A DNA stretch of 64,000 nt from assembly GCF_000621865.1 (NCBI RefSeq), contig NZ_JHXE01000015.1, forward strand, positions 62,001-126,000. The letters are read 5' to 3'. Source of the DNA: Pseudobutyrivibrio sp. MD2005. Lineage in GTDB: Bacteria; Bacillota; Clostridia; Lachnospirales; Lachnospiraceae. A model generated the notes under the pieces. The model did no database searches. It worked only from the letters and a program-made list of their open reading frames with translations, and was not told the origin of the DNA. Made by a program: the position numbers and the translations under genes. Positions 1 through 64,000 of this stretch are shown one piece after another. Numbering within the stretch: the first letter of the stretch is position 1; each line of letters opens with the position of its first letter.

Positions 1-350
1 AGCGTATCATCATGATAGATGATTCTATCGTACGAGGCACCACATCAGATCGCATTGTGAAGATGCTTCGTGATGCTGGCGCCACAGAGGTGCATGTGCG
101 TATATCATCGCCACCATTCTTGTGGCCATGTTATTTCGGCACTGATGTACCATGCCGTGAACAGCTGATTGCTTACAATCATTCAGTAGAAGAAATTCGA
201 GACATCATTGGAGCCGATTCATTGGCATACTTAGACTTCAATCGTCTACCTCAGATGGTTGGCGGCCTCGAGATTTGTCATGGCTGCTTCGATGGTAACT
301 ACCCAATGGAGCCACCAACCACCGATATACGTGGTGAGTACGAGAGATAA
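1..350 (+). CDS. purF: Amidophosphoribosyltransferase, C-terminal part (partial)
   Basis: This is the 3' end of purF; the start lies before the window. PurF makes 5-phosphoribosylamine from PRPP and glutamine, the first step of purine synthesis. The visible part opens with the PRPP-binding loop ([11 protein letters not shown]) and ends with [10 protein letters not shown]. The CxxC in that tail, with the upstream Cys in LWPCYFG, fits the last cysteine ligands of the [4Fe-4S] cluster of Bacillus-type PurF. The next gene, purB, is in the same pathway but lies 277 bp away behind two structured elements. Confidence 0.93.
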
Positions 351-363
351 AATCCGCTAATTT

Positions 364-500
364 GTTACGCCATCGTAGTTTGTTATGCTCCCGTAGGGCA
401 CCTTCCATACCTTCGCCCGGGTCCTCCCGCCGGCGTAGGCCCTCCCGGGCTCGGCATGGTGCCTCCCTACTCGCGCTTGCCTAGTTTATGTTGGCGTAAC
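364..500. repeat. GC-rich long hairpin between purF and purB
   Basis: The outer arms GTTACGCCA (364-372) and TGGCGTAAC (492-500) are perfectly complementary. Inside, GTAGGGCACC pairs with GGTGCCTCCCTAC with a small bulge, and GCCCGGG pairs with CCCGGGC around a GC-rich loop. The stretch is far richer in G+C than the surrounding genes. Its left side (GCCAT-CGTAG, then GCTC) faintly resembles the start of the structured motif at 509-598, so it may be a diverged relative. No T-run follows, so it is not a simple terminator. Function unknown. Confidence 0.6.
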
Positions 501-508
501 ATGAATTA

Positions 509-598
509 GCCATACGTAGCAATCAAGCTCTGAAAAGTACTCAAGCGAGACATGTTGTCGAGCGGAGTATTTTCAGGCTTGTAAGCGTAACGTATGGC
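509..598 (+). ncRNA. Structured repeat motif, copy 1 (candidate RNA)
   Basis: A 90-nt hairpin closed by GCCATACGT/ACGTATGGC. It has a conserved asymmetric internal loop (ACGTAG-caat-CAAGCTCT on the 5' side, AGGCTTGTAAGCGTAACGT on the 3' side), a middle stem CTGAAAAgTACTC/GAGTATTTTCAG and a small apical hairpin. A second copy lies at 7368-7462. There the loop sequence is nearly identical while the stems differ and stay paired. It ends 29 bp before the purB start, so it could be a 5' leader element or the purF 3' end. The strand is inferred from the genes around it. Confidence 0.6.
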
Positions 599-627
599 GT
601 TGAGAATACGTATAATAAGGAGAGAAA

Positions 628-2079
628 ATGAGTACAGATAGATATACAAGCCCACTTTCAGAGAGATACGCTAGCAAGGAGATGCAGTACATTTTTTCAC
701 AGGACAAGAAGTTTTCGACATGGAGACGACTTTGGATTGCCCTTGCTGAGACAGAAATGGAACTTGGCCTTTCACAGGACGGAAAGCCAGTTATCACTCA
801 GGATATGATTGATGAGATGAAGCAGCACATCGAGGATATCAATTATGATGTTGCTAAGGCTCGTGAAAAGGAAGTAAGACATGATGTAATGAGCCATGTT
901 TATGCTTATGGTAAGCAGTGTCCAAAGGCAGCAGGTATTATTCACCTTGGAGCAACTAGCTGCTATGTAGGCGATAATACAGATATTATTATCATGAGAG
1001 ATGCCCTTCTTTTAGTTAGAAAGAAGCTTGTAAATGTTATTGCAGAGCTTGCGGCATTTGCTGAGAAGTATAAAGCTCAACCTACACTTGCATTTACACA
1101 TTTCCAGCCAGCACAGCCTACTACAGTAGGTAAGCGTGCAACACTTTGGCTTAATGAGTTTGTAATGGATCTTGAAGATCTTGATTATGTTCTTTCTACT
1201 CTTAAGCTTCTTGGTTCAAAGGGTACAACAGGTACACAGGCTAGCTTCTTGGAGCTTTTCAATGGGGATAACGAAACAATCGATAAGATTGATCCTATGA
1301 TTGCAGAAAAGATGGGATTCAAGGCTTGCTATCCAGTATCTGGTCAGACATATTCACGTAAGGTAGACACAAGAGTTTGCAACATCCTTGCCGGTATTGC
1401 AGCAAGTGCTCACAAGATGTCAAATGATATCAGACTTCTTCAGCATCTTAAGGAAGTAGAAGAGCCATTTGAGAAGAGTCAGATTGGTTCATCAGCGATG
1501 GCTTATAAGCGCAATCCTATGAGAAGTGAGCGTATCGCATCTCTTTCAAGATACGTAATGATTGATGCTTTAAACCCAGCTATTACATCAGCTACACAGT
1601 GGTTTGAGCGTACACTTGATGATTCAGCTAACAAGCGTCTTTCTATTGCAGAAGGATTCCTTGCAACAGATGGTGTCCTTGATCTTTGCTTAAATGTTGT
1701 AGATGGTCTTGTTGTTTACGATAAGGTTATTGCAAAGCGTCTTATGTCAGAGCTTCCATTTATGGCAACAGAAAATATCATGATGGATGCAGTTAAGCTT
1801 GGCGGCAATCGTCAGGAGCTTCATGAGAAGATTCGTACACTTTCTATGGAAGCAGGAAAGAATGTAAAGGTAGAGGGTAAGGATAACAACCTTCTTGAAC
1901 TTATCGCTGCAGATGATGAGTTCCCAATGGGACTTGAGGAGCTTGAGGCTACAATGGAGCCAGCTCGTTATGTAGGCCGTAGCCCACGTCAGGTTGAAGT
2001 TTACTTAAGAGATGTGATTAATCCAATACTTGAGGCTAATAAAGATGTTCTTGGAGTAAAAGCAGAGATTAACGTATAG
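628..2079 (+). CDS. purB: Adenylosuccinate lyase
   Basis: PurB cleaves SAICAR to AICAR and adenylosuccinate to AMP, releasing fumarate, in purine synthesis. At 483 aa it has the length of the longer clostridial PurB type. It carries the fumarase/aspartase-superfamily signature as GSSAMAYKRNP near residue 290, and the substrate-binding HLGATSCYVGDN region near residue 106. The start ATG follows an AAGGAGAG site. It lies downstream of purF but is separated by two structured intergenic elements, so it may be transcribed separately. Hairpins beginning at 2146 close the unit. Confidence 0.96.
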   Translation: MSTDRYTSPLSERYASKEMQYIFSQDKKFSTWRRLWIALAETEMELGLSQDGKPVITQDMIDEMKQHIEDINYDVAKAREKEVRHDVMSHVYAYGKQCPKAAGIIHLGATSCYVGDNTDIIIMRDALLLVRKKLVNVIAELAAFAEKYKAQPTLAFTHFQPAQPTTVGKRATLWLNEFVMDLEDLDYVLSTLKLLGSKGTTGTQASFLELFNGDNETIDKIDPMIAEKMGFKACYPVSGQTYSRKVDTRVCNILAGIAASAHKMSNDIRLLQHLKEVEEPFEKSQIGSSAMAYKRNPMRSERIASLSRYVMIDALNPAITSATQWFERTLDDSANKRLSIAEGFLATDGVLDLCLNVVDGLVVYDKVIAKRLMSELPFMATENIMMDAVKLGGNRQELHEKIRTLSMEAGKNVKVEGKDNNLLELIAADDEFPMGLEELEATMEPARYVGRSPRQVEVYLRDVINPILEANKDVLGVKAEINV

Positions 2080-2145
2080 GTTTTTGTTTTTCCTCAGAAA
2101 AACAAGAACCGGAGATGGACCAATATTTTCTGAAAGAAAATGTTG

Positions 2146-2165
2146 CTTGGCGAAGCCAAGTTTTT
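2146..2165 (+). terminator. Rho-independent terminator after purB
   Basis: CTTGGC-GAA-GCCAAG is followed by TTTTT, 67 bp after the purB stop. A further stem, TGTGGGCT/AGCCCACA, follows at 2165-2192. Confidence 0.7.
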
Positions 2166-2216
2166 GTGGGCTTTTTCCTTAAGTAGCCCACAAAAAGTCA
2201 TAATTTTTTTACAATA

Positions 2217-2247
2217 AATACCATGGTCAAGCGACCATGGTATTTTT
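2217..2247. terminator. Strong hairpin with flanking A and T runs (probably bidirectional terminator)
   Basis: A 12-bp perfect stem (AATACCATGGTC/GACCATGGTATT) with loop AAGC is followed by a T-run ending at 2247. The first ATG of the next reading frame begins directly at 2248, leaving no room for a ribosome-binding site. That argues for a later start for the ApbE gene. Confidence 0.8.
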
Positions 2248-2283
2248 GTGGATGAAAATATTAGTAAGGTATATAATGGCATC

Positions 2284-3396
2284 ATGAGAAAAAAAGGTAT
2301 GGAAAAAAGTGTGATACTATCTGCTATAGCGGTAGCGGCATTGATAGTGTTCATTGTAGTGGTTCAATCAAATAAAGGGAATCATATAGCTGCAGAAATT
2401 AGTGCTGATAGTAATTCAAATGAGTTGACAAAGTATACGGTTAACTATTTAGATGTATTTGATACCAGTACAGATATTACTGGTTTTACAAATACCCAGG
2501 ACGAATTCAATGATGAAGCTGCTGTCATAAAAGAACAGCTTACTTATTACAATAATCTTTATGATATTTATAATGATTATGATGGAATGAACAACATCAA
2601 GACAATCAATGACAATGCTGGAGTTGCACCTGTTGAAGTTGATTCTGAGATAATAGAGCTTATTAAGTTTGGACAGGATATGTACGACCTTACTGATGGC
2701 AAAGTTAATATAGCTATGGGTTCGGTCCTAAGGATTTGGCATGAGTATCGTGAATACGGAATAAATAATCCTGAAAAAGCAAGCCTGCCGGATTTGGCTG
2801 AATTACAAGCGGCAGCAGAACACACAGATATAAATAATGTGATTGTTGATGAGAAAGCCAGCACGGTTTATCTTGCAGATAAAGATATGTCGTTGGATGT
2901 TGGCAGTATTGCAAAGGGGTATGCGGTGCAGCAGGTGTTGGAGTATTGCAAGGCCCAGGGAATGAACAATATCTTATTTAGCGTTGGCGGCAATATTGCA
3001 GGACTTGGCACAAGAGGGGATGGCACTAATTTTAAAATTGCTATTCAAAATCCTGATTTAGAAAGCTCAGAACCATATATTGAAAAGCTGTCTATAACAG
3101 ATGGTCAGTGTGTCGTTTCATCAGGCGATTACCAAAGATTCTACCAGGTTGATGGAAAGCGATATTGTCATATTATAAATCCTGATACATTGTATCCAAG
3201 CGAGACTTTTGCAGGAGTATCAATTCTGACAGATGATTCGGCTAAAGCAGATGCTTTATCGACTGCTTTATTTAATATGACTTTAGAGGAAGGACAAGAT
3301 TTTATAAACTCTCAAGATGGAGTGGAAGCAATGTGGGTTTATCACGATGGAACTGTGGTTTACTCAGAGCATTTTGAGGATAGTGTTATAGAATAG
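2284..3396 (+). CDS. apbE: ApbE-family FAD:protein FMN transferase, membrane-anchored
   Basis: ApbE proteins transfer FMN from FAD to a Thr/Ser of extracytoplasmic electron-transfer proteins. After an N-terminal hydrophobic anchor (about residues 10-28) come conserved ApbE features: LYDIYNDYDGMNNIKTIND near the start of the domain, DVGSIAKGYAVQQ, SVGGNIAGLG, and a C-terminal HIINPDT plus DDSAKADALSTALF. The start is uncertain. The frame is open from 2248, but a terminator ends at 2247 and a TATAAT lies at about 2272-2277, so 2284 or 2299 is more likely. No clear ribosome-binding site was found. It is followed closely by NusG_II and Gx-transporter genes, a known grouping in flavin-based extracellular electron transfer. 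Confidence 0.88.
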   Translation: MRKKGMEKSVILSAIAVAALIVFIVVVQSNKGNHIAAEISADSNSNELTKYTVNYLDVFDTSTDITGFTNTQDEFNDEAAVIKEQLTYYNNLYDIYNDYDGMNNIKTINDNAGVAPVEVDSEIIELIKFGQDMYDLTDGKVNIAMGSVLRIWHEYREYGINNPEKASLPDLAELQAAAEHTDINNVIVDEKASTVYLADKDMSLDVGSIAKGYAVQQVLEYCKAQGMNNILFSVGGNIAGLGTRGDGTNFKIAIQNPDLESSEPYIEKLSITDGQCVVSSGDYQRFYQVDGKRYCHIINPDTLYPSETFAGVSILTDDSAKADALSTALFNMTLEEGQDFINSQDGVEAMWVYHDGTVVYSEHFEDSVIE

Positions 3397-3402
3397 GATT
3401 CT

Positions 3403-3780
3403 ATGAAGAAAAATGATGTATACCTGATAATTTGTATACTGGTTGTTTGTGGCGGGATAGCCTTAATCACAAATCTGGTGACCCGTGCCAAGACAACAGA
3501 TGCAGCAGTAGCTGTTGTAACGATTGATGGAAGTGAGTATGGCAGATTTCCTCTTGATGTAGATACAGAAGAGACTATTAGATTTGAGGATGGAAGCTAT
3601 AATACACTGACTATACACGATGGCATCTGCGATATATCAGAAGCAAGCTGTCCGGACCAGATTTGCGTTAATCATATGCCCATCCAGTATAATGGACAAA
3701 ATATCGTGTGTCTTCCTAATAAGCTGGTGGTTACCATTGAAAATGGCGAGGAAGACGACATAGACGGAATGACTCATTAA
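3403..3780 (+). CDS. NusG domain II-containing membrane-anchored protein
   Basis: A 125-aa protein with one N-terminal membrane segment (about residues 6-26) and an extracytoplasmic NusG_II-type beta domain. The motif CDISEASCPDQICVNH carries three cysteines in the family's usual pattern. It starts 6 bp after the apbE-like gene and is followed 18 bp later by the Gx transporter, so the three are very probably one operon. In related bacteria these partners accompany flavinylated or quinone-linked redox systems. The precise role is unknown and no direct flavinylation target is encoded in this window. Confidence 0.82.
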   Translation: MKKNDVYLIICILVVCGGIALITNLVTRAKTTDAAVAVVTIDGSEYGRFPLDVDTEETIRFEDGSYNTLTIHDGICDISEASCPDQICVNHMPIQYNGQNIVCLPNKLVVTIENGEEDDIDGMTH

Positions 3781-3798
3781 TGTGGCTTAGGAGGGAAA

Positions 3799-4284
3799 AT
3801 GAAGACTAAAAGACTTACAACGCTAGGCCTGTTAATGGCTCTTGCCTTTGTGCTTTCATATGTGGAATACTTGCTCCCGCTTAATATAGGTATTCCTGGC
3901 GCGAAAGTTGGCCTTGCTAATCTGGTGGTTATGGTAGCGCTTTATTCCATAGGTTCAAAAGACGCCTTGTTGCTTTCATTTGTGAGAGTTTTGCTAGTGG
4001 GCTTTACTTTTGGAAATATGGCAATGATGTTGTACTCAATGGCTGGGGCAGTTCTTTCGTTTTTTGCGATGCTTCTATTTAAAAGAACAAAGCTGTTTAC
4101 CGCTACAGGTGTTAGCGTAATAGGCGGAGTATTTCATAATGTTGGACAGATAATAGTTGCTATATTTGTTTTAGAAACGGCAAGTCTGATTTACTATTTG
4201 CCATTTCTTATTATCATAGGGACTGTATCTGGAGTGGTGATTGGCATCATTTCCAGCATGATAATTACAAGAATTAAAATCTAA
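3799..4284 (+). CDS. Gx transporter family protein (HepA-like membrane protein)
   Basis: A very hydrophobic 161-aa protein with five or six predicted membrane segments, starting MKTKRLTTLGLLMALAFVLS. It matches the family usually annotated as Gx transporter or heptaprenyl diphosphate synthase component I, which resembles ECF-type S components. A GGAGGG ribosome-binding site precedes the ATG. As last gene of the apbE operon it may move a precursor for the redox system. The substrate cannot be told from sequence. Confidence 0.8.
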   Translation: MKTKRLTTLGLLMALAFVLSYVEYLLPLNIGIPGAKVGLANLVVMVALYSIGSKDALLLSFVRVLLVGFTFGNMAMMLYSMAGAVLSFFAMLLFKRTKLFTATGVSVIGGVFHNVGQIIVAIFVLETASLIYYLPFLIIIGTVSGVVIGIISSMIITRIKI

Positions 4285-4349
4285 TTATTTTAACCAAAAA
4301 ATAGGTATTTCCACTTGTTTATTTTTTATGATTTCTTGTACAAACTTTA

Positions 4350-4378
4350 TTGCATTAAAGTAATAAATGATGTAAAAT
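4350..4378 (+). promoter_or_regulatory. Sigma-A type promoter for gdhA
   Basis: -35 TTGCAT (4350-4355) and -10 TAAAAT (4373-4378) are 17 bp apart, 71 bp upstream of the gdhA start. The leader between shows no obvious riboswitch. Confidence 0.7.
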
Positions 4379-4427
4379 TGCCTTAGTTTTTGTCGGGTGG
4401 CTTAGTTCGGCAAATTGAACTACATAA

Positions 4428-5810
<1,383 letters not shown>

Positions 5811-5831
5811 TATAAACGAGAGGAATAATCT

Positions 5832-7322
5832 ATGGTAGTCAATTACGTTAGTACAAGGGACACTAAAAAGCAGGAGATTACTGCTTCACAGGCTATATTA
5901 AAGGGTTTGGCAGATGATGGAGGATTGTTCGTTCCTACATCCATTCCCAAACTTGATAAGTCATTAAAAGAGCTTTCTGAAATGACATATCAGGAGGTTG
6001 CTTACGAAGTGTTAAAGCTTTTCCTTACTGATTTTACAGAAGAGGAGCTTAAGCATTGCATTAACAGTGCATATGATAGCAAGTTCGACACTGAGGAGAT
6101 TGCGCCTTTAGTTATGGCTGATGGTGCATATTACCTTGAGCTTTTCCACGGGGCTACAATAGCATTTAAGGATATGGCACTTTCTATATTGCCACATCTT
6201 ATGATTACATCCGCTCGCAAGAATAAAATCAAAAATGACATTGTTATTTTAACTGCTACATCTGGTGATACAGGAAAGGCTGCTCTTGCAGGCTTTGCAG
6301 ATGTAGAGGGCACTCGTATAGTTGTTTTCTATCCAAAGAATGGTGTTTCAGCTATTCAGGAGCGTCAGATGGTAACTCAAAAGGGTGATAACACTCATGT
6401 AGTTGGCATTAAGGGTAACTTTGATCAGGCGCAGACTGGCGTTAAGGAAATGTTTAACGATAAGGAACTTGCTGCTGAGTTAGATGCAGCAGGTTTCCAG
6501 TTCTCGTCTGCTAACTCAATAAATATAGGACGTTTGGTTCCACAGATTGCTTACTACGTATATGCTTATGTTAAGCTTCTTGGAGAGGAGAAGATTTCTG
6601 ATGGAGAGACTATTAATGTAGTTGTTCCAACAGGCAACTTTGGGAATATTCTTGCTGCATTCTATGCAAAGAATATGGGTCTTCCTATTGAAAAGCTTAT
6701 CTGTGCTTCTAACGAGAATAAGGTTCTTTATGATTTCTTCTCAACTGGAGAGTACGATAAGAACAGAGAGTTTATCCTTACAAACTCACCTTCAATGGAT
6801 ATTCTTATCTCTAGCAACTTAGAGAGACTTATTTATCATATTGCTGGAAATGATGCTGAAAAGAATTCTGAGCTTATGGAAGGTCTCAGGACAACAGGTA
6901 AATACGAAATTACAGCAGAGATGAGAGAGAAGCTTTCTAGTTTCTATGGCAATTTTGCAACAGAAAAAGAAACTGGAGATGCTATCAAGAAATTATACGA
7001 GGATACAGGATATATCATTGATACTCATACTGGAGTTGCTGCTTCTGTATATGGTAAATACAAGGCTGAAACAGGTGATGATAAGGCTACTGTCATTGCA
7101 TCTACAGCAAGCCCATTTAAGTTTACACGTGCGGTAATGGGAGCAATTGATACAGATTATGAGAATGAAGAAGATTTTGTACTTGTAGATAAGCTTTCAG
7201 AATTAGGAAAGGTTGCAGTTCCAAATGCAATCGAGGAAATTCGTACAGCGCCAGTTCGTCACGATACAGTTGTTGAAGTATCTGATATGTGTGCTGAGGT
7301 GAAGCGTTTCTTAGGTATCTAA
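5832..7322 (+). CDS. thrC: Threonine synthase
   Basis: ThrC converts O-phosphohomoserine to threonine with PLP. At 496 aa it is the long form, with the N-terminal GLADDGGLFVPTSIP and the PLP-lysine motif FHGATIAFKDMAL (lysine near residue 114). It also has the phosphate-binding ATSGDTGKAALAGF and the ANSINIGRL motif. An AGAGGAAT ribosome-binding site precedes the start. It lies 21 bp behind gdhA, linking glutamate and aspartate-family amino-acid supply. It converges on minus-strand signalling genes, with a structured motif between. Confidence 0.96.
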   Translation: MVVNYVSTRDTKKQEITASQAILKGLADDGGLFVPTSIPKLDKSLKELSEMTYQEVAYEVLKLFLTDFTEEELKHCINSAYDSKFDTEEIAPLVMADGAYYLELFHGATIAFKDMALSILPHLMITSARKNKIKNDIVILTATSGDTGKAALAGFADVEGTRIVVFYPKNGVSAIQERQMVTQKGDNTHVVGIKGNFDQAQTGVKEMFNDKELAAELDAAGFQFSSANSINIGRLVPQIAYYVYAYVKLLGEEKISDGETINVVVPTGNFGNILAAFYAKNMGLPIEKLICASNENKVLYDFFSTGEYDKNREFILTNSPSMDILISSNLERLIYHIAGNDAEKNSELMEGLRTTGKYEITAEMREKLSSFYGNFATEKETGDAIKKLYEDTGYIIDTHTGVAASVYGKYKAETGDDKATVIASTASPFKFTRAVMGAIDTDYENEEDFVLVDKLSELGKVAVPNAIEEIRTAPVRHDTVVEVSDMCAEVKRFLGI

Positions 7323-7367
7323 TATCGTAAGTTGTCATCTAGTTAAATATTTACAAAAATAAAATGA

Positions 7368-7462
7368 GCCAGGACGTAGGTAACAAGCTCTAATATGTCT
7401 CTAGCGAAGCTTTCTATGCGAAGCTAGAGATATCATTAGGCTTGTAACCGTAACGTACTGGC
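7368..7462 (+). ncRNA. Structured repeat motif, copy 2 (candidate RNA or terminator)
   Basis: A 95-nt hairpin closed by GCCAGgACGT/ACGTaCTGGC. It has the same internal loop as the copy at 509-598 (ACGTAGgtaACAAGCTCT and AGGCTTGTAAcCGTAACGT) but a different middle stem (CTCTAGC/GCTAGAG). Inside the loop, a GC/GC pairing in copy 1 becomes GGT/ACC here, a compensatory change. It lies between the convergent thrC and CheX-like genes and is followed by TTTTT on the plus strand, so it may also end transcription there. Confidence 0.6.
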
Positions 7463-7473
7463 TTTTTATAGTC

Positions 7474-8355
7474 TTAGAAACAAATTATTAGATGAATAGT
7501 TCCAAATGGATAGGCAACAGGGAAGTCAACGACTTTGTTTGGGCCGGTAAGAATACCTTCTGCAGCAATTTCTGGTGGTTCTAAAGAAATTGTTTGGGAT
7601 GTAGTATTCGATACATTTACAATGAACAATCCATTATGAAGATTTAAGAAATCTTCTAGAGCTGCTATGACATATTCGTCAAACTCCAGGAATTCCTCTT
7701 TTGCGTATCTTGATGCGAATGCGATAGCTGTTTCTCGGTCACAGTCGATATGTGTAAGATAGTTTTTATCGCTGGCAATTTTCTGTGAAACACCAAATGT
7801 AATAGGATATTCATCCAAAACCATAGGTGTGAGTGGAGAAAAATCTTCACCAACAAATCTAATCAAGCTATTAAACATAAGCTCGAGATACATTACATTA
7901 GTTTCTTCAACTGGCATTTCTGCCATAATAAAGAATTTAGAAATGATAGCTTCAACAGCTTCCTGATTTTCAACATCTAAGCTTAAATCGTAAAGCTCAG
8001 TATCATTTTTATAATCGAATAAAATGCGCTCCAACTCTTCATAGGAGAACACTCCGTCTTCTACAAGATTTTGACCAAGTAAAATGTAATCAGGTGTTTG
8101 CTTAGTCAGGAGGTCATTTACTTGTTCTTCGGTAAGATAACCTCTATTGACAGCAATTTCACCAAAGCGCTTATCTTCACGGGTTTGCACGTAAAGGCAT
8201 TCGTCTACTTCTTTAGCTGTCATAAGACTTTCATGAATAGCAATCGTTCCAAGCTTTATATGTGTCTGTGAAAGACGAGACATAGCATTGAAAAGCTGCT
8301 CTTGAGTTACTATTCCTCTTTGAAGCAGATAATTACCCAAAAACTGTGTATACAT
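7474..8355 (-). CDS. MshEN-like repeat protein with CheX-like C-terminal domain
   Basis: A 293-aa cytoplasmic protein. The first 115 residues hold four tandem motifs of about 24 residues of the form LGxxLxxxGxLTxEQLxxxL (near 6, 34, 62 and 91). These resemble GspE N-terminal/MshEN repeats, some of which bind cyclic di-GMP. The C-terminal half (about 135-293) looks like a CheX/CheC-type chemotaxis phosphatase domain. It is encoded 3 bp behind a CheY-like receiver, so it probably acts on or is controlled by that regulator. No flagellar genes are present here. The domain assignment rests on pattern recognition only. Confidence 0.7.
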   Translation of the reverse strand: MYTQFLGNYLLQRGIVTQEQLFNAMSRLSQTHIKLGTIAIHESLMTAKEVDECLYVQTREDKRFGEIAVNRGYLTEEQVNDLLTKQTPDYILLGQNLVEDGVFSYEELERILFDYKNDTELYDLSLDVENQEAVEAIISKFFIMAEMPVEETNVMYLELMFNSLIRFVGEDFSPLTPMVLDEYPITFGVSQKIASDKNYLTHIDCDRETAIAFASRYAKEEFLEFDEYVIAALEDFLNLHNGLFIVNVSNTTSQTISLEPPEIAAEGILTGPNKVVDFPVAYPFGTIHLIICF

Positions 8356-8358
8356 AGA

Positions 8359-8739
8359 TTAATTTCCTCCAAGTCGAAGTTCAATTATTTCAGTTATTTG
8401 ATTAGTTTCGAACGGCTTCTGAATAAAATCTTTTGCTCCAAGCTGAATAGCTTTCTTTAGTTGATCTTGTGTACCAACTGAAGAAACGATGATGATTACA
8501 GCATCGCTATCAAATTCTTTAATTTCGGATAGAGCAGTGGTTCCGTCTTTTTCCGGCATTACTATATCCATAAAAACTAAATCTGGTTTCTTTTCTTTAT
8601 AAAGATTAACTGCTTCGGCGCCATTTTTACCTTCAATGAATTCAGCACCAGTAGCAACTTTTTTTACAGCATCCATTAATTGCTTTCTTGCAAGTACCGA
8701 ATCGTCACATACCAGTATTTTCTTGCCTGTAATGTCCAT
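8359..8739 (-). CDS. CheY-like single-domain response regulator
   Basis: A 126-aa stand-alone receiver. The acidic pocket is in ILVCDDSVLAR, the phospho-acceptor aspartate is in LVFMDIVMPEKDG (near residue 57), and the switch residues are in IIIVSSVG and the QKPF lysine. It has no output domain, so it must signal through a partner. The obvious candidate is the CheX-like protein encoded 3 bp downstream. A GGAGGAGAT ribosome-binding site precedes the ATG. Its promoter must lie in the 122 bp before palindromic element A. Confidence 0.9.
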   Translation of the reverse strand: MDITGKKILVCDDSVLARKQLMDAVKKVATGAEFIEGKNGAEAVNLYKEKKPDLVFMDIVMPEKDGTTALSEIKEFDSDAVIIIVSSVGTQDQLKKAIQLGAKDFIQKPFETNQITEIIELRLGGN

Positions 8740-8861
8740 AAATCATCTCCTCCTGTATAGTGTGACATTTTTACTTTTTCAGAACAAATTGTGAGCATAA
8801 TTCTATAAATTTATAATACAATAACGAATGCTAATATTCAAATGGATTTATGTTAAAATTT

Positions 8862-9479
8862 ATTGTTACCATTCACAGTTTATTTTGGAGTGACGCCCTC
8901 AACAAAGGCTGTGGCCTCCAGTATACACATGGCGTGATTTTGCGAATATTGCAGTTTTTCTTATGGGCCAAATTTATGCATCTCGCATGTGTCTTGTTGC
9001 GGAATGAACCATTTTGAAAAATGATTTTTAGGTGGCGGACACTGCAGTTTTTTATGTACTTCTCAGGCTGAGGGGACTTGGTTTCATATTACGCTTGCTA
9101 AGTAACATGACAAAGCAGGTTTTGCATATATAATCACCGTGGCACATTCAACATCGTGTTTTAAGTGACCACTTGCGCTGCCGTCCATGGCAGCGCATGC
9201 TTATATATTGCAAAACCTGCTTTTATGTTACTAAGCTCGCTCCAAAATCAACCAAGTCCCCCTCAGCCTAAGAAGTACAAATTACACCAGACTGTGTGTC
9301 CGCCAACCAAAAACCTTTTTCAAAATTGTACAGGCCTGCAAAAGACACATGTAAATAAAAGATGCATAAATGGCCCATTAGAAAAACGCAATATTCTTGC
9401 AATGCGCCATGTGTATACTGTAGGCCACAGCCTTTGTTGAGGGCGTCATAAATGTGTGGCAACTGTGAATGGTAACAAT
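8862..9479 (-). repeat. Giant palindromic element, copy A (618 bp)
   Basis: The ends ATTGTTACCATTCACAGTT and AACTGTGAATGGTAACAAT are exact inverted repeats, and complementarity continues with bulges to the centre. The tip holds GCGCTGCC-GTCCAT-GGCAGCGC (9175-9196) and a smaller AACA-TCG-TGTT hairpin. Compared with copy C the two arms are swapped: GTTGCGGAATGAACC is on the left here and on the right in C. Copy A therefore lies in reverse orientation to B, C and D. It sits between divergent genes, 122 bp from the cheY-like start and 117 bp from the next gene. Short reading frames inside are by-products of the palindrome. Confidence 0.9.
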
Positions 9480-9596
9480 TTATTGACTTTCAGTATTACT
9501 CCATGGAGTGGGAAATGGGGAATTGCGTCTAGAAAATATAAGGGAAAAAAGCTATAATTATCCTACTATATTGTTTTACATTTGGAGGAAAGAATA

Positions 9597-9947
9597 ATGG
9601 ATATGAGTTTTATGACAATATTTGATTTAGTCATTGGGGTGCTCGGAGCTTATTTGGTTTTTATCGGCATTAAATGCTCTAAAAAGGGTGAGGTAGATCC
9701 GATGATGATTACTGCAGAAGAGTTGACAAAATGTAGTGATATTAAAGGACTTTCAAAGTATCTGATGCCAAAGACAGCTATTTTTGGAGCTTTTTGTGTA
9801 GTATTTGGTGCTCAAGGATTTCTTAACGATACAGGAAAAGTGTCATTCCCACAGACTGTAAATGTAGTTTTTTTAATTGCATTTGTCTTGGTATGGGTCG
9901 TTTTTTCTATTGCTATCCGTAAAGCAAAGAAGACATATATTCACTAA
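9597..9947 (+). CDS. Small membrane protein of unknown function
   Basis: I do not recognise a family. The protein has 116 aa if it starts at the ATG that follows TTGGAGGAAAGAATA; an upstream in-frame TTG belongs to the ribosome-binding site itself. It shows three hydrophobic segments: about residues 5-22, a middle one around AIFGAFCVVFGAQGF, and a C-terminal one around VVFLIAFVLVWVVF. It ends with a basic tail. A TATAAT at 9553-9558 may be its -10 box. A two-component system follows after 78 bp, but nothing links them functionally. Confidence 0.65.
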   Translation: MDMSFMTIFDLVIGVLGAYLVFIGIKCSKKGEVDPMMITAEELTKCSDIKGLSKYLMPKTAIFGAFCVVFGAQGFLNDTGKVSFPQTVNVVFLIAFVLVWVVFSIAIRKAKKTYIH

Positions 9948-10025
9948 AAAATTATCCAGCAATCACGAGATATTCACATTTTCAACGTATCATAATAATC
10001 GAGGCAAAATCAATTGGAGGTTGAT

Positions 10026-10697
10026 ATGAAAAAGATTTTAGTGGTAGATGATGAGGAGAAGATTCGCTCAATAATTCGCAAATATGGTGAATTTGAAGGT
10101 TATGAAGTAGCTGAAGCATGTGATGGTATGGATGCCATAGAAAAAGTAAAGGCTAACAGCGACTATGATGTTATTATTATGGATGTAATGATGCCTGAGC
10201 TTGACGGATTTTCAGCTTGTAGTGAGATAAAAAAGATAAAGGACATTCCGGTTATTATGCTTTCGGCTCGAGGTGAAGAGTACGATCGAATCCATGGATT
10301 TGAGGCAGGCGTAGACGACTATGTTGTCAAACCATTTTCACCAAAGGAACTTATGATGCGAATCAAGGTTGTTACCAGTCGCAGCAGGAATGAGTCAGAG
10401 GCTGTAGATGTATTCAGATATGAAGGTCTTGAGGTTAATTTTACTGCTAGAACGGTTTCTATAGATGGAAAACGTATCGATATGTCTCCAAAAGAATATG
10501 AGCTTTTGTTTTACTTAGTTAGAAATAAAAATATTGCTCTTGAACGAGAACGCCTGATTACCGAGGTTTGGGGATATGATTATTACGGTGATGACAGAAC
10601 ACTTGATACTCATATTAAGCTTCTTAGAAACAGCCTTGGTGAATACCGTAAGCTACTAGTTACATTACGTGGCGTTGGCTATAGATTCGAGGCATAA
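10026..10697 (+). CDS. OmpR/PhoB-family response regulator
   Basis: A 223-aa transcription regulator with an N-terminal receiver (acid pocket in LVVDDEEKIR, phospho-aspartate in IIMDVMMPELDG, lysine in VVKPFSP) and a C-terminal winged-helix domain (MSPKEYELLFYL to RGVGYRFEA). The ATG at 10026 follows GGAGG at the right distance; the earlier in-frame start at 10014 would overlap that site. The histidine kinase gene starts 15 bp after the stop, so the two form a cognate pair. Target genes cannot be read from the window. Confidence 0.94.
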   Translation: MKKILVVDDEEKIRSIIRKYGEFEGYEVAEACDGMDAIEKVKANSDYDVIIMDVMMPELDGFSACSEIKKIKDIPVIMLSARGEEYDRIHGFEAGVDDYVVKPFSPKELMMRIKVVTSRSRNESEAVDVFRYEGLEVNFTARTVSIDGKRIDMSPKEYELLFYLVRNKNIALERERLITEVWGYDYYGDDRTLDTHIKLLRNSLGEYRKLLVTLRGVGYRFEA

Positions 10698-10712
10698 TAT
10701 TTGGAGGAACTT

Positions 10713-12287
10713 GTGAAATCTAGTCGTATTAGTATTAAATGGAAGACATTCTCAATATTCTTGATTTTTGCCATAGTACTTTTAGGAGTACTATGGTTTT
10801 TTCAGATTGTCTACTTAAAAGATTTCTATAAAATCATAAAAAGAAAAGAAACAGAACATGTCCTTAATCAGGTTGAAGAGCTTTTGATTTCAGAGGATGA
10901 CCCTACAGAGGATATTGAAAAAATAGCTGCCAGCAACAACTTAAGTGTCTATATTACAGACAGTGAAGGCAATCCCCTTTACAATGCTGAATATATTTCT
11001 AATTCACAAATGTCATCACTTCCTCAGTTCTTATTCAGCTTGTTTTATGAGCAGGCCGTAGCAAATGGTGGAGAAGCGGTTATAGAGTACAAGGGAAGCG
11101 AAATGCAACGCAATCTGGCTAAGGACCCTTTTCCAGAACAAAACGTTCCATTAGAGGAGCCAGGACAGGCTGGAGAAGATATACCTGCTGAGGGCGAAGA
11201 GCAGGCAGACGGTAAAATCGCATATACGATACCTAAAGAAAAGAAGGAAGAGCAGTTCAGACAGAACATTGGTAACGACATGGCTGAATCTGTTATCTAT
11301 GTGCGTATTATAGAAAAAGATGGAACAGAAGAAGTACTTATGGTCAACTCTGTTCTTACTCCGGTAGATGCCACAGTATCTACCCTTAAGGCTCAGCTTG
11401 GAATCATATCGGCCATTATGGTAATCGTTGCATTTGGTCTTGCAGCCATCACATCAAGGCGAATATCAAAAGCTATTATAAGTCTTAATCATGGAGCTAA
11501 AAAACTTGCTGCCGGAGATTACTCTGTAAACTTCAATTCCAGGGATTACAAAGAAGTAGCAGAGCTTTCTGATACTCTTAACTATACAGCTACCGAGCTT
11601 GGCAAAACTGATAGTTTCCAAAAGGAACTTATAGCTAACGTATCACACGATTTGCGTACGCCACTTACTATGATTAAGGGCTACGCCGAAGTAATGAGAG
11701 ACATACCGGGCGAAAACACACCTGAAAATGTTCAGGTAATCATTGACGAGACAGAGCGCTTAACAGGCCTAGTAAATGATATGCTAGACATTTCGAAACT
11801 CAAAGCTGGAACCATAACTATTCAGCCAGAAGAATACAACATAACCGAAAGTATTCGACACGTCCTTGAGCGCTATAACAAGCTTCGTGAAGTGGAGGGG
11901 TACACCATAGACTTCATATATGATGACGAGGTTATCGTATATGCGGATGAACAAAAAATGTATCAGGTACTCTACAACCTGGTAAACAACGCCATCAACT
12001 ACACTGGTGACGATAAAAAGGTAACGGTAATCCAAAAGGTTACAGACGACATTCTCCGTATCGAAGTTATCGACACAGGCGAAGGCGTAAAACAGGAAGA
12101 CATCCCATATGTATGGGATCGCTACTACAAGGACAAGAGTGCTCACAAACGCGCCATCCAAGGCACCGGATTAGGCCTTTCCATCGTAAAGAATGTCCTA
12201 GAGCTTCACGGCGCTAGATATGGCGTCTCAAGCGTCCAAGGCCAGGGTGCCACATTCTGGTTTGAACTACAACTCAATCCATTCTAA
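10713..12287 (+). CDS. Membrane sensor histidine kinase
   Basis: A 524-aa kinase. A first membrane segment (about residues 10-32) is followed by an extracytoplasmic sensor of about 180 residues with a Glu/Pro-rich part (FPEQNVPLEEPGQAGEDIP). A second membrane segment (about 230-250) and a HAMP domain come next. The dimerisation/phospho-acceptor domain carries the H-box NVSHDLRTPLTMIKGY. The ATPase domain shows the N-box NLVNNAINYT, DTGEGV, and GTGLGLSIVK. The start is a GTG after TTGGAGGAAC. It is paired with the regulator just upstream. The signal sensed is unknown. Confidence 0.93.
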   Translation: MKSSRISIKWKTFSIFLIFAIVLLGVLWFFQIVYLKDFYKIIKRKETEHVLNQVEELLISEDDPTEDIEKIAASNNLSVYITDSEGNPLYNAEYISNSQMSSLPQFLFSLFYEQAVANGGEAVIEYKGSEMQRNLAKDPFPEQNVPLEEPGQAGEDIPAEGEEQADGKIAYTIPKEKKEEQFRQNIGNDMAESVIYVRIIEKDGTEEVLMVNSVLTPVDATVSTLKAQLGIISAIMVIVAFGLAAITSRRISKAIISLNHGAKKLAAGDYSVNFNSRDYKEVAELSDTLNYTATELGKTDSFQKELIANVSHDLRTPLTMIKGYAEVMRDIPGENTPENVQVIIDETERLTGLVNDMLDISKLKAGTITIQPEEYNITESIRHVLERYNKLREVEGYTIDFIYDDEVIVYADEQKMYQVLYNLVNNAINYTGDDKKVTVIQKVTDDILRIEVIDTGEGVKQEDIPYVWDRYYKDKSAHKRAIQGTGLGLSIVKNVLELHGARYGVSSVQGQGATFWFELQLNPF

Positions 12288-12317
12288 GAACGTTTTATAT
12301 CTACAATGAGCCACAGC

Positions 12318-12342
12318 GCCCCGGATTATTCCGGGGCTTTTT
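12318..12342 (+). terminator. Terminator of the two-component operon
   Basis: GCCCCGG-attatt-CCGGGGC is followed by TTTTT. It lies just before palindromic element B. Confidence 0.88.
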
Positions 12343-12364
12343 GGCACCACTGACTTTTGTGCTG

Positions 12365-12950
12365 CAGACAGCCTCGTGCCAAATCCTGGCTTGCTGCGCC
12401 TCCCGCTATAGATACACAATCACAAAATTTTGATTTTCTAAATACTGCATGTCGCGTTCTTTATTAGCAGGTGTTCTTTCGATTCTTTGCAATTCGTGGG
12501 CAAGTGTTTGTGCTGTGCTGACACGCACAGCTTTTATTAATTACTACCAAAGCAGATTCGCAGTATAATTGCATGATTTTGAAATGAGCTTAGTAAAATA
12601 AGAAACAGGTTTTATAAAGTTTATATACGGGGTGCCATGGACGGCACCCCGAGCCTGATAGTGAAACGGACTGAACTTGAAGGCGGTATATAAACTTATA
12701 AAACCTGTTTCTTTAATTTTACTTAGTGAATGGAGTATGAATGCAATTATACTGCAAATCTGTTTGGTAGCAATGTATTTACTTTATAGTGTCAGCACTG
12801 CAACAAACACTTACCCACGAATTGCAAAACCAACGAAAGTACACATGCAGAAAGCTCCATCTGCAGTATTAAGAAAATCTAAAATTTTGCTCAAATGATG
12901 TATCTATAGCGGGAGGCGCAGCAAGCCAGAACATAGCACGAGGCTGTCTG
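12365..12950 (+). repeat. Giant palindromic element, copy B (586 bp)
   Basis: The ends CAGACAGCCTCGTGC and GCACGAGGCTGTCTG are exact inverted repeats, and imperfect pairing runs to the centre. The tip is GGGGTGCC-ATGGAC-GGCACCCC (12629-12650). It sits between two terminators that face each other (12318-12342 plus strand, 12971-12997 minus strand), so it is outside both flanking transcription units. The inner 153 bp (12589-12741) are identical to 40836-40988 of copy D, while the outer arms have diverged. Small reading frames within it are not credible genes. Confidence 0.9.
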
Positions 12951-12970
12951 ATTTAAGGTGATGGGTGGCG

Positions 12971-12997
12971 CAAAAAGCCCTGCCGCTAGGGCAGGGC
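12971..12997 (-). terminator. Terminator of the citrate synthase gene
   Basis: Read on the minus strand: GCCCTGCC-ctagc-GGCAGGGC followed by TTTTT, 13 bp after the stop codon. Confidence 0.87.
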
Positions 12998-13009
12998 GCT
13001 GTGGCGTTG

Positions 13010-14383
13010 TTAGTCTACGACGCGTTCTTCGATTGGGATGTATTTTTTGTGTGGGCAAACGGTCATGTATGCTGGACGCATGATCTTGCCGCGGTGGCAA
13101 ACCTCTTCCATGCGGTGGGCACTCCAACCGGCTATACGTGCGATGGCAAATATAGGAGTGAAGAGCTCGCCTGGGATGCCGAGCATCTGATATACGAAGC
13201 CAGAGTAGAAGTCTACGTTAGGTGATACACCTTTGTAGATTTTTCGCTCTTCGGCGATAATCTTTGGAGCAAGCTTAGCAACAAGCTCGTATAGATTGTA
13301 TTCCTTTTCCATTCCTTTTTCTTTTGCAAGGTCTTCAACGAATGAATGGAATGTGAGAGCACGTGGATCTGATACAGAATAAATAGCGTGTCCCATACCA
13401 TATATTAATCCGGCCTTGTCGAAGGCTTCGCCATGAAGTAAAGCACGTAAGTATGTGCTGACTTCTTCTTCGTCTTCCCAATCATTAAGGTGAGCCTTCA
13501 TGTCTTCGAACATGCGGACAACTTTGATGTTGGCACCACCATGCTTAGGACCTTTGAGGGAACCTAAAGCTGCAGCGATAGCAGCGTAAGTGTCTGTGCC
13601 AGATGATGAAACTAAGTGAGTAGTGAATGTTGAGTTGTTACCACCACCGTGTTCCATGTGAAGAATAAGTGCAACGTCAAGAAGCTTCGCCTCAAGTGGA
13701 GTGAATTTGCTGTCTGGACGTAAACAATGCAAAATGTTTTCTGCAGTAGAGTATTCTGGCTTTGGTGGGTGAATGATAAGTGATGCATCATTATAATAGT
13801 AGTCGTAGGCTGCATAGCTGTATACCGAAAGAAGTGGGAAGTTAGCTATGAGCTGTAGACACTGTCTAAGTACGTTTGGTTCTGATGTATCATCTGCTCT
13901 ATCATCAGTTGAATATAGAGCAAGAACAGATCTTGCAAGGGAGTTCATCATATCCTTTGATGGACTCTTCATAATCATATCTCTGACAAAATTTGGTGGA
14001 AGAGAACGGTACTGAGCTAAAAGCTTTTTGAAATCTTCAAGCTGATTTACAGTTGGAAGTGAACCAAATAAAAGAAGATAAGCACATTCTTCAAAACCAA
14101 AGTGCTGTTCAAAAGGAATGTTTTTTACTAAGTCTCTAACATTGTATCCTCTATAAAATAGTTCACCGTCGCAAGGGACTTCTTTGCCGTCAACAAACTT
14201 TTTTGAATTAACTTCAGAAATCTCTGTGATACCGACTAAAACACCTTTACCATTGAGATCACGTAAACCACGTTTTACATCGTAGGTTGTATATAATTCT
14301 GGGTCAATATATGAGGACTGTTTTGAAAGCTCAGCTAGCTTTTCTAGTTCTGGAGTAATTTCGCTGAAATTTTCGATAGCCAT
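13010..14383 (-). CDS. gltA: Citrate synthase
   Basis: Citrate synthase condenses oxaloacetate and acetyl-CoA. The 457-aa protein carries the active-site regions HMEHGGGNNSTF and GPKHGGANIKV, and GMGHAIYSVSDPRA, where the catalytic His is expected. Two in-frame ATGs lie behind AAAGGAGG; the second (14383) has the normal spacing of 8 nt and is preferred to 14389. It is transcribed divergently from PEP carboxykinase, so the oxaloacetate branch point is controlled around one 318-bp intergenic region. In a fermenter it probably feeds glutamate synthesis. Confidence 0.95.
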   Translation of the reverse strand: MAIENFSEITPELEKLAELSKQSSYIDPELYTTYDVKRGLRDLNGKGVLVGITEISEVNSKKFVDGKEVPCDGELFYRGYNVRDLVKNIPFEQHFGFEECAYLLLFGSLPTVNQLEDFKKLLAQYRSLPPNFVRDMIMKSPSKDMMNSLARSVLALYSTDDRADDTSEPNVLRQCLQLIANFPLLSVYSYAAYDYYYNDASLIIHPPKPEYSTAENILHCLRPDSKFTPLEAKLLDVALILHMEHGGGNNSTFTTHLVSSSGTDTYAAIAAALGSLKGPKHGGANIKVVRMFEDMKAHLNDWEDEEEVSTYLRALLHGEAFDKAGLIYGMGHAIYSVSDPRALTFHSFVEDLAKEKGMEKEYNLYELVAKLAPKIIAEERKIYKGVSPNVDFYSGFVYQMLGIPGELFTPIFAIARIAGWSAHRMEEVCHRGKIMRPAYMTVCPHKKYIPIEERVVD

Positions 14384-14422
14384 TATCATTTCCTCCTTTA
14401 ACGTGCTAAAGTGATTTTAGCT

Positions 14423-14452
14423 ATGTTACCATAAAACTAATTGATAGCACAA
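14423..14452 (-). promoter_or_regulatory. Candidate promoter for citrate synthase
   Basis: On the minus strand, TTGTGC (14447-14452) and TAACAT (14423-14428) are 18 bp apart. An inverted pair GTGCTA/TAGCAC spans this stretch (about 14403-14450) and could be an operator. The match to consensus is only fair. Confidence 0.4.
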
Positions 14453-14589
14453 GATTAATTGTGCCATTTCTGATGATATTTTTTCAAGAATATTAGGTAG
14501 ATTTTATTAAAATTTAAGAAATCCCTAAATCTTAGCAAAGTGACAAAAACTAAGCTAAAAAAATTGTATAAATCTGAGAACAGAAAACA

Positions 14590-14618
14590 TTGACTTTATT
14601 TTAACGAAATTTTAAAAT
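14590..14618 (+). promoter_or_regulatory. Promoter for PEP carboxykinase
   Basis: TTGACT (14590-14595) and TAAAAT (14613-14618) are 17 bp apart, 84 bp before the start codon. A short stem CCCAAT-aaa-ATTGGG (about 14645-14659) lies in the leader. The rest of the intergenic region is A+T-rich without other clear features. Confidence 0.7.
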
Positions 14619-14701
14619 GGTAATCAGCGAAAATTAGTTTTTGACCCAATAAAATTGGGTTGACTAATAAAAATATAATTAGAAAAGTGAGGTAAGACAA
14701 G

Positions 14702-16315
14702 ATGGCTAATGTTGATTTAACAAAGTATGGCATCACAGGAACAACAAACATCGTTCACAATCCTTCTTATGAGGAACTCTACAAGGCAGAGCTTGACTCT
14801 AAACTTGAGGGATACGAAGCAGGTAAGGAAACTGAGCTTGGCGCTGTTAACGTTATGACAGGTATTTATACAGGACGTTCTCCTAAAGATAAATACATCG
14901 TTATGGATGCTAATTCAAAGGATACTGTTTGGTGGACAACAGAGGGATATCCAAATGATAACCATCCAATGTCTGAAGAGGTTTGGGAGAAGGTAAAGAA
15001 ACTCGCTAAGGAAGAACTTTCAAATAAGGATCTTTATGTAGTAGATGCATTCTGCGGTGCTAACAAGGATTCTCGTATGGCAGTTAGATTTATCGTAGAA
15101 GTTGCTTGGCAGGCACACTTCGTTGAAAATATGTTCATTAAGCCAACAGCTGATGAGCTTGCAAACTTCGAGCCAGACTTCGTAGTTTACAATGCATCAA
15201 AGGCTAAGGTTGAAAACTATAAGGAACTTGGACTTAACTCTGAGACATGTGTAGCTTTCAATATCACATCTAAGGAGCAGGTTATCATCAACACATGGTA
15301 CGGCGGAGAGATGAAGAAGGGTATGTTCTCTATGATGAACTACTTCCTTCCACTAAAGGGCATGGCTTCAATGCATTGCTCAGCTAACTGCGATATGGAT
15401 GGAAAGCACACAGCAATCTTCTTTGGTCTTTCTGGTACAGGTAAGACTACTCTTTCTACAGATCCAAAGCGTCGTCTTATCGGTGATGATGAGCACGGTT
15501 GGGATGATAACGGTGTATTCAACTTTGAAGGTGGTTGCTATGCAAAGGTTATCGGTCTTGATAAGGAATCTGAGCCAGATATCTACAATGCAATCAGAAG
15601 AGATGCTCTTCTTGAGAACGTAACAGTAGCTGCTGATGGTAAGATTGATTTTGATGATAAGAGTGTTACAGAGAATACTCGTGTATCTTATCCAATCGAG
15701 CACATCAACAATATTGCAGCTGAGGTAAATAAGGTTTCTGCTGGTCCTGATGCTGATAACGTAATCTTCCTCTCAGCAGATGCGTTTGGAGTACTTCCTC
15801 CAGTATCTATCCTTACACCAGAGCAGACAAAGTACTACTTCCTTTCAGGATTTACAGCAAAGCTTGCTGGTACTGAGAGAGGTATTACAGAGCCTACACC
15901 TACATTCTCTGCTTGCTTCGGCCAGGCATTCCTTGAGCTTCACCCAACAAAGTATGCTGAGGAGCTCGTTAAGAAGATGGAGAAGTCTGGAGCAAAGGCA
16001 TACCTTGTAAATACAGGTTGGAACGGAACAGGAAAGCGTATCACAATCAAGGATACAAGAGGAATCATCGATGCTATCCTTAATGGTGACATCAAGAATG
16101 CTCCTACAAAGACAATTCCTATGTTTAACTTCGAAGTTCCTACAGAGCTTCCAGGAGTTGATCCAGCAATTCTTGATCCTAGAGATACATATGCTAATGC
16201 TTCTGAGTGGGAAGAGAAGGCTAAGGATCTTGCAGCTAGATTCAACAAGAACTTTGTTAAGTACACAACAAATGAAGCTGGTAAGGCACTTGTTTCAGCA
16301 GGTCCACAGTTATAA
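14702..16315 (+). CDS. pckA: Phosphoenolpyruvate carboxykinase (ATP)
   Basis: PckA interconverts oxaloacetate plus ATP with PEP, CO2 and ADP; in rumen and gut fermenters it often runs toward oxaloacetate. The 537-aa protein has [11 protein letters not shown] near residue 58 and the P-loop [15 protein letters not shown] near 240. The metal-binding region DDEHGWDD follows, with [10 protein letters not shown] near the end. Codon bias is strong, so expression is likely high. The start follows a GTGAGGTAAG site. It is divergent from citrate synthase and ends at a clear terminator. Confidence 0.97.
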
Positions 16316-16337
16316 TTAAATCTTATGATTAAATAAC

Positions 16338-16388
16338 AAAAGTGTCGCATTGTTACATGTAAATATGTACATTGCGACACTTTTGATT
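16338..16388 (+). terminator. Terminator of pckA
   Basis: AAAAGTGTCG (16338-16347) pairs with CGACACTTTT (16375-16384). The stem extends inward with few mismatches (CA-TTGT-ACAT against ATGT-ACATTG). It ends in a T-run and is near-symmetric, so it could act on both strands. Confidence 0.8.
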
Positions 16389-16453
16389 TTTATAACTCTG
16401 AATGATGACTTTGTGAAAAAACAGTTCTTTATTTTGTCACAAATATGTTGTAA

Positions 16454-16459
16454 TATAAT
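16454..16459 (+). promoter_or_regulatory. -10 box (TATAAT) for the 6S-like RNA
   Basis: A perfect TATAAT lies 32 bp before the first paired base of the RNA. The best -35 candidate is the weak TTTTGT (about 16 bp spacing), so the promoter is not certain. Confidence 0.45.
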
Positions 16460-16490
16460 TGCAGGTAGTAAAGATACCGAATTAAAACTA

Positions 16491-16665
16491 ACCTGGGATG
16501 TACGATTTAACTTATCCTTTTTGAACCTACATTTACTTTAAACGGAATGCCTATATTTCTAGTTGGCTGTCATGCCTCCATTGCGCAGTGGAAGACAAAA
16601 GACTAGTTGCGGCGATCCACCTAGCTAGAGCTAGGAGTCAATTGATAGGCCCGGCATTTTGGGGT
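16491..16665 (+). ncRNA. ssrS: 6S RNA (RNA polymerase-regulating RNA)
   Basis: A non-coding stretch of about 175 nt that folds as one long rod with a large central bubble. The closing stem is ACCTGGGATG with CATTTTGGGGT. The stem beyond the bubble is GCCTAT/ATAGGC, then CTAGT/ACTAG and the apical CCATTGCGCAGTGG hairpin with the flanking TGTCATGCCTC and AAGACAAAAGAC strings. A small hairpin CCTAGC-taga-GCTAGG lies in the 3' side of the bubble. This arrangement and the conserved strings fit Firmicutes 6S RNA, which mimics an open promoter to bind sigma-A polymerase. The 5' end is not fixed. A terminator follows directly. A covariance-model search would confirm it. Confidence 0.78.
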
Positions 16666-16668
16666 AGT

Positions 16669-16700
16669 AGAGACCATGCTTTGCATGGTCTCTTTTCTTT
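16669..16700 (+). terminator. Terminator of the 6S-like RNA
   Basis: AGAGACCATG-ctttg-CATGGTCTCT followed by a T-rich run; a 10-bp perfect stem. Confidence 0.92.
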
Positions 16701-16743
16701 TGCCTAATTCTTTGCTAAAATCAATGCATTGAGGAGAATGATT

Positions 16744-17607
16744 ATGTGGACATTTTTAGGATATGGAAAAACATATTTGGATAAATGCGGCAGGGATAAT
16801 ATAGGAGCTTATGCTGCTCAGACTGCATACTTTATGATTATGACTTCTATTCCAGTCATGATGCTTTTGGTGTGGATTGCTGGATATGTTCCTTCTATTA
16901 ATGAGTATCTTAATGAGCTGATTTATGATGTGGTGCCAGCTACATTTTCGCCTTATTTAGCCAGGGTGTATCGCATGGTTACCAAGGCATCTCTTGGAAC
17001 AATCTCTATTTCTGTAATCATGGCAATCTGGTCATCTGGTAAGGCCTTTCAAAACCTTATGGTAGGTCTTAATCAGGTCAACAAAATAGAGGAGACCAGA
17101 GGATGGGTCGCTAGACGTCTAAGAGCTATTTTCTATACTATGATTTTGCTTTCTGTAATTGTAGTAATAATGCTTATGCTTGTCTTTACACAGAAGTTTC
17201 AGTACTACGCAGAAAACTATTATGGCTTGCTTGCTTATGTAGTGGGCATCAGGCCATTGTTTAGAGGCATATTTGTATTCATATTTCTTGTGATAGTGTT
17301 TACATTTTTATTTGCGGTTCTACCGAATAAACATATTTCATTTTTTAGCCAGCTACCAGGTGGATTCATATGTGCTGCAAGCTGGTATATATTCAGTATG
17401 TTTTTGGCTATATGGGTTAAAATTTTTAACAATTTTTCAATGTACGGCACATTTGCAACCATGATGATGTTTATGTTTTGGCTGTATTTTTGTATGTATT
17501 TTATGCTTATGGCAGCCGAAGCTAATTTCTTTTTTGCTCAATCCTTTGGAATGGCATGGAACAAATTTATTCATGGCGGCAAGGCACGTAACACTAAAGT
17601 GGACTGA
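16744..17607 (+). CDS. YihY/BrkB-family inner membrane protein
   Basis: A 287-aa polytopic protein with about six membrane segments. The family pattern is recognisable in AAQTAYFMIMTSIPVMML near the N-terminus, in the middle IWSSGKAFQNLMVGLN, and in YGTFATMMMFMFWLYFCMY toward the end. YihY/BrkB proteins were once called ribonuclease BN by mistake; their true role is not established. GAGGAG lies 7 nt before the ATG at 16744, which decides this start over the earlier TTG and ATG. It stands alone between the 6S-like RNA and queA. Confidence 0.88.
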   Translation: MWTFLGYGKTYLDKCGRDNIGAYAAQTAYFMIMTSIPVMMLLVWIAGYVPSINEYLNELIYDVVPATFSPYLARVYRMVTKASLGTISISVIMAIWSSGKAFQNLMVGLNQVNKIEETRGWVARRLRAIFYTMILLSVIVVIMLMLVFTQKFQYYAENYYGLLAYVVGIRPLFRGIFVFIFLVIVFTFLFAVLPNKHISFFSQLPGGFICAASWYIFSMFLAIWVKIFNNFSMYGTFATMMMFMFWLYFCMYFMLMAAEANFFFAQSFGMAWNKFIHGGKARNTKVD

Positions 17608-17676
17608 CCTAAAATTGTGTGCTAAACTATTTACGCTTTAAACAAATAATGATTTATATATATAGAAAGAATAGTT

Positions 17677-18723
17677 ATGTTAGTAAAAGATTTTGATTAC
17701 GAGCTTCCAGAGGAGCTCATTGCGCAGGACCCTCTTGAAAAGAGGAGCAATTCAAGGCTGATGGTCTTGGATAAAAACACAGGCGATATTTGTCATCGTC
17801 ACTTCTATGATATCAAGGAATATCTCAGACCAGGAGATTGCCTGGTTATCAACAACACAAAAGTTATTCCAGCAAGATTATACGGAGCCAGAGTTGGTTC
17901 CGGTGGAAAAGTTGAAATATTGCTTCTTAAGAGAATTAGCGATAACAGGTGGGAATGTCTTGTAAAGCCAGGAAAAAAGGCTCGCCCAGGAATGGAGATT
18001 TCTTTTGGTGATGGACTTTTAATAGGTAAGATAGTAGATATCGTTGATGAAGGAAATCGTATTATCGAATTTTCGTACGATGGTATTTTCGAAGAGATTC
18101 TAGATAAGCTTGGAGAAATGCCACTTCCACCATATATAACACATAAGCTTAAAGATAGAGACAGATATCAAACAGTTTATGCTAAGTATGATGGTTCTGC
18201 AGCTGCACCTACAGCGGGGCTTCACTTTACACCTGAGCTCTTAGAGGAAGTTAAGGCAATGGGAGTTAAGATTGCCGAGGTTACACTTCATGTAGGCCTT
18301 GGAACCTTTAGACCTGTAAAGGAAGAAGAAGTGTTAGAGCACCACATGCACTCTGAGTACTACGAGCTCAATCAGGAGGCCTGCGACATTATTAATGAAA
18401 CAAAGGCTGCTGGCGGAAGAATCATTTCTGTTGGAACTACCAGTACTCGTACTCTTGAGTCGGCTGCTGAACCAGGCAAGCCACTAGAGCCAAAGAGTGG
18501 TTGGACACAGATCTTTATTTACCCAGGATATGAGTTTAAGGTTATCGATGGCCTTATTACTAATTTCCATTTGCCACAGTCCACACTTATTATGCTTGTG
18601 TCAGCACTTGCTGGAAGGGAACATGTACTTGCAGCATATGAAGAGGCAGTTAGAGAAAAATACCGCTTTTTCTCATTTGGTGATGCAATGTTAATTATTG
18701 AAAATGAAGATGCTAACTGTTAA
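17677..18723 (+). CDS. queA: tRNA preQ1(34) S-adenosylmethionine ribosyltransferase-isomerase
   Basis: QueA moves and isomerises the ribosyl part of S-adenosylmethionine onto preQ1 at tRNA position 34, making epoxyqueuosine. The 348-aa length is typical. Family motifs are present: [13 protein letters not shown] at the start, [39 protein letters not shown], and [16 protein letters not shown] near the end. An AGAAAGAATAG string is the only ribosome-binding site candidate. The pheST genes follow after 36 bp. No other queuosine gene is in the window. Confidence 0.96.
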
Positions 18724-18759
18724 AATTTTTAGTTAGATTTATGATTTAGGGAGGAAGCC

Positions 18760-19815
18760 ATGTTAGATATAATATCTGAATTGAGCACCAAGTTTGAAAC
18801 AGAGCTTCAGAATATCAAAAACTCTGAGGAGCTTGAGAATATCCGTGTTTCTTACTTGGGAAAAAAGGGTAGTGTTACAGCTGCCATGAAGGAAATGGGC
18901 AAGCTTTCAGCTGAGGAGAAGAAGGAGTTTGGCCAGAAGATTAACGTACTTAAAAATACTGTTGCTGATAAAATCGCAGCAAAGAAAGAAGAAATTGCAG
19001 CTTTAGAGCTTCAAAAGGAAATCGATAAAGTTCCTGAGTTTGATATTTCTCTACCAGAGCATTTTGATCAGGGAAGCTTTCATCCAATTACACTTGTTCA
19101 GCGCCAGTGCGAGACTATCTTTAAGTCTATGGGCTTTACAGTGGAGGATTATAGCGAAGTAGTTACTGATTACGAATGCTTTGAATCTGTTAACATCCCT
19201 AAATATCACCCTGCAAGAGATATGCAGGATACATATTATCTTGAAAATGGACAGCTTCTTAAGTCTCAGACTACAGCTGCACAGAATGCAATTTACAAGA
19301 AATATCGTAAACAGCTTATCGAAGATGGTACACCAATTAAAGCTATCTTCCCAGGCCGTTGCTTTAGAAATGAAGCTACAGATGCTTGTCATGAAAACAC
19401 ATTCTTCCAGATGGAAGGTGTTATGGTTGGCAAGAACATTTCTATTTCAAACCTTATCTACTTTATGAAGACTATGCTTTCTGAAGTATTTAGACGTGAT
19501 ATTAAGGTTCGTTTACGTCCAGGTTTCTTCCCATTTGTGGAGCCAGGCTTCGAGCTTGATATCAACTGCCTAAACTGTGGTGGTAAGGGTTGCCCTTCTT
19601 GCAAGCATTCAGGATGGCTTGAGCTTTGTCCTTGTGGTATGGTTCATCCTAAGGTTCTTGAAGAGGGCGGCATTGATCCTGAAAAGTATACAGGTTTTGC
19701 TTTCGGTCTTGGTCTTACAAGACTTGCAATGATGAAATACGGAATTAAAGACATTCGTGATCTGAACAGCGGTAATCTTGCAAGCTTAGCTCAGTTCACT
19801 GATGATGAGCAGTAA
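18760..19815 (+). CDS. pheS: Phenylalanine-tRNA ligase alpha subunit
   Basis: PheS is the catalytic subunit of the alpha2beta2 phenylalanyl-tRNA synthetase. A coiled-coil N-terminal arm (about residues 5-90) binds tRNA. The class II catalytic core follows, with motif 2 in FPGRCFRNEATDACHENTFFQ and motif 3 in FAFGLGLTRLAMMKYGI. A CxxC-type cluster (CLNCGGKGCPSCKHSGW) sits between them, as in many Firmicutes forms. At 351 aa it is slightly longer than usual. A GGGAGGAAGCC site precedes the ATG, and pheT follows 14 bp later. Confidence 0.97.
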   Translation: MLDIISELSTKFETELQNIKNSEELENIRVSYLGKKGSVTAAMKEMGKLSAEEKKEFGQKINVLKNTVADKIAAKKEEIAALELQKEIDKVPEFDISLPEHFDQGSFHPITLVQRQCETIFKSMGFTVEDYSEVVTDYECFESVNIPKYHPARDMQDTYYLENGQLLKSQTTAAQNAIYKKYRKQLIEDGTPIKAIFPGRCFRNEATDACHENTFFQMEGVMVGKNISISNLIYFMKTMLSEVFRRDIKVRLRPGFFPFVEPGFELDINCLNCGGKGCPSCKHSGWLELCPCGMVHPKVLEEGGIDPEKYTGFAFGLGLTRLAMMKYGIKDIRDLNSGNLASLAQFTDDEQ

Positions 19816-19829
19816 GGGAGGACGAAAGT

Positions 19830-22190
19830 ATGTTTATTTCAATGAATTGGATCTCTGATTTTGTTGACATTGAAGGTCTTGACAAGATGGAGCTTATTGC
19901 TAAGTTTTCTCTTGCAACAGCAGAGGTTGAAAATGATATTTTCCACAAAGGTGAAGACTTATCTGGTGTAGTTGTTGCTGAAATCAAATCAGTAGAAGAG
20001 CATCCAGAGTCAAAGAAGCTTCACTTATTAAAGGTAGATGCTGGTGATGGCAAGCTTACAGATGTAGTCTGCGGCGCACCAAATGTTCGCGTTGGTATGA
20101 AGACAGCTTTTGCAAAGGTTGGAGCCAAGCTTGGAGAAATCACAATTGCACCACGTCCATTAGCAGGCTATGATTCATTCGGTATGTGCTGCTCAGAGAA
20201 GGAAATCGGAATCTCTGATAACAACGATGGAATTATGGATATCCTTGAGGATGTTGCAAACGGTACTGATATCAAAGATCTATATGAAATCGATGATATC
20301 ATCTTCGAAGTAGATAACAAATCACTTACAAACCGTCCTGACCTTTGGGGACATTATGGTATTGCAAGAGAGTTTGCTACAATTGCAAAGCGTCCACTTA
20401 AGGAACTTCCAACACTTGATTTAAGCAAGTATGACAATCTTGAAAAGGTTGATATTAAAATAGAAGATGAGCTTTGCCAGAGATATTCATCTCTTAAGGT
20501 AGAAAACATTGAAAAGAATGTTGCACCAATGAATATGCGTATTCGTCTTTTCTACTGTGGCATGAGAGGTATTAACCTTCTTGCAGATCTTACAAACTAC
20601 ATCATGCTTGAAATGGGTCAGCCAATGCATGCATTTGATGCTCGTAAGCTTGAAAAGATTCGTGTTAAGAGATTTGATAAGCCATTTACTTTTACAACAC
20701 TTGATGGTGTTGAAAGAAATATAGATGAGAACACTCTTATGATTTGCAACGGTGATACACCAGTTGGTATCGCAGGTATCATGGGTGGTCTTGATTCAGA
20801 AATCGTAGAAGACACAACAACACTTACACTTGAGTCAGCTACATTTAATGCAGCCTCTATTAGAAAGAGTGCAGTTCGTCTTGCTCACAGAACAGATGCA
20901 TCAGCTCGCTATGAAAAGAGCCTTGATCCAGAAATGACAACAGTAGCAATTGCCAGATTTATGAAGCTTCTTTCTGAAATCGATCCTGGTGTTAAGGTTG
21001 TATCCGCACTTACAGATGAATATGCATTCCATTATCCACATATAACTCTTGATTTTGATAAGGATTTTGTGGATAAGTACACTGGAATTGAAATCAGTGA
21101 TGAGCATATTGTTAATACACTTACATCTTTAGGATTTGGTATCACACAAAATGGTAAGGACTTCCATGTAGATGTTCCTTCATATCGTGCAACAAAGGAT
21201 ATCAGCTTAAAGGCAGATATCATCGAAGAGATTACACGTATTTATGGATATGATAACTTTGAGTTATCTACAACAAATGCGCCTCTTTATCCAGTTCGCA
21301 TGGATGAGACAAAAAATGTTGAAGATAGAATAAAGGATATTCTTGTTAAGAGATTCAAGCTTCACGAGGTTCATTCATATGTATGGCAGTACGCTGATGA
21401 GTACAAGAAGCTTGGAATGGAAGTAGAAGAGAACATTAAGCTTGCTAATTCTACAAACCCTAACATTGAAACACTTCGTCGTTCAATTATTCCTACACAG
21501 CTTTGCCAGGTAAACTATAACACTGGCTACGCTACAGATTTTGGTATTTTTGAAGTAGGACGTGTTGTTGAAGGTCTCAAGGAAGATGGCCTTTGCAGTG
21601 AGAAAAAGAAGCTTTGCATCACATTGTTCTCTAAGACAAAGTCACTTGAGTCTCTTTATTTTGAGCTTCGTGATATGATTGCTGAAACAATCGAGGATGT
21701 TAGACATAAGTCTCTTACATACAAGAAGCTTGAGGCTACTCATTCTTATGAACATCCAAAGAACCTTAATGCACTTATCCTTGATGAGGTTCAGATTGGT
21801 GAGATTGGTGTTGCACATCCACTTGTATCTAAGAAGATTGATAAGAAGGCAGCTATTGTCTTTGCAGAAATCGATGTTGAAGCTCTTGCAAACATTGCTC
21901 AGCAGACAATTGTTTATGAGGAACCATCAAAATATCCATCAATTGAAGTAGATTTATCATTTATTGCCGAGAAATTTTCTGAAATAAATGATACAATAAA
22001 AGAGAGCGCTGGAAATATTCTGAAGAAAGTTGGAGTTACTGATGTATATTCAGACGGTGCTGGTAAGTCAATCACAGTTAGATTATTATTTGGTGACGAT
22101 GAGCGTACTCTTACACACGAGGAAGTTCAGAGCCAGGTTGACGATGTAATTGAGAAGCTTAAGAATAAAGGAATTAATCTTAAGAACTAA
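19830..22190 (+). CDS. pheT: Phenylalanine-tRNA ligase beta subunit
   Basis: The 786-aa beta subunit carries the tRNA-binding OB domain (about residues 40-150), then the B3/B4 editing region, where mischarged Tyr-tRNA(Phe) is hydrolysed. The B5 domain and inactive catalytic-like core follow, ending in a ferredoxin-fold anticodon-binding domain (PSIEVDLSFIAEKF to the C-terminus). It is co-transcribed with pheS. The PilZ gene after it is close enough (33 bp) to belong to the same transcript. Confidence 0.97.
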   Translation: MFISMNWISDFVDIEGLDKMELIAKFSLATAEVENDIFHKGEDLSGVVVAEIKSVEEHPESKKLHLLKVDAGDGKLTDVVCGAPNVRVGMKTAFAKVGAKLGEITIAPRPLAGYDSFGMCCSEKEIGISDNNDGIMDILEDVANGTDIKDLYEIDDIIFEVDNKSLTNRPDLWGHYGIAREFATIAKRPLKELPTLDLSKYDNLEKVDIKIEDELCQRYSSLKVENIEKNVAPMNMRIRLFYCGMRGINLLADLTNYIMLEMGQPMHAFDARKLEKIRVKRFDKPFTFTTLDGVERNIDENTLMICNGDTPVGIAGIMGGLDSEIVEDTTTLTLESATFNAASIRKSAVRLAHRTDASARYEKSLDPEMTTVAIARFMKLLSEIDPGVKVVSALTDEYAFHYPHITLDFDKDFVDKYTGIEISDEHIVNTLTSLGFGITQNGKDFHVDVPSYRATKDISLKADIIEEITRIYGYDNFELSTTNAPLYPVRMDETKNVEDRIKDILVKRFKLHEVHSYVWQYADEYKKLGMEVEENIKLANSTNPNIETLRRSIIPTQLCQVNYNTGYATDFGIFEVGRVVEGLKEDGLCSEKKKLCITLFSKTKSLESLYFELRDMIAETIEDVRHKSLTYKKLEATHSYEHPKNLNALILDEVQIGEIGVAHPLVSKKIDKKAAIVFAEIDVEALANIAQQTIVYEEPSKYPSIEVDLSFIAEKFSEINDTIKESAGNILKKVGVTDVYSDGAGKSITVRLLFGDDERTLTHEEVQSQVDDVIEKLKNKGINLKN

Positions 22191-22223
22191 TCTATTAACT
22201 AATTGCGTTGGGAGGAACTGAGC

Positions 22224-22571
22224 ATGGAAGAAAAGAGAAAGAATAAGCGTCTGGAGATTGATGTAAAGGTTGAAATCGAGCGTATCGATGAAGACAATAT
22301 CACTACTGTAAAGTACATGGAGGTAGAGGTTACTAATATTTCCAAGACAGGCTTAGCATTCAAAGTGCCAAATGTAGAATTTGAAGTTGGAGCATGTTTT
22401 GATGCCAAGATTCAGATTTGGACAAAGGAGACTATCGACACTGTATTTAAGGTTGTTAGAGTTAATCCATGTGAGGATGGAGTTTATGAGTATGGCTGTA
22501 TCTTTGTTGGCATGACAGATACAGATGCGCTCAAAATCGAAATCTACCAGTTGTTTAACGACGCAGATTAA
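22224..22571 (+). CDS. PilZ-domain protein (probable c-di-GMP receptor)
   Basis: A 115-aa protein that is little more than one PilZ domain. The c-di-GMP signature is visible as the basic RKNKR near residue 5 and NISKTG near residue 40, which fits the RxxxR and (D/N)xSxxG motifs. The start at 22224 follows GGGAGGAAC; the earlier in-frame start would overlap that site. It may respond to the cyclic di-GMP enzyme encoded at 50.9 kb. The gene neighbours (pheT, lgt) say nothing about its target. Confidence 0.82.
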   Translation: MEEKRKNKRLEIDVKVEIERIDEDNITTVKYMEVEVTNISKTGLAFKVPNVEFEVGACFDAKIQIWTKETIDTVFKVVRVNPCEDGVYEYGCIFVGMTDTDALKIEIYQLFNDAD

Positions 22572-22594
22572 TTGTTACTTAAGGGAGAATTATA

Positions 22595-23470
22595 TTGAAC
22601 ACTAGTATTATTTTCCCTAATTTGCATATTACACTAGATAATGTTGGAAAAGGATTCTATATTGGATCCTTTTTCATTGCTTTTTACGGAGTAATTATCG
22701 CAATTGGTATGCTGATTGGGGTCAGTTTTATTTTAAAAGAGGCCAAAAGAGTTGGCTTTGATGAAGATCAGTTTTTAGATATCTGTATTATTACAATAGT
22801 AGTAGGAGTCTTGGGCGCCAGGCTTTATTATGTGGCATTTGCCTGGGAATATTATAAAGATAATCCTATAGATGCCCTTAATATCAGGCAGGGTGGATTG
22901 GCAATTTATGGCGGTGTTCTTGCTGGTATAGCTTGTGTCTATGTGCTTTGCAAGATGAAAAAGTTTAAGTTTTTAAAGGTTGTGGATGTTGCAATCTTTG
23001 GAGTTATCATCGGACAGATTTGCGGTCGCTGGGGCAATTTTTTCAACAGAGAAGTGTTTGGACAGTATACAGATGGGCTTTTTGCTATGCTGTTACCTCT
23101 TGACGCTATTCGCTCTCAAAGTGATGTAACTGCGGAAATGCTTGCAAACCTAGTTCAGATTGATGGCGTAAGCTACATTAGTGTGCATCCTACTTTTTTG
23201 TATGAATCCCTTTGGAACTTGGGACTTTTGATATTCTTGCTTCTTACAAGAAAGAAAAAGAAGTTCGACGGTTATGTATTCTTTACCTATCTTATAGTGT
23301 ATGGAGCTGGCAGATTCTGGATAGAGGGTGTAAGAACTGATCAATTAAAGCTTTGGGGAACCAGCTTACCTGTATCACAGCTTGTTGCTGCAATCATGAT
23401 TGTGATAGGCGCCGGGCTTATGTTTTATAATTACAAAAGCAATTCAGAAAATTACTCGCTGCCAAATTAG
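22595..23470 (+). CDS. lgt: Prolipoprotein diacylglyceryl transferase
   Basis: Lgt attaches diacylglycerol from phosphatidylglycerol to the lipobox cysteine of prolipoproteins in the membrane. The 291-aa protein has about seven membrane segments, the family signature GRWGNFFNREVFG near residue 145, and the GGLAIYGGVLAG stretch. The start is TTG, 8 nt after GGGAGA; no in-frame ATG is better placed. Likely clients in this window are the two cobalt/tetrapyrrole-related lipoproteins at 53.5-56.6 kb. A strong terminator follows. Confidence 0.95.
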   Translation: MNTSIIFPNLHITLDNVGKGFYIGSFFIAFYGVIIAIGMLIGVSFILKEAKRVGFDEDQFLDICIITIVVGVLGARLYYVAFAWEYYKDNPIDALNIRQGGLAIYGGVLAGIACVYVLCKMKKFKFLKVVDVAIFGVIIGQICGRWGNFFNREVFGQYTDGLFAMLLPLDAIRSQSDVTAEMLANLVQIDGVSYISVHPTFLYESLWNLGLLIFLLLTRKKKKFDGYVFFTYLIVYGAGRFWIEGVRTDQLKLWGTSLPVSQLVAAIMIVIGAGLMFYNYKSNSENYSLPN

Positions 23471-23511
23471 GAGTTGAGTGACACAAAATTGTTCATATAT
23501 TGTATTTTTTT

Positions 23512-23543
23512 AAAGACATTGGAGTTTCCAATGTCTTTTTTTT
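23512..23543 (+). terminator. Terminator after lgt
   Basis: AAAGACATTGGA-gtt-TCCAATGTCTTTT with a run of eight T. It separates the pheST-lgt unit from the dcw cluster. Confidence 0.92.
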
Positions 23544-23643
23544 GCCATTTTTTATCAGATATTGTGCTTTTTGTGGTCTGGTCCACCACTTTACACCACA
23601 TATAGAAAAGCCCGAAAAACACCGATTTTTCACGGTTTGTGGG

Positions 23644-23672
23644 TTGCGCAATAGGCATTTTTAGTATAAAAT
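23644..23672 (+). promoter_or_regulatory. Promoter of the mraZ-ftsQ (dcw) cluster
   Basis: TTGCGC (23644-23649) and TAAAAT (23667-23672) are 17 bp apart. The predicted start near 23679 falls exactly at the first MraZ box. Confidence 0.6.
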
Positions 23673-23679
23673 GTAGTTA

Positions 23680-23720
23680 AAAGTGGAGGAAAGTGGAAGA
23701 ATAGTGTCACAAAGTGGTGG
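23680..23720 (+). promoter_or_regulatory. MraZ-binding boxes (direct repeats)
   Basis: Four repeats stand in phase: AAAGTGGAGG (23680), AAAGTGGAAG (23690), the degenerate AATAGTGTCA (23700) and AAAGTGGTGG (23711). They match the AAAGTGK-type repeats, about 10 bp apart, described for MraZ autoregulation in Gram-positive relatives. The same 10-mer AAAGTGGTGG also occurs on the opposite strand at 23583-23592. The boxes lie between the promoter and the mraZ start, where bound MraZ would block transcription of the cluster. Confidence 0.75.
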
Positions 23721-23738
23721 AAAGGAGGAAGTGCCAGT

Positions 23739-24170
23739 ATGTTCATGGGTGAATACAGTCATAATATAGACGCGAAAAATCGTCTCATTATGCCTGCAAA
23801 GTTTCGTGAACAGCTTGGAGAACACTTCGTAGCCACTAAAGGACTAGATGGATGCCTGTTTGTATATCCTCTGAGCGAATGGAAGACAATAGAGGAGAAA
23901 TTTAGAGAGATTCCACTTACCACCAAGGATGCCAGAAAATTCTCCCGTTTCTTCTTCGCGGGAGCCGCCGAGTGCGACGTGGATAAACAAGGACGTGTAC
24001 TTATCCCAAATACGCTAAAGGAATATGCAGGAATCGACAAAGAGGTGGTTTCCGTGGGTGTCCTAAACCGAATTGAAATTTGGTCTAAGGAGAGATGGAG
24101 CACTGAAGGCACTTACGAAGATATGGATGAAATAGCAGAGCATATGGCAGAGTTAGGATTAGGAATCTAA
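23739..24170 (+). CDS. mraZ: Transcriptional regulator MraZ
   Basis: MraZ (143 aa) is a double SpoVT/AbrB-fold protein that binds repeats in front of its own operon and controls division genes. Both half-domains show the DxxxRxxxP pattern: [14 protein letters not shown] near residue 10 and [14 protein letters not shown] near residue 87. An AAAGGAGG site precedes the ATG. The stop codon overlaps the ATG of rsmH (TAATG), giving translational coupling, as in most dcw clusters. Confidence 0.97.
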
Positions 24171-25114
24171 TGGAATTTAATCATTACAGTGTTCTCTTAA
24201 ATGAGACAATCGATAATTTGAATATAAAGCCTGATGGGATTTACGTTGATGGAACTCTTGGAGGCGGTGGCCATTCATACGAGATAGCTAGTCGCTTAAC
24301 AACTGGTCATCTGTACGGATTTGATCAGGATACAGATGCACTTAAGGCTGCAGGAGAGCGCCTTACACCATTCAAGGATAGAGTGACAACAATTCATAGC
24401 AATTATGAATTCATGAAAGAAAAGCTTAAAGAGCAGGGTGTTACATCAGTAGATGGAATTATGCTTGATCTTGGAGTGTCAAGCTTCCAGCTGGATGAAG
24501 CTGACAGAGGCTTCACTTACAGAGTAGATGATGCACCACTTGATATGAGAATGGATAAGGATAGTGAGATGACAGCAGCAGACATCGTTAACACTTATTC
24601 ACCAGAAGATTTAACAAGAGTTCTTTTTACATATGGCGAGGAAAAGTTTTCTAAGCAAATTGTTAAGAACATTGTTAAGGAGAGAGAAAAAACACCAATC
24701 CTCACAGCAGGACAGCTTAACAAAATAATTGCTGAAAGCATTCCTAAGAAAGCGCAGGTAGGACAGGGACATCCATCAAAGAGAACTTACCAGGCACTTA
24801 GGATAGAGCTAAACAGGGAGTTGACGGTCTTAGAAGACCACATAGATGACATGATTGATTTGCTTAATCCTGGCGGAAGATTATGCATTATCACATTCCA
24901 CTCACTGGAGGACAGAATCACAAAGGTTGCTTTCAAGAGAAACGAAAACCCATGTACTTGTCCAAAGGATTTTCCAGTTTGTGTTTGTGGAAAGAAATCG
25001 AAAGGTAAGGTTGTTACAAGAAAGCCAATCTTACCAAGCGAGAAGGAGCTTGAAGAGAATTCGAGATCGAAAAGCGCAAAGCTTAGAGTTTTCGAGAAGG
25101 TTATTGAGGCCTGA
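24170..25114 (+). CDS. rsmH: 16S rRNA (cytosine(1402)-N4)-methyltransferase
   Basis: RsmH (MraW) methylates N4 of C1402 in 16S rRNA. The 314-aa protein has the SAM-binding [15 protein letters not shown] near residue 28, the [19 protein letters not shown] motif, and the C-terminal [11 protein letters not shown] with a Cys-rich [13 protein letters not shown] stretch. Its ATG overlaps the mraZ stop codon. Position two of the dcw cluster is the norm. Confidence 0.97.
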
Positions 25115-25190
25115 GAAACCTCAATAGAATGTAGTATTGGTAGAGGGAGTTAAATTACTAGTTTTAATTGCAATAAATAGGAGTTAGAGA

Positions 25191-25679
25191 ATGCAGGAAG
25201 TAAGAACTTATTACTACAATCAGGGAAACGCGGTTAGAAAAGAGGCTGAATTTGTATTACAGCCTACTAGAACTCTGCCTACAAGAGCACAGCGAGAAAG
25301 AGAGAAGCGCGAAGACGCTATTCGTAGACAGAAGATAACAGACAGAAGACGTGCGGCAGCCCTTAGAAAAAATAGATTATTAACTGGCTATATGATTATG
25401 GCAGTAATGCTTACTTGCTTCATGCTTGTTGCATATGTTGCTTTACAGACAAACGTTACTACCAGAATGAATCACATTGCAAGCCTTGAAAACGAATTAT
25501 CAACTGTAAATGCTGATAACAAGGCAGCAGAGAGCCGAATTGCCATGACTACAAATCTTACTGAGATTAAGGATAGAGCTATCAACGAATTAGGTATGGT
25601 ATATGCAACTAGCAGCCAAATAGTGTATTATAGTGTGGATGGCGCAGACTACATGAGCCAGTATAAAGATATTCCATAA
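25191..25679 (+). CDS. ftsL: FtsL/DivIC-like cell-division protein
   Basis: A 162-aa bitopic protein with a long basic cytoplasmic N-terminus (about 65 residues, rich in Arg/Lys), one membrane segment (about 66-86) and a C-terminal coiled coil of about 40 residues. This plan and the place between rsmH and the division transpeptidase identify an FtsL-type septum protein that bridges FtsQ and FtsW/FtsI. Sequence conservation in this family is low, so the call rests on architecture and position. The stop is 14 bp before the next gene. Confidence 0.8.
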   Translation: MQEVRTYYYNQGNAVRKEAEFVLQPTRTLPTRAQREREKREDAIRRQKITDRRRAAALRKNRLLTGYMIMAVMLTCFMLVAYVALQTNVTTRMNHIASLENELSTVNADNKAAESRIAMTTNLTEIKDRAINELGMVYATSSQIVYYSVDGADYMSQYKDIP

Positions 25680-25693
25680 GTAAGAGTGTAATA

Positions 25694-27748
25694 ATGGCTG
25701 AAAATAAGAGACGTAGGTTAAAACCGAATAATAAAATATTAAAAAGAATGCAACGCAAGCTCTGGTTAGTTTTTGGAGTTGTTTGTATTCTTTTTGTCGT
25801 TCTGATAGGACGTGTAATGTACATCCAACACACAAGTGGGGATAAATACGAAAAGATTGTATTATCTCAGCAGGATTACAACAGCACCACAATTCCTTTT
25901 CAACGAGGAAATATTATCGATGCTAGAGGCACAGTCCTTGCAACAAGTGTAGATGTCTACAATGTTATTCTTGATTGCAAGGTGCTTAATGCCAATGAGG
26001 ATGCTATTACCACAACAATCACAGCAGTTACAAGCTGCTTTGATGAAATCGATGCAGAGACTATAAAGACTCAGCTTGCTAATAACGGTACATCTCAGTA
26101 TTATGTTTTAGCAAAAAAGGTATCCTATGAGGAAATGGCATCATTTGAGGAGCTTAAGGCAAGCGATGATTACAAAGGTAAGGTGTTTGGTATATGGTTT
26201 GAAAAGGAATATATCAGACAGTATCCATATGGAAGCCTTGCGGCTGCTACTATTGGTTATGCTAGTGGTGGAAATGTTGGTGTTATTGGCCTTGAAAACA
26301 AATATTCAAGTGTTCTCAATGGTGTGAATGGTCGTACATACGGTTATCTCAATTCTGATAGCAATCTTGAGACAACAACAATAGATGCCACAAACGGAAA
26401 TAACATAGTTCTTTCCTTAGATGTTAACATCCAGACTATAGTAGAAAATGCTATTAAGGAATGGAATGACAAGACTATGGCTGAGTATAATGCAGCTAAT
26501 CCGGATGCACCAGAGGCTTTTGGTTCGCTTCATACAGCAGTTCTTGTTATGAATCCAAATAACGGCGAAATTTACGCTATGGCTCAGTATCCTACATTTG
26601 ACTTGAATAATCCTCGTGATTTATCTGCATTTTATACAAAAGAACAGCTTGCAGAGATGTCAACAGATGATAAAATGGATGAGTTGAATAAAATTTGGCA
26701 GAATTTCTGTATCACTTACACATACGAGCCGGGTTCTACATTCAAACCATTCACAGTCGCAATGGGATTAGAGACAGGAGTTATGACTGGCGATGAGACA
26801 TATTTCTGCGATGGTGGCGAGATGATTAGTGGCTACCCTAAGCTTGTAAAGTGTGTTGCATATCGAAAGGGTGGACATGGCACACAGACAATCGCCGAGG
26901 CTTTATCTAATTCTTGCAACGATGCTTTGATGCAAATGGTTAGAGTTATTGGGCCAGAGACATTTGCAAAATATCAATCTATCTTTGGATTTGGACAAAA
27001 GACTGGCATAGATCTTACCGGAGAGGCAAGTACAGCAGGACTTATATATAGTGAAAAGGATCTCAATTCATCTATCAACCTTGCAACTAATTCATTTGGA
27101 CAGAACTTTAACACCACAATGATACAGCTTGCTACTGGATTTAGTTCGTTGATAAATGGTGGATATCTTTACGAGCCACATTTGGTTACAAAGATTACAG
27201 ATTCTAATGGCAACACAGTTGAGGAAATAGAGCCAACAGTGCTTAAGAGAACTATTTCAAGCGAGACAGGAGACTTGCTTAGAAGTTATCTTGAATACGT
27301 TGTATCTGATGGTACAGGTAAGACTGCTGGTGTGGCAGGATACAGAATCGGTGGTAAAACAGGTACTGCCGAAAAATTACCTAGAGGAAATCATAAATAT
27401 CTGGTATCATTTATAGGCTTTGCGCCTGTTGATGATCCACAGGTAGTAGTTTATGTTATTGTAGATGAGCCAGGTGTTGGAGCTGTTGGTGATAATCAGG
27501 CTCACAGTAGTTTTGCTCAGGAAATTTGTCATAACATATTTGAACAGATTCTTCCATATTTAGGTGTTGAATCTTCATTGTCAGAGGAAGAGGAAGCAGA
27601 GGCTGCAGCTGCACTTACTGAGGCAGCTCAAGCAACAGATTCTCCAGAGGCAGTAGAGGCAGATGAAGGAGGAACAGAGGATACTCCAGAGGGAGAGGAG
27701 TCTACCGCTGATCCAACAGAAACACCAGAGGTTGAAGAAGAACAATAA
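25694..27748 (+). CDS. Class B penicillin-binding protein (division transpeptidase)
   Basis: A 684-aa bitopic transpeptidase with a short cytoplasmic tail, a membrane segment (about residues 23-45), a dimerisation region (FQRGNIIDARGTVLATS) and the catalytic domain. Active-site motifs are all present: SXXK as STFKPF, SXN as SNSCN and KTG as KTGTAEK. There are no PASTA domains. Instead the last 60 residues are a Glu/Ala/Thr-rich acidic tail, which is unusual for the family. It is FtsI by position; SpoVD-like by family is also possible. Confidence 0.92.
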   Translation: MAENKRRRLKPNNKILKRMQRKLWLVFGVVCILFVVLIGRVMYIQHTSGDKYEKIVLSQQDYNSTTIPFQRGNIIDARGTVLATSVDVYNVILDCKVLNANEDAITTTITAVTSCFDEIDAETIKTQLANNGTSQYYVLAKKVSYEEMASFEELKASDDYKGKVFGIWFEKEYIRQYPYGSLAAATIGYASGGNVGVIGLENKYSSVLNGVNGRTYGYLNSDSNLETTTIDATNGNNIVLSLDVNIQTIVENAIKEWNDKTMAEYNAANPDAPEAFGSLHTAVLVMNPNNGEIYAMAQYPTFDLNNPRDLSAFYTKEQLAEMSTDDKMDELNKIWQNFCITYTYEPGSTFKPFTVAMGLETGVMTGDETYFCDGGEMISGYPKLVKCVAYRKGGHGTQTIAEALSNSCNDALMQMVRVIGPETFAKYQSIFGFGQKTGIDLTGEASTAGLIYSEKDLNSSINLATNSFGQNFNTTMIQLATGFSSLINGGYLYEPHLVTKITDSNGNTVEEIEPTVLKRTISSETGDLLRSYLEYVVSDGTGKTAGVAGYRIGGKTGTAEKLPRGNHKYLVSFIGFAPVDDPQVVVYVIVDEPGVGAVGDNQAHSSFAQEICHNIFEQILPYLGVESSLSEEEEAEAAAALTEAAQATDSPEAVEADEGGTEDTPEGEESTADPTETPEVEEEQ

Positions 27749-27777
27749 TTATTAGAGGAATTTAGAATTGGAGTATT

Positions 27778-28728
27778 ATGATGTTTGAAGTTTTATTACC
27801 TATGTTAGTTGCGTTTGTATTGGTACTTGTTTTAGGACCAATATGCATACCTGCATTAAGACGCCTTAAGATGGGAAACACTGAGAGAGAATACATTAAA
27901 GAGCACAAAGTTAAAAATGGTACACCATCTATGGGTGGAATCATGATTTTAATAGCTTTTGCTATTGTTGGATTTTACAATGCAAGGTATTGCCCACATA
28001 TCTATCCAATCGTATTTTTAACATTAGGATTTGGTATATTAGGTTTTGTTGATGATTTGCTTAAAGCACTAAAGCGCAGCTCTGATGGACTTAAGGCATG
28101 GCAGAAGATGCTTGGGCAGATTTTGCTTACAACAGGCTTTGCAGTGTATATGGTTAAGTTTTCTGATATATCATTAGAAATGAGAATTCCATTTACTGGT
28201 GCATTTATTGATATGGGATGGTTTTCTGTAGTTGTTTTGTATTTGGCAGTTATTGGTACAGTCAATGGTGCTAATTTCACAGACGGCTTAGATGGACTTG
28301 CAACATCTGTTACTCTTGCTATTGCAGCATTCTTTGGAGTAGCAGCAATACATCTTTATTCAGATATTACTCCTGCAATCTGTGGAATGATTGGCGCATT
28401 ATTTGGTTTCCTTATGTTTAATGTTCATCCAGCCAAGATTTTCATGGGCGACACAGGTTCACTTGCCCTTGGAGCATTTGTTGCATCAAGCGCTTATATG
28501 CTTAAGATGCCAATATTCATTATTATTGTTGCGCTTATTTATTTAGTAGAGGTTTTATCCGTTATTCTTCAGGTAGGCTACTTTAAGCTTACAGGAGGAA
28601 AGCGAATCTTTAGAATGGCTCCAATTCATCATCATTATGAGCTTGGTGGCTGGTCTGAAGTAAAAGTTGTTGCAGTATTTACTACAGTTACAATTTTCTT
28701 ATGCGTATTTGCGTATTACATGATTTAA
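27778..28728 (+). CDS. mraY: Phospho-N-acetylmuramoyl-pentapeptide transferase
   Basis: MraY transfers phospho-MurNAc-pentapeptide to undecaprenyl phosphate, forming lipid I. The 316-aa protein has about ten membrane segments. Conserved motifs are KNGTPSMGG near residue 40, the catalytic-aspartate stretch GFVDDLLK near 80, NFTDGLDGLATS, GDTGSLALG, and the final MAPIHHHYELGGWSE. Two adjacent ATGs (27778, 27781) could serve as start. The enzymes making its soluble substrate (murD/E/F) are not in this cluster. Confidence 0.97.
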   Translation: MMFEVLLPMLVAFVLVLVLGPICIPALRRLKMGNTEREYIKEHKVKNGTPSMGGIMILIAFAIVGFYNARYCPHIYPIVFLTLGFGILGFVDDLLKALKRSSDGLKAWQKMLGQILLTTGFAVYMVKFSDISLEMRIPFTGAFIDMGWFSVVVLYLAVIGTVNGANFTDGLDGLATSVTLAIAAFFGVAAIHLYSDITPAICGMIGALFGFLMFNVHPAKIFMGDTGSLALGAFVASSAYMLKMPIFIIIVALIYLVEVLSVILQVGYFKLTGGKRIFRMAPIHHHYELGGWSEVKVVAVFTTVTIFLCVFAYYMI

Positions 28729-28747
28729 GGTTTCGGGGAAGAGTTTT

Positions 28748-29905
28748 ATGGTAAGAGAAAAAGAGTATGCCGCCTCCAGGCGTGAGGCTAGGCGAAGAAA
28801 AAGAATAAAAAAACTTCTTAATTTTGATTATACCTTATTGCTTATCGTGATATTCATCCTTGCTTTCGGTCTTGTAATGCTTTATAGTACATCAGCCTAT
28901 GCGGCAGCCTTGAAAAAAGGAAACTCTGTTTTCTACTTAAAGAGGCAGATGTTTGCCGCAGGATTAGGTTTTGTTGGAATGTTTTTTTCTACCAAAATTG
29001 ATTATAGAAGATGGTCTCATTTTGTTTGGCCAATTTATATAATTTCTATTTTCTTATGTATCATAGTTGTATTCGTTGGAACTAATATTAATGGACAGTC
29101 CCGTTGGTTGAGCATAGGTGGAATTCAGTTTCAGCCTTCCGAAATCGGAAAGGTTGCTGTAATTATGTTGCTTGCCAATGTTATTGATAGAGCACCAAAA
29201 GCACAGCGTTCCTTCCAGGGCTCAATGAAGACTTTGGCATTGGTACTACCTTTGTTTGCTGTCGTTGGTTATAACAACCTTTCGACTGCTATCATTATTA
29301 TGGGTATTGCCTTTGTTATGGTTTTTATCGCCTCTCCAAAGTTTTGGTATTTTACTGCAGCTGCAGGCGGAGCAGTACTTTTGGTAATTGTTTACATTTC
29401 ACTTGCAAGTTATCGAGCTGGTAGAATTGGAGCGTGGCTTCACCCAGAGGATTACATAAGCAGTACAGGTTATCAGACCTTACAAGGCTTATACGCTATA
29501 GGTAGCGGCGGCCTTTTTGGTAAAGGATTAGGCGAGAGTATGCAAAAATATATCGTTCCTGAGGCACAAAACGATATGATATTTTCTATCATATGTGAGG
29601 AGCTAGGTGTATTTGGTGCAGTTTGTATAATCCTTTTATATATACTTATGCTATACCGCCTTCTATTCATTGCAAGTCATGCAAAGGATATGTTTGGTTC
29701 ATACATATGCATAGGAATTATGACACACATTGCACTTCAGGTTGTTTTAAATATTGCCGTTGTTACTAATTCCATTCCAAATACAGGTGTAACTTTGCCG
29801 CTTATAAGTTATGGAGGTACATCGGTAGCGATACTTTTAACAGAGCTTGGATTGGCACTTAGTGTTTCTAAGAATATGGAATTCAAGGAGGATGATGATG
29901 TCTAG
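28748..29905 (+). CDS. ftsW: Septal peptidoglycan polymerase FtsW
   Basis: A SEDS-family glycosyltransferase of 385 aa with a basic cytoplasmic N-terminus and about ten membrane segments. Typical stretches are GLVMLYSTSAYAAA, NGQSRWLSIGGIQFQPSEIGKVA, EAQNDMIFSIICEELG and the closing LPLISYGGTS. It partners the transpeptidase encoded upstream. murG, which commonly follows ftsW, is missing; ftsQ comes directly and overlaps by 8 bp. Confidence 0.94.
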   Translation: MVREKEYAASRREARRRKRIKKLLNFDYTLLLIVIFILAFGLVMLYSTSAYAAALKKGNSVFYLKRQMFAAGLGFVGMFFSTKIDYRRWSHFVWPIYIISIFLCIIVVFVGTNINGQSRWLSIGGIQFQPSEIGKVAVIMLLANVIDRAPKAQRSFQGSMKTLALVLPLFAVVGYNNLSTAIIIMGIAFVMVFIASPKFWYFTAAAGGAVLLVIVYISLASYRAGRIGAWLHPEDYISSTGYQTLQGLYAIGSGGLFGKGLGESMQKYIVPEAQNDMIFSIICEELGVFGAVCIILLYILMLYRLLFIASHAKDMFGSYICIGIMTHIALQVVLNIAVVTNSIPNTGVTLPLISYGGTSVAILLTELGLALSVSKNMEFKEDDDV

Positions 29906-30665
29906 ACGACGGAAGAAAAGACGTGGAATAGGTAGCTTCATCCTGGTACTAATAGAAATTATACTTGCGATAGTTATACTTGGAATGATATTTGCAGCCG
30001 CAGCGTTTTATTTCTGTACCCTGAAGGATGTCACAGTTGAAGGAACTGATTTATACACGAAAGAAGAAGTTACCGGTTACATTTTAGATGACAAATACTC
30101 AAGTAATGCAATGTATGCTTTCTTTAAGAATAAGATATTCCCTAAGTCAGATGCCGAATTTATCGAATCATTTGATGTAGAGCTAACTGGAATGAATTCT
30201 TTAAAGATAATATGTAATGAAAAGACAATCTTAGGTTACATGGTGACTGAAGAAGGTAAATACATTTATTTTGATTACGATGGAATAATTGTAGAAATCA
30301 GCGATGCCTTTGTTGATAGAGGCTATATGCGAGTCGATGGAGTAGAGTGTCAGGAACCAAAAATTGGAGAAGAGCTATCCATCGGAGAAGATCAGATAGG
30401 CTATTTGACAGCACTGATTAAAATTCTACAGAAAAATGAATTAATGCCAAATGTTATATCATATGATGAGAGAGGAAGGATAACTCTTGGGTATGATACA
30501 TATAATATATCACTTGGAAGCAGTGTTTATCTTGAAGAGAAGATAGACCGTTTGCTTAGGATTTTGCCACAGATAGATGGAATGTATGGCACACTACATC
30601 TTGAGAATTATTCTAGCCAAAATACAGATATTGTATTTGAGAAAGAGGATTCTGAAGAAGAATAA
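29898..30665 (+). CDS. ftsQ: Cell-division protein FtsQ/DivIB
   Basis: A 255-aa bitopic protein: basic cytoplasmic start (SRRRKKRRG), a membrane segment (about residues 15-38) and a POTRA-like extracytoplasmic domain beginning LKDVTVEGTDLYTKEEV. AAGGAGG lies 6 nt before the last of three consecutive in-frame ATGs (29892, 29895, 29898); I take 29898. It overlaps the ftsW stop, so the two are translationally coupled. The C-terminus is acidic (KEDSEEE). Confidence 0.88.
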   Translation: MSRRRKKRRGIGSFILVLIEIILAIVILGMIFAAAAFYFCTLKDVTVEGTDLYTKEEVTGYILDDKYSSNAMYAFFKNKIFPKSDAEFIESFDVELTGMNSLKIICNEKTILGYMVTEEGKYIYFDYDGIIVEISDAFVDRGYMRVDGVECQEPKIGEELSIGEDQIGYLTALIKILQKNELMPNVISYDERGRITLGYDTYNISLGSSVYLEEKIDRLLRILPQIDGMYGTLHLENYSSQNTDIVFEKEDSEEE

Positions 30666-30688
30666 AATGGATTTTTTAGTAGAAAATG

Positions 30689-30715
30689 GTTGCGAAATAG
30701 GGAGAAAAACTATAA
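30689..30715 (+). promoter_or_regulatory. Candidate ftsZ promoter
   Basis: TTGCGA lies upstream of overlapping TATAAT/TAATAT boxes; the 17-bp spacing picks TAATAT. Further down the leader, AACCTC-ccgta-GAGGTT (about 30793-30809) forms a small hairpin. Its CCTCC could instead pair with the GGAGG of the ftsZ ribosome-binding site. Confidence 0.5.
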
Positions 30716-30830
30716 TATAATAATAGTATTTATGTAGATAAGATGAATTTTATTATTTTTACATAAATATTGTTTGGTATTAGAGATTTTGCAACCTCCC
30801 GTAGAGGTTTGATAAAAGGAGGATATCGTT

Positions 30831-32051
30831 TTGATTAACATTACGACTGACGAGACAGGGGCTCCTGTCAGAATCATTGTTGTCGGTGTCGGCGGAGCTG
30901 GTAACAATGCAGTAAAGCGTATGGTTGAAGAGGGTATTGGGGGAGTTGAGTTCATTGGAATCAACACTGATAAGCAGGCACTTGATTTATGCAAGGCGCC
31001 TACTCTTTTAGCTATAGGTGAAAAGACTACAGGTGGAAAGGGTGCTGGAGCTAATCCAGAAGTTGGCATGAAGTCAGCAGAGGAAAGCGCAGAGGACATT
31101 TCAGCTGCTATTAAGGGCGCTGATATGGTATTCATCACTTGTGGTATGGGTGGTGGCACAGGTACAGGTGCTGCACCAGTTGTTGCGCGTATTGCGAAGG
31201 AACAGGGTATTCTTACTGTAGGTATAGTTACAAAGCCTTTCCAGTTCGAAGGAAAGCCACGTATGAACAATGCTCTTAACGGCATTGAAAGATTAAAAGA
31301 AAGTGTAGATACACTTATCGTTATCCCTAACCAGAAGCTTGTTGAAATTTGCAACAAGTCTATGGGTATTGGTGAAAGCTTTAGAATGGCTGATGGTGTT
31401 CTTCACCAGGCAGTTCAGGGTATCACAGATCTTATCACTAAGAATTCACTTATCAACCTTGACTTTGCTGATGTTCAGACAGTCATGAAGGATAAGGGTC
31501 TTGCTCATGTTGGTATTGGATCTGCTAAGGGTGATGAGAAAGCTCTTGAGGCTGTTAAGGCAGCTGTTGCTTCTCCACTTCTTGAGACAAGCATCCAGGG
31601 TGCTTCAGATGTTATCGTTAACATCTGTGGTGATGTTGGACTTAACGATGCTAACGAAGCTACATCTTACGTACAGGATATGACAGGCGCTGATGCTAAC
31701 ATTATCCTTGGTATCACTGTTGATGAGTCTATGGACGACGAAGTATCTGTTACAGTTATTGCAACAGGTCTTGGTGAGCCAGCTCCAGCAGGAAGCTTCC
31801 GCAGCACAACTGGTATGGTATATAACACACAGCCTAGACAGTCTAGCGCTGATCTTCTTGGCAGCATGAACAGAGCAGCAGCTCCAGCTAGCCAGTCTGC
31901 AGTTACAAATACACAGCCAGTTATTAACCGCACAGTTACACCAGCTCCAACTCCAGTTCAGCGTCCAGCTGCTCCTACAATTCCTACTGAGAGCACAGTA
32001 CCTGAGCTAAATATCAAAATGCCAGACTTTATGAACTCAATCAAGAAATAA
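30831..32051 (+). CDS. ftsZ: Cell-division protein FtsZ
   Basis: The tubulin-like GTPase that builds the Z ring. The 406-aa protein has [14 protein letters not shown] near residue 18, the tubulin signature [11 protein letters not shown] near 105, and [14 protein letters not shown] Pro/Ala/Thr-rich linker follows, then the conserved C-terminal peptide [14 protein letters not shown] that binds FtsA/SepF-type partners. It starts with TTG, 8 nt behind AAAGGAGG; a TTG start may hold expression down. It sits at the end of the dcw cluster with its own promoter region and terminator. No ftsA is present, as usual for this family. Confidence 0.97.
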
Positions 32052-32063
32052 TAAAATGAAATT

Positions 32064-32092
32064 AAAAGCACCGCGATGAGCGGTGCTTTTTT
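32064..32092 (+). terminator. Terminator of ftsZ
   Basis: AAAAGCACCGC-gatga-GCGGTGCTTTTTT. The A-run and T-run make it usable on both strands, so it may also serve the convergent channel gene. Confidence 0.92.
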
Positions 32093-32110
32093 AGGTCTTT
32101 TATTTGACGA

Positions 32111-32845
32111 TTATAATTCATATTTTGATTTCTTCTTGGTAATCTCTGCCATATAAGCGGCTGTTATAATACCTGTTGGAAGTGCGATAACAGCCATACC
32201 GACAAGGGCTGAAACCATGGTAATCAGACGACCTATAGGAGTGACTGGAGATATATCACCATAGCCAATGGTTGTGATGGAAATTGTTGCCCAATAAACT
32301 GCGTCAAAGAAAGAATTGAAAAGTGTAGGCTCTAGCTGGAAGATAAGCATGGCTGATACAAAAATGTACACGATAATCAAAAGCAGTACGGCAAGCAACT
32401 GTGACTTTACCTTGCGCACAACATTTGCAATAATGACCATCGTTTTTGAATATCTAATTAGTTTCAAAACGCGAAACACACGAAATAGTCTAAATAGCGA
32501 GATAACAGTCACAGGGAAAAAGATATATAAAACAGGTAGAACTGAGAGCAAGTCAAATATTGCCAGTGGAGTGAAAACGTATGCAATATATGCCTTGTAG
32601 CTTTTGTAACCCATTTTATAATCGGCTGTATATACTCGTGCAAAATAATCGATAATAAACAATACACTAACAGATAAATCAATGAGCAGGGTATAAATAT
32701 TGCTGCCTTTCATAGTAAGTGGAACTAAACCTACAATAATGGCAACAGTCATTAGTTTATCGTAGGCGCGGCTAGAACGGTCTCCGATGCTTGAGACCTC
32801 TAATACTTCGTATATTCGTCTTTTAAAATCGTAATCATTATTCAT
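32111..32845 (-). CDS. Voltage-gated potassium channel-like protein
   Basis: A 244-aa membrane protein with the 2-TM pore plus S1-S4-like plan. The selectivity filter TTIGYGDISP is near residue 198, preceded by a pore helix, and an Arg-rich S4-like helix (FRLFRVFRVLKLIRYSKT) is near 125. The C-terminus is short (EITKKKSKYEL) with no RCK domain. Its ATG overlaps the stop of the small membrane protein gene upstream (TAATG), so the pair is translationally coupled. Ion selectivity is inferred from the filter only. Confidence 0.88.
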   Translation of the reverse strand: MNNDYDFKRRIYEVLEVSSIGDRSSRAYDKLMTVAIIVGLVPLTMKGSNIYTLLIDLSVSVLFIIDYFARVYTADYKMGYKSYKAYIAYVFTPLAIFDLLSVLPVLYIFFPVTVISLFRLFRVFRVLKLIRYSKTMVIIANVVRKVKSQLLAVLLLIIVYIFVSAMLIFQLEPTLFNSFFDAVYWATISITTIGYGDISPVTPIGRLITMVSALVGMAVIALPTGIITAAYMAEITKKKSKYEL

Positions 32846-33003
32846 TAGAAGTTCCCCTTAATAAATGCGATAATACCTAATACAATAAGACAAAAAGATA
32901 AAATATTACATATAACTACAAATATTCGTGCCTGCTTGGTTTTATCATCAAAAATTAAGCCATCGTCAGTAATTAATTTGCTGTTTAAATCTTTATTACC
33001 CAT
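32845..33003 (-). CDS. Small single-span membrane protein coupled to the channel gene
   Basis: A 52-aa protein with a polar N-terminus (MGNKDLNSKLITDDGLIFDDKT kept short here: residues 1-25) and one hydrophobic helix (about 28-48) ending in KGNF. The start at 33003 follows a GAGGTA site; an earlier in-frame ATG lacks one. I recognise no family. The one-base overlap with the channel gene suggests the two products are made together, perhaps as channel and accessory subunit, but that is inference. Confidence 0.6.
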   Translation of the reverse strand: MGNKDLNSKLITDDGLIFDDKTKQARIFVVICNILSFCLIVLGIIAFIKGNF

Positions 33004-33061
33004 AGAAATACCTCGTAAACATATATCTGTTGACATAATATCATCTTATTGTGAAAATTTT

Positions 33062-33677
33062 TTGTTACAATTCGCAGTATTTTAAGGCCTTGCCCCCACG
33101 TGCTGCCCGCCGGTTCACACACAGGGGCATTGCATGAATATTGCGTTTTTCTAATGGGCCATTTATGCATCTTTATTTACATGTGTCTTTTGCAGGCCTG
33201 TACAGTTTGAAAAAATGTATGTAAGGGGCGAACACCATGAGCTTTGTGGAATATATTTTAAATAATTTTTGTAGGTAGCTTAGGCGATTTTGAAATGCGC
33301 TTAGAAAAATAGAAACAGGTTTTGCAATATATAGGTATGCGCCGCTACGGATGGCGGCGCAAGTGCGTAAGTGACAGGACGTCACATGGAGCACGGTACC
33401 TATATATGCAAAAACTGATTCGTGCATTTTTCTTAGCAAATGTAATATGAGCCTAAGCTACCTGCAAAGATTTTTAAAATATATTTAGTAATATACTAGT
33501 GTTCGCCCCTGCCACACATTTTTTCAAACGGTTCATTCCGCAACAAGACACATGCGCGATGCATAAAATTGGCCCATAAGGAAAACAGCAATATTCGCAA
33601 AATCACCCCTGTGTGTGAACCGGCGAGCAGCACGGGGAGGGCGGGGCCTTATTGATTGGAGCGGTGAATTTTAACAA
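33062..33677 (+). repeat. Giant palindromic element, copy C (616 bp)
   Basis: The outer ends TTGTTACAATTCGC and (reverse complement) TTGTTAAAATTCAC match those of copy A. Then GGCC, GCTGC, CCGG and ACACAC blocks pair across the element to the centre. The tip carries GCGCCGC-tACGGATg-GCGGCGC (33339-33360) and GTGAC-AGGAC-GTCAC (33371-33385). The internal-loop strings of copy A occur here on the opposite arms, so C lies inverted to A. It fills the divergent gap between the channel genes and the trp promoter. A further hairpin (AACAAGTATA/TATACTTGTT, 33673-33701) overlaps its right edge. Confidence 0.9.
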
Positions 33678-33714
33678 GTATAACAATTCTTTATACTTGT
33701 TGTGAAAAAAGTTG

Positions 33715-33743
33715 TTGACACACAATTCTGATAATGGTAATAT
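33715..33743 (+). promoter_or_regulatory. Promoter of the trp operon
   Basis: A consensus TTGACA (33715-33720) and TAATAT (33738-33743) with 17 bp between. It begins 38 bp after the edge of palindromic element C and just after a 10-bp inverted repeat that could be an operator. Confidence 0.85.
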
Positions 33744-33749
33744 TACTTC

Positions 33750-34043
33750 AACTTAATAAAGTGTTAAACCGATGAGGGAGAGGAGTACCTCTTTATGATT
33801 CCTTGGAGAGAGCCGTGATGGTGGGATACGGTAGGATAGTGATTTGGGAATGGACTCCTGAGGGCGTGAGGAAATGGATTTGTCCAGAGTATTGCACGAC
33901 GTAAGGCACACGTTAGTTGCCAGGGATATGATGGTATCCTGATAAGCGCATAGGTTGTCCTATGAATTCAAGGTGGCACCGCGGATTATATGATTATTCG
34001 TCCTTGATAGAAACTGTTAATGGTTTCTATCAAGGACTTTTTT
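33750..34043 (+). ncRNA. T-box riboswitch, tRNA(Trp)-sensing, with terminator
   Basis: A T-box leader. Stem I includes the AGAGGAGTACCTCT region, and the specifier loop reads GGGAATGGACTCC with codon UGG (Trp) at 33851-33853. The T-box sequence AAGGTGGCACCGCGG is at 33970-33984; its UGGC bulge pairs with the uncharged tRNA acceptor end. The terminator GTCCTTGATAGAAAC/GTTTCTATCAAGGAC (34000-34037) is followed by T6. Uncharged tRNA(Trp) should favour the antiterminator and switch on the trp genes. The specifier fits the operon exactly. Confidence 0.95.
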
Positions 34044-34085
34044 ATTTGAAAAGCTGATAGAGACCCGCATCAAAGGAGAAAAAAT

Positions 34086-35153
34086 ATGATTAAAGACGCA
34101 ATTGAAAAAATCGTAAACAAGGGAGATTTAAGCTTTGATGAAGCTTATTCAGTAATGAATGAGATTATGAGCGGAGAAAGCTCTCCTACACAAAATGCCG
34201 CATTTCTTGCAGCTCTTTCTACAAAAAGTGCAAGGGCAGAAACAACAGATGAAATTGCAGGTTGTGCAGCTGCCATGAGAGAACATGCTACAAAGGTTAA
34301 GACAGACATGGATGTGTTTGAAATCGTAGGAACTGGTGGTGATAACGCTCATAGCTTTAATATTTCTACAACATCAGCGCTTGTTGCTGCAGCCGGAGGA
34401 ATGAAGGTTGCTAAGCATGGTAATAGAGCAGCATCTTCCCTTTGTGGAACAGCAGATTGCCTTGAAGCACTTGGTGTTGATATTAATCAAAGCCCAGAGA
34501 AATGTGTGGAGCTTTTAAAGGAAGTAGGAATGTGTTTCTTCTTTGCGCAGAAGTATCATACTTCAATGAAATATGTTGGGGCCATAAGAAAAGAACTTGG
34601 ATTTAGGACAGTGTTTAATATTCTTGGACCACTTACAAATCCTGCTACACCAAGTATGCAGCTCTTGGGGGTTTATGATGAGTATTTGGTAGAGCCACTT
34701 GCTCAGGTTCTTATAAATCTTGGGGTTAAGCGTGGCATGGTTGTGTACGGAATGGATAAGCTGGATGAGATTTCACTTTCGGCTCCAACCAAGATTTGTG
34801 AGATTAAGGACGGATGGTACAAAACATACGTTATTGAGCCAGAGGACTTTGGATTTGAAAAATGTAGTAAGGAAGATTTAAAGGGCGGTACACCAGAGGA
34901 AAATGCACAGATAACAAGAGATATTTTAAGTGGTGTAAAGAATCATAAGAGAAATGCAGTTCTTTTAAATGCAGGTGCAGCTCTTTACATCGGTGGTAAA
35001 GCAGAAAGCTTTGAGAAAGGCGTTGAGCTTGCAGCTGAAATAATTGATTCAGGTAAGGCTATGGAGACACTTGAAAAATTTATTATATTGAGTAATGAGC
35101 TCACTGAATCAAAGATTGATGATATTTCTGCTGCAGTAAACGGTGCTAGTTAA
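34086..35153 (+). CDS. trpD: Anthranilate phosphoribosyltransferase
   Basis: TrpD joins anthranilate to PRPP. The 355-aa protein carries the PRPP-binding [17 protein letters not shown] near residue 79, KHGNRAASS near 108, and the [21 protein letters not shown] anthranilate-site region. It is the first gene of this trp operon, 42 bp behind the T-box terminator, with an AAAGGAG site before ATG. Being first is unusual, since trpE normally leads. Confidence 0.96.
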
Positions 35154-35162
35154 GGAGAGCGT

Positions 35163-35951
35163 ATGAACATACTTGATGAAATAGCAGAACATGCAAAACA
35201 ACGGGTCGCTGAGTTAAAGAAAAATAAATCACTTGAAGAAATAAAAGAAGAGGCTTTTAATCTACCAAAGGGAGATTTTGAATTTGAAAAGGCACTTCGT
35301 AAAGGCGATATCGCACTTATCTGTGAGTGCAAAAAGGCTTCTCCTTCCAAAGGACTTATTGCGGAAGATTTTGATTATATTAATATTGCTAAAGAATATG
35401 AGGTGGCAGGAGCTGATTGCATATCGGTGCTTACAGAGCCTAAATGGTTTTTAGGGAAAGATGAGTACTTAAAAGATATCGCAAATACGGTAGATGTGCC
35501 TTGTCTTAGAAAAGACTTCACAGTAGATGAATACATGATATATGAAGCAAAAATACTGGGAGCGAAAGCGGTTCTGCTGATATGTTCTATCCTAACTAAA
35601 GAGCAGATAAGAGAATACATAGAAATCTGCGATAAGCTTGGAATTAGTGCTATTGTGGAATCCCATGATGAGACAGAAGTAAAGATGGCAATAGCAGCAA
35701 ATGCAAGAATAATTGGAGTAAACAATCGAAATCTTAAAGATTTTTCGGTGGATACAGAAAACAGTAAGAGGCTTCGTAAATTGATTCCAGAAGATGTAAT
35801 TTTCGTATCTGAGAGCGGTATTAAAAATAGAGAAGATATAAAGGCGCTTGAGGATGCTAGAGTGGATGCAGTATTGATTGGTGAAACACTTATGAGAGCA
35901 GATGATAAAAAGGCAATGGTAGATGAATTAAGGGGGACTAAAAATGACTAA
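35163..35951 (+). CDS. trpC: Indole-3-glycerol-phosphate synthase
   Basis: A 262-aa TIM-barrel enzyme that closes the indole ring. Family motifs are [12 protein letters not shown] near residue 55, the catalytic [16 protein letters not shown], and [14 protein letters not shown] near 185. [11 protein letters not shown] and [12 protein letters not shown] form the phosphate site. It begins 9 bp after trpD and its end overlaps the start of the trpF-trpB fusion by 8 bp. Confidence 0.96.
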
Positions 35952-37737
35952 TATAAAGCTATGTGGATTGACAAGAGAAGAGGACATCAAAAATGCAAAT
36001 GAGCTGAAGCCTGAATATGTTGGTTTTGTTTTTTATAACAAAAGCAGACGTAGTGTTACAAAGGCTCAGGCTAAAAAACTTAAGAGTCTACTAAACCCTG
36101 AAATCAAGGCCGTAGGTGTTTTTGTAGATGCAGATACTTCTGAGGTAGAAGAGTTATTTGAAGAAAATATCATTGATGTGGCTCAGCTTCACGGCAATGA
36201 AGATGAAAACTATATAAAGGAGCTTATGGATAATAATATTCCTGTAATCAAAACCTTTAAAGCTAATTCCCCAGAGGAAATTATAAAGGCTGAAAAGTCT
36301 AGTGCGGATATGATTATGTTTGATGCAGGAAATGGGGAGGGAGTTCAGATAAAGGATTTAAAGCTTCTTACATATATTGACAGACCATTTATTTTAGCAG
36401 GCGGACTTAATCAGGAAAATGTGGTAAGTGCAATAGAAATCACAAAGCCATACGGCGTAGATGTAAGCACAGGAATAGAAACAGATAAATTAAAAGACGG
36501 ATACAAAATGAAGCAATTCGTAAAAGCGGTACGAGAGGATAAGCAAATGACAGGAAGTAAAGGTAGATTTGGTGTTCATGGAGGACAATATATACCAGAG
36601 ACTTTGATGAATGCAGTTATAGAGCTTGAAGAAGCTTATAACCATTATAAAGATGATCCAGAGTTTAATAGAGAGCTTACAGATTTGCTTAACAATTATG
36701 CAGGTCGTCCAAGCCTTCTTTACTATGCAAAGAAGATGACAGAGGATTTGGGTGGAGCAAAAATCTATCTGAAAAGAGAAGACTTAAATCACACTGGATC
36801 TCACAAAATCAATAATGTGTTGGGACAGGCTCTTCTAGCAAAAAAGATGGGAAAGACAAGACTTATAGCTGAAACAGGTGCAGGCCAGCACGGTGTTGCT
36901 ACTGCTACAGCAGCAGCTTTACTTGGAATGGAATGTGTTGTGTTTATGGGCAAGGAGGACACTGAAAGACAGGCATTAAATGTTTATAGAATGAGACTCC
37001 TGGGGGCAGAGGTAATTCCAGTCACATCTGGTACAGCCACACTTAAGGATGCGGTTTCAGAAGCTATGAGAGAATGGACTACAAGAATTGATGACACTCA
37101 TTATTGCTTAGGCTCTGTAATGGGACCACATCCATTCCCAACCATAGTTAGAGATTTCCAGGCTGTTATTTCTAAGGAGAGCAGGGCTCAAATTTTGGAA
37201 GCAGAGGGTAAGCTTCCTGATGCTGTAATAGCTTGCGTAGGCGGTGGAAGTAATGCTATAGGAAGCTTTTATCACTACATAAATGATGAGGGAGTAAGAC
37301 TGATAGGCTGTGAAGCAGCAGGTAGAGGCATTGATACATTTGAAACAGCTGCCACAGTTAACACTGGTAAAATTGGAATTTTCCATGGAATGAAGTCATA
37401 TTTTTGTCAGGATGAGTATGGTCAAATTGCACCTGTATACTCAATATCTGCCGGCTTAGATTATCCAGGTGTTGGTCCAGAGCATGCATATCTTCACGAT
37501 ATCGGTAGAGCAGAATATGTTCCTGTAACAGATGATGAGGCTGTTGATGCATTTGAATATATCGCAAAAACAGAAGGCATTATTGCAGCTATAGAATCAA
37601 GTCACGCTATCGCATATGCGAAGAAGTTGGCGCCTACAATGAAGAAGGATCAGGTAATAATCGTGACAGTATCAGGCAGAGGTGATAAGGATTGTGCAGC
37701 AATCGCACGTTATAGAGGGGAGGATATCCATGAGTAA
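35944..37737 (+). CDS. trpFB: Fused phosphoribosylanthranilate isomerase and tryptophan synthase beta chain
   Basis: One open frame of 597 aa holds two enzymes. Residues 1 to about 197 are Trp[16 protein letters not shown]-like [15 protein letters not shown] and [11 protein letters not shown]. Residues about 205-597 are Trp[14 protein letters not shown], the PLP lysine in [25 protein letters not shown], and [12 protein letters not shown]. The linker is short and I see no stop or frameshift in it. TrpF and TrpB catalyse non-adjacent steps, with TrpC between them. Such fusions are known in a few lineages but are uncommon. trpA overlaps its end. Confidence 0.95.
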
Positions 37738-38506
37738 GATTTCAGAGGCATTTAAGAATAAAAAGGCATTTATACCATTTGTTACATGCGGTGATCCAGA
37801 CTTAGAGACAACAAAGAAAATAGTTATTGAACTGGAGAAAAATGGTGCAGATTTGGTAGAGCTTGGAATACCGTTTTCCGATCCTACAGCAGAAGGCCCT
37901 GTAATTCAAGGGGCAAATATCAGAGCACTTTCAAATGGAATTACCACTGACGATATTTTTGCCATGGTACAGGATTTAAGAAATACTGTACATATTCCAC
38001 TTGTGTTTATGACATACGCAAATGTAGTGTTCTCCTACGGTATGGAAAGATTCTTTGAAAACTGCAAGACAGTTGGAATCGACGGAATAATACTTCCAGA
38101 TGTACCTTTTGAAGAAAAGGAAGAGTTTGAAAGTGTAGCAAGTGAATACGGAATTGATTTCATATCAATGATTGCACCTACATCAGAAGACAGAATAGAT
38201 AAGATTGCATTAAATGCCCAAGGCTTTATCTACATAGTATCAAGCCTTGGGGTTACAGGAACCAGAAATGAAATTACAAGTGATATTAAAGCAGTAGTTG
38301 AAAGAGTACGAAAGAATACAGATGTGCCATGTGCCGTAGGTTTTGGTATTTCGACTCCAGAACAGGCTGCAAAGATGGCCGAAGTAGCAGACGGTGCAAT
38401 CATGGGTTCTGCAATAGTAAAGGTTGTAGAAAAATACAAAGGTGACGCACCAAAATATGTAGGAGAACTGACAAAGAGCATAAAGGAGGCTTACCATGCA
38501 TCCTAG
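37730..38506 (+). CDS. trpA: Tryptophan synthase alpha chain
   Basis: TrpA cleaves indole-3-glycerol phosphate and passes indole to TrpB. The 258-aa protein has the catalytic Glu in [19 protein letters not shown], the [14 protein letters not shown] Asp, and the glycine-rich phosphate sites [10 protein letters not shown] and [11 protein letters not shown]. The start at 37730, behind GGGAGGATATC, is chosen over an earlier in-frame ATG that would sit inside trpB. It overlaps the fused gene by 8 bp and trpE by 11 bp, so translation is coupled throughout. Confidence 0.96.
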
Positions 38507-40022
38507 TTTAGATGAGGTAAGAAAGATTGCAGCCACAGGCAAGTACAAAAGAATTCCTGTAATGATGGAAATGCTTTCGGATAGTTTTACACCTATCGAG
38601 GTAATGCGAATTATTAGAAACGCCAGCCATCAGTGTTATTTACTAGAAAGTGCCAGCCAAACTGAAACCTGGGGCCGATACACCTTTCTAGGATACAATC
38701 CAAACATAGAGGTAACCTGTCAGGATGGAAATCTATCCGTAAAGAAAAATGATGGACTTAGCAAAACTCTCATAGAAGAGCGCAGGGTTTCTCATCCTAA
38801 CGATACTTTAAGAGAGATACTTGCAAAGTATAAGTCACCATGCTTAGAAGGATTCCCAACCTTTACAGGTGGATTGGTCGGCTATTTTTCATATGATTAT
38901 ATCAAGTATGCTGAGCCTAAGCTTGGATTGAAATGTGACCCTGAAGATGATTTCAAAGATATGGATTTAATGCTTTTTAATGATGTTATTGCATTTGATA
39001 ATTTCAGGCAGAAAATCTATTTGATTACAGGGATTTTACTTGAAGAATCAAAGGAACACTTAGATGATTTCACGGAAGAGTTTGACATGCTTGAAATAAG
39101 CTATGAGAAGGTTTTAAAAAGGCTCCTTGAAATGAAATATCTGCTTCAAAATGGTAGCAAAAAGAATTTTGAACCAATACACCTAAAGTCGGAAATTACA
39201 CCTAAGTTTTCAAAGGAAGAATATGGCCAGATGGTAGAAAAGGCCAAAAACTATATAAAAGAGGGCGACATCTTTCAGGTTGTTCTTTCTAATCCGCTTA
39301 AAGCAAAGGCCTCTGGTAGCTTATTTGATACCTACAGGCTACTCAGAGCAAACAATCCATCGCCTTATATGTTTTATTTCTCAAGCTCTGATATAGAGAT
39401 AGCAGGAGCATCGCCTGAAACTCTTGTTAAGGTTGAAAACGGAAAGGTAAGCACCTTTCCACTTGCAGGTACAAGGCCGCGAGGCTTCAATGCCGAAAAT
39501 GACAAAGCCCTTGAGAAGGAACTTTTGGCAGACGAAAAGGAACTTGCTGAGCACAACATGCTTGTGGATCTTGGAAGAAACGACATTGGAAAAATAAGCA
39601 AAATTGGAACTGTAAATGTGGAAAAGTACATGGAGATAGAGCGGTACTCTCATGTAATGCACATAGGCTCTACAGTAGTTGGCGAACTTGCAGATAACAA
39701 GGATGCCAGTGATGCAATAGACGCAATCCTACCAGCAGGCACCTTATCAGGTGCTCCAAAATTTAGAGCCTGCCAAATCATTGAAGAGCTTGAACAAAGC
39801 AAACGTGGCATCTACGGAGGTGCAATAGGATATCTTGATTTCACAGGAAATCTGGATGTAAGCATTGCCATCAGACTGGTATACAAAAAGGATGATGTTA
39901 TCTGCATCCGCTCTGGTGCAGGAATCGTCTATGACTCAATTCCGGAAAAGGAAGCAGAAGAGTGCCTCAACAAAGCAAAAGCAGTTGTAAATGCAGTAAA
40001 AGAGGCCGAGGGAGGATTATAA
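38496..40022 (+). CDS. trpE: Anthranilate synthase component I
   Basis: TrpE makes anthranilate from chorismate with ammonia delivered by TrpG. The 508-aa protein has the N-terminal LLESA element of the tryptophan feedback site near residue 49. The catalytic core contains ASPETLVKVENG, PLAGTRPRG, DLGRNDIGK and LPAGTLSGAPKF. AAAGGAGG precedes the ATG inside trpA. Its place behind trpA departs from the common order, in which trpE is first. It is followed without gap by trpG. Confidence 0.96.
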   Translation: MHPSLDEVRKIAATGKYKRIPVMMEMLSDSFTPIEVMRIIRNASHQCYLLESASQTETWGRYTFLGYNPNIEVTCQDGNLSVKKNDGLSKTLIEERRVSHPNDTLREILAKYKSPCLEGFPTFTGGLVGYFSYDYIKYAEPKLGLKCDPEDDFKDMDLMLFNDVIAFDNFRQKIYLITGILLEESKEHLDDFTEEFDMLEISYEKVLKRLLEMKYLLQNGSKKNFEPIHLKSEITPKFSKEEYGQMVEKAKNYIKEGDIFQVVLSNPLKAKASGSLFDTYRLLRANNPSPYMFYFSSSDIEIAGASPETLVKVENGKVSTFPLAGTRPRGFNAENDKALEKELLADEKELAEHNMLVDLGRNDIGKISKIGTVNVEKYMEIERYSHVMHIGSTVVGELADNKDASDAIDAILPAGTLSGAPKFRACQIIEELEQSKRGIYGGAIGYLDFTGNLDVSIAIRLVYKKDDVICIRSGAGIVYDSIPEKEAEECLNKAKAVVNAVKEAEGGL

Positions 40023-40583
40023 TTGATTTTACTCATAGATAATTACGATAGCTTTTCCTACAACTTATACCAATTAATCGGAAAAATAAATCCAGACATA
40101 AAGGTAGTAAGAAATGATGAGCTTCGTATATGCGATATAGAAAAACTGGCTCCTAGCCACATAATCATTTCACCTGGTCCGGGTCGTCCAATAGACGCCG
40201 GCATTTGCGAAGACGTCATTGCACATTTCAAAGGAAAAATACCAATCCTCGGAGTATGCTTAGGTCATCAAGCCATATGCGAAACCTTTGGCGCAGAAAT
40301 CACCTACGCCAAGGAACTTATGCATGGCAAACAATCCGTGGTATCAATTGATACCACCGCCAAACTATTTGAAGGTCTGCCAGACCATATCAGTGTTGCC
40401 AGATACCATTCACTGGCAGCCAATCCCGGCAAATTGCCAAGCAACCTAAGTGTCATCGCCACAACCACCGACGGTGAAATCATGGCCGTAAAGCACAAAG
40501 ACTACGAAATCTACGGCCTCCAATTTCACCCCGAATCCATCCTCACTCCTGATGGCGAAACAATCCTTCGCAACTTTCTGTAG
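40023..40583 (+). CDS. trpG: Anthranilate synthase component II (glutamine amidotransferase)
   Basis: A class I amidotransferase of 186 aa giving ammonia to TrpE. The nucleophile cysteine is in LGVCLGHQAICETFG near residue 79, and the His-Glu pair is in LQFHPESIL near 168. It starts with TTG right after the trpE stop codon; GGGAGGATT supplies the ribosome-binding site. A role also in aminobenzoate synthesis is possible but no pab genes are here. Palindromic element D begins 4 bp after its stop, with no other terminator visible. Confidence 0.95.
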   Translation: MILLIDNYDSFSYNLYQLIGKINPDIKVVRNDELRICDIEKLAPSHIIISPGPGRPIDAGICEDVIAHFKGKIPILGVCLGHQAICETFGAEITYAKELMHGKQSVVSIDTTAKLFEGLPDHISVARYHSLAANPGKLPSNLSVIATTTDGEIMAVKHKDYEIYGLQFHPESILTPDGETILRNFL

Positions 40584-40587
40584 TCTG

Positions 40588-41219
40588 CGCCCGGCCCATG
40601 GCCCTGCCACGCTTCCACAAAAGCACCGGCCCTGCCCGCCCCGTCCTTAGGCTGTGACAGTTCGACATCGCCTGCGGTTTAAGATTATCTAGGTGCCAAG
40701 AGTCGCATTTTTTATTGTGCGTGTTCTTTAAATTCTTTGCAATTCGGCAGTCGCAGTATGCTAGACACAGACACACTAAAACTTATTAATGTCACCAATA
40801 CAATCTTAGGAATAATTGCGTGATTTTGGAGTGAACTTAGTAAAATAAGAAACAGGTTTTATAAAGTTTATATACGGGGTGCCATGGACGGCACCCCGAG
40901 CCTGATAGTGAAACGGACTGAACTTGAAGGCGGTATATAAACTTATAAAACCTGTTTCTTTAATTTTACTTAGTGAATGGAGTATGAACGCAATTATCCT
41001 AAGCATTGTTTGGTGACTGTTAATCTAGAATCACAAGTGTCTGTGTCTAGCATACAGTGACTTTGAATTGCAAAACCAATTAAAGGACACGCACTTAATG
41101 CTCCCTTTTGGCACCAAGATAATCTAAAAACCTTGCGAAATTGTCTCCATGGCACAAGCCTGAGGGCGAGGCGGGCAGGGCCGGCGCAAACAAATACTGG
41201 CGGGGCCAGGGGCCGGGCG
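40588..41219 (+). repeat. Giant palindromic element, copy D (632 bp)
   Basis: Pairing runs from CGCCCGGCCC (left end) and its partner at the right end through GCCGGCCCTGCCCGCC, AGATTATCT-GGTGCC and TGCTAGACACAGACAC to the tip GGGGTGCC-ATGGAC-GGCACCCC (40876-40897). The internal loop ATTCTTTGCAATTC (40732-40745) against GAATTGCAAAACCAA (41065-41079) is kept in copies B and E. The outer arms are GC-rich, the inner part AT-rich. It starts 4 bp after the trpG stop and ends about 80 bp before the ansA leader peptide, so it may end the trp transcript or be cut from it. Confidence 0.92.
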
Positions 41220-41284
41220 TGAGGAGTGTGAAGCACGGAGGATTGTTTGAATAGTAAATCTGGATTTTATTATTGGAGTTGGAG

Positions 41285-41290
41285 TATAAT
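41285..41290 (+). promoter_or_regulatory. -10 box (TATAAT) for ansA
   Basis: A perfect TATAAT lies 12 bp before the leader peptide start. No good -35 is seen, and the short gap would give a very short leader. Confidence 0.45.
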
Positions 41291-41301
41291 TGGGAGGTAA
41301 A

Positions 41302-41328
41302 ATGCTAGAACATGGAGAGAGACATTGA
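41302..41328 (+). CDS. Eight-codon leader peptide coupled to ansA
   Basis: ATG with a strong GGGAGGTAA site opens a frame of eight codons (MLEHGERH) whose TGA overlaps the TTG start of ansA (TTGA). The ribosome-binding site of the leader is better than that of ansA. Terminating ribosomes would restart on ansA. The peptide may only serve coupling; it has no run of Asn or Asp codons that would suggest attenuation. Confidence 0.5.
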   Translation: MLEHGERH

Positions 41329-42329
41329 GTAAGACATTGTTAATTATTAATACGGGGGGAACTTTATCTTCGGTTATGAAGGAGAGCGGATTGGCTCCGG
41401 GACTTTCTACACATGATATGAAGAAGGAGCTTCATATTGTGTCGGGAGATATTAATTTTGAGATTGAAGATTTTTGCGCCCTTGATAGTGCCAATATTTT
41501 TCCGGAAGACTGGAGTAAGTTGGCACTGCATATCAGCGAGCTTAGGAATCAGTATGATGGTATAGTGGTTATTCATGGAACGGATACACTTGCCTATACG
41601 TCGTCTATGCTTTCGTATATGTTGCAGAATATTAATATTCCTGTGGTGATTACGGGATCGCAGCTTTCTATTACAAATCCTGTGGCTGATGCTATGGAGA
41701 ATCTTAGATGTGCAATTCATATGGCGGCAAGCGGTAGAGCTGGTGTTTTTGTTGCCTTTAATCGAAAGGTTATGCTGGGGTGTAGAGCGTCTAAGGTTAG
41801 ATCCTTAAGCTTTGATGCATTTGAGAGTATTAATTATCCTAATGTGGCGGAGATTAGTTCGCTGGGGATGAAAATCGATGATAGCACAATTCCTGTCAGG
41901 AATGGAGTTTTCCATTTGGAAAATGCATTTTCCTCTGAGGTGTGCATGATTAAGATGTTTCCTGGGATTCATAGAAGCTTGATAGAATCTATTGCGGCTC
42001 AAGGGTATAAGGGGCTTTATATCGAAGCCTTTGGAATTGGTGGCATGCCATTTGTAAAGCATGATTTCATTAGCACAATTGAGAAGGTTGTCAATGATGG
42101 TATGACTGTTGTTGTTGGTACACAGTGTAGATACGAAGGTTCTAAGATGGATGTGTATGAGACTGGTAGAAGAGCACTTGAAAGCGGTGTGCTGCAAGCC
42201 CATGATATGACTAGTGAGGCGGCACTTACAAAGCTTATGTGGATTTTAGGAAAGACTGACAACCCAGCTGAAATAAAGGATTATTTTGCTTTAAATATAG
42301 CTGGAGAAGTCAGCAATAATACATTTTAG
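41325..42329 (+). CDS. ansA: Asparaginase (type I)
   Basis: The 334-aa protein hydrolyses asparagine to aspartate and ammonia. Both catalytic threonine motifs are present: NTGGTLSS near residue 10 and VVIHGTDTLAYTSSML near 87; the lysine is in the ITGSQLS-to-RKVMLGCRASKV region. No signal peptide is seen, so it is cytoplasmic. It starts with TTG overlapping the stop of an eight-codon leader frame. Its stop overlaps the convergent patatin gene by 4 bp. Confidence 0.93.
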   Translation: MSKTLLIINTGGTLSSVMKESGLAPGLSTHDMKKELHIVSGDINFEIEDFCALDSANIFPEDWSKLALHISELRNQYDGIVVIHGTDTLAYTSSMLSYMLQNINIPVVITGSQLSITNPVADAMENLRCAIHMAASGRAGVFVAFNRKVMLGCRASKVRSLSFDAFESINYPNVAEISSLGMKIDDSTIPVRNGVFHLENAFSSEVCMIKMFPGIHRSLIESIAAQGYKGLYIEAFGIGGMPFVKHDFISTIEKVVNDGMTVVVGTQCRYEGSKMDVYETGRRALESGVLQAHDMTSEAALTKLMWILGKTDNPAEIKDYFALNIAGEVSNNTF

Positions 42330-43183
42330 GCTAAGTATTTTTTTAGAGCGGGAAGATTTGCAATAGCGGCATTTCTTCCTAAATCGTAAACACGTTGGAG
42401 CTCATTTGGATTTTTTTCGATGGCACCAATATTAAGGGAAGAGGTTGGACGAATGACAAAGATTTCGCCGGCTTCTTCCTGTTTTTTTACATAGGCTTTT
42501 TGCGAGTTGTACATTATGTGTCGATTTTCCATGGTGTCCACCATTCTAGGAAATTTTCTAAGTACAAGCTTTATTAGCCATAATAGCGAAAATGGCTTTT
42601 TGACATAGTCCTCTGGTTGAGTTTCGATAACAAGGATTCGGTCACAGTTTTGCTTTTCCATAAATCTGATAGGGATGGAATCTGACATGCCACCATCAAG
42701 ATATAGGTTGCCGTCGATGTCTACAGGCTTTGAAACAACAGGCATAGAAGCTGATGCACGAATCCAATTGATATCTATACCATCGGGGGTGGCATCGTAG
42801 CTGTCACATTTGTGATAGACAGGACCACCTGTAGATAGGTCTGTGGCGACACAATAGAAATCCATTGGATTAGAATAGAAGGTGTCTATATCCCATTTGT
42901 CCAGCTCGTATGGAAGAGTGCCGTAGCAAAATGGAACATTATAAATATCACCTGTTTTGACGAGAGATTTAACGCTGGCGTAGCGTTTGTCGTTGCAGTA
43001 TTTTTTGTTGTATCTGAGGCCACGACCAATTTGCTTTGATTTTATGTTGCAGCCAAAGGTTGCACCAGCTGATACGCCTACAGCCACATCAAAATCAATA
43101 TTGTTCTCCATTAAAACGTCAATTACGCCGCAGGTGAACATGCCACGCATGGCGCCACCTTCCATTACAAGTCCTTTTCGCAT
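42326..43183 (-). CDS. Patatin-like phospholipase family protein
   Basis: A 285-aa lipid acyl hydrolase of the bacterial patatin type. The oxyanion loop is EGGAMRGMF near residue 8, the nucleophile serine is in GVSAGATFG (GxSxG) near 38, and the second dyad residue is in DGGMSD near 165. It has no signal peptide or membrane segment, so it probably acts inside the cell or at the inner membrane face. Its natural substrate is unknown. It lies 24 bp behind the thioesterase gene on the same strand. Confidence 0.9.
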   Translation of the reverse strand: MRKGLVMEGGAMRGMFTCGVIDVLMENNIDFDVAVGVSAGATFGCNIKSKQIGRGLRYNKKYCNDKRYASVKSLVKTGDIYNVPFCYGTLPYELDKWDIDTFYSNPMDFYCVATDLSTGGPVYHKCDSYDATPDGIDINWIRASASMPVVSKPVDIDGNLYLDGGMSDSIPIRFMEKQNCDRILVIETQPEDYVKKPFSLLWLIKLVLRKFPRMVDTMENRHIMYNSQKAYVKKQEEAGEIFVIRPTSSLNIGAIEKNPNELQRVYDLGRNAAIANLPALKKYLA

Positions 43184-43207
43184 TTTATATCTCCAATTAC
43201 CTAAAAC

Positions 43208-43585
43208 TTAAGAGTTGGCTTTAGCCATAAACTTTTCATTATTAATAATGAATCTTTCGTGTGTGCCCATTCCAACCATACCGCTTTCGTCTGAACATAC
43301 AACCTCGAAAGTGAGCTTACGTCCGTCGATAGCAATTACAGTTGCTTCGCACATAACTGTTTTACCGATTGCTGATGGAGCTACATGGCTGACATCGATT
43401 TTGGTGCCTACAGTGCCTAAGCCTTCTTCAAGCTCTGGCTGAACCATTTTCCAGCATGTTTCTTCCATGAGCGCAATCATCGCAGGTGTAGCAAATACAT
43501 CTAAAGCTCCGCTGGTGAATGCTTTAGCAGTATTGTCAATTGTAACAACGGTTTCAGCGTTGCCTTTCATTCCAATTTCTAACAT
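43208..43585 (-). CDS. Hotdog-fold thioesterase (FlK-like)
   Basis: A 125-aa hotdog protein. The pattern TSGALDVFATPAMIALMEETCWKMV, followed by GTVGTKIDVSHVAPSAIGKTV, matches the fluoroacetyl-CoA thioesterase-like family, whose members usually act on other acyl-CoAs. The start at 43585 follows AGGAGA on the minus strand; a longer in-frame start would add a segment not typical of the family. It probably shares a transcript with the patatin gene. The argS gene is divergent. Confidence 0.82.
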   Translation of the reverse strand: MLEIGMKGNAETVVTIDNTAKAFTSGALDVFATPAMIALMEETCWKMVQPELEEGLGTVGTKIDVSHVAPSAIGKTVMCEATVIAIDGRKLTFEVVCSDESGMVGMGTHERFIINNEKFMAKANS

Positions 43586-43698
43586 AATCTGGCTTCTCCT
43601 CGTTCTTAAATATAATTGTATATTAGCCATTTTTGTGCTATAATTCAACACCGTGAGTTCGTAAATCTCCACATTAAAATAAAACTAAGGAGGACGAA

Positions 43699-45459
43699 AT
43701 GAAAGAAATTCTTCAGCTTATTAAGGATGTTGTAGTAGATGGCTTTAAGTCTGCTGGTTACGACGAGAAATACGGAATGGTTACTTTATCAAACCGTCCA
43801 GATTTATGTCAGTTCCAGTGTAATGGAGCAATGGCTGCAGCAAAAGAATATAAGAAAGCACCTATAGCTATCGCAAACGAAGTTGTAGAAAAGCTTGCAG
43901 ATAATTCAATGTTTTCTAAATGCGAGGCATGTCCTCCAGGATTCATTAATATAAATCTTTCAGATGAGTTTATAGCTGATTTTGTTTCTAAGATGGCAGA
44001 AGATAGCGAGAGATTTGGAGTAGAAAAAGTAGCAACACCTAAGAAGGTCATGATTGATTACGGCGGACCTAATGTTGCAAAACCACTTCATGTTGGACAT
44101 CTTCGCTCAGCTATTATCGGAGAGTCAATCAAGCGTACTGCCAGATTTATGGGAGACGAGGTTATCGGTGATGTGCATCTTGGAGACTGGGGTCTTCAGA
44201 TGGGACTTATCATTACAGAGCTTAAGCTCAGAAAGCCAGAGCTTTGCTATTTTGATGAGGCTTTTGATGGTGAGTATCCTGCAGAGCCACCATTTACAAT
44301 TTCAGAGCTAGAGGAGATTTATCCTTGTGCTTCTGGAAAGTCAAAGGAAGATCCAGCCTATAAGGAAGCAGCCATGACTGCTACATATGAGCTTCAGCAC
44401 GGAAGAAAAGGCTATCAGGCACTTCTTTCACACATTCTTAATGTTTCAGTTAATGATCTTAAGAGAAACTACGAGAAGCTTGATGTTACATTTGATTTAT
44501 GGAAGGGCGAAAGCGATGCTCAGCCTTACATCCCTGATATGGTTCAGAAGATGAAGGATGATGGCTTTGCTTATATCTCTGAGGGAGCTCTTGTTGTAGA
44601 CGTTAAGGAGGAGACAGATACAAAAGAAGTTCCTCCATGTATGATTCTTAAGTCTGATGGTGCTTCACTTTACAACACTACAGATCTTGCTACACTTGTA
44701 TGGCGTATGAAGGATTACAATCCAGATTCAGTTATCTATGTAGTTGATAAGCGCCAGGAGCTTTACTTTACACAGGTATTCCGCTGTGCTAAAAAGACAG
44801 GTATCGTTCCAGCAGATAAGAACCTTTACTTCGTTGGTTTCGGTACAATGAATGGCAAGGATGGCAAGCCATTTAAGACACGTCAGGGTGGCGTTATGCG
44901 TCTTGAGTACCTTCTACAGGAAGTAGAAGAAAAGATGCTTGAGAAGATTAAAGAGAATGGTACAATGAATGATGAGGAGGCTGAAAAGACAGCTCAGGTA
45001 GTTGGATTATCAGCAATCAAATATGGAGACCTTTCAAATCAGGCTTCTAAGGATTACATTTTTGATATAGACAGATTTACTTCAGCAGAAGGAAACACAG
45101 GTCCATATATCCTCTATACAATTGTTAGATGTAAGTCAATTCTCGCTAAGGCAGGTGAGGTAAGCCTTAATGGGGCTATCCTTCCAGCACATTCTGAGTC
45201 AGAGAGAGCTTTACAGCTTGAGCTTACTAAGTTTATGGCAGCACTTACTTCAGCATATGAAGATATGGCACCACACAAGATTTGCGCATACATTTATGAT
45301 TTGGCAAATGCATTTAACAAGTTCTATCACGATACTAAGATACTTGCAGAAGAGGACGAGGCTGTTAAGGCCAGCTATCTAAAGCTCTTATGGCTTACAC
45401 GTAGCGTTCTTGAAAAGTCTATCGATCTTCTTGGTTTTAAGGCACCGGAGCGTATGTAA
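43699..45459 (+). CDS. argS: Arginine-tRNA ligase
   Basis: A class I synthetase of 586 aa. The N-terminal Add-1 domain (about residues 1-115) recognises the tRNA. The catalytic core has the HIGH motif as PLHVGHLRSAIIG near residue 132, and the KMSKS position reads FKTRQGGVMRL, as in other KMSKS-less ArgRS. The C-terminal helical anticodon domain ends in the typical LGFKAPERM. The ATG follows AAGGAGGAC. Its stop overlaps the next ATG (TAATG). Confidence 0.97.
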   Translation: MKEILQLIKDVVVDGFKSAGYDEKYGMVTLSNRPDLCQFQCNGAMAAAKEYKKAPIAIANEVVEKLADNSMFSKCEACPPGFININLSDEFIADFVSKMAEDSERFGVEKVATPKKVMIDYGGPNVAKPLHVGHLRSAIIGESIKRTARFMGDEVIGDVHLGDWGLQMGLIITELKLRKPELCYFDEAFDGEYPAEPPFTISELEEIYPCASGKSKEDPAYKEAAMTATYELQHGRKGYQALLSHILNVSVNDLKRNYEKLDVTFDLWKGESDAQPYIPDMVQKMKDDGFAYISEGALVVDVKEETDTKEVPPCMILKSDGASLYNTTDLATLVWRMKDYNPDSVIYVVDKRQELYFTQVFRCAKKTGIVPADKNLYFVGFGTMNGKDGKPFKTRQGGVMRLEYLLQEVEEKMLEKIKENGTMNDEEAEKTAQVVGLSAIKYGDLSNQASKDYIFDIDRFTSAEGNTGPYILYTIVRCKSILAKAGEVSLNGAILPAHSESERALQLELTKFMAALTSAYEDMAPHKICAYIYDLANAFNKFYHDTKILAEEDEAVKASYLKLLWLTRSVLEKSIDLLGFKAPERM

Positions 45460-46781
45460 TGGGTGATAATACTTTTTTACCAATTGATTTTATTAATCGC
45501 ATGGAGCAGGACTTGGGTCCTGACTTCCATGCGTTTTTGCGTTCATATGATGAAAATAAAATATCGGCTTTACGAATTAATCCTGTAAAGGCCAAGGAAA
45601 GCACGGTGGATGATATTTCCGATATGGTGACAACACCTGTGCCATGGAGCAAAAATGGATTTTACTACGATGATGAAACATCGCGTCCAGGCATTCATCC
45701 TTATCATGCCGCTGGTGTTTATTATATTCAGGATGCATCAGCTCAGTTGCCAGTGGAAATGCTTGCACCGCAGCCAGGAGATGTATGTCTTGATTTGTGT
45801 GCAGCACCAGGAGGTAAGTCTACTCAGATTGCAGGATATCTTATGGGCCAGGGCTTGCTTATTTCTAATGAGCCAATGAAAAACAGAGCTAAGATATTAT
45901 CTGAAAATGTGGAAAGACTTGGCATTAGAAATTGTATTGTTATAAGCGAATACCCTGATAAGCTAGCTGAAAGCTTCCCAGAGTGCTTTGATAGAATTAT
46001 GGTGGATGCACCTTGCTCTGGAGAGGGCATGTTTAGAAAAAATCATGAGGCATGCAATGAGTGGTCCTTAGAATCTGTTGAGATGTGCGCTGCTAGACAG
46101 GCAGAAATCCTTGATAGAGCTTATGAGATGTTGGTGCCAGGTGGCAGAATGTGTTATAGCACATGCACCTTTGCTCGATTAGAAGATGAGGAAGCCGTTG
46201 CAGCATTTATAGAACGCCATCCAGACATGAAGGTGATTGAGGAGCGTAGATTATGGCCGCATGAGGTCAAAGGCGAAGGACACTATGCTTGTCTTTTAGA
46301 AAAGGCAGCTGGAGAAAAATCTGAGCCAAACTACTACAATATAAAAAAGCCTAGTGATAAAATGTTAGTGGATTATTATTCATTTATTAAAGATACATTT
46401 AATGATTCTAAGGAATGGAAAAATAATCTTATTGTTATCAATGACTTGCTTTACAGGTTGCCTGAAAACAGCCTTGATTTTTCTGGTTTACACGTGCTTA
46501 GAGGCGGATTGTTCCTTGGTACTCTTAAGAAAAATCGTTTCGAACCAAGCCATGCATTAGCACTTGCTCTTTCTAGTGGCGAAGTGAAAAATCACGTTGA
46601 TTTTTCAAAGGATAGTGAAGAGATTAAAAACTATCTTTTGGGGCAGTCACTTAGAATAGATGGCGTAAGTGATGGATGGACATTGATCACTGTAGATGGT
46701 TATTCTATCGGCTGGGGTAAGGCTGTAAAAGGTCAAATAAAAAATCATTATCCGAAGGGATTGAGAAGATATGATACATAA
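45459..46781 (+). CDS. RsmF-like rRNA (cytosine-C5) methyltransferase
   Basis: A NOL1/NOP2/Sun-family methylase of 440 aa. The SAM-binding motif is DLCAAPGGKSTQIAGYL near residue 110. The first catalytic cysteine is in DAPCSGEGMFRKN near 180 and the second in YSTCTFARLEDE near 230. The C-terminal about 150 residues form a PUA-like RNA-binding region (SLDFSGLHVLRGGLFLG onward), as in RsmF. The likely product is m5C in 16S rRNA; the exact base is not deducible. It is translationally coupled to argS and overlaps the YitT gene by 11 bp. Confidence 0.92.
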   Translation: MGDNTFLPIDFINRMEQDLGPDFHAFLRSYDENKISALRINPVKAKESTVDDISDMVTTPVPWSKNGFYYDDETSRPGIHPYHAAGVYYIQDASAQLPVEMLAPQPGDVCLDLCAAPGGKSTQIAGYLMGQGLLISNEPMKNRAKILSENVERLGIRNCIVISEYPDKLAESFPECFDRIMVDAPCSGEGMFRKNHEACNEWSLESVEMCAARQAEILDRAYEMLVPGGRMCYSTCTFARLEDEEAVAAFIERHPDMKVIEERRLWPHEVKGEGHYACLLEKAAGEKSEPNYYNIKKPSDKMLVDYYSFIKDTFNDSKEWKNNLIVINDLLYRLPENSLDFSGLHVLRGGLFLGTLKKNRFEPSHALALALSSGEVKNHVDFSKDSEEIKNYLLGQSLRIDGVSDGWTLITVDGYSIGWGKAVKGQIKNHYPKGLRRYDT

Positions 46782-47637
46782 AATATATATGCATAAGCAG
46801 GACATATATGAATACATCATGTTTACCATTGCATCTGCAATTATGGTAATCGGCATATATTATTTTAAATTTCCAAACCACTTTTCATTTGGTGGAGTAA
46901 GTGGTATTTCTATTGTTTTGGCTAGGCTTATACCATATACACCTAGTTATATAAATTTAATCATAAATATTATACTTTTGATTCTGGGATTCGTTGTTTT
47001 TGGCAAATCTTTTGGAGTCAAAACGACATATATTACTCTTTTAGTATCATTTGGGCCAAGCATCTTAGAACGAATTCGCCCTATGGACGGCCCACTTACA
47101 ACGCAGCCAGTGCTGGAGCTCATGTTTGCGATTGTATTGCCTGCATTTGCATCTGCAGTATTCTTCAATCTGGGAGCTTCAAGTGGTGGAACAGATATTG
47201 TTGCAATGATACTTAAGAAGTACACCAAAGTAGATATAGGTACAGCACTATTCTTTTCAGATGTAATGATTGTAATAATGGCATGCATTGTGTTTAATGC
47301 TGAGACAGGTTTGTTTTCACTGGTTGGCCTTTTGGCAAAGTCGCTTGTAGTTGATGAGACTATTGAAAACATCAACCTGGCTAAATACTTTACAATCATA
47401 TGTAACGACCCGGATCCAATAGTGGATTTTATTACAAAGGATTTGGGAAAGGGCGCAACAGTATATAAAGCAGAAGGCGCATATGGACATAAGGAGAAGA
47501 CTATCATTCTCACAATTCTTAAAAGACAGCAGGCTGTGGAGCTTAAGACTTATATCAGAAAAAATCATCCAGGTGCATTTATTGCAATTACTAATAGCAG
47601 CGAAATTATAGGTAAGGGATTTAGAGGATACAACTAA
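46771..47637 (+). CDS. YitT-family membrane protein (DUF161 plus DUF2179)
   Basis: A 288-aa protein with five or six membrane segments in the first about 195 residues, including the GGVSGISIVLARL and GASSGGTDIVAMILKKY repeats of the family. A cytoplasmic DUF2179-type domain follows (YFTIICNDPDPIVDFITKDLGKGATV to the end). The function of YitT proteins is not settled. The ATG at 46771 overlaps the previous gene; 46789 is a possible later start. Its stop overlaps the ATG of the GTPase gene. Confidence 0.88.
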   Translation: MIHKIYMHKQDIYEYIMFTIASAIMVIGIYYFKFPNHFSFGGVSGISIVLARLIPYTPSYINLIINIILLILGFVVFGKSFGVKTTYITLLVSFGPSILERIRPMDGPLTTQPVLELMFAIVLPAFASAVFFNLGASSGGTDIVAMILKKYTKVDIGTALFFSDVMIVIMACIVFNAETGLFSLVGLLAKSLVVDETIENINLAKYFTIICNDPDPIVDFITKDLGKGATVYKAEGAYGHKEKTIILTILKRQQAVELKTYIRKNHPGAFIAITNSSEIIGKGFRGYN

Positions 47638-50207
47638 TGAATATGTCATGGGGAATACTGGCACACGTAGATGCCGGTAAGACTACATTATCAGAAGCAA
47701 TTTTATATAACGCTGGAGTTTTGGCGGACCTTGGTCGAGTAGACAAGGGGTCCGCCTTTTTGGATACAGATTCACAGGAAAAGGATAGAGGAATTACTAT
47801 CTTTTCAAAGCCTGCAGTATTTGATTACGAAGGGCAGAAACTTACACTTTTAGATACTCCTGGACATGTAGATTTTGCAATGGAAACAGAGCGCGCAATA
47901 TGGGCTCTAGATTTTGCAATCCTTTTAATCAGTGGAACAGATGGAGTGCAGGCTCATACAAAGACCTTATTCTCCCTTTTGAAAAAGAATAAGGTGCCAA
48001 CAATCATATTTGTAAACAAGGCGGATATGGAGGGCTTTTCTCAGGACGGAATTATTAGCAATCTTAAGGAAAAGCTTTCTACATCATGTCACTCACATTC
48101 CAATTATGAAGACATTGCAATGGAAAATGAAGATGCAATGGAGGAGTATTTGGAGACAGATACTCTCACAGAGTATCGTATATACGATATGGTTACAGCA
48201 GGGGAATTATATCCTGTGTTCATAGGCTCAGCATTAAAGAATGATGGTGTGGATAATCTGCTTACATTTATTAAGGGTATCAGCGAATATCACGCTAATA
48301 AGACGGCATCATTAGAAGGACTGGAATTTGGTGCAAAGATATACAAGATAGAAAGCCTTGGCAAAGATACCCGCCTTACATTTGCCAAGATTTCTTCAGG
48401 AAGTATTAAGGTAAAAGACACTCTTTCTAATGGAGAAAAGATAGATCAAATCAGAATATATTCTGGTGCAAAATATACTCAGGTAGATGAAGCAAAGGCT
48501 GGAGATGTGGTGGCATTCGTAGGCCCCAAAACAACTTTTGCAGGTCAGGGATTAGGTTGCGTAGATAATCGCCCAGAGCTTAGCATCACACCAGTATTAA
48601 AATACAAGCTAGAAATTCTTGATGAAACAGTACCAAGACTTGCATATCCTAAACTGCTTGCCTTAAATGAGGAAGATTCATCATTAAATGTAACATGGAA
48701 TGAATCGCTTGAAGAAATAACTTTCAATCTTATGGGAGAGGTACAGACGGAAATTCTCCTCAATAGAATTGAAAATGAACTTGGCATAAAAGCTGAATTT
48801 AAAGAAGCCGGTGTACTTTACAAGGAGACTATAAATGAAGCTGTAGAGGGAGTAGGCCACTTTGAGCCTCTCAGACATTATGCTGAAGCACACATACTGA
48901 TGGAGCCGCTTGATACAGGAAGTGGAATAGAAGTGCAGCAGAAAGTGTCCACAGATGAACTAGCACTAAATTGGCAGCGACTTATAACTACACATATTTT
49001 AGAGAAGGAACACATAGGCACTGCAATAGGAGCGCCTATAACAGATATTAGATTTACTATTGTAGGAGGAAGAGCCCATGTAAAACATACTGAAGGTGGC
49101 GATTTTAGAGAAGCCACCTATAGGGCTATACGTCAGGGCTTAATGGAGGCAGGCACTACAATTCTTGAACCATACTATGACTATGAAATTACTGTACCTT
49201 CAGAGCAAATCGGAAGAGTAATGACAGACATTGAAAATATGGGAGGTAGTTTTGAAGCGCCAATGGATTCAAATGGAGAATCCATAATCACTGGCACAGC
49301 GCCAGCAGCCCAGATAAGAAACTACCAGGCATCTATCGTAACCTTTACAAAAGGGATGGGACATATATCATTGAGCAACGCTCACTACGATAAATGCAAG
49401 AATCCAGAAGCTGTAATAGCTGAGTATGAATACAATCCGGAGGCAGACATAGACAACTCGCCAGATTCAGTATTCTGTTCACATGGAGCAGGAGTCATTG
49501 TCCCATGGTATGAAGTGAAAGAAAAATGTCATGTGCCCTGCATTGAAAGTCGTATAAGCGATAATGAGATTGATGACACACCAATTAATTCCAAGCGAAT
49601 GAACCACGGTGTAGATGAATGGCTCGACCCAGATGAAATTGACAATATCCTTAGACAAGCCACACACAGTAATCATGGAAAGAATCCTAAAAAAGGATGG
49701 CACTATGGTGAATCATCCAGACCTAGAAGAGTCGATTCGGACTATGTGTATCAGGCTCCAAAAGAAATAAAAGCTAAACAGAAATATCTTCTTGTAGATG
49801 GCTACAACTTGATCTACGCATGGCCAGAATTAAAAGAAGTTTTAGACGTAAATTTAGATGGAGCACGAGGCAAGCTTCTCGACATCCTCAGCAATTACAA
49901 AGCCATGACAGACTACGAAGTAATAGCCGTATTCGATGCCTACAGAGTGAAAAATTCCGAACAAAGAGCTTCTGACTATCTAAATATTCATCAGGTATTT
50001 ACTGCCGAAGCTCAAACAGCCGACGCATATATTGAGCGCTTTACTCACGAACACGGCAAAAAATATGACATCACCGTAGTCACCTCCGACTACCTTGAAC
50101 AAATAATCATACGCGGTGCAGGCGCTAAGCTCATATCATCTCGTGAATTTATCCAGGAAGTGGCCCGCAGGGCCGAATCCCTCCGCGAGGAATACGGAAT
50201 ACAATAG
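47637..50207 (+). CDS. EF-G/TetM-like translational GTPase fused to a YacP-like NYN RNase domain
   Basis: An 856-aa protein. Residues 1 to about 640 resemble ribosomal-protection GTPases: the P-loop HVDAGKTTLSEAI near residue 9, RGITIFSK, DTPGHVDF, NKAD, then EF-G domains II-V (VGGRAHVKHTEGGDF, EPYYDYEITVPSEQIGRVM). After a linker of about 80 residues, the last about 155 form a NYN/YacP domain: YLLVDGYNLIYAWPEL, VIAVFDAYRVK, the acidic ADAYIERF and VVTSDYLEQ. The residues fit a PIN-like metal nuclease. This is a housekeeping-like relative of TetM, not evidence of tetracycline resistance. It is coupled to the YitT gene, and element E starts 3 bp after its stop. Confidence 0.9.
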   Translation: MNMSWGILAHVDAGKTTLSEAILYNAGVLADLGRVDKGSAFLDTDSQEKDRGITIFSKPAVFDYEGQKLTLLDTPGHVDFAMETERAIWALDFAILLISGTDGVQAHTKTLFSLLKKNKVPTIIFVNKADMEGFSQDGIISNLKEKLSTSCHSHSNYEDIAMENEDAMEEYLETDTLTEYRIYDMVTAGELYPVFIGSALKNDGVDNLLTFIKGISEYHANKTASLEGLEFGAKIYKIESLGKDTRLTFAKISSGSIKVKDTLSNGEKIDQIRIYSGAKYTQVDEAKAGDVVAFVGPKTTFAGQGLGCVDNRPELSITPVLKYKLEILDETVPRLAYPKLLALNEEDSSLNVTWNESLEEITFNLMGEVQTEILLNRIENELGIKAEFKEAGVLYKETINEAVEGVGHFEPLRHYAEAHILMEPLDTGSGIEVQQKVSTDELALNWQRLITTHILEKEHIGTAIGAPITDIRFTIVGGRAHVKHTEGGDFREATYRAIRQGLMEAGTTILEPYYDYEITVPSEQIGRVMTDIENMGGSFEAPMDSNGESIITGTAPAAQIRNYQASIVTFTKGMGHISLSNAHYDKCKNPEAVIAEYEYNPEADIDNSPDSVFCSHGAGVIVPWYEVKEKCHVPCIESRISDNEIDDTPINSKRMNHGVDEWLDPDEIDNILRQATHSNHGKNPKKGWHYGESSRPRRVDSDYVYQAPKEIKAKQKYLLVDGYNLIYAWPELKEVLDVNLDGARGKLLDILSNYKAMTDYEVIAVFDAYRVKNSEQRASDYLNIHQVFTAEAQTADAYIERFTHEHGKKYDITVVTSDYLEQIIIRGAGAKLISSREFIQEVARRAESLREEYGIQ

Positions 50208-50210
50208 GCG

Positions 50211-50808
50211 CTGCTCGTGTATGGCTCCTGCTGTAGGCACAGCTCCTCACCCGCCCTGGCTCCTGTGGGTGATTTCGCGAAGCATTTAGATTATCTTGGT
50301 GCCAAAATGGAGCATAAAGTGTGTGTCCTTTAATTGGTTTTGCAGTTCTGCCGTCATTGTATGTACTGACGCAGACACATGTAGATTTACAAATATAGTC
50401 ACCAAACAATGCTTAGGATAATTGCGCTCATACTCCGTTCACTAAGAAAAATTACGAAGCAGATTTTGAATATATATCTATCGTGCTCCATGCGACGTCC
50501 TGTCGCTTACGCACTTACGCCGCCGTCCATGGCGGCGTATAGCTATATATTTCAAAATCTGCTTCTATTTTTCTAAGTTCACTACAAATGTCACGCAATT
50601 ATTCCTAAGATTGTATTGGTGACTGTTATATTACGTGTGGTGTGTCTGCGTGGTACATACTATGACGGCAGAATTGCAAAGAATTTAAAGAACACACACC
50701 ATAAAAATGCGACATTGGCACCTAGATAATCTTATGCTGAAGGCGATGCCCACAGGAGCCAGGGCGGGTGAGGAGCTGTGCCTACAGCAGTACTAGTACA
50801 CTGAGCAG
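50211..50808 (-). repeat. Giant palindromic element, copy E (598 bp)
   Basis: A long perfect block at the base (CTGCTGTAGGCACAGCTCC and beyond, 42 bp with its partner) is followed by imperfect pairing through AGATTATCT-GGTGCC to the tip. The tip holds GCGAC-GTCCT-GTCGC (50492-50506) and CGCCGCC-GTCCAT-GGCGGCG (50518-50537). Arm-specific internal-loop strings match copies B and D on the opposite strand, so E is inverted to them. It begins 3 bp after the GTPase stop codon with no other terminator in sight. Confidence 0.92.
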
Positions 50809-50943
50809 GGCTGGGAGAAAGAAAAAAGCCTCGCGGGGATAGGTTTTAACAATATATCCATAATTATTATTTATAATGCCTATATATGGTTTTATGGGAG
50901 ATAATTGATTCTAAAAATCTTAATGTTTTCGGGAGACAATCTA
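50809..50943 (+). promoter_or_regulatory. Leader region of the c-di-GMP gene
   Basis: This 135-bp A+T-rich stretch holds a TATAAT at 50872-50877 as the likely -10 box, but no convincing -35. A GGGAG ribosome-binding site precedes the ATG at 50944. No c-di-GMP riboswitch was recognised. Confidence 0.4.
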
Positions 50944-53103
50944 ATGGATAGATATCAGTTTGGGGAAGAGGAAAGAGCTATACTTGAAAAATTAAACATA
51001 CCTATGGCGATTTATCAGTTTATTGATAAGAGGGTGGTTACCCTGCTGGTTACTGATGGTATGTGTAATATTATGGGTATGAATCGCGAGGCAGTTATAA
51101 CGCTTCTAGATAATGATATGTATCGTGATACTCATCCGGATGATAAAGCTAGAGTGGCAGATGCTGCATATAAGTTTGCGTTTGGCGGGGATAGTTTTGA
51201 CTGTGTTTATAGGACATTGGCGCATGCTCTTGGAGAGTATGTAATTCTGCATTCTCATGGCGAGCACTTCTTCACATCTGATGGAACGATGCTTTCAAGC
51301 ACTGTTTATATGCTTGAGGGTATGGGCGAAGATGTAGAAAACTCTTTGACGGAAAAACTGGCATCTAACTTTAAGGGGATGATGACTAAAGAGAGCCTTA
51401 TAAGGGATAATTTCTATGATACTCTTACTGGCTTGCCTAATATGTCATATTTCCTTCAGCTTGCAGATGCAGGCAAGGCTGGGATAATTGAAAAAGGAAA
51501 GACACCTGGAATAATTTTCTTTGATTTGACAGGTATGAAGTTTTTCAATGAAAAATATGGATTACGTGAAGGTGATAATCTAATTGTGGCTTTTGCCATG
51601 ATCCTTAAAAAGTATTTTCCTAATGAAAATTGTGGACGTATGGGTTCAGACCATTTTGCGGTTTATTCCAGTATGGAAGGAATCGAAGATATTCTGAATA
51701 AAATCTTCGAGGATATGAAGTTCGCAAATGAGGGCAAGACATTGCCTGTTCATGTAGGAATTTATTCATTGGATTTTGAAGATGTGTCGGCAAGCACTGG
51801 TTGTGATAGGGCAAAGATCGTGAGCGATAGAGAAAAGGGCGCTTATGTATCTAAGTTTGCTTATTATGATGAGAGCATTCATACAACAGCATCTCACTAC
51901 GAATATGTAATTAATAATTTTGAAAAAGCTATGGAAGAGGGCTGGATACGTCCTTATTATCAGCAGATTATGCGCTCAGTCAATGGGCTTGTTTGCGATG
52001 AGGAAGCCCTTGCCAGATGGATTGATCCTGTAAAAGGTCTTATTCCACCTGATCATTTTATTTATGTGCTTGAAGATTCTAAGCTTATTCATAAGCTGGA
52101 TTTGTTTATATTAGATTGCGTTCTTAGAGATTTGGAGGAAGTGGCTGAAAAGAATTTCCCTATAGTACCAGTATCTATCAATCTTTCAAAATATGATTTT
52201 GAACTATGCGATATTGTTGAGGAGATAACGAAGAGAGTGAAGGCTTCAACTATATCTACAGAGATGATTACTATAGAAATCACTGAGAGTGTTTCCAGCC
52301 TGGATGGAGATTTCGTAGCCACTCAGATTAGAAGGTTCCATGATGCAGGATTTAAAGTCTGGATGGATGATTTTGGAAGTGGATATTCTTCATTAAATAT
52401 GCTTCAGAAATTCGATTTTGATCTGATCAAATTCGATATGAAGTTTATGCGAGAATTTAATATGTCAAAGCGCAACCATATTATTTTGCGAGAGCTTATT
52501 AATATGGCTACAAAGCTTGGCTTAGATACAGTTGTTGAAGGTGTTGAAACAATCGAGCAGGTTAAATTTTTGCGTGAGATTGGTTGTAGTAAAATGCAGG
52601 GATATTTCTTTGCAAAGCCTATTCCTTTAGGGGAGTGGTATGCGATTTATGGTGCTAAGGTAGGCAATAAGATAGAGAACTATGAAGAGAATGAATACTA
52701 TAGTGCTATTAGTAAGATAAATGTAGTAGAGCCACTTGTTAATAAAGATTACAATTGGCAATCAGATGAATTCTTTGGACAGATTCCAACTGGAATACTT
52801 GAAATCAGAGATGATGGAATTTACATCATGAGATACAATAGGACATTCGTTGATTATGTTCTAAAAGTGGGTTATGTAGATGAGAAAGATTTAGGTAATG
52901 AACTGATTAAACAGAAGAGAATGCCTGCTCAGACATTTATGGATAAGATAAATCTGTGCACCGAGGTTAATAAATGGGAATTAATTGAAAATATGACCGA
53001 AGGCGATCTTCGTTTGAACTTGTTTGTTAGAAAATTAGGAGAGAATCCTGTTACAGGATTTAAAGCTATCGAGGTGGTTATAAGCGCGGTGCATAAGGAA
53101 TGA
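50944..53103 (+). CDS. Cyclic di-GMP phosphodiesterase with degenerate GGDEF and EAL domain
   Basis: A 719-aa cytoplasmic protein: an N-terminal PAS-like region (about residues 5-140), a GGDEF domain (about 155-310), an EAL domain (about 320-575) and a C-terminal PAS-like region of about 110 residues. The GGDEF motif reads GSDHF, so cyclase activity is unlikely. The EAL domain keeps its catalytic set: EALARW, NLSKYDF, ITIEITES, DDFGSGYSS, and VVEGVET. It should therefore degrade c-di-GMP. The start at 50944 follows CGGGAGAC; an earlier in-frame TTG lacks a site. Receptors in this window may be the PilZ protein and the MshEN-like protein. Confidence 0.9.
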   Translation: MDRYQFGEEERAILEKLNIPMAIYQFIDKRVVTLLVTDGMCNIMGMNREAVITLLDNDMYRDTHPDDKARVADAAYKFAFGGDSFDCVYRTLAHALGEYVILHSHGEHFFTSDGTMLSSTVYMLEGMGEDVENSLTEKLASNFKGMMTKESLIRDNFYDTLTGLPNMSYFLQLADAGKAGIIEKGKTPGIIFFDLTGMKFFNEKYGLREGDNLIVAFAMILKKYFPNENCGRMGSDHFAVYSSMEGIEDILNKIFEDMKFANEGKTLPVHVGIYSLDFEDVSASTGCDRAKIVSDREKGAYVSKFAYYDESIHTTASHYEYVINNFEKAMEEGWIRPYYQQIMRSVNGLVCDEEALARWIDPVKGLIPPDHFIYVLEDSKLIHKLDLFILDCVLRDLEEVAEKNFPIVPVSINLSKYDFELCDIVEEITKRVKASTISTEMITIEITESVSSLDGDFVATQIRRFHDAGFKVWMDDFGSGYSSLNMLQKFDFDLIKFDMKFMREFNMSKRNHIILRELINMATKLGLDTVVEGVETIEQVKFLREIGCSKMQGYFFAKPIPLGEWYAIYGAKVGNKIENYEENEYYSAISKINVVEPLVNKDYNWQSDEFFGQIPTGILEIRDDGIYIMRYNRTFVDYVLKVGYVDEKDLGNELIKQKRMPAQTFMDKINLCTEVNKWELIENMTEGDLRLNLFVRKLGENPVTGFKAIEVVISAVHKE

Positions 53104-53151
53104 TGTGGTTTGACACAGTATATAAAATGTGGTATTTTCTTAAAGAAATTT

Positions 53152-53157
53152 TATAAT
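53152..53157 (+). promoter_or_regulatory. -10 box (TATAAT) before the cobalamin riboswitch
   Basis: A perfect TATAAT lies 12 bp before the aptamer. The upstream pair TTGACA (53110-53115) and TATTTT (53133-53138) with 17-bp spacing is an alternative promoter. Confidence 0.5.
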
Positions 53158-53168
53158 TCATAGGATTT

Positions 53169-53325
53169 AGGTGCCCTAGGTTATTGTTTTTATAATGCAT
53201 GGGTGAAAAGGGAATCTGGTGAGAATCCAGAACGAAGCCGTCACTGTGTTAGGGAGTGCATTTTTGTATCACTGAGTTAAATTGGGAAGAAAAGATGCAT
53301 GTTGATCGAAGTCAGGAGACCTGCC
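53169..53325 (+). ncRNA. Cobalamin riboswitch aptamer
   Basis: It contains the B12-box pattern: GGTGCC at the 5' side, then GGGTGAAAAGGGAATCTGGTGAGAATCCAGAACGAAGCCGTCACTGTG split over stems P3-P6, and the 3' part GATCGAAGTCAGGAGACCTGCC that pairs back. It stands before genes for cobalt/corrinoid handling and cobalamin synthesis, as expected. A terminator at 53419 forms the expression platform. A reading frame starting inside it at 53256 is not real. Confidence 0.93.
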
Positions 53326-53418
53326 TATTTCTTGTAATTTTGATTTGCGGAACTCGAATCATTATTATTATGAAGCAAAGGGAGCCTTATGACTCCTCAA
53401 GTTTTGTGATTGATTTTG

Positions 53419-53443
53419 AGACTGCTGTAATGGCAGTCTTTTT
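53419..53443 (+). terminator. Riboswitch-controlled terminator
   Basis: AGACTGC-tgtaatg-GCAGTCT followed by TTTTT, 41 bp before the first start codon. A GGAG/CTCC pair upstream (about 53381-53397) may form part of an antiterminator. Confidence 0.75.
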
Positions 53444-53483
53444 GTTTGACAAATCAAAAAATAAATCACATAGGAGGATTAGG

Positions 53484-55079
53484 ATGAAAAAGAAGTTAGT
53501 TAGCAAGCTGGCCCTTTTACTAGGATTCGCATTAGTATTTTCTGCATGTGGAAACAAGGCAGAAGATAATGCTGCTCCAGCAGAAGAGACAGTGGAGACA
53601 GTTGAGGAGGTAGATGATCAAGTGGCAGCAGATAATGTAGCAGCTTTGATTGATGCAATCTACGTACAGGAACGCACTGATAAGACTGATGAGCAGTGTG
53701 CTGAAGCAAAAGAAGCATGGGATGCTCTTACAGATGCACAGAAGGAATTAGTTGAAGGTGAGTATGCAGATCCAGATTATTTTGGACGTGATACAGGCGA
53801 TGCTACAAAGGATGATCCATTAAATCAGGATGATATTGGCGAGAATGAAATTCTTGTTGTAAGCTTTGGTACATCATTTAATGACAGTCGTGTAGCTGAT
53901 ATCGGCGGTGTTGAAAAGGCAATCGCTGCAGCATATCCAGACTGGTCAGTAAGACGTGCATTTACAGCACAGATTATTATCAATCATATTCAGGCTCGTG
54001 ATAACGAGAAGATTGATAATGTGGAGCAGGCTCTTGATAGAGCTGTTTCAAACGGGGTGAAAAATTTGGTAGTACAGCCAACACATTTAATGCATGGTGC
54101 AGAATATGATGAGTTGACTGCAACAGTTGAAAAATATGCAGATAAGTTTGATTCTGTAAAGATCGCTGAGCCATTATTAGGTGAGGTAGGAGCAGATGCT
54201 AGTGCAGTAAACAACGATAAAGAAACAGTTGCAAAGGCTATTACAGCAGAGGCAGTTTCTGAGACTGAGTATGACACATTAGAGGATGCAGAGGCTGATT
54301 CAACAGCATTTGTATTTATGGGTCATGGTACAAGCCATACTGCAAAGGTTACATACAGCCAGATGCAGACACAGATGGATAAGCTTGGCTACAAGAATGT
54401 ATTTATTGGTACAGTAGAAGGTGAGCCAGAGGAGACATCTGCAGAAAACATTATTGCTGCAGTAAAGGATGCTGGTTATAAGAAAGTAGTTCTTCGTCCA
54501 CTTATGGTTGTTGCTGGTGATCATGCTAACAACGATATGGCAGGTGATGATGAGGATTCTTGGAAGTCACTCTTTAAAGCAGATGGTTCTTTTGAATCTG
54601 TAGAGTGCCAGATTGCTGGTCTTGGAGAGATTGCTGATGTTCAGGCTATTTATGTAGCTCATACATCAGAGGCTACAGGTGTTGAGCCAAAAGAGGCAGC
54701 AAGCACAGATGACCTCAAGGATGGCACATATCTTGCAGATTTCACAACAGATAGCAGTATGTTTCATGTAAACGAAGCACTTGATGGCAAGGGCGAGCTT
54801 ACTGTAAAGAATGGCAAGATGACAATTCATGTATCACTTGTATCAAAGAAGATTGTAAACCTTTATCTAGGAACAGCAGCTGATGCTGAAAAGGATGAGG
54901 CTAATTGGTTAAAGCCTACAGAGGATGAGGTTACATATTCTGATGGAACAAAGGAAACTGTATATGGTTTTGATGTTCCTGTTGAAGCATTAGGTAAGGA
55001 CTTTGATTTAGCAATTCTTGGAGAAAAGGGTACATGGTACGATCACAAGGTATCAGTATCTAATCCAGAAGAGAAATAA
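53484..55079 (+). CDS. cbiK: Extracytoplasmic CbiK-like cobaltochelatase lipoprotein with C-terminal NEAT-like domain
   Basis: A 531-aa lipoprotein. The signal peptide ends in the lipobox LVFSAC near residue 22, followed by an acidic linker. A sirohydrochlorin cobaltochelatase (CbiK) domain spans about residues 105-395: ILVVSFGTSFNDSR, the metal-site His in QPTHLMHGAEY and FMGHGTSH, and PLMVVAGDHANNDMAGDD. The last about 120 residues (KDGTYLADFTTDSSMF onward) form a separate beta domain also recognisable in the next gene. The true start follows AGGAGGATTAGG. Chelatases are normally cytoplasmic; an exported form suggests metal or tetrapyrrole handling at the cell surface. It is riboswitch-controlled. 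Confidence 0.88.
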   Translation: MKKKLVSKLALLLGFALVFSACGNKAEDNAAPAEETVETVEEVDDQVAADNVAALIDAIYVQERTDKTDEQCAEAKEAWDALTDAQKELVEGEYADPDYFGRDTGDATKDDPLNQDDIGENEILVVSFGTSFNDSRVADIGGVEKAIAAAYPDWSVRRAFTAQIIINHIQARDNEKIDNVEQALDRAVSNGVKNLVVQPTHLMHGAEYDELTATVEKYADKFDSVKIAEPLLGEVGADASAVNNDKETVAKAITAEAVSETEYDTLEDAEADSTAFVFMGHGTSHTAKVTYSQMQTQMDKLGYKNVFIGTVEGEPEETSAENIIAAVKDAGYKKVVLRPLMVVAGDHANNDMAGDDEDSWKSLFKADGSFESVECQIAGLGEIADVQAIYVAHTSEATGVEPKEAASTDDLKDGTYLADFTTDSSMFHVNEALDGKGELTVKNGKMTIHVSLVSKKIVNLYLGTAADAEKDEANWLKPTEDEVTYSDGTKETVYGFDVPVEALGKDFDLAILGEKGTWYDHKVSVSNPEEK

Positions 55080-55088
55080 TAAAACAAA

Positions 55089-56621
55089 ATGAAAAAAATG
55101 TTATTTTTTGCTGCAGCGCTGGCTATTGTACTATCAGCCTGCAGCTTTTTTAATAAAGAAGATAGTACAGATAAAATTGAATATGGTACATACAGCTGTG
55201 ATGTGCTGTTGACTGGTGGAAGTGGTAAGGCTACAGTGGAATCACCGGCAGAAGTAGTAGTGGCTGAAGGAGGAATGACAGTTAGGCTGGTTTGGTCTAG
55301 CTCTAATTATGATTATATGCTTGTGGATGACACAAGATATGATAACGAGGCTGGGGTTGATGATAATTCCGTATTTACGATACCATTTTCCCAGTTTGAT
55401 ACTCCATGTGCTGTTATTGGCGATACAACAGCTATGAGTCAACCTCATGAAATAGAATACGAAATTACGGTATATTCGCCAGGAACCAGTGCTGAAGAAC
55501 AGGATGTAAAAGCTGATTCTACTTCTTCATCAACAGAAGGTGATACTAAAGTATCTCTTGGAAATTTGAAATTTGAGAGCAATTATCCGCTGGAATATGC
55601 AAAGGAATATTCTGTGGATTTTTATATAGATGACACCAATAATAAATATGCGTTTATCACAATAGGAAGCACAAGTGATAAACAGTATTTTTTACGTCCT
55701 GTTTCAGAAGGTGCAAAAAAGCCAGATGGGATTTCAGATAATATCGTTTACCTGGCAGATGTGGAGCACACATATCTTGTGTCAACATCTGTAATGGATA
55801 TGGTAAGCAAAATAGGGGCAATTGATAATATTACATTATCAGGAACAAAAGCTAAGGATTGGGATATTGCTGAGGCTAAAAAGCTGATGAAGGCAGGTAA
55901 GATTTCCTACGCCGGAAAGTATTCTGCTCCAGACTATGAATTACTTTTGGCATCAGGCTGCGACTTTGCAATTGAAAACACAATGATATATCACAATCCA
56001 GAGGTGAAGGAAAAGCTTGAAGAGGTAGGCATACCTGTGATGGTAGAGCGCTCAAGCTACGAGACAAATCCTCTTGGAAGATTAGAATGGATAAAGCTAT
56101 ATGGCATTCTTTACGGAAAAGAAAAAGAGGCCTGCAAGATTTTTGATAATCAGGTTGAAAGAGTAAGTTCAATAGGAAAGCTTGAAGGCACTGGAAAAAA
56201 AGTGGCATTTTTCTCCATTAACTCTAATGGTCAGATTGTAGTTAGAAAGCCAAATGACTATATTGCTTCAATGATAGGAATGGCAGGTGCAAGCTATGTG
56301 CCGGATGATATAGCACCTAGTGAAGAAAATGCTATTTCTACTATGAAGATTACTACAGAGGATTTTTATATCAGAGCAGTAGATGCGGATATATTGATAT
56401 ACAACAGTACTATAGAAGGTGAAATTGGCTCAGTGGAGGAGCTGATAAAAGAAGAATCAACCCTTGCAGATTTTAAGGCTGTGAGAGATAAAAAAGTATA
56501 TTGTTTGAGGGAAGGTTATTTCCAAAAGAGTACAAATGTGGCAGAATTTATAGAGGAGCTAAATCAAATATTAAATGGCTCTTTTGAAGAGGGAGATTGT
56601 TTCATAGAGCTTAGGGAGTGA
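55089..56621 (+). CDS. ABC transporter substrate-binding lipoprotein with N-terminal NEAT-like domain
   Basis: A 510-aa lipoprotein (lipobox AIVLSAC near residue 18). An N-terminal domain (about 30-140, starting IEYGTYSCDVLL) resembles the C-terminal domain of the CbiK-like protein before it. A Ser/Thr linker is followed by a helical-backbone type III solute-binding domain (about 160-510: VYLADVEHTYLVSTSVMDMVSKIG, AGKISYAGKYSAPDYELLLASGCD, GAEADILI-like VDADILIYNST). Such proteins deliver iron-siderophores, heme or corrinoids to FecCD-type permeases. The riboswitch context points to a corrinoid or cobalt ligand. It starts 9 bp behind cbiK. Confidence 0.85.
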   Translation: MKKMLFFAAALAIVLSACSFFNKEDSTDKIEYGTYSCDVLLTGGSGKATVESPAEVVVAEGGMTVRLVWSSSNYDYMLVDDTRYDNEAGVDDNSVFTIPFSQFDTPCAVIGDTTAMSQPHEIEYEITVYSPGTSAEEQDVKADSTSSSTEGDTKVSLGNLKFESNYPLEYAKEYSVDFYIDDTNNKYAFITIGSTSDKQYFLRPVSEGAKKPDGISDNIVYLADVEHTYLVSTSVMDMVSKIGAIDNITLSGTKAKDWDIAEAKKLMKAGKISYAGKYSAPDYELLLASGCDFAIENTMIYHNPEVKEKLEEVGIPVMVERSSYETNPLGRLEWIKLYGILYGKEKEACKIFDNQVERVSSIGKLEGTGKKVAFFSINSNGQIVVRKPNDYIASMIGMAGASYVPDDIAPSEENAISTMKITTEDFYIRAVDADILIYNSTIEGEIGSVEELIKEESTLADFKAVRDKKVYCLREGYFQKSTNVAEFIEELNQILNGSFEEGDCFIELRE

Positions 56622-56625
56622 AAAA

Positions 56626-57642
56626 ATGGTTTCGAGCGCAAGAAGAAATAGAATATGTTTTTGTGTGATGCTTATAGTCCTGGTGGCATGTTTCTTTTTT
56701 GGAATGGCTGTGGGAAGTGCAGATATTTCAGTGAAAGATATTTTTATGTCTCTATTAAATCCAGGTGATGTTTACATGGGAAGAATCATCTTGTCTATAA
56801 GATTACCAAGAATCATTGCAGCTATCATTTTAGGTGGAGCATTATCAGTATCAGGATTTTTACTACAAATCTTTTTTGGTAATCCAATAGCTGGACCTTA
56901 TGTTTTAGGAATATCTTCTTCCGCAAAACTATTTGTAGCAATTTCCATGGTATTTCTACTTGGAAATGGTGTAGTAATAAGCTCTATTGTTATGGTTGTC
57001 TCAGCATTTGTTGGCTCATTGCTTGCAATGGGGGTGGTAATGCTTTTATCTCAAAAGGTTAAGAATATGTCATTACTTGTAGTATGCGGCGTAATGATAG
57101 GCTATATCTGTTCTGCAATCACTGAGTTTGTAGTTACATTTGCTGATGACACAAATATCGTTAATCTTCACAATTGGTCATTAGGCAGCTTTTCGGGAAT
57201 TAGTTTTGAGCATGTCTTTGTATCACTTGTTATAGTTCTTGTCACTATCGTAATTACGTTTCTTATGTCAAAGCCAATCGGAGCTTTTCAACTTGGCGAA
57301 AACTATGCCAGAAATATGGGCGTTAATATCAAACGTATCAGAGTTATTCTGATTTTGTTATCAAGTATTTTATCTGCAACAGTGACAGCTTTTGCAGGTC
57401 CTATATCATTTGTTGGAATAGCAGTTCCACATATCATGCGAAGCCTTATGAAAACTGCTAAGCCAATTGTTATGATACCAGCTTGTTTTCTGGGGGGAGC
57501 TATCATTACATTGTTATGCGATTGCATAGCCCGTACAGCATTTGCTCCAACAGAAATCAGTATTAGTGCAGTTACTTCTGTATTTCTTGCTCCAGTCGTA
57601 ATTTATCTATTGGTGGCAAGAAGGGAGGTATCACGTGGATAA
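56626..57642 (+). CDS. FecCD/BtuC-type ABC transporter permease
   Basis: A 338-aa permease with about nine or ten membrane segments. Family stretches include IRLPRIIAAIILGGALSVSGFLLQIFFGNPIAGPYVLG near residue 55, LGSFSGISFEHV, and the C-terminal AGPISFVGIAVPHIMR, which contacts the ATPase. It starts 4 bp after the binding-protein gene and overlaps the ATPase gene by 8 bp. Together the three make a complete importer, most likely for a corrinoid or metal-chelate. Confidence 0.93.
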   Translation: MVSSARRNRICFCVMLIVLVACFFFGMAVGSADISVKDIFMSLLNPGDVYMGRIILSIRLPRIIAAIILGGALSVSGFLLQIFFGNPIAGPYVLGISSSAKLFVAISMVFLLGNGVVISSIVMVVSAFVGSLLAMGVVMLLSQKVKNMSLLVVCGVMIGYICSAITEFVVTFADDTNIVNLHNWSLGSFSGISFEHVFVSLVIVLVTIVITFLMSKPIGAFQLGENYARNMGVNIKRIRVILILLSSILSATVTAFAGPISFVGIAVPHIMRSLMKTAKPIVMIPACFLGGAIITLLCDCIARTAFAPTEISISAVTSVFLAPVVIYLLVARREVSRG

Positions 57643-58429
57643 TAGTGTTTCCTTAGACAATTTAAAAGTAGGATATGGCAAAAACACTGTGGTACTACAG
57701 GATGTGAATCTTTCTATAGCTCCAGGTGAAATCGTGTGCCTTATCGGAGCTAATGGAGCAGGAAAATCCACCGTCTTAAAGACCATTGTAGGTCAGTTGA
57801 AAAAGATGGGTGGAAGGGTGTTTGTTAATGGTGAAGATGAAAGTGATATGTCTGAAGCTGATGTGGCAAAAGCTATATCAATGGTGATGACAGAACGAAT
57901 TCATCCTGAGCTTATGACATGCTTTGATGTGGTGGCTACAGGCCGATACCCATACACAGGTCGCATGGGCTTACTGGAAGAAAAGGATATAACAGCTGTT
58001 AATAACGCCATAGATTTGGTTGGAGCGGCTGAAATAGCGGCAAAGGATTTTTCAAAAATCAGTGATGGTCAAAGACAGCGTATTATGCTGGCGAGAGCTA
58101 TTTGTCAGGAGACAGGCATAATGGTCCTGGATGAGCCTACATCATTTTTGGATTTACAATATAAGCTGGATATTTTAAGAGTAATAAAAAAGATGGCAAA
58201 GGAAAAACACATTGCCATTTTGATGTCTATACATGAGTTGGAGTTTGTTCCTGCAATTGCAGATAAGGTTGTAGGAGTTTCGAAAGATAAGGTTTTTGTG
58301 ACAGGAACGCCAAAGGAAGTCATCACAGGAGCCAATCTTGAAGTAATGTATAAAATGGAGTCAGGCACAGGAAGCGTATTGTGTGAAGGTCTGTGGAATT
58401 ACGCAAACTCACTTACGAGGTTGATTTAA
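57635..58429 (+). CDS. ABC transporter ATP-binding protein (FecE/BtuD type)
   Basis: A 264-aa ATPase: Walker [10 protein letters not shown] near residue 39, Q-loop [10 protein letters not shown], Walker [12 protein letters not shown] near 165, and H-loop SIHELE. The ABC signature reads ISDGQRQR in place of the usual LSGGQ. It starts with GTG, behind GGGAGGTATC. Its stop overlaps the ATG of cobQ, tying transport to synthesis. Confidence 0.93.
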
Positions 58430-59904
58430 TGGCTAAAGTAATTATGGTACAGGGCACAATGTCCAATGTAGGCAAGAGTCTAATTGTTGGTGGATTGTGC
58501 AGAATATTTAAACAGGATGGATATAAGGTTGCGCCTTTTAAATCGCAGAATATGGCACTCAATTCTTTTGTTACAGATGAGGGGCTTGAGATGGGCAGGG
58601 CTCAGGTAATGCAGGCGGAGTGTGCCGGAGTAAAGCCAAGTGTATACATGAATCCAATCCTTTTAAAGCCAACAGATGATGTGGGTTCGCAGGTTATTGT
58701 TAATGGCGAAGTTATCGGCAATATGAAGGCCAGAGAGTATTTTGCCTACAAGAAGAATCTTGTGGGAGATATAAAGGAGGCCTTTAATAAGCTTGCTGAA
58801 TGGGCAGATGTGATTGTGATTGAGGGAGCAGGCAGTCCAGCAGAAATCAATCTTAAGGCTGATGATATTGTAAACATGGGAATGGCAAAGCTGGTAGATG
58901 CACCTGTGTTACTGGTTGGAGATATTGATAGAGGCGGTGTATTTGCTCAGCTGTTAGGTACACTTGAATTATTAGAAGAAGACGAAAGAGCTCGTGTAAA
59001 GGGGCTTATTATTAATAAATTTAGAGGCGATAAGAGCTTGCTGGATTCAGGTATTGATATGCTTGAGGAAAAAGGAAATGTTCCTGTTATTGGAACCATT
59101 CCATATGTAAAGCTCATGATTGATGATGAAGATAGCTTAAGTGAAAGATTAGATAATAGAGACACTGATAGCCAGGCTAACGTAATTGATATTGCGGTTA
59201 TTCGCCTTCCGAAGATATCTAATTTCACAGATGTTGCTCCGTTTGAGAGCATAGAAGGCGTGAATGTAAGATTTATTACATCGCCTTATGAGCTTGATTG
59301 TGCAGACATTGTAATTTTGCCTGGAAGTAAAAATACAATTTCTGATATGCGTTGGATGGTTGAATCCGGAATGGCTGCAAAAGTTAAATCTTTTGCTAAG
59401 AAGGGACCGGTAGTTGGTATCTGCGGTGGGTTCCAGATGTTAGGAGAGTCTATCTATGATCCAAATAAGGTAGAGTCAGAAAAAGCTAGACACATAAGTG
59501 GATTGGGGCTTCTTCCAATGAAAACGACACTGATGAATGAGAAACACAGAAGTCAGACTACAGGAAAGTTTGAAAATATGTCTGATGTGTTTTCAAGCCT
59601 TTCGGGAGAGGAGTTTATAGGATATGAGATTCATAATGGCGCCTCTACTGTAAATGGCAAAGAAGTGAGAGCAATCCAAAATGATAATGTGTTTGGAACT
59701 TATGTCCACGGAGTATTTGACAATGGAGATTTGGCATTAAAGCTGGTGAAGGCTATAGCAGACAAAAAAGGAGTCAATCTATTTGATAATCTAAAGATGG
59801 ATTACATGGCCATGAAGGAATCCGAGTATGACAAGCTGGCTGAAGCAGTACGTAACAACATTGATATGGATATGATTTATGGCATATTGCAGGATGAACA
59901 ATGA
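58429..59904 (+). CDS. cobQ: Cobyric acid synthase
   Basis: CobQ/CbiP amidates adenosylcobyrinic acid a,c-diamide at four side chains with glutamine and ATP. The 491-aa protein has the P-loop-like [19 protein letters not shown] near residue 8 and [12 protein letters not shown] near 130. The class I amidotransferase part carries the nucleophile in [12 protein letters not shown] near 330 and the His in [10 protein letters not shown] near 430. The ATG at 58429 overlaps the ATPase stop and is preferred to an upstream frame extension. It overlaps the next gene by 4 bp. Confidence 0.95.
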
Positions 59905-60527
59905 ATATAGAATATGTTTTACCAAATGAAATAGAAAAAAGAAGTTTTGAAATAATAGGGCAGGAACTGTCACAAATGGGAATTACATTAGACAAAGAGC
60001 AGGAGCCGGTTACTAAGCGTGTAATTCACACAAGTGCTGATTTTGATTATGCAAGTACCATGTGTTATTCAGATGGTGCAATAGCAAAAGCAAAGGAACT
60101 TATCAAATCCGGTGCACATATTGTGACTGACACAAATATGGCATTATCTGGAATTAATAAAAAGCGCCTTGCCACTTATGGCGGACAGGTACACTGCTTT
60201 ATGGCAGATGAGGATGTGGCATCAGAAGCCAAAGCAAGACAGGTTACCAGGGCTACAGTTTCTATGGAAAGGGCTGCTGCGTTAAATATGCCGGTTATTT
60301 TTGCTATTGGTAATGCACCAACAGCTTTAATCTCTCTTTATGAAATGATGGAAGAAGGCAAGTTTACACCAGAATTTGTAATAGGGGTGCCTGTTGGTTT
60401 TGTAAATGTAGAAGCAGCCAAGGAGCTGTTTTTGAATTCAGATGTACCTTATATCATTAATAGAGGTCGTAAGGGTGGTAGTAACATAGCTGCCGCTATC
60501 GTAAATGCGTTAATCTATAATATCTAA
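59901..60527 (+). CDS. cbiC: Precorrin-8X / cobalt-precorrin-8 methylmutase
   Basis: CbiC/CobH moves the C11 methyl to C12 to give (cobalt-)hydrogenobyrinate. The 208-aa protein has the substrate-site motif [17 protein letters not shown] with the catalytic His near residue 43, [25 protein letters not shown] and the glycine-rich [11 protein letters not shown] end. Its ATG overlaps the cobQ stop (ATGA). The surrounding cbiD and cbiG indicate the anaerobic, cobalt-early route. Confidence 0.95.
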
Positions 60528-60538
60528 GGGAGGCTTAT

Positions 60539-61627
60539 ATGAAAAAAGGCTTCACCACAGGCAGTTGTGCGGCAGCCGCAGCAAAAGCGGCAACTTATAT
60601 GCTATTGTCTGGAATTGAAAAGCTAAATATTGAAATAGAGACTCCTGCCGGGGTTATGTTTAATGCAAAAATCGTAGATATCGACAGGCAGGAAAGTAGC
60701 GTCAGCTGTGCTGTGATAAAGGATGGAGGAGACGATCCGGATGTTACAACAGGAAGCCATGTGGTGGCCACAGTTTCTGCACTGGAGTCAAAGGATACAG
60801 GAAGGGCTCATATAGTAATTGATGGTGGAACAGGCGTTGGCAGGGTGACTCTCCCAGGGCTTGATCAGCCTGTGGGCAATGCAGCAATCAATCATGTTCC
60901 GAGGGAGATGATTGAAAAGGAAGTGCTTGAAGTTTGTAGTCTTTTTGATTACTGCGGAAAGCTTACGGTAGAGATATCGGTGCCAGAAGGTGAAGAGCTG
61001 GCTGCCCGTACCTTTAATCCTAGACTTGGAATAGTGGGAGGCATCTCCATTCTTGGCACTACAGGTATAGTAGAGCCTATGAGTGCAAAAGCACTTGTTG
61101 ATACAATTAAAGTTGAGCTTTCCCAAAAGAAGGCTTTGGGGAACAAGACTGTATTTGTAACCCCAGGCAACTATGGCTTGAAGTTTATGAAAGACAATTA
61201 CAACTATGATTTGGATAAAAGTGTAAAGTGTTCAAACTTCATAGGCGAGACTGTGGACATGGTTTGCAACATGGGCTTTGAATGTATGTGTATCACAGGA
61301 CATATTGGAAAGCTGGTCAAGGTGGCAGGTGGTATTATGAATACTCATTCCCACGAAGCAGATTCCCGAATGGAAATCCTAGCCAGTTGTGCCATAAGAG
61401 CAGGAGCCGATGCTGATTTGGCTCGAAAAATACTTGATTGTCTAAATACTGAAGAAGCTCTGCACATTATAGAAGATGCGGGCCTTCTTAAAGCAACAAT
61501 GGATATAGTTTTAGAAAAGATTCTGTTTTATCTGGACTTCAGAGCTCAGGAAAGAATCAAGATAGAGTGCATGTTGTATTCCAATGAGTTTGGGTTACTT
61601 GCAGTGTCAGAAGGCTTCCCTCTTTAG
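60539..61627 (+). CDS. cbiD: Cobalt-precorrin-5B (C1)-methyltransferase
   Basis: CbiD methylates C1 in the anaerobic pathway. The 362-aa protein begins with the typical KKGFTTGSCAAAAAKAA, then has GDDPDVTTGSHV, GTGVGRVTLPGLDQPVGNAAINHVPREMI, and GNYGLKFMKD. The C-terminal VSEGFPL lies inside a repeat (61613-61661), so the normal end has been replaced or extended by inserted DNA. GGGAGGC precedes the ATG. Confidence 0.95.
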   Translation: MKKGFTTGSCAAAAAKAATYMLLSGIEKLNIEIETPAGVMFNAKIVDIDRQESSVSCAVIKDGGDDPDVTTGSHVVATVSALESKDTGRAHIVIDGGTGVGRVTLPGLDQPVGNAAINHVPREMIEKEVLEVCSLFDYCGKLTVEISVPEGEELAARTFNPRLGIVGGISILGTTGIVEPMSAKALVDTIKVELSQKKALGNKTVFVTPGNYGLKFMKDNYNYDLDKSVKCSNFIGETVDMVCNMGFECMCITGHIGKLVKVAGGIMNTHSHEADSRMEILASCAIRAGADADLARKILDCLNTEEALHIIEDAGLLKATMDIVLEKILFYLDFRAQERIKIECMLYSNEFGLLAVSEGFPL

Positions 61628-61661
61628 GGGGAAGCTGTCAGCGCAGCTGACTGATGAGGGT
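61613..61661 (-). repeat. Short structured repeat, left copy flanking the DUF559 gene
   Basis: Read on the minus strand: ACCCTCATCAGTCAGCTG, CGCTGACAGCTTCCCC, then AGAGGGAAGCC. The copy at 62079-62126 has the same sequence in the opposite orientation with a few changes. CAGCTG-CG-C style pairs (GTCAGC/GCTGAC) make an internal hairpin. It supplies the last seven codons and stop of cbiD. Confidence 0.82.
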
Positions 61662-61689
61662 AGGATAATGCCGCAATGAAAGGAATAAT

Positions 61690-62046
61690 ATGCCTAAAAT
61701 AGACCCTAAATTAAAACAATATTCTAGATCACTTAGAAAAGATATGACAAAAGAGGAGAGACATCTTTGGTATGACTTTTTAAAGTCTTATCCTGTTACA
61801 ATAAAAAGACAAAAAGTGTTTGATAAATATATAGTAGATTTTTATTGTCCTAGTGCAAAAATAGTTATTGAACTTGATGGAAATCAACACTATGAAGCTG
61901 AAGGGCATTCCGCTGATTTAGTTAGGGATAAATATTTATCTGATTTAGGAATTAAGATACTTAGATATTCAAACTATGATATAAATAATAATTTCATAGT
62001 TGTATGTGAAGATATAGATAATAATATAAAAGCTAGAACAAATTGA
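61690..62046 (+). CDS. DUF559 endonuclease-like protein
   Basis: A 118-aa protein of the DUF559 family, which has a Vsr/PD-(D/E)xK-like nuclease fold. Visible elements are the helical LRKDMTKEERHLWYDFLKS start, the metal-site-like DKYIVDFYCPSAKIVIELDGNQHYE near residues 45-70, and KYLSDLGIKILRYSNYDI. It interrupts the cobalamin operon between cbiD and cobM and is flanked by inverted copies of a 49-bp repeat. It is more A+T-rich than its neighbours. Both points suggest a mobile cassette. DNA cleavage is inferred from the fold only. Confidence 0.88.
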   Translation: MPKIDPKLKQYSRSLRKDMTKEERHLWYDFLKSYPVTIKRQKVFDKYIVDFYCPSAKIVIELDGNQHYEAEGHSADLVRDKYLSDLGIKILRYSNYDINNNFIVVCEDIDNNIKARTN

Positions 62047-62058
62047 GAGGATTATTAT

Positions 62059-62880
62059 ATGCAAAACAGTTTTGATACACCCTCATCAGTCACCTATGGT
62101 GACAGCTTCTCCCAGAGGGAGAAGCCGCTTGTTTATTTCGTTGGAGCCGGCTGTGGTGCAGCCGATTTAATTACAGTAAGAGGTATGCGATTGTTGCAGC
62201 ATGCAGATGTGATTGTATATGCAGGCTCGCTTGTAAATCCAGAGCTTTTGGATTATGCAAAGAGAGGCTGTGAGGTATACAACAGTGCAGTTATGACACT
62301 GGAGGAAGTAATGATTGTAATGATTGCAGCAGCCAAGGCTGGCAAAATGGTAGTAAGGCTTCACACAGGCGAGCCAAGCATTTATGGCGCTGTTCAAGAG
62401 CAGATGCTGATATTGGATGAAAATGGCATACCATATGAAAGCTGCCCTGGCGTTAGTGCCTGCTTTGGTGCAGCAGCAAGTCTGAATTTAGAATATACAT
62501 TGCCTGATGTAAGTCAGACATTAATTATCACAAGAATGGCAGGCCGCACAGCTGTGCCGGAGAAGGAATCCATCGAGCGACTTGCAGCACATAATGCATC
62601 CATGGCCATCTACCTTAGCAGTGGAATGATGGAAAAATTATCACGAGCATTGACGAATGGTGGATATTCAAAAGATACTCCAGCTGCAATTGTTTATAAA
62701 GCCACATGGCCAGATGAACAAAAATATATTTGCACAGTTGGAACCCTTGCGCAAACTGCAATGGAGCACGGAATCAAGAATTTGGCAGTTGTTTTAGTGG
62801 GAAATGTGATTTCTAAATCAGGTTTCTCTCTATCAAAGCTATATGACCCTGAATTTGAAACAGGCTATAGAAAGATATGA
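62059..62880 (+). CDS. cobM: Cobalt-precorrin-4 C11-methyltransferase
   Basis: CobM/CbiF methylates C11. The 273-aa protein has the SAM-methylase pattern FVGAGCGAADLITVRGMRLL, ADVIVYAGSLVNPELL, VVRLHTGEPSIYGAVQEQ and CPGVSACFGAAASLNLEYTLP. Normal proteins start almost at the first of these motifs. Here about 25 extra residues (MQNSFDTPSSVTYGDSFSQRE) are encoded mainly by the right-hand repeat (62079-62126), read in frame. GAGAGGATT precedes the ATG. A later internal start is possible but has no better site. Confidence 0.92.
   Translation: MQNSFDTPSSVTYGDSFSQREKPLVYFVGAGCGAADLITVRGMRLLQHADVIVYAGSLVNPELLDYAKRGCEVYNSAVMTLEEVMIVMIAAAKAGKMVVRLHTGEPSIYGAVQEQMLILDENGIPYESCPGVSACFGAAASLNLEYTLPDVSQTLIITRMAGRTAVPEKESIERLAAHNASMAIYLSSGMMEKLSRALTNGGYSKDTPAAIVYKATWPDEQKYICTVGTLAQTAMEHGIKNLAVVLVGNVISKSGFSLSKLYDPEFETGYRKI
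62079..62126 (+). repeat. Short structured repeat, right copy flanking the DUF559 gene, inside cobM
   Basis: ACCCTCATCAGTCACCTA, TGGTGACAGCTTCTCCC, AGAGGGAGAAGCC. It is the inverted partner of 61613-61661, with GTCACC/GGTGAC and CTTCTCCC/GGGAGAAG inner stems. The stem bases differ between the copies in a paired way (CAGCTG...GCTGAC against CACCTA...GGTGAC), so the hairpin is kept. It is translated in frame as part of the cobM N-terminus. Confidence 0.85.
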
Positions 62881-63818
62881 AGGTAAATAGATTAGTTAAC
62901 GTTGTATATTTTACAGATAATGGAAAGTCAGTTTATGAAAGATTAGTAGCTGGCTTTGAAAACTATGTATTTGAGGAAAAGCCCGCAGAATCTTCCTTAG
63001 AAGAATTCACTGCTAACAGCTTTAAATATCATTTGCCTCTGGTTTTTATCGGGGCTACAGGGATTGCAGTAAGGACTATAGCACCATTTGTTTCTGACAA
63101 GCTGATGGATAGTCCTGTAATCGTAATCGATGAGTTAGGAATAAATGTAATTCCAGTATTGTCAGGCCATTTTGGTATGGCAAACGATTTGGTTAGGGAG
63201 TTTGCAGAGGCAATAAATGCAAATCCAGTGATTACAACAGCAACAGATATCAATAATGTTTTTTCCATAGATTCATTTGCAGTGAAAAATGGTTATCGTA
63301 TAGTCGATAAAGGCAGCATCAAAACAATTTCATCTATGCTTCTTAGAAATGAAAAGCCAGCTGTGGCTGTAGAAGGAGATAATATATTTGTAGATGGAAA
63401 GCTGATGCTTGTCAGGAAGAGCCTTGTTATTGGAATGGGCTGCAAGAAAGGAAAAAGCTGCGAAGCCTTGCTTTCATTTTTGCTGGAATCTTATTCAGAA
63501 AAAGAATTAAGAGATAAGTTATATGCAATAGTTTCTATAGATGCTAAGGATAAAGAGGAAGGTCTATTAAAGCTTGCAGCACTATTAGGAACAAAATTTA
63601 TCACTTTCTCAGCAAATGAGTTAGAAGCAGTAGATGGTGACTTTACTGAATCGGAATTTGTAAAAGAAAATGTAGGCGTAGGAAATGTTAGTGAGAGAGC
63701 AGCTGTTTGTCTTGGGGCTTCGTTGATACGTAAAAAGGAAGCAAGAGATGGCATGACAAAAGCTATAGCTGTTTTAGAAAAGGGAAAGAGTAAATGGCAG
63801 GAAGAATTTATATTATAG
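62877..63818 (+). CDS. cbiG: Cobalt-precorrin-5A hydrolase
   Basis: CbiG opens the ring lactone of cobalt-precorrin-5A and releases acetaldehyde, a step specific to the anaerobic route. The 313-aa protein has the N- and mid-domain motifs PLVFIGATGIAVRTIAPFVSDK and VIPVLSGHFGMANDLVREFA. The C-terminal CbiG domain shows VIGMGCKKGKS and NVGVGNVSERAAVCLGA. It overlaps cobM by 4 bp and cobJ by 25 bp. Confidence 0.94.
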   Translation: MKVNRLVNVVYFTDNGKSVYERLVAGFENYVFEEKPAESSLEEFTANSFKYHLPLVFIGATGIAVRTIAPFVSDKLMDSPVIVIDELGINVIPVLSGHFGMANDLVREFAEAINANPVITTATDINNVFSIDSFAVKNGYRIVDKGSIKTISSMLLRNEKPAVAVEGDNIFVDGKLMLVRKSLVIGMGCKKGKSCEALLSFLLESYSEKELRDKLYAIVSIDAKDKEEGLLKLAALLGTKFITFSANELEAVDGDFTESEFVKENVGVGNVSERAAVCLGASLIRKKEARDGMTKAIAVLEKGKSKWQEEFIL

Positions 63819-64000
63819 GAATGGGACCAGGATATAGAAGTATGATGACAGAGGAAGCTTTTACAGCCATGGAAAAGTCTGATGTTATCGTTGGGTATAC
63901 GGTCTATGTTGATTTGGTCAAAGAGCATTTTCCAGAGAAAGAGTTTTTTACTACACCAATGCGTCAAGAGATAGAAAGATGCAGAGCCTGTTTTGACTTT
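63794..64000 (+). CDS. cobJ: Precorrin-3B / cobalt-factor III C17-methyltransferase (partial)
   Basis: The first 69 codons of a SAM-dependent tetrapyrrole methylase, cut off by the window edge. The start MAGRIYIIGMGPGYRSMMTE and DVIVGYTVYVDLVK match CobJ/CbiH, the ring-contraction enzyme. The ATG lies within the end of cbiG, in keeping with the tight packing of this operon. Confidence 0.88.
   Translation, partial: MAGRIYIIGMGPGYRSMMTEEAFTAMEKSDVIVGYTVYVDLVKEHFPEKEFFTTPMRQEIERCRACFDF

Follow-up and report, generated by a model that had tools for sequence, protein, structure and literature searches.

The hairpin at 12629-12650 of the window (the whole 64,000-nucleotide stretch of Pseudobutyrivibrio sp. 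MD2005 DNA that was analysed) corresponds to helix P1 of TwoAYGGAY (RF01731), a known motif. In the explanation that we favor and regard as likely, this motif tops a MITE-like palindrome, the stems being matched by DNA copying and the loops being selected as CsrA sites.

Motif identity and the mobile palindromes

The features of element B and the four other giant elements of the window are as follows.

12365..12950, no strand assigned: palindromic element B, an imperfect palindrome of 586 bp as detected
12578..12738, plus strand: RF01731 TwoAYGGAY match at the apex of palindrome B, 59.5 bits (gathering score 43)
12629..12650, plus strand: P1 hairpin of copy B, with the hexaloop AUGGAC closed by C-G on a stem of 8 bp
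12653..12684, plus strand: P2 hairpin region of copy B, second loop ACGGAC at 12666-12671 on a weak stem
8865..9476, no strand assigned: element A, 612 bp between terminal repeats GTTACCATTCACAG
9086-9247, minus strand: RF01731 apex of element A
33093..33640, no strand assigned: palindromic element C, outer arms as detected, with its RF01731 apex at 33289-33447 (plus strand)
40623..41187, no strand assigned: palindromic element D, outer arms as detected, with its RF01731 apex at 40824-40985 (plus strand)
50217..50801, no strand assigned: palindromic element E, outer arms as detected, with its RF01731 apex at 50430-50589 (minus strand)

The Rfam scan of the window resulted in five RF01731 matches, one per giant element and all above the gathering score, with copy B aligned over model positions 1-168 of 168 and the other copies scoring 62.2-73.2 bits. 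Since B and D share 97% identity across 189 nt, these five copies amount to approximately four independent ones. In copy B, P1 consists of the stem halves GGGGTGCC (12629-12636) and GGCACCCC (12643-12650) around the loop ATGGAC (12637-12642). The loops and stems given in the original prediction were recovered on the motif strand, where P1 reads ATGGAC in A, B, D, and E and ACGGAT, with a T.G closing pair, in C. The second small loop is ACGGAC on a weak stem in B and D, AGGAC in C and E, and lacks GGA in A; it had been described as AGGAC in C, which is correct, and as GUCCU in E, which is the opposite strand of an AGGAC loop. The table entry for this motif in Weinberg et al. 2010 reads y / n / n, which marks it as probably an RNA and probably not cis-regulatory, with the third column of that table taken to mean "switch" (PMC2864571). 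A match to the microRNA family RF04097 scored far below its gathering threshold and was rejected as a generic palindrome match. The same Rfam scan placed a T-box leader at 33763-34008, a cobalamin riboswitch at 53152-53342, and 6S RNA at 16487-16669.

The outer arms of element B (12365-12416 and 12899-12950) are 92% complementary, and the element folded as RNA reaches -315 kcal/mol, with z = -30 over 20 shuffles. Its own genome (G000, 3.09 Mb) holds 49 RF01731 matches vs. 0 in 14 control genomes, and the motif is present in 27 of 29 genus genomes. Palindrome spans measured by strict arm alignment have a median of 585 bp among the 49 own copies and exceed 480 bp in 44 of these, in L041 through the outer arms alone; the span is at least 480 bp in 60 of the 81 copies retrieved from further species of the genus. 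Across 104 full-length elements the arms are 88% Watson-Crick paired. The 20 loci from other Lachnospiraceae genera have shorter palindromes, of 147-392 bp, and the long arms therefore look like a Pseudobutyrivibrio-specific trait. Two further loci in G000, L103 and L104, carry both terminal repeats around a middle of unresolved sequence, hence without an RF01731 match, so that the real copy number is probably at least 51. Searches of phage and plasmid collections for copies of element B gave no match in either. For 49 of the 104 full-length elements, a blastn comparison (E 1e-4) of the left arm's outermost 70 bp gave no match to any other element; these locus-specific ends are still part of their own element's palindrome.

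Signs of insertion are seen at element A, which has GTTACCATTCACAG at both ends and AATTTATT outside it on each side.

8857..8864, no strand assigned: left 8-bp target-site duplication of element A (AATTTATT)
9477..9484, no strand assigned: right 8-bp target-site duplication of element A (AATTTATT)

We compared this site with a set of 25 related loci, 24 from Pseudobutyrivibrio and one from Butyrivibrio fibrisolvens 16/4. Both flanking genes were found in 24 of the 25, copy A was absent from all 24, and the gap between the matched gene ends was 160-253 bp in every one of them vs. 842 bp in the window. Among the 104 full-length elements, 25 have GTTACCATTCACAG at both ends (at most 2 mismatches), the rest having different or unrecognised ends. 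Eight of these 25 two-ended elements are flanked by target duplications matching at 7 or more of 8 bases, compared to 3 of 600 mismatched flank pairings; L123 and L135 being the same site in two species, the eight represent seven independent insertions. At the site of copy B, nine related loci retain both neighbours, with a gap of 57-138 bp in five and 606-999 bp in four.

Several other inserts were seen. At the site of element B, between the histidine kinase and citrate synthase genes, the four loci with the long gap (L063, L066, L071, and L077) carry palindromic inserts without RF01731, with ends like GGGACTGTGGC..GCCACAGTCCC in the first three and more degenerate ends in L077, and these apparently belong to a different insert family. 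In P. ruminis DSM 9787 (L065) a related element with the end CCACCATCCACAG starts 3' of the histidine kinase gene and is cut by the contig end. At 61627-62113 of the window, 35-bp inverted repeats (86% complementary) surround a gene for a 118-aa DUF559 (PF04480) protein, possibly a small mobile cassette.

The G000 list of ends (at most 2 mismatches) contained no gene-sized pair, and the exact end 16-mer occurred only once outside G000 in the 29 genus genomes. Limited searches, including the open frames near three odd ends, returned no transposase with these ends. We call the elements MITE-like rather than MITEs because no partner transposase with the same ends was found in these searches.

Covariation and in-place rewriting of tip and arms

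We aligned 48 tips, sampled at genus, family, and class level. Standard pairs occupy 93.4% of the P1 cells, and both sides vary in 7 of the 8 P1 pairs. With P1 and P2 combined, 184 cells were changed on both sides vs. 46.8 in shuffles, and the covariation score was 0.684 vs. 0.162, with 0 of 500 shuffles reaching either value; sliding the pairing by 1-3 columns lowered the score to 0.06-0.20 (maximum 0.196). Two cruder measures did not stand clearly above the shuffles, namely the number of pairs in which both sides vary (12 vs. 11.3 shuffled, reached by 217 of 500) and the number of further pair types (37 vs. 34.2 shuffled, reached by 93 of 500). The pattern first noticed in the window, a kept loop on a rewritten stem, thus holds across the 48 tips, with seven of eight P1 pairs changing around a near-constant loop.

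The arms behave in the same way. In counts over element pairs, which are not independent of one another, elements 80-90% identical (463 pairs) showed 4079 Watson-Crick doubles vs. 2212 single mismatches, those at 70-80% identity 4499 doubles vs. 1071 singles, and those at 90% identity or more 360 doubles vs. 512 singles. The covariation is therefore real but general, spanning the tip and both arms of the ~600-bp palindrome.

In a selected single-stranded RNA, G.U pairs should be tolerated and A.C mismatches should not, which gives a means of separating selection on an RNA fold from copying of a DNA palindrome. Arm mismatches in the own genome divided into 179 G.T and 169 A.C, and those in the other species of the genus into 302 and 315, counts that contain no G.U excess; the joint tip alignment gave 64:61. 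The same treatment applied to 6S RNA of the same genus resulted in 192:0. In P1 only 3 G.U cells were found across 48 sequences and 8 pairs. Tips folded separately gave 39 G.T to 16 A.C in the genus and 16 to 9 in other genera, with a consensus fold that itself favours G.U, and their distinct mismatch types numbered 13:13 and 13:8, respectively. The most divergent element pairs, again not independent, showed 344 G.T vs. 167 A.C. On the strength of this last count and of the G.T excess in the separately folded tips, the tip may be under some RNA-level selection; nothing of the kind is apparent in the arms.

These counts bear on the original prediction, which had taken kept loops on rewritten stems as the mark of selection on a folded single strand. 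The rewritten stems do not by themselves carry that meaning, since the same covariation is found in the DNA arms without a G.U excess, and the reading is further weakened by the observation that compensations come in tracts at fixed insertion sites. The latter was seen by comparing the flanks of 130 elements, which identified insertions common to two or more species. Fifteen orthologous pairs were compared in apex orientation, and changes made in place were counted in the seven non-redundant comparisons with an element identity above 0.91, L128/L143 being left out because its doubles are the same as those of L137/L143. These seven close comparisons contained 50 singles and 12 compensated doubles, where 0.16 doubles are expected by chance. 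Nine of the 12 doubles lie no more than 10 bp from another (permutation p 0.00035), and the compensated changes include transversion types. Between L137 and L143, a comparison based on one matching flank only, five rewritten pairs fall inside 10 bp. In L121 and L134, at an orthologous site of G006 and G010, approximately 50-60 bp of both outer arms differ jointly, with a nearly identical core and flanks ~97% identical.

Matches of both flanks yielded 14 element pairs at nine sites, and at six of these sites the apex orientation differs between species. Two are clear in-place apex inversions (L128/L137 and L112/L113, elements 98% identical), three involve elements only ~75% identical that may be separate insertions, and the sixth is ambiguous (L129 and L122 vs. 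L134 and L140). In the elements at the six sites, perfect complementarity extends over at most 16-42 nt, which makes confusion of the assembler over orientation possible but not likely. Template switching between inverted repeats is reported to produce both arm homogenisation and spacer inversion (PMC8604942), and multi-base compensatory changes in RNA genes are explained by template switching (PMC8794818). Template switching between the arms probably explains the rewriting better than selection on the fold.

Loop conservation, CsrA, and transcription context

Over the 48 tips the six positions of the P1 loop read A(48), C23/T18/A4, G46, G47, A47, and T28/C17/G3; the closing pair is C46/T2 with G48, and each of the next seven pairs occurs as three or four Watson-Crick types. 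GGA is present in the P1 loop of 45 of the 48 tips and in the P2 region of 39, the nine without it in P2 including window copy A, and the strict AYGGAY hexamer is found in P1 of 37. Counts over 63 genus tips gave 120 occurrences of A.GGA on the motif strand vs. 3 on the opposite strand, and 61 of CA.GGA.G vs. 0. All eight loci read from the class sample contain CA.GGA.G, five of them twice; five of the eight lie outside the family, and three of those five have it twice. Clostridia outside the family have loops such as GACAUGGAUGUC and CCACGGAUGG. The loop C-ANGGAN-G is thus nearly invariant across the sampled Clostridia while most stem pairs vary, although this conservation is partly one of ascertainment because the search model contains the loop.

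In its sequence the loop resembles a CsrA/RsmE site, which is a loop closed by C-G. The idea is not new: in the RMfam paper, TwoAYGGAY is proposed as a CsrA-binding RNA and GGA hairpins are described as generally paired, since CsrA is a dimer (PMC4333381). Of the two roles that had been suggested for the adjacent loops, a binding partner is the better reading, with CsrA as the candidate on the basis of the motif, the co-occurrence with csrA described below, and that published proposal (PMC4333381). The other role, a loop-loop contact, does not fit, as both loops read GGA(C) on one strand and are not mutually complementary; kissing between P1 and P2 was rejected on the same ground, the GUCC loops belonging to the opposite strand. 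The loops are probably under selection, and their sequence points to CsrA as a likely partner.

G000 has a csrA gene at C1:229517-229672, whose product, 73 aa as read, hits PF02599 with 1.4e-26 and shows sequence similarity to carbon storage regulators of solved structure. We examined co-occurrence in 397 Lachnospiraceae genomes and in 319 genomes of the class outside the family, using Infernal with strict filters and 6-8 candidates scored per genome, in samples where several genomes are incomplete. In Lachnospiraceae, csrA was found in 62 of 65 genomes with RF01731 vs. 148 of 332 without it (p 4e-16), and in the class without Lachnospiraceae in 22 of 27 vs. 74 of 292 (p 1e-8), or 14 of 18 vs. 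82 of 301 (p 2e-5) when only matches over the gathering score are counted; all of these p-values overstate independence because the genomes are related. Three of the 65 RF01731 genomes in the family lack csrA (G195 and G385, drafts of ~110 and ~300 contigs, and G346, a single contig), as do 5 of the 27 outside it. Flagellin is present in 64 of the 65, and csrA is consequently not separable from flagella and motility in this sample; the informative genomes are too few, with seven having flagellin and no csrA (two with RF01731) and four having csrA and no flagellin (none with RF01731).

Within G000, the locus L105 (C1:229000-239000) has the order fliW-csrA, an element copy, and flagellar genes including fliD and fliS, with the unpaired right end of another element further downstream. 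The copy directly 3' of fliW-csrA (L051) is one of 49 and its position may be chance; at a roughly estimated ~4% for such an event given 49 copies, it was not counted as evidence.

Copy B lies between the terminator-like sites of its two convergent neighbour genes.

12318..12337, plus strand: terminator-like site (intrinsic) following the histidine kinase gene, immediately beyond element B
12977..12997, minus strand: terminator-like site (intrinsic) following the citrate synthase gene, immediately beyond element B

Copy B contains one promoter-like site vs. 1.7 expected in shuffles. Among 112 elements with callable neighbours, the motif strand runs with co-directional genes in 31 cases and against them in 38, and 29 elements lie in convergent and 14 in divergent gaps; the motif strand is unbiased relative to the flanking genes. 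Given this balance and the terminators of copy B, many copies may never be transcribed in a useful orientation. The two terminators flanking element B (12300-12340 and 12970-13000) have GCCACAGCGCCC in common, in inverted arrangement and with different inner stems. The same inverted arrangement, with CACATTGCCCC, is found in the flanks of L057, and both sets may be duplicated or rewritten terminators. These common words in the flanks of B and L057 also raised the idea that arms might grow outward through copying of host flanks.

Proposed mechanism, alternatives, and known systems

Taken together, these results lead us to infer template switching as the mechanism of rewriting, CsrA binding by the loops, and sponge action of any transcribed copies. 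The element, which is palindromic, if imperfectly, over its full length of ~600 bp, bears terminal inverted repeats, is flanked by 8-bp target duplications, and has RF01731 at its apex, would be a non-autonomous mobile element. One arm would repeatedly template the other, by template switching or arm-to-arm conversion, such that the stems of tip and arms stay complementary, and the same templating would invert the apex at fixed sites. Purifying selection would hold the loops as a CsrA site pair, C-A-N-G-G-A-N-G on short stems, with one pair per CsrA dimer. A copy transcribed from outside in the motif orientation would then give a long RNA hairpin with two CsrA sites at its end, which could titrate CsrA, the copy number of the element setting the amount of decoy. 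Any sponge action must accordingly come from copies read through in the right orientation. Carried further, this would make the element a transposon-borne RNA sponge, in which a mobile palindrome spreads CsrA decoys in Clostridia, copy number tunes a global regulator, template switching makes the stems self-repairing, and the orientation of the apex acts as a switch; we regard this extension as conceivable but doubtful.

Three other explanations were weighed against the one that we favor. If the elements were a conventional structured ncRNA, selection on the RNA fold would keep arms and tip alike, and the copies would be duplicated CsrB-like sRNA genes. The very stable fold (z -30), P1/P2 covariation well above shuffles in both cells and score, the fit of the loop to the CsrA motif, the 39 G.T vs. 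16 A.C in separately folded genus tips, and the "probably" an RNA of the Weinberg 2010 table (PMC2864571) are all consistent with this. It nevertheless seems unlikely to us, given arms without the G.U excess that reaches 192:0 in 6S RNA, covariation over ~200-250 pairs where a single mismatch would be hardly relevant, compensations arriving in tracts with transversion types included, and insertion with target duplications in a motif orientation that is random relative to genes. Those last properties would be expected of a purely selfish palindromic MITE, in which a transposase or other DNA-binding protein, and not CsrA, reads the loops of extruded hairpins. The terminal repeats and 8-bp duplications, strand-symmetric arm covariation, a patchy and often multi-copy distribution, a motif strand without bias to transcription, and the RF01731 genomes without csrA all agree with such an element, but the conserved part is the CsrA/RsmE consensus with its closing C-G, often present twice, csrA co-occurs in two samples, and the apex is kept in genera with much shorter palindromes, so that we judge this explanation improbable as well.

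The arms might also match only through youth, with the palindrome remade at each transposition and then decaying without any in-place correction. The elements are indeed mobile, and the closest copies have more singles than doubles (512:360 at 90% identity or more, 50:12 among orthologues). Orthologues that have not moved nevertheless contain clustered doubles, 12 where 0.16 are expected, and both outer arms of L121/L134 are rewritten between flanks ~97% identical; we consider this explanation very unlikely. Arm-to-arm copying of a mobile palindrome with selected loops is thus the reading that we retain.

Under this reading, a motif that has been on record since 2010 but has lacked a demonstrated function would gain a home linked to function, and the published proposal of CsrA-sequestering RNAs in Clostridia would gain genome-scale support. 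There is also a warning, in that the strong stem covariation by which a functional RNA is usually proved can arise in DNA palindromes from arm-to-arm copying; the G.T:A.C ratio is a cheap discriminator between RNA selection and such copying. Copies at common sites of known divergence would additionally make bacterial template switching directly measurable.

In the literature searched, which includes few subscription journals, we came across no description of TwoAYGGAY as part of a mobile palindrome. The motif itself is that of RF01731 (Weinberg et al. 2010), with an AYGGAY-type loop and all window copies over the gathering score; whereas Rfam models 168 nt and types the family as cis-regulatory, here it is usually the apex of a ~600-bp mobile palindrome. 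Like the sRNAs CsrB, CsrC, and RsmX/Y/Z, with which a relation is already proposed for TwoAYGGAY in the RMfam paper (PMC4333381), the elements have GGA-loop hairpins that are usually paired, but they are mobile DNA dispersed in as many as 49 copies, and no apex has more than two such loops. Bacterial MITEs are similarly short and non-coding, with terminal inverted repeats, 8-bp duplications, and many intergenic copies, but the present element is palindromic over its full length, its apex is kept across Clostridia, and its arms are re-matched in place. Finally, arm homogenisation, multi-base compensations, and spacer inversion are held in common with template-switch homogenisation as described earlier (PMC8794818; PMC8604942), where the systems are short repeats in yeast genes and the stems of RNA genes, whereas here it is a mobile bacterial palindrome of ~600 bp.
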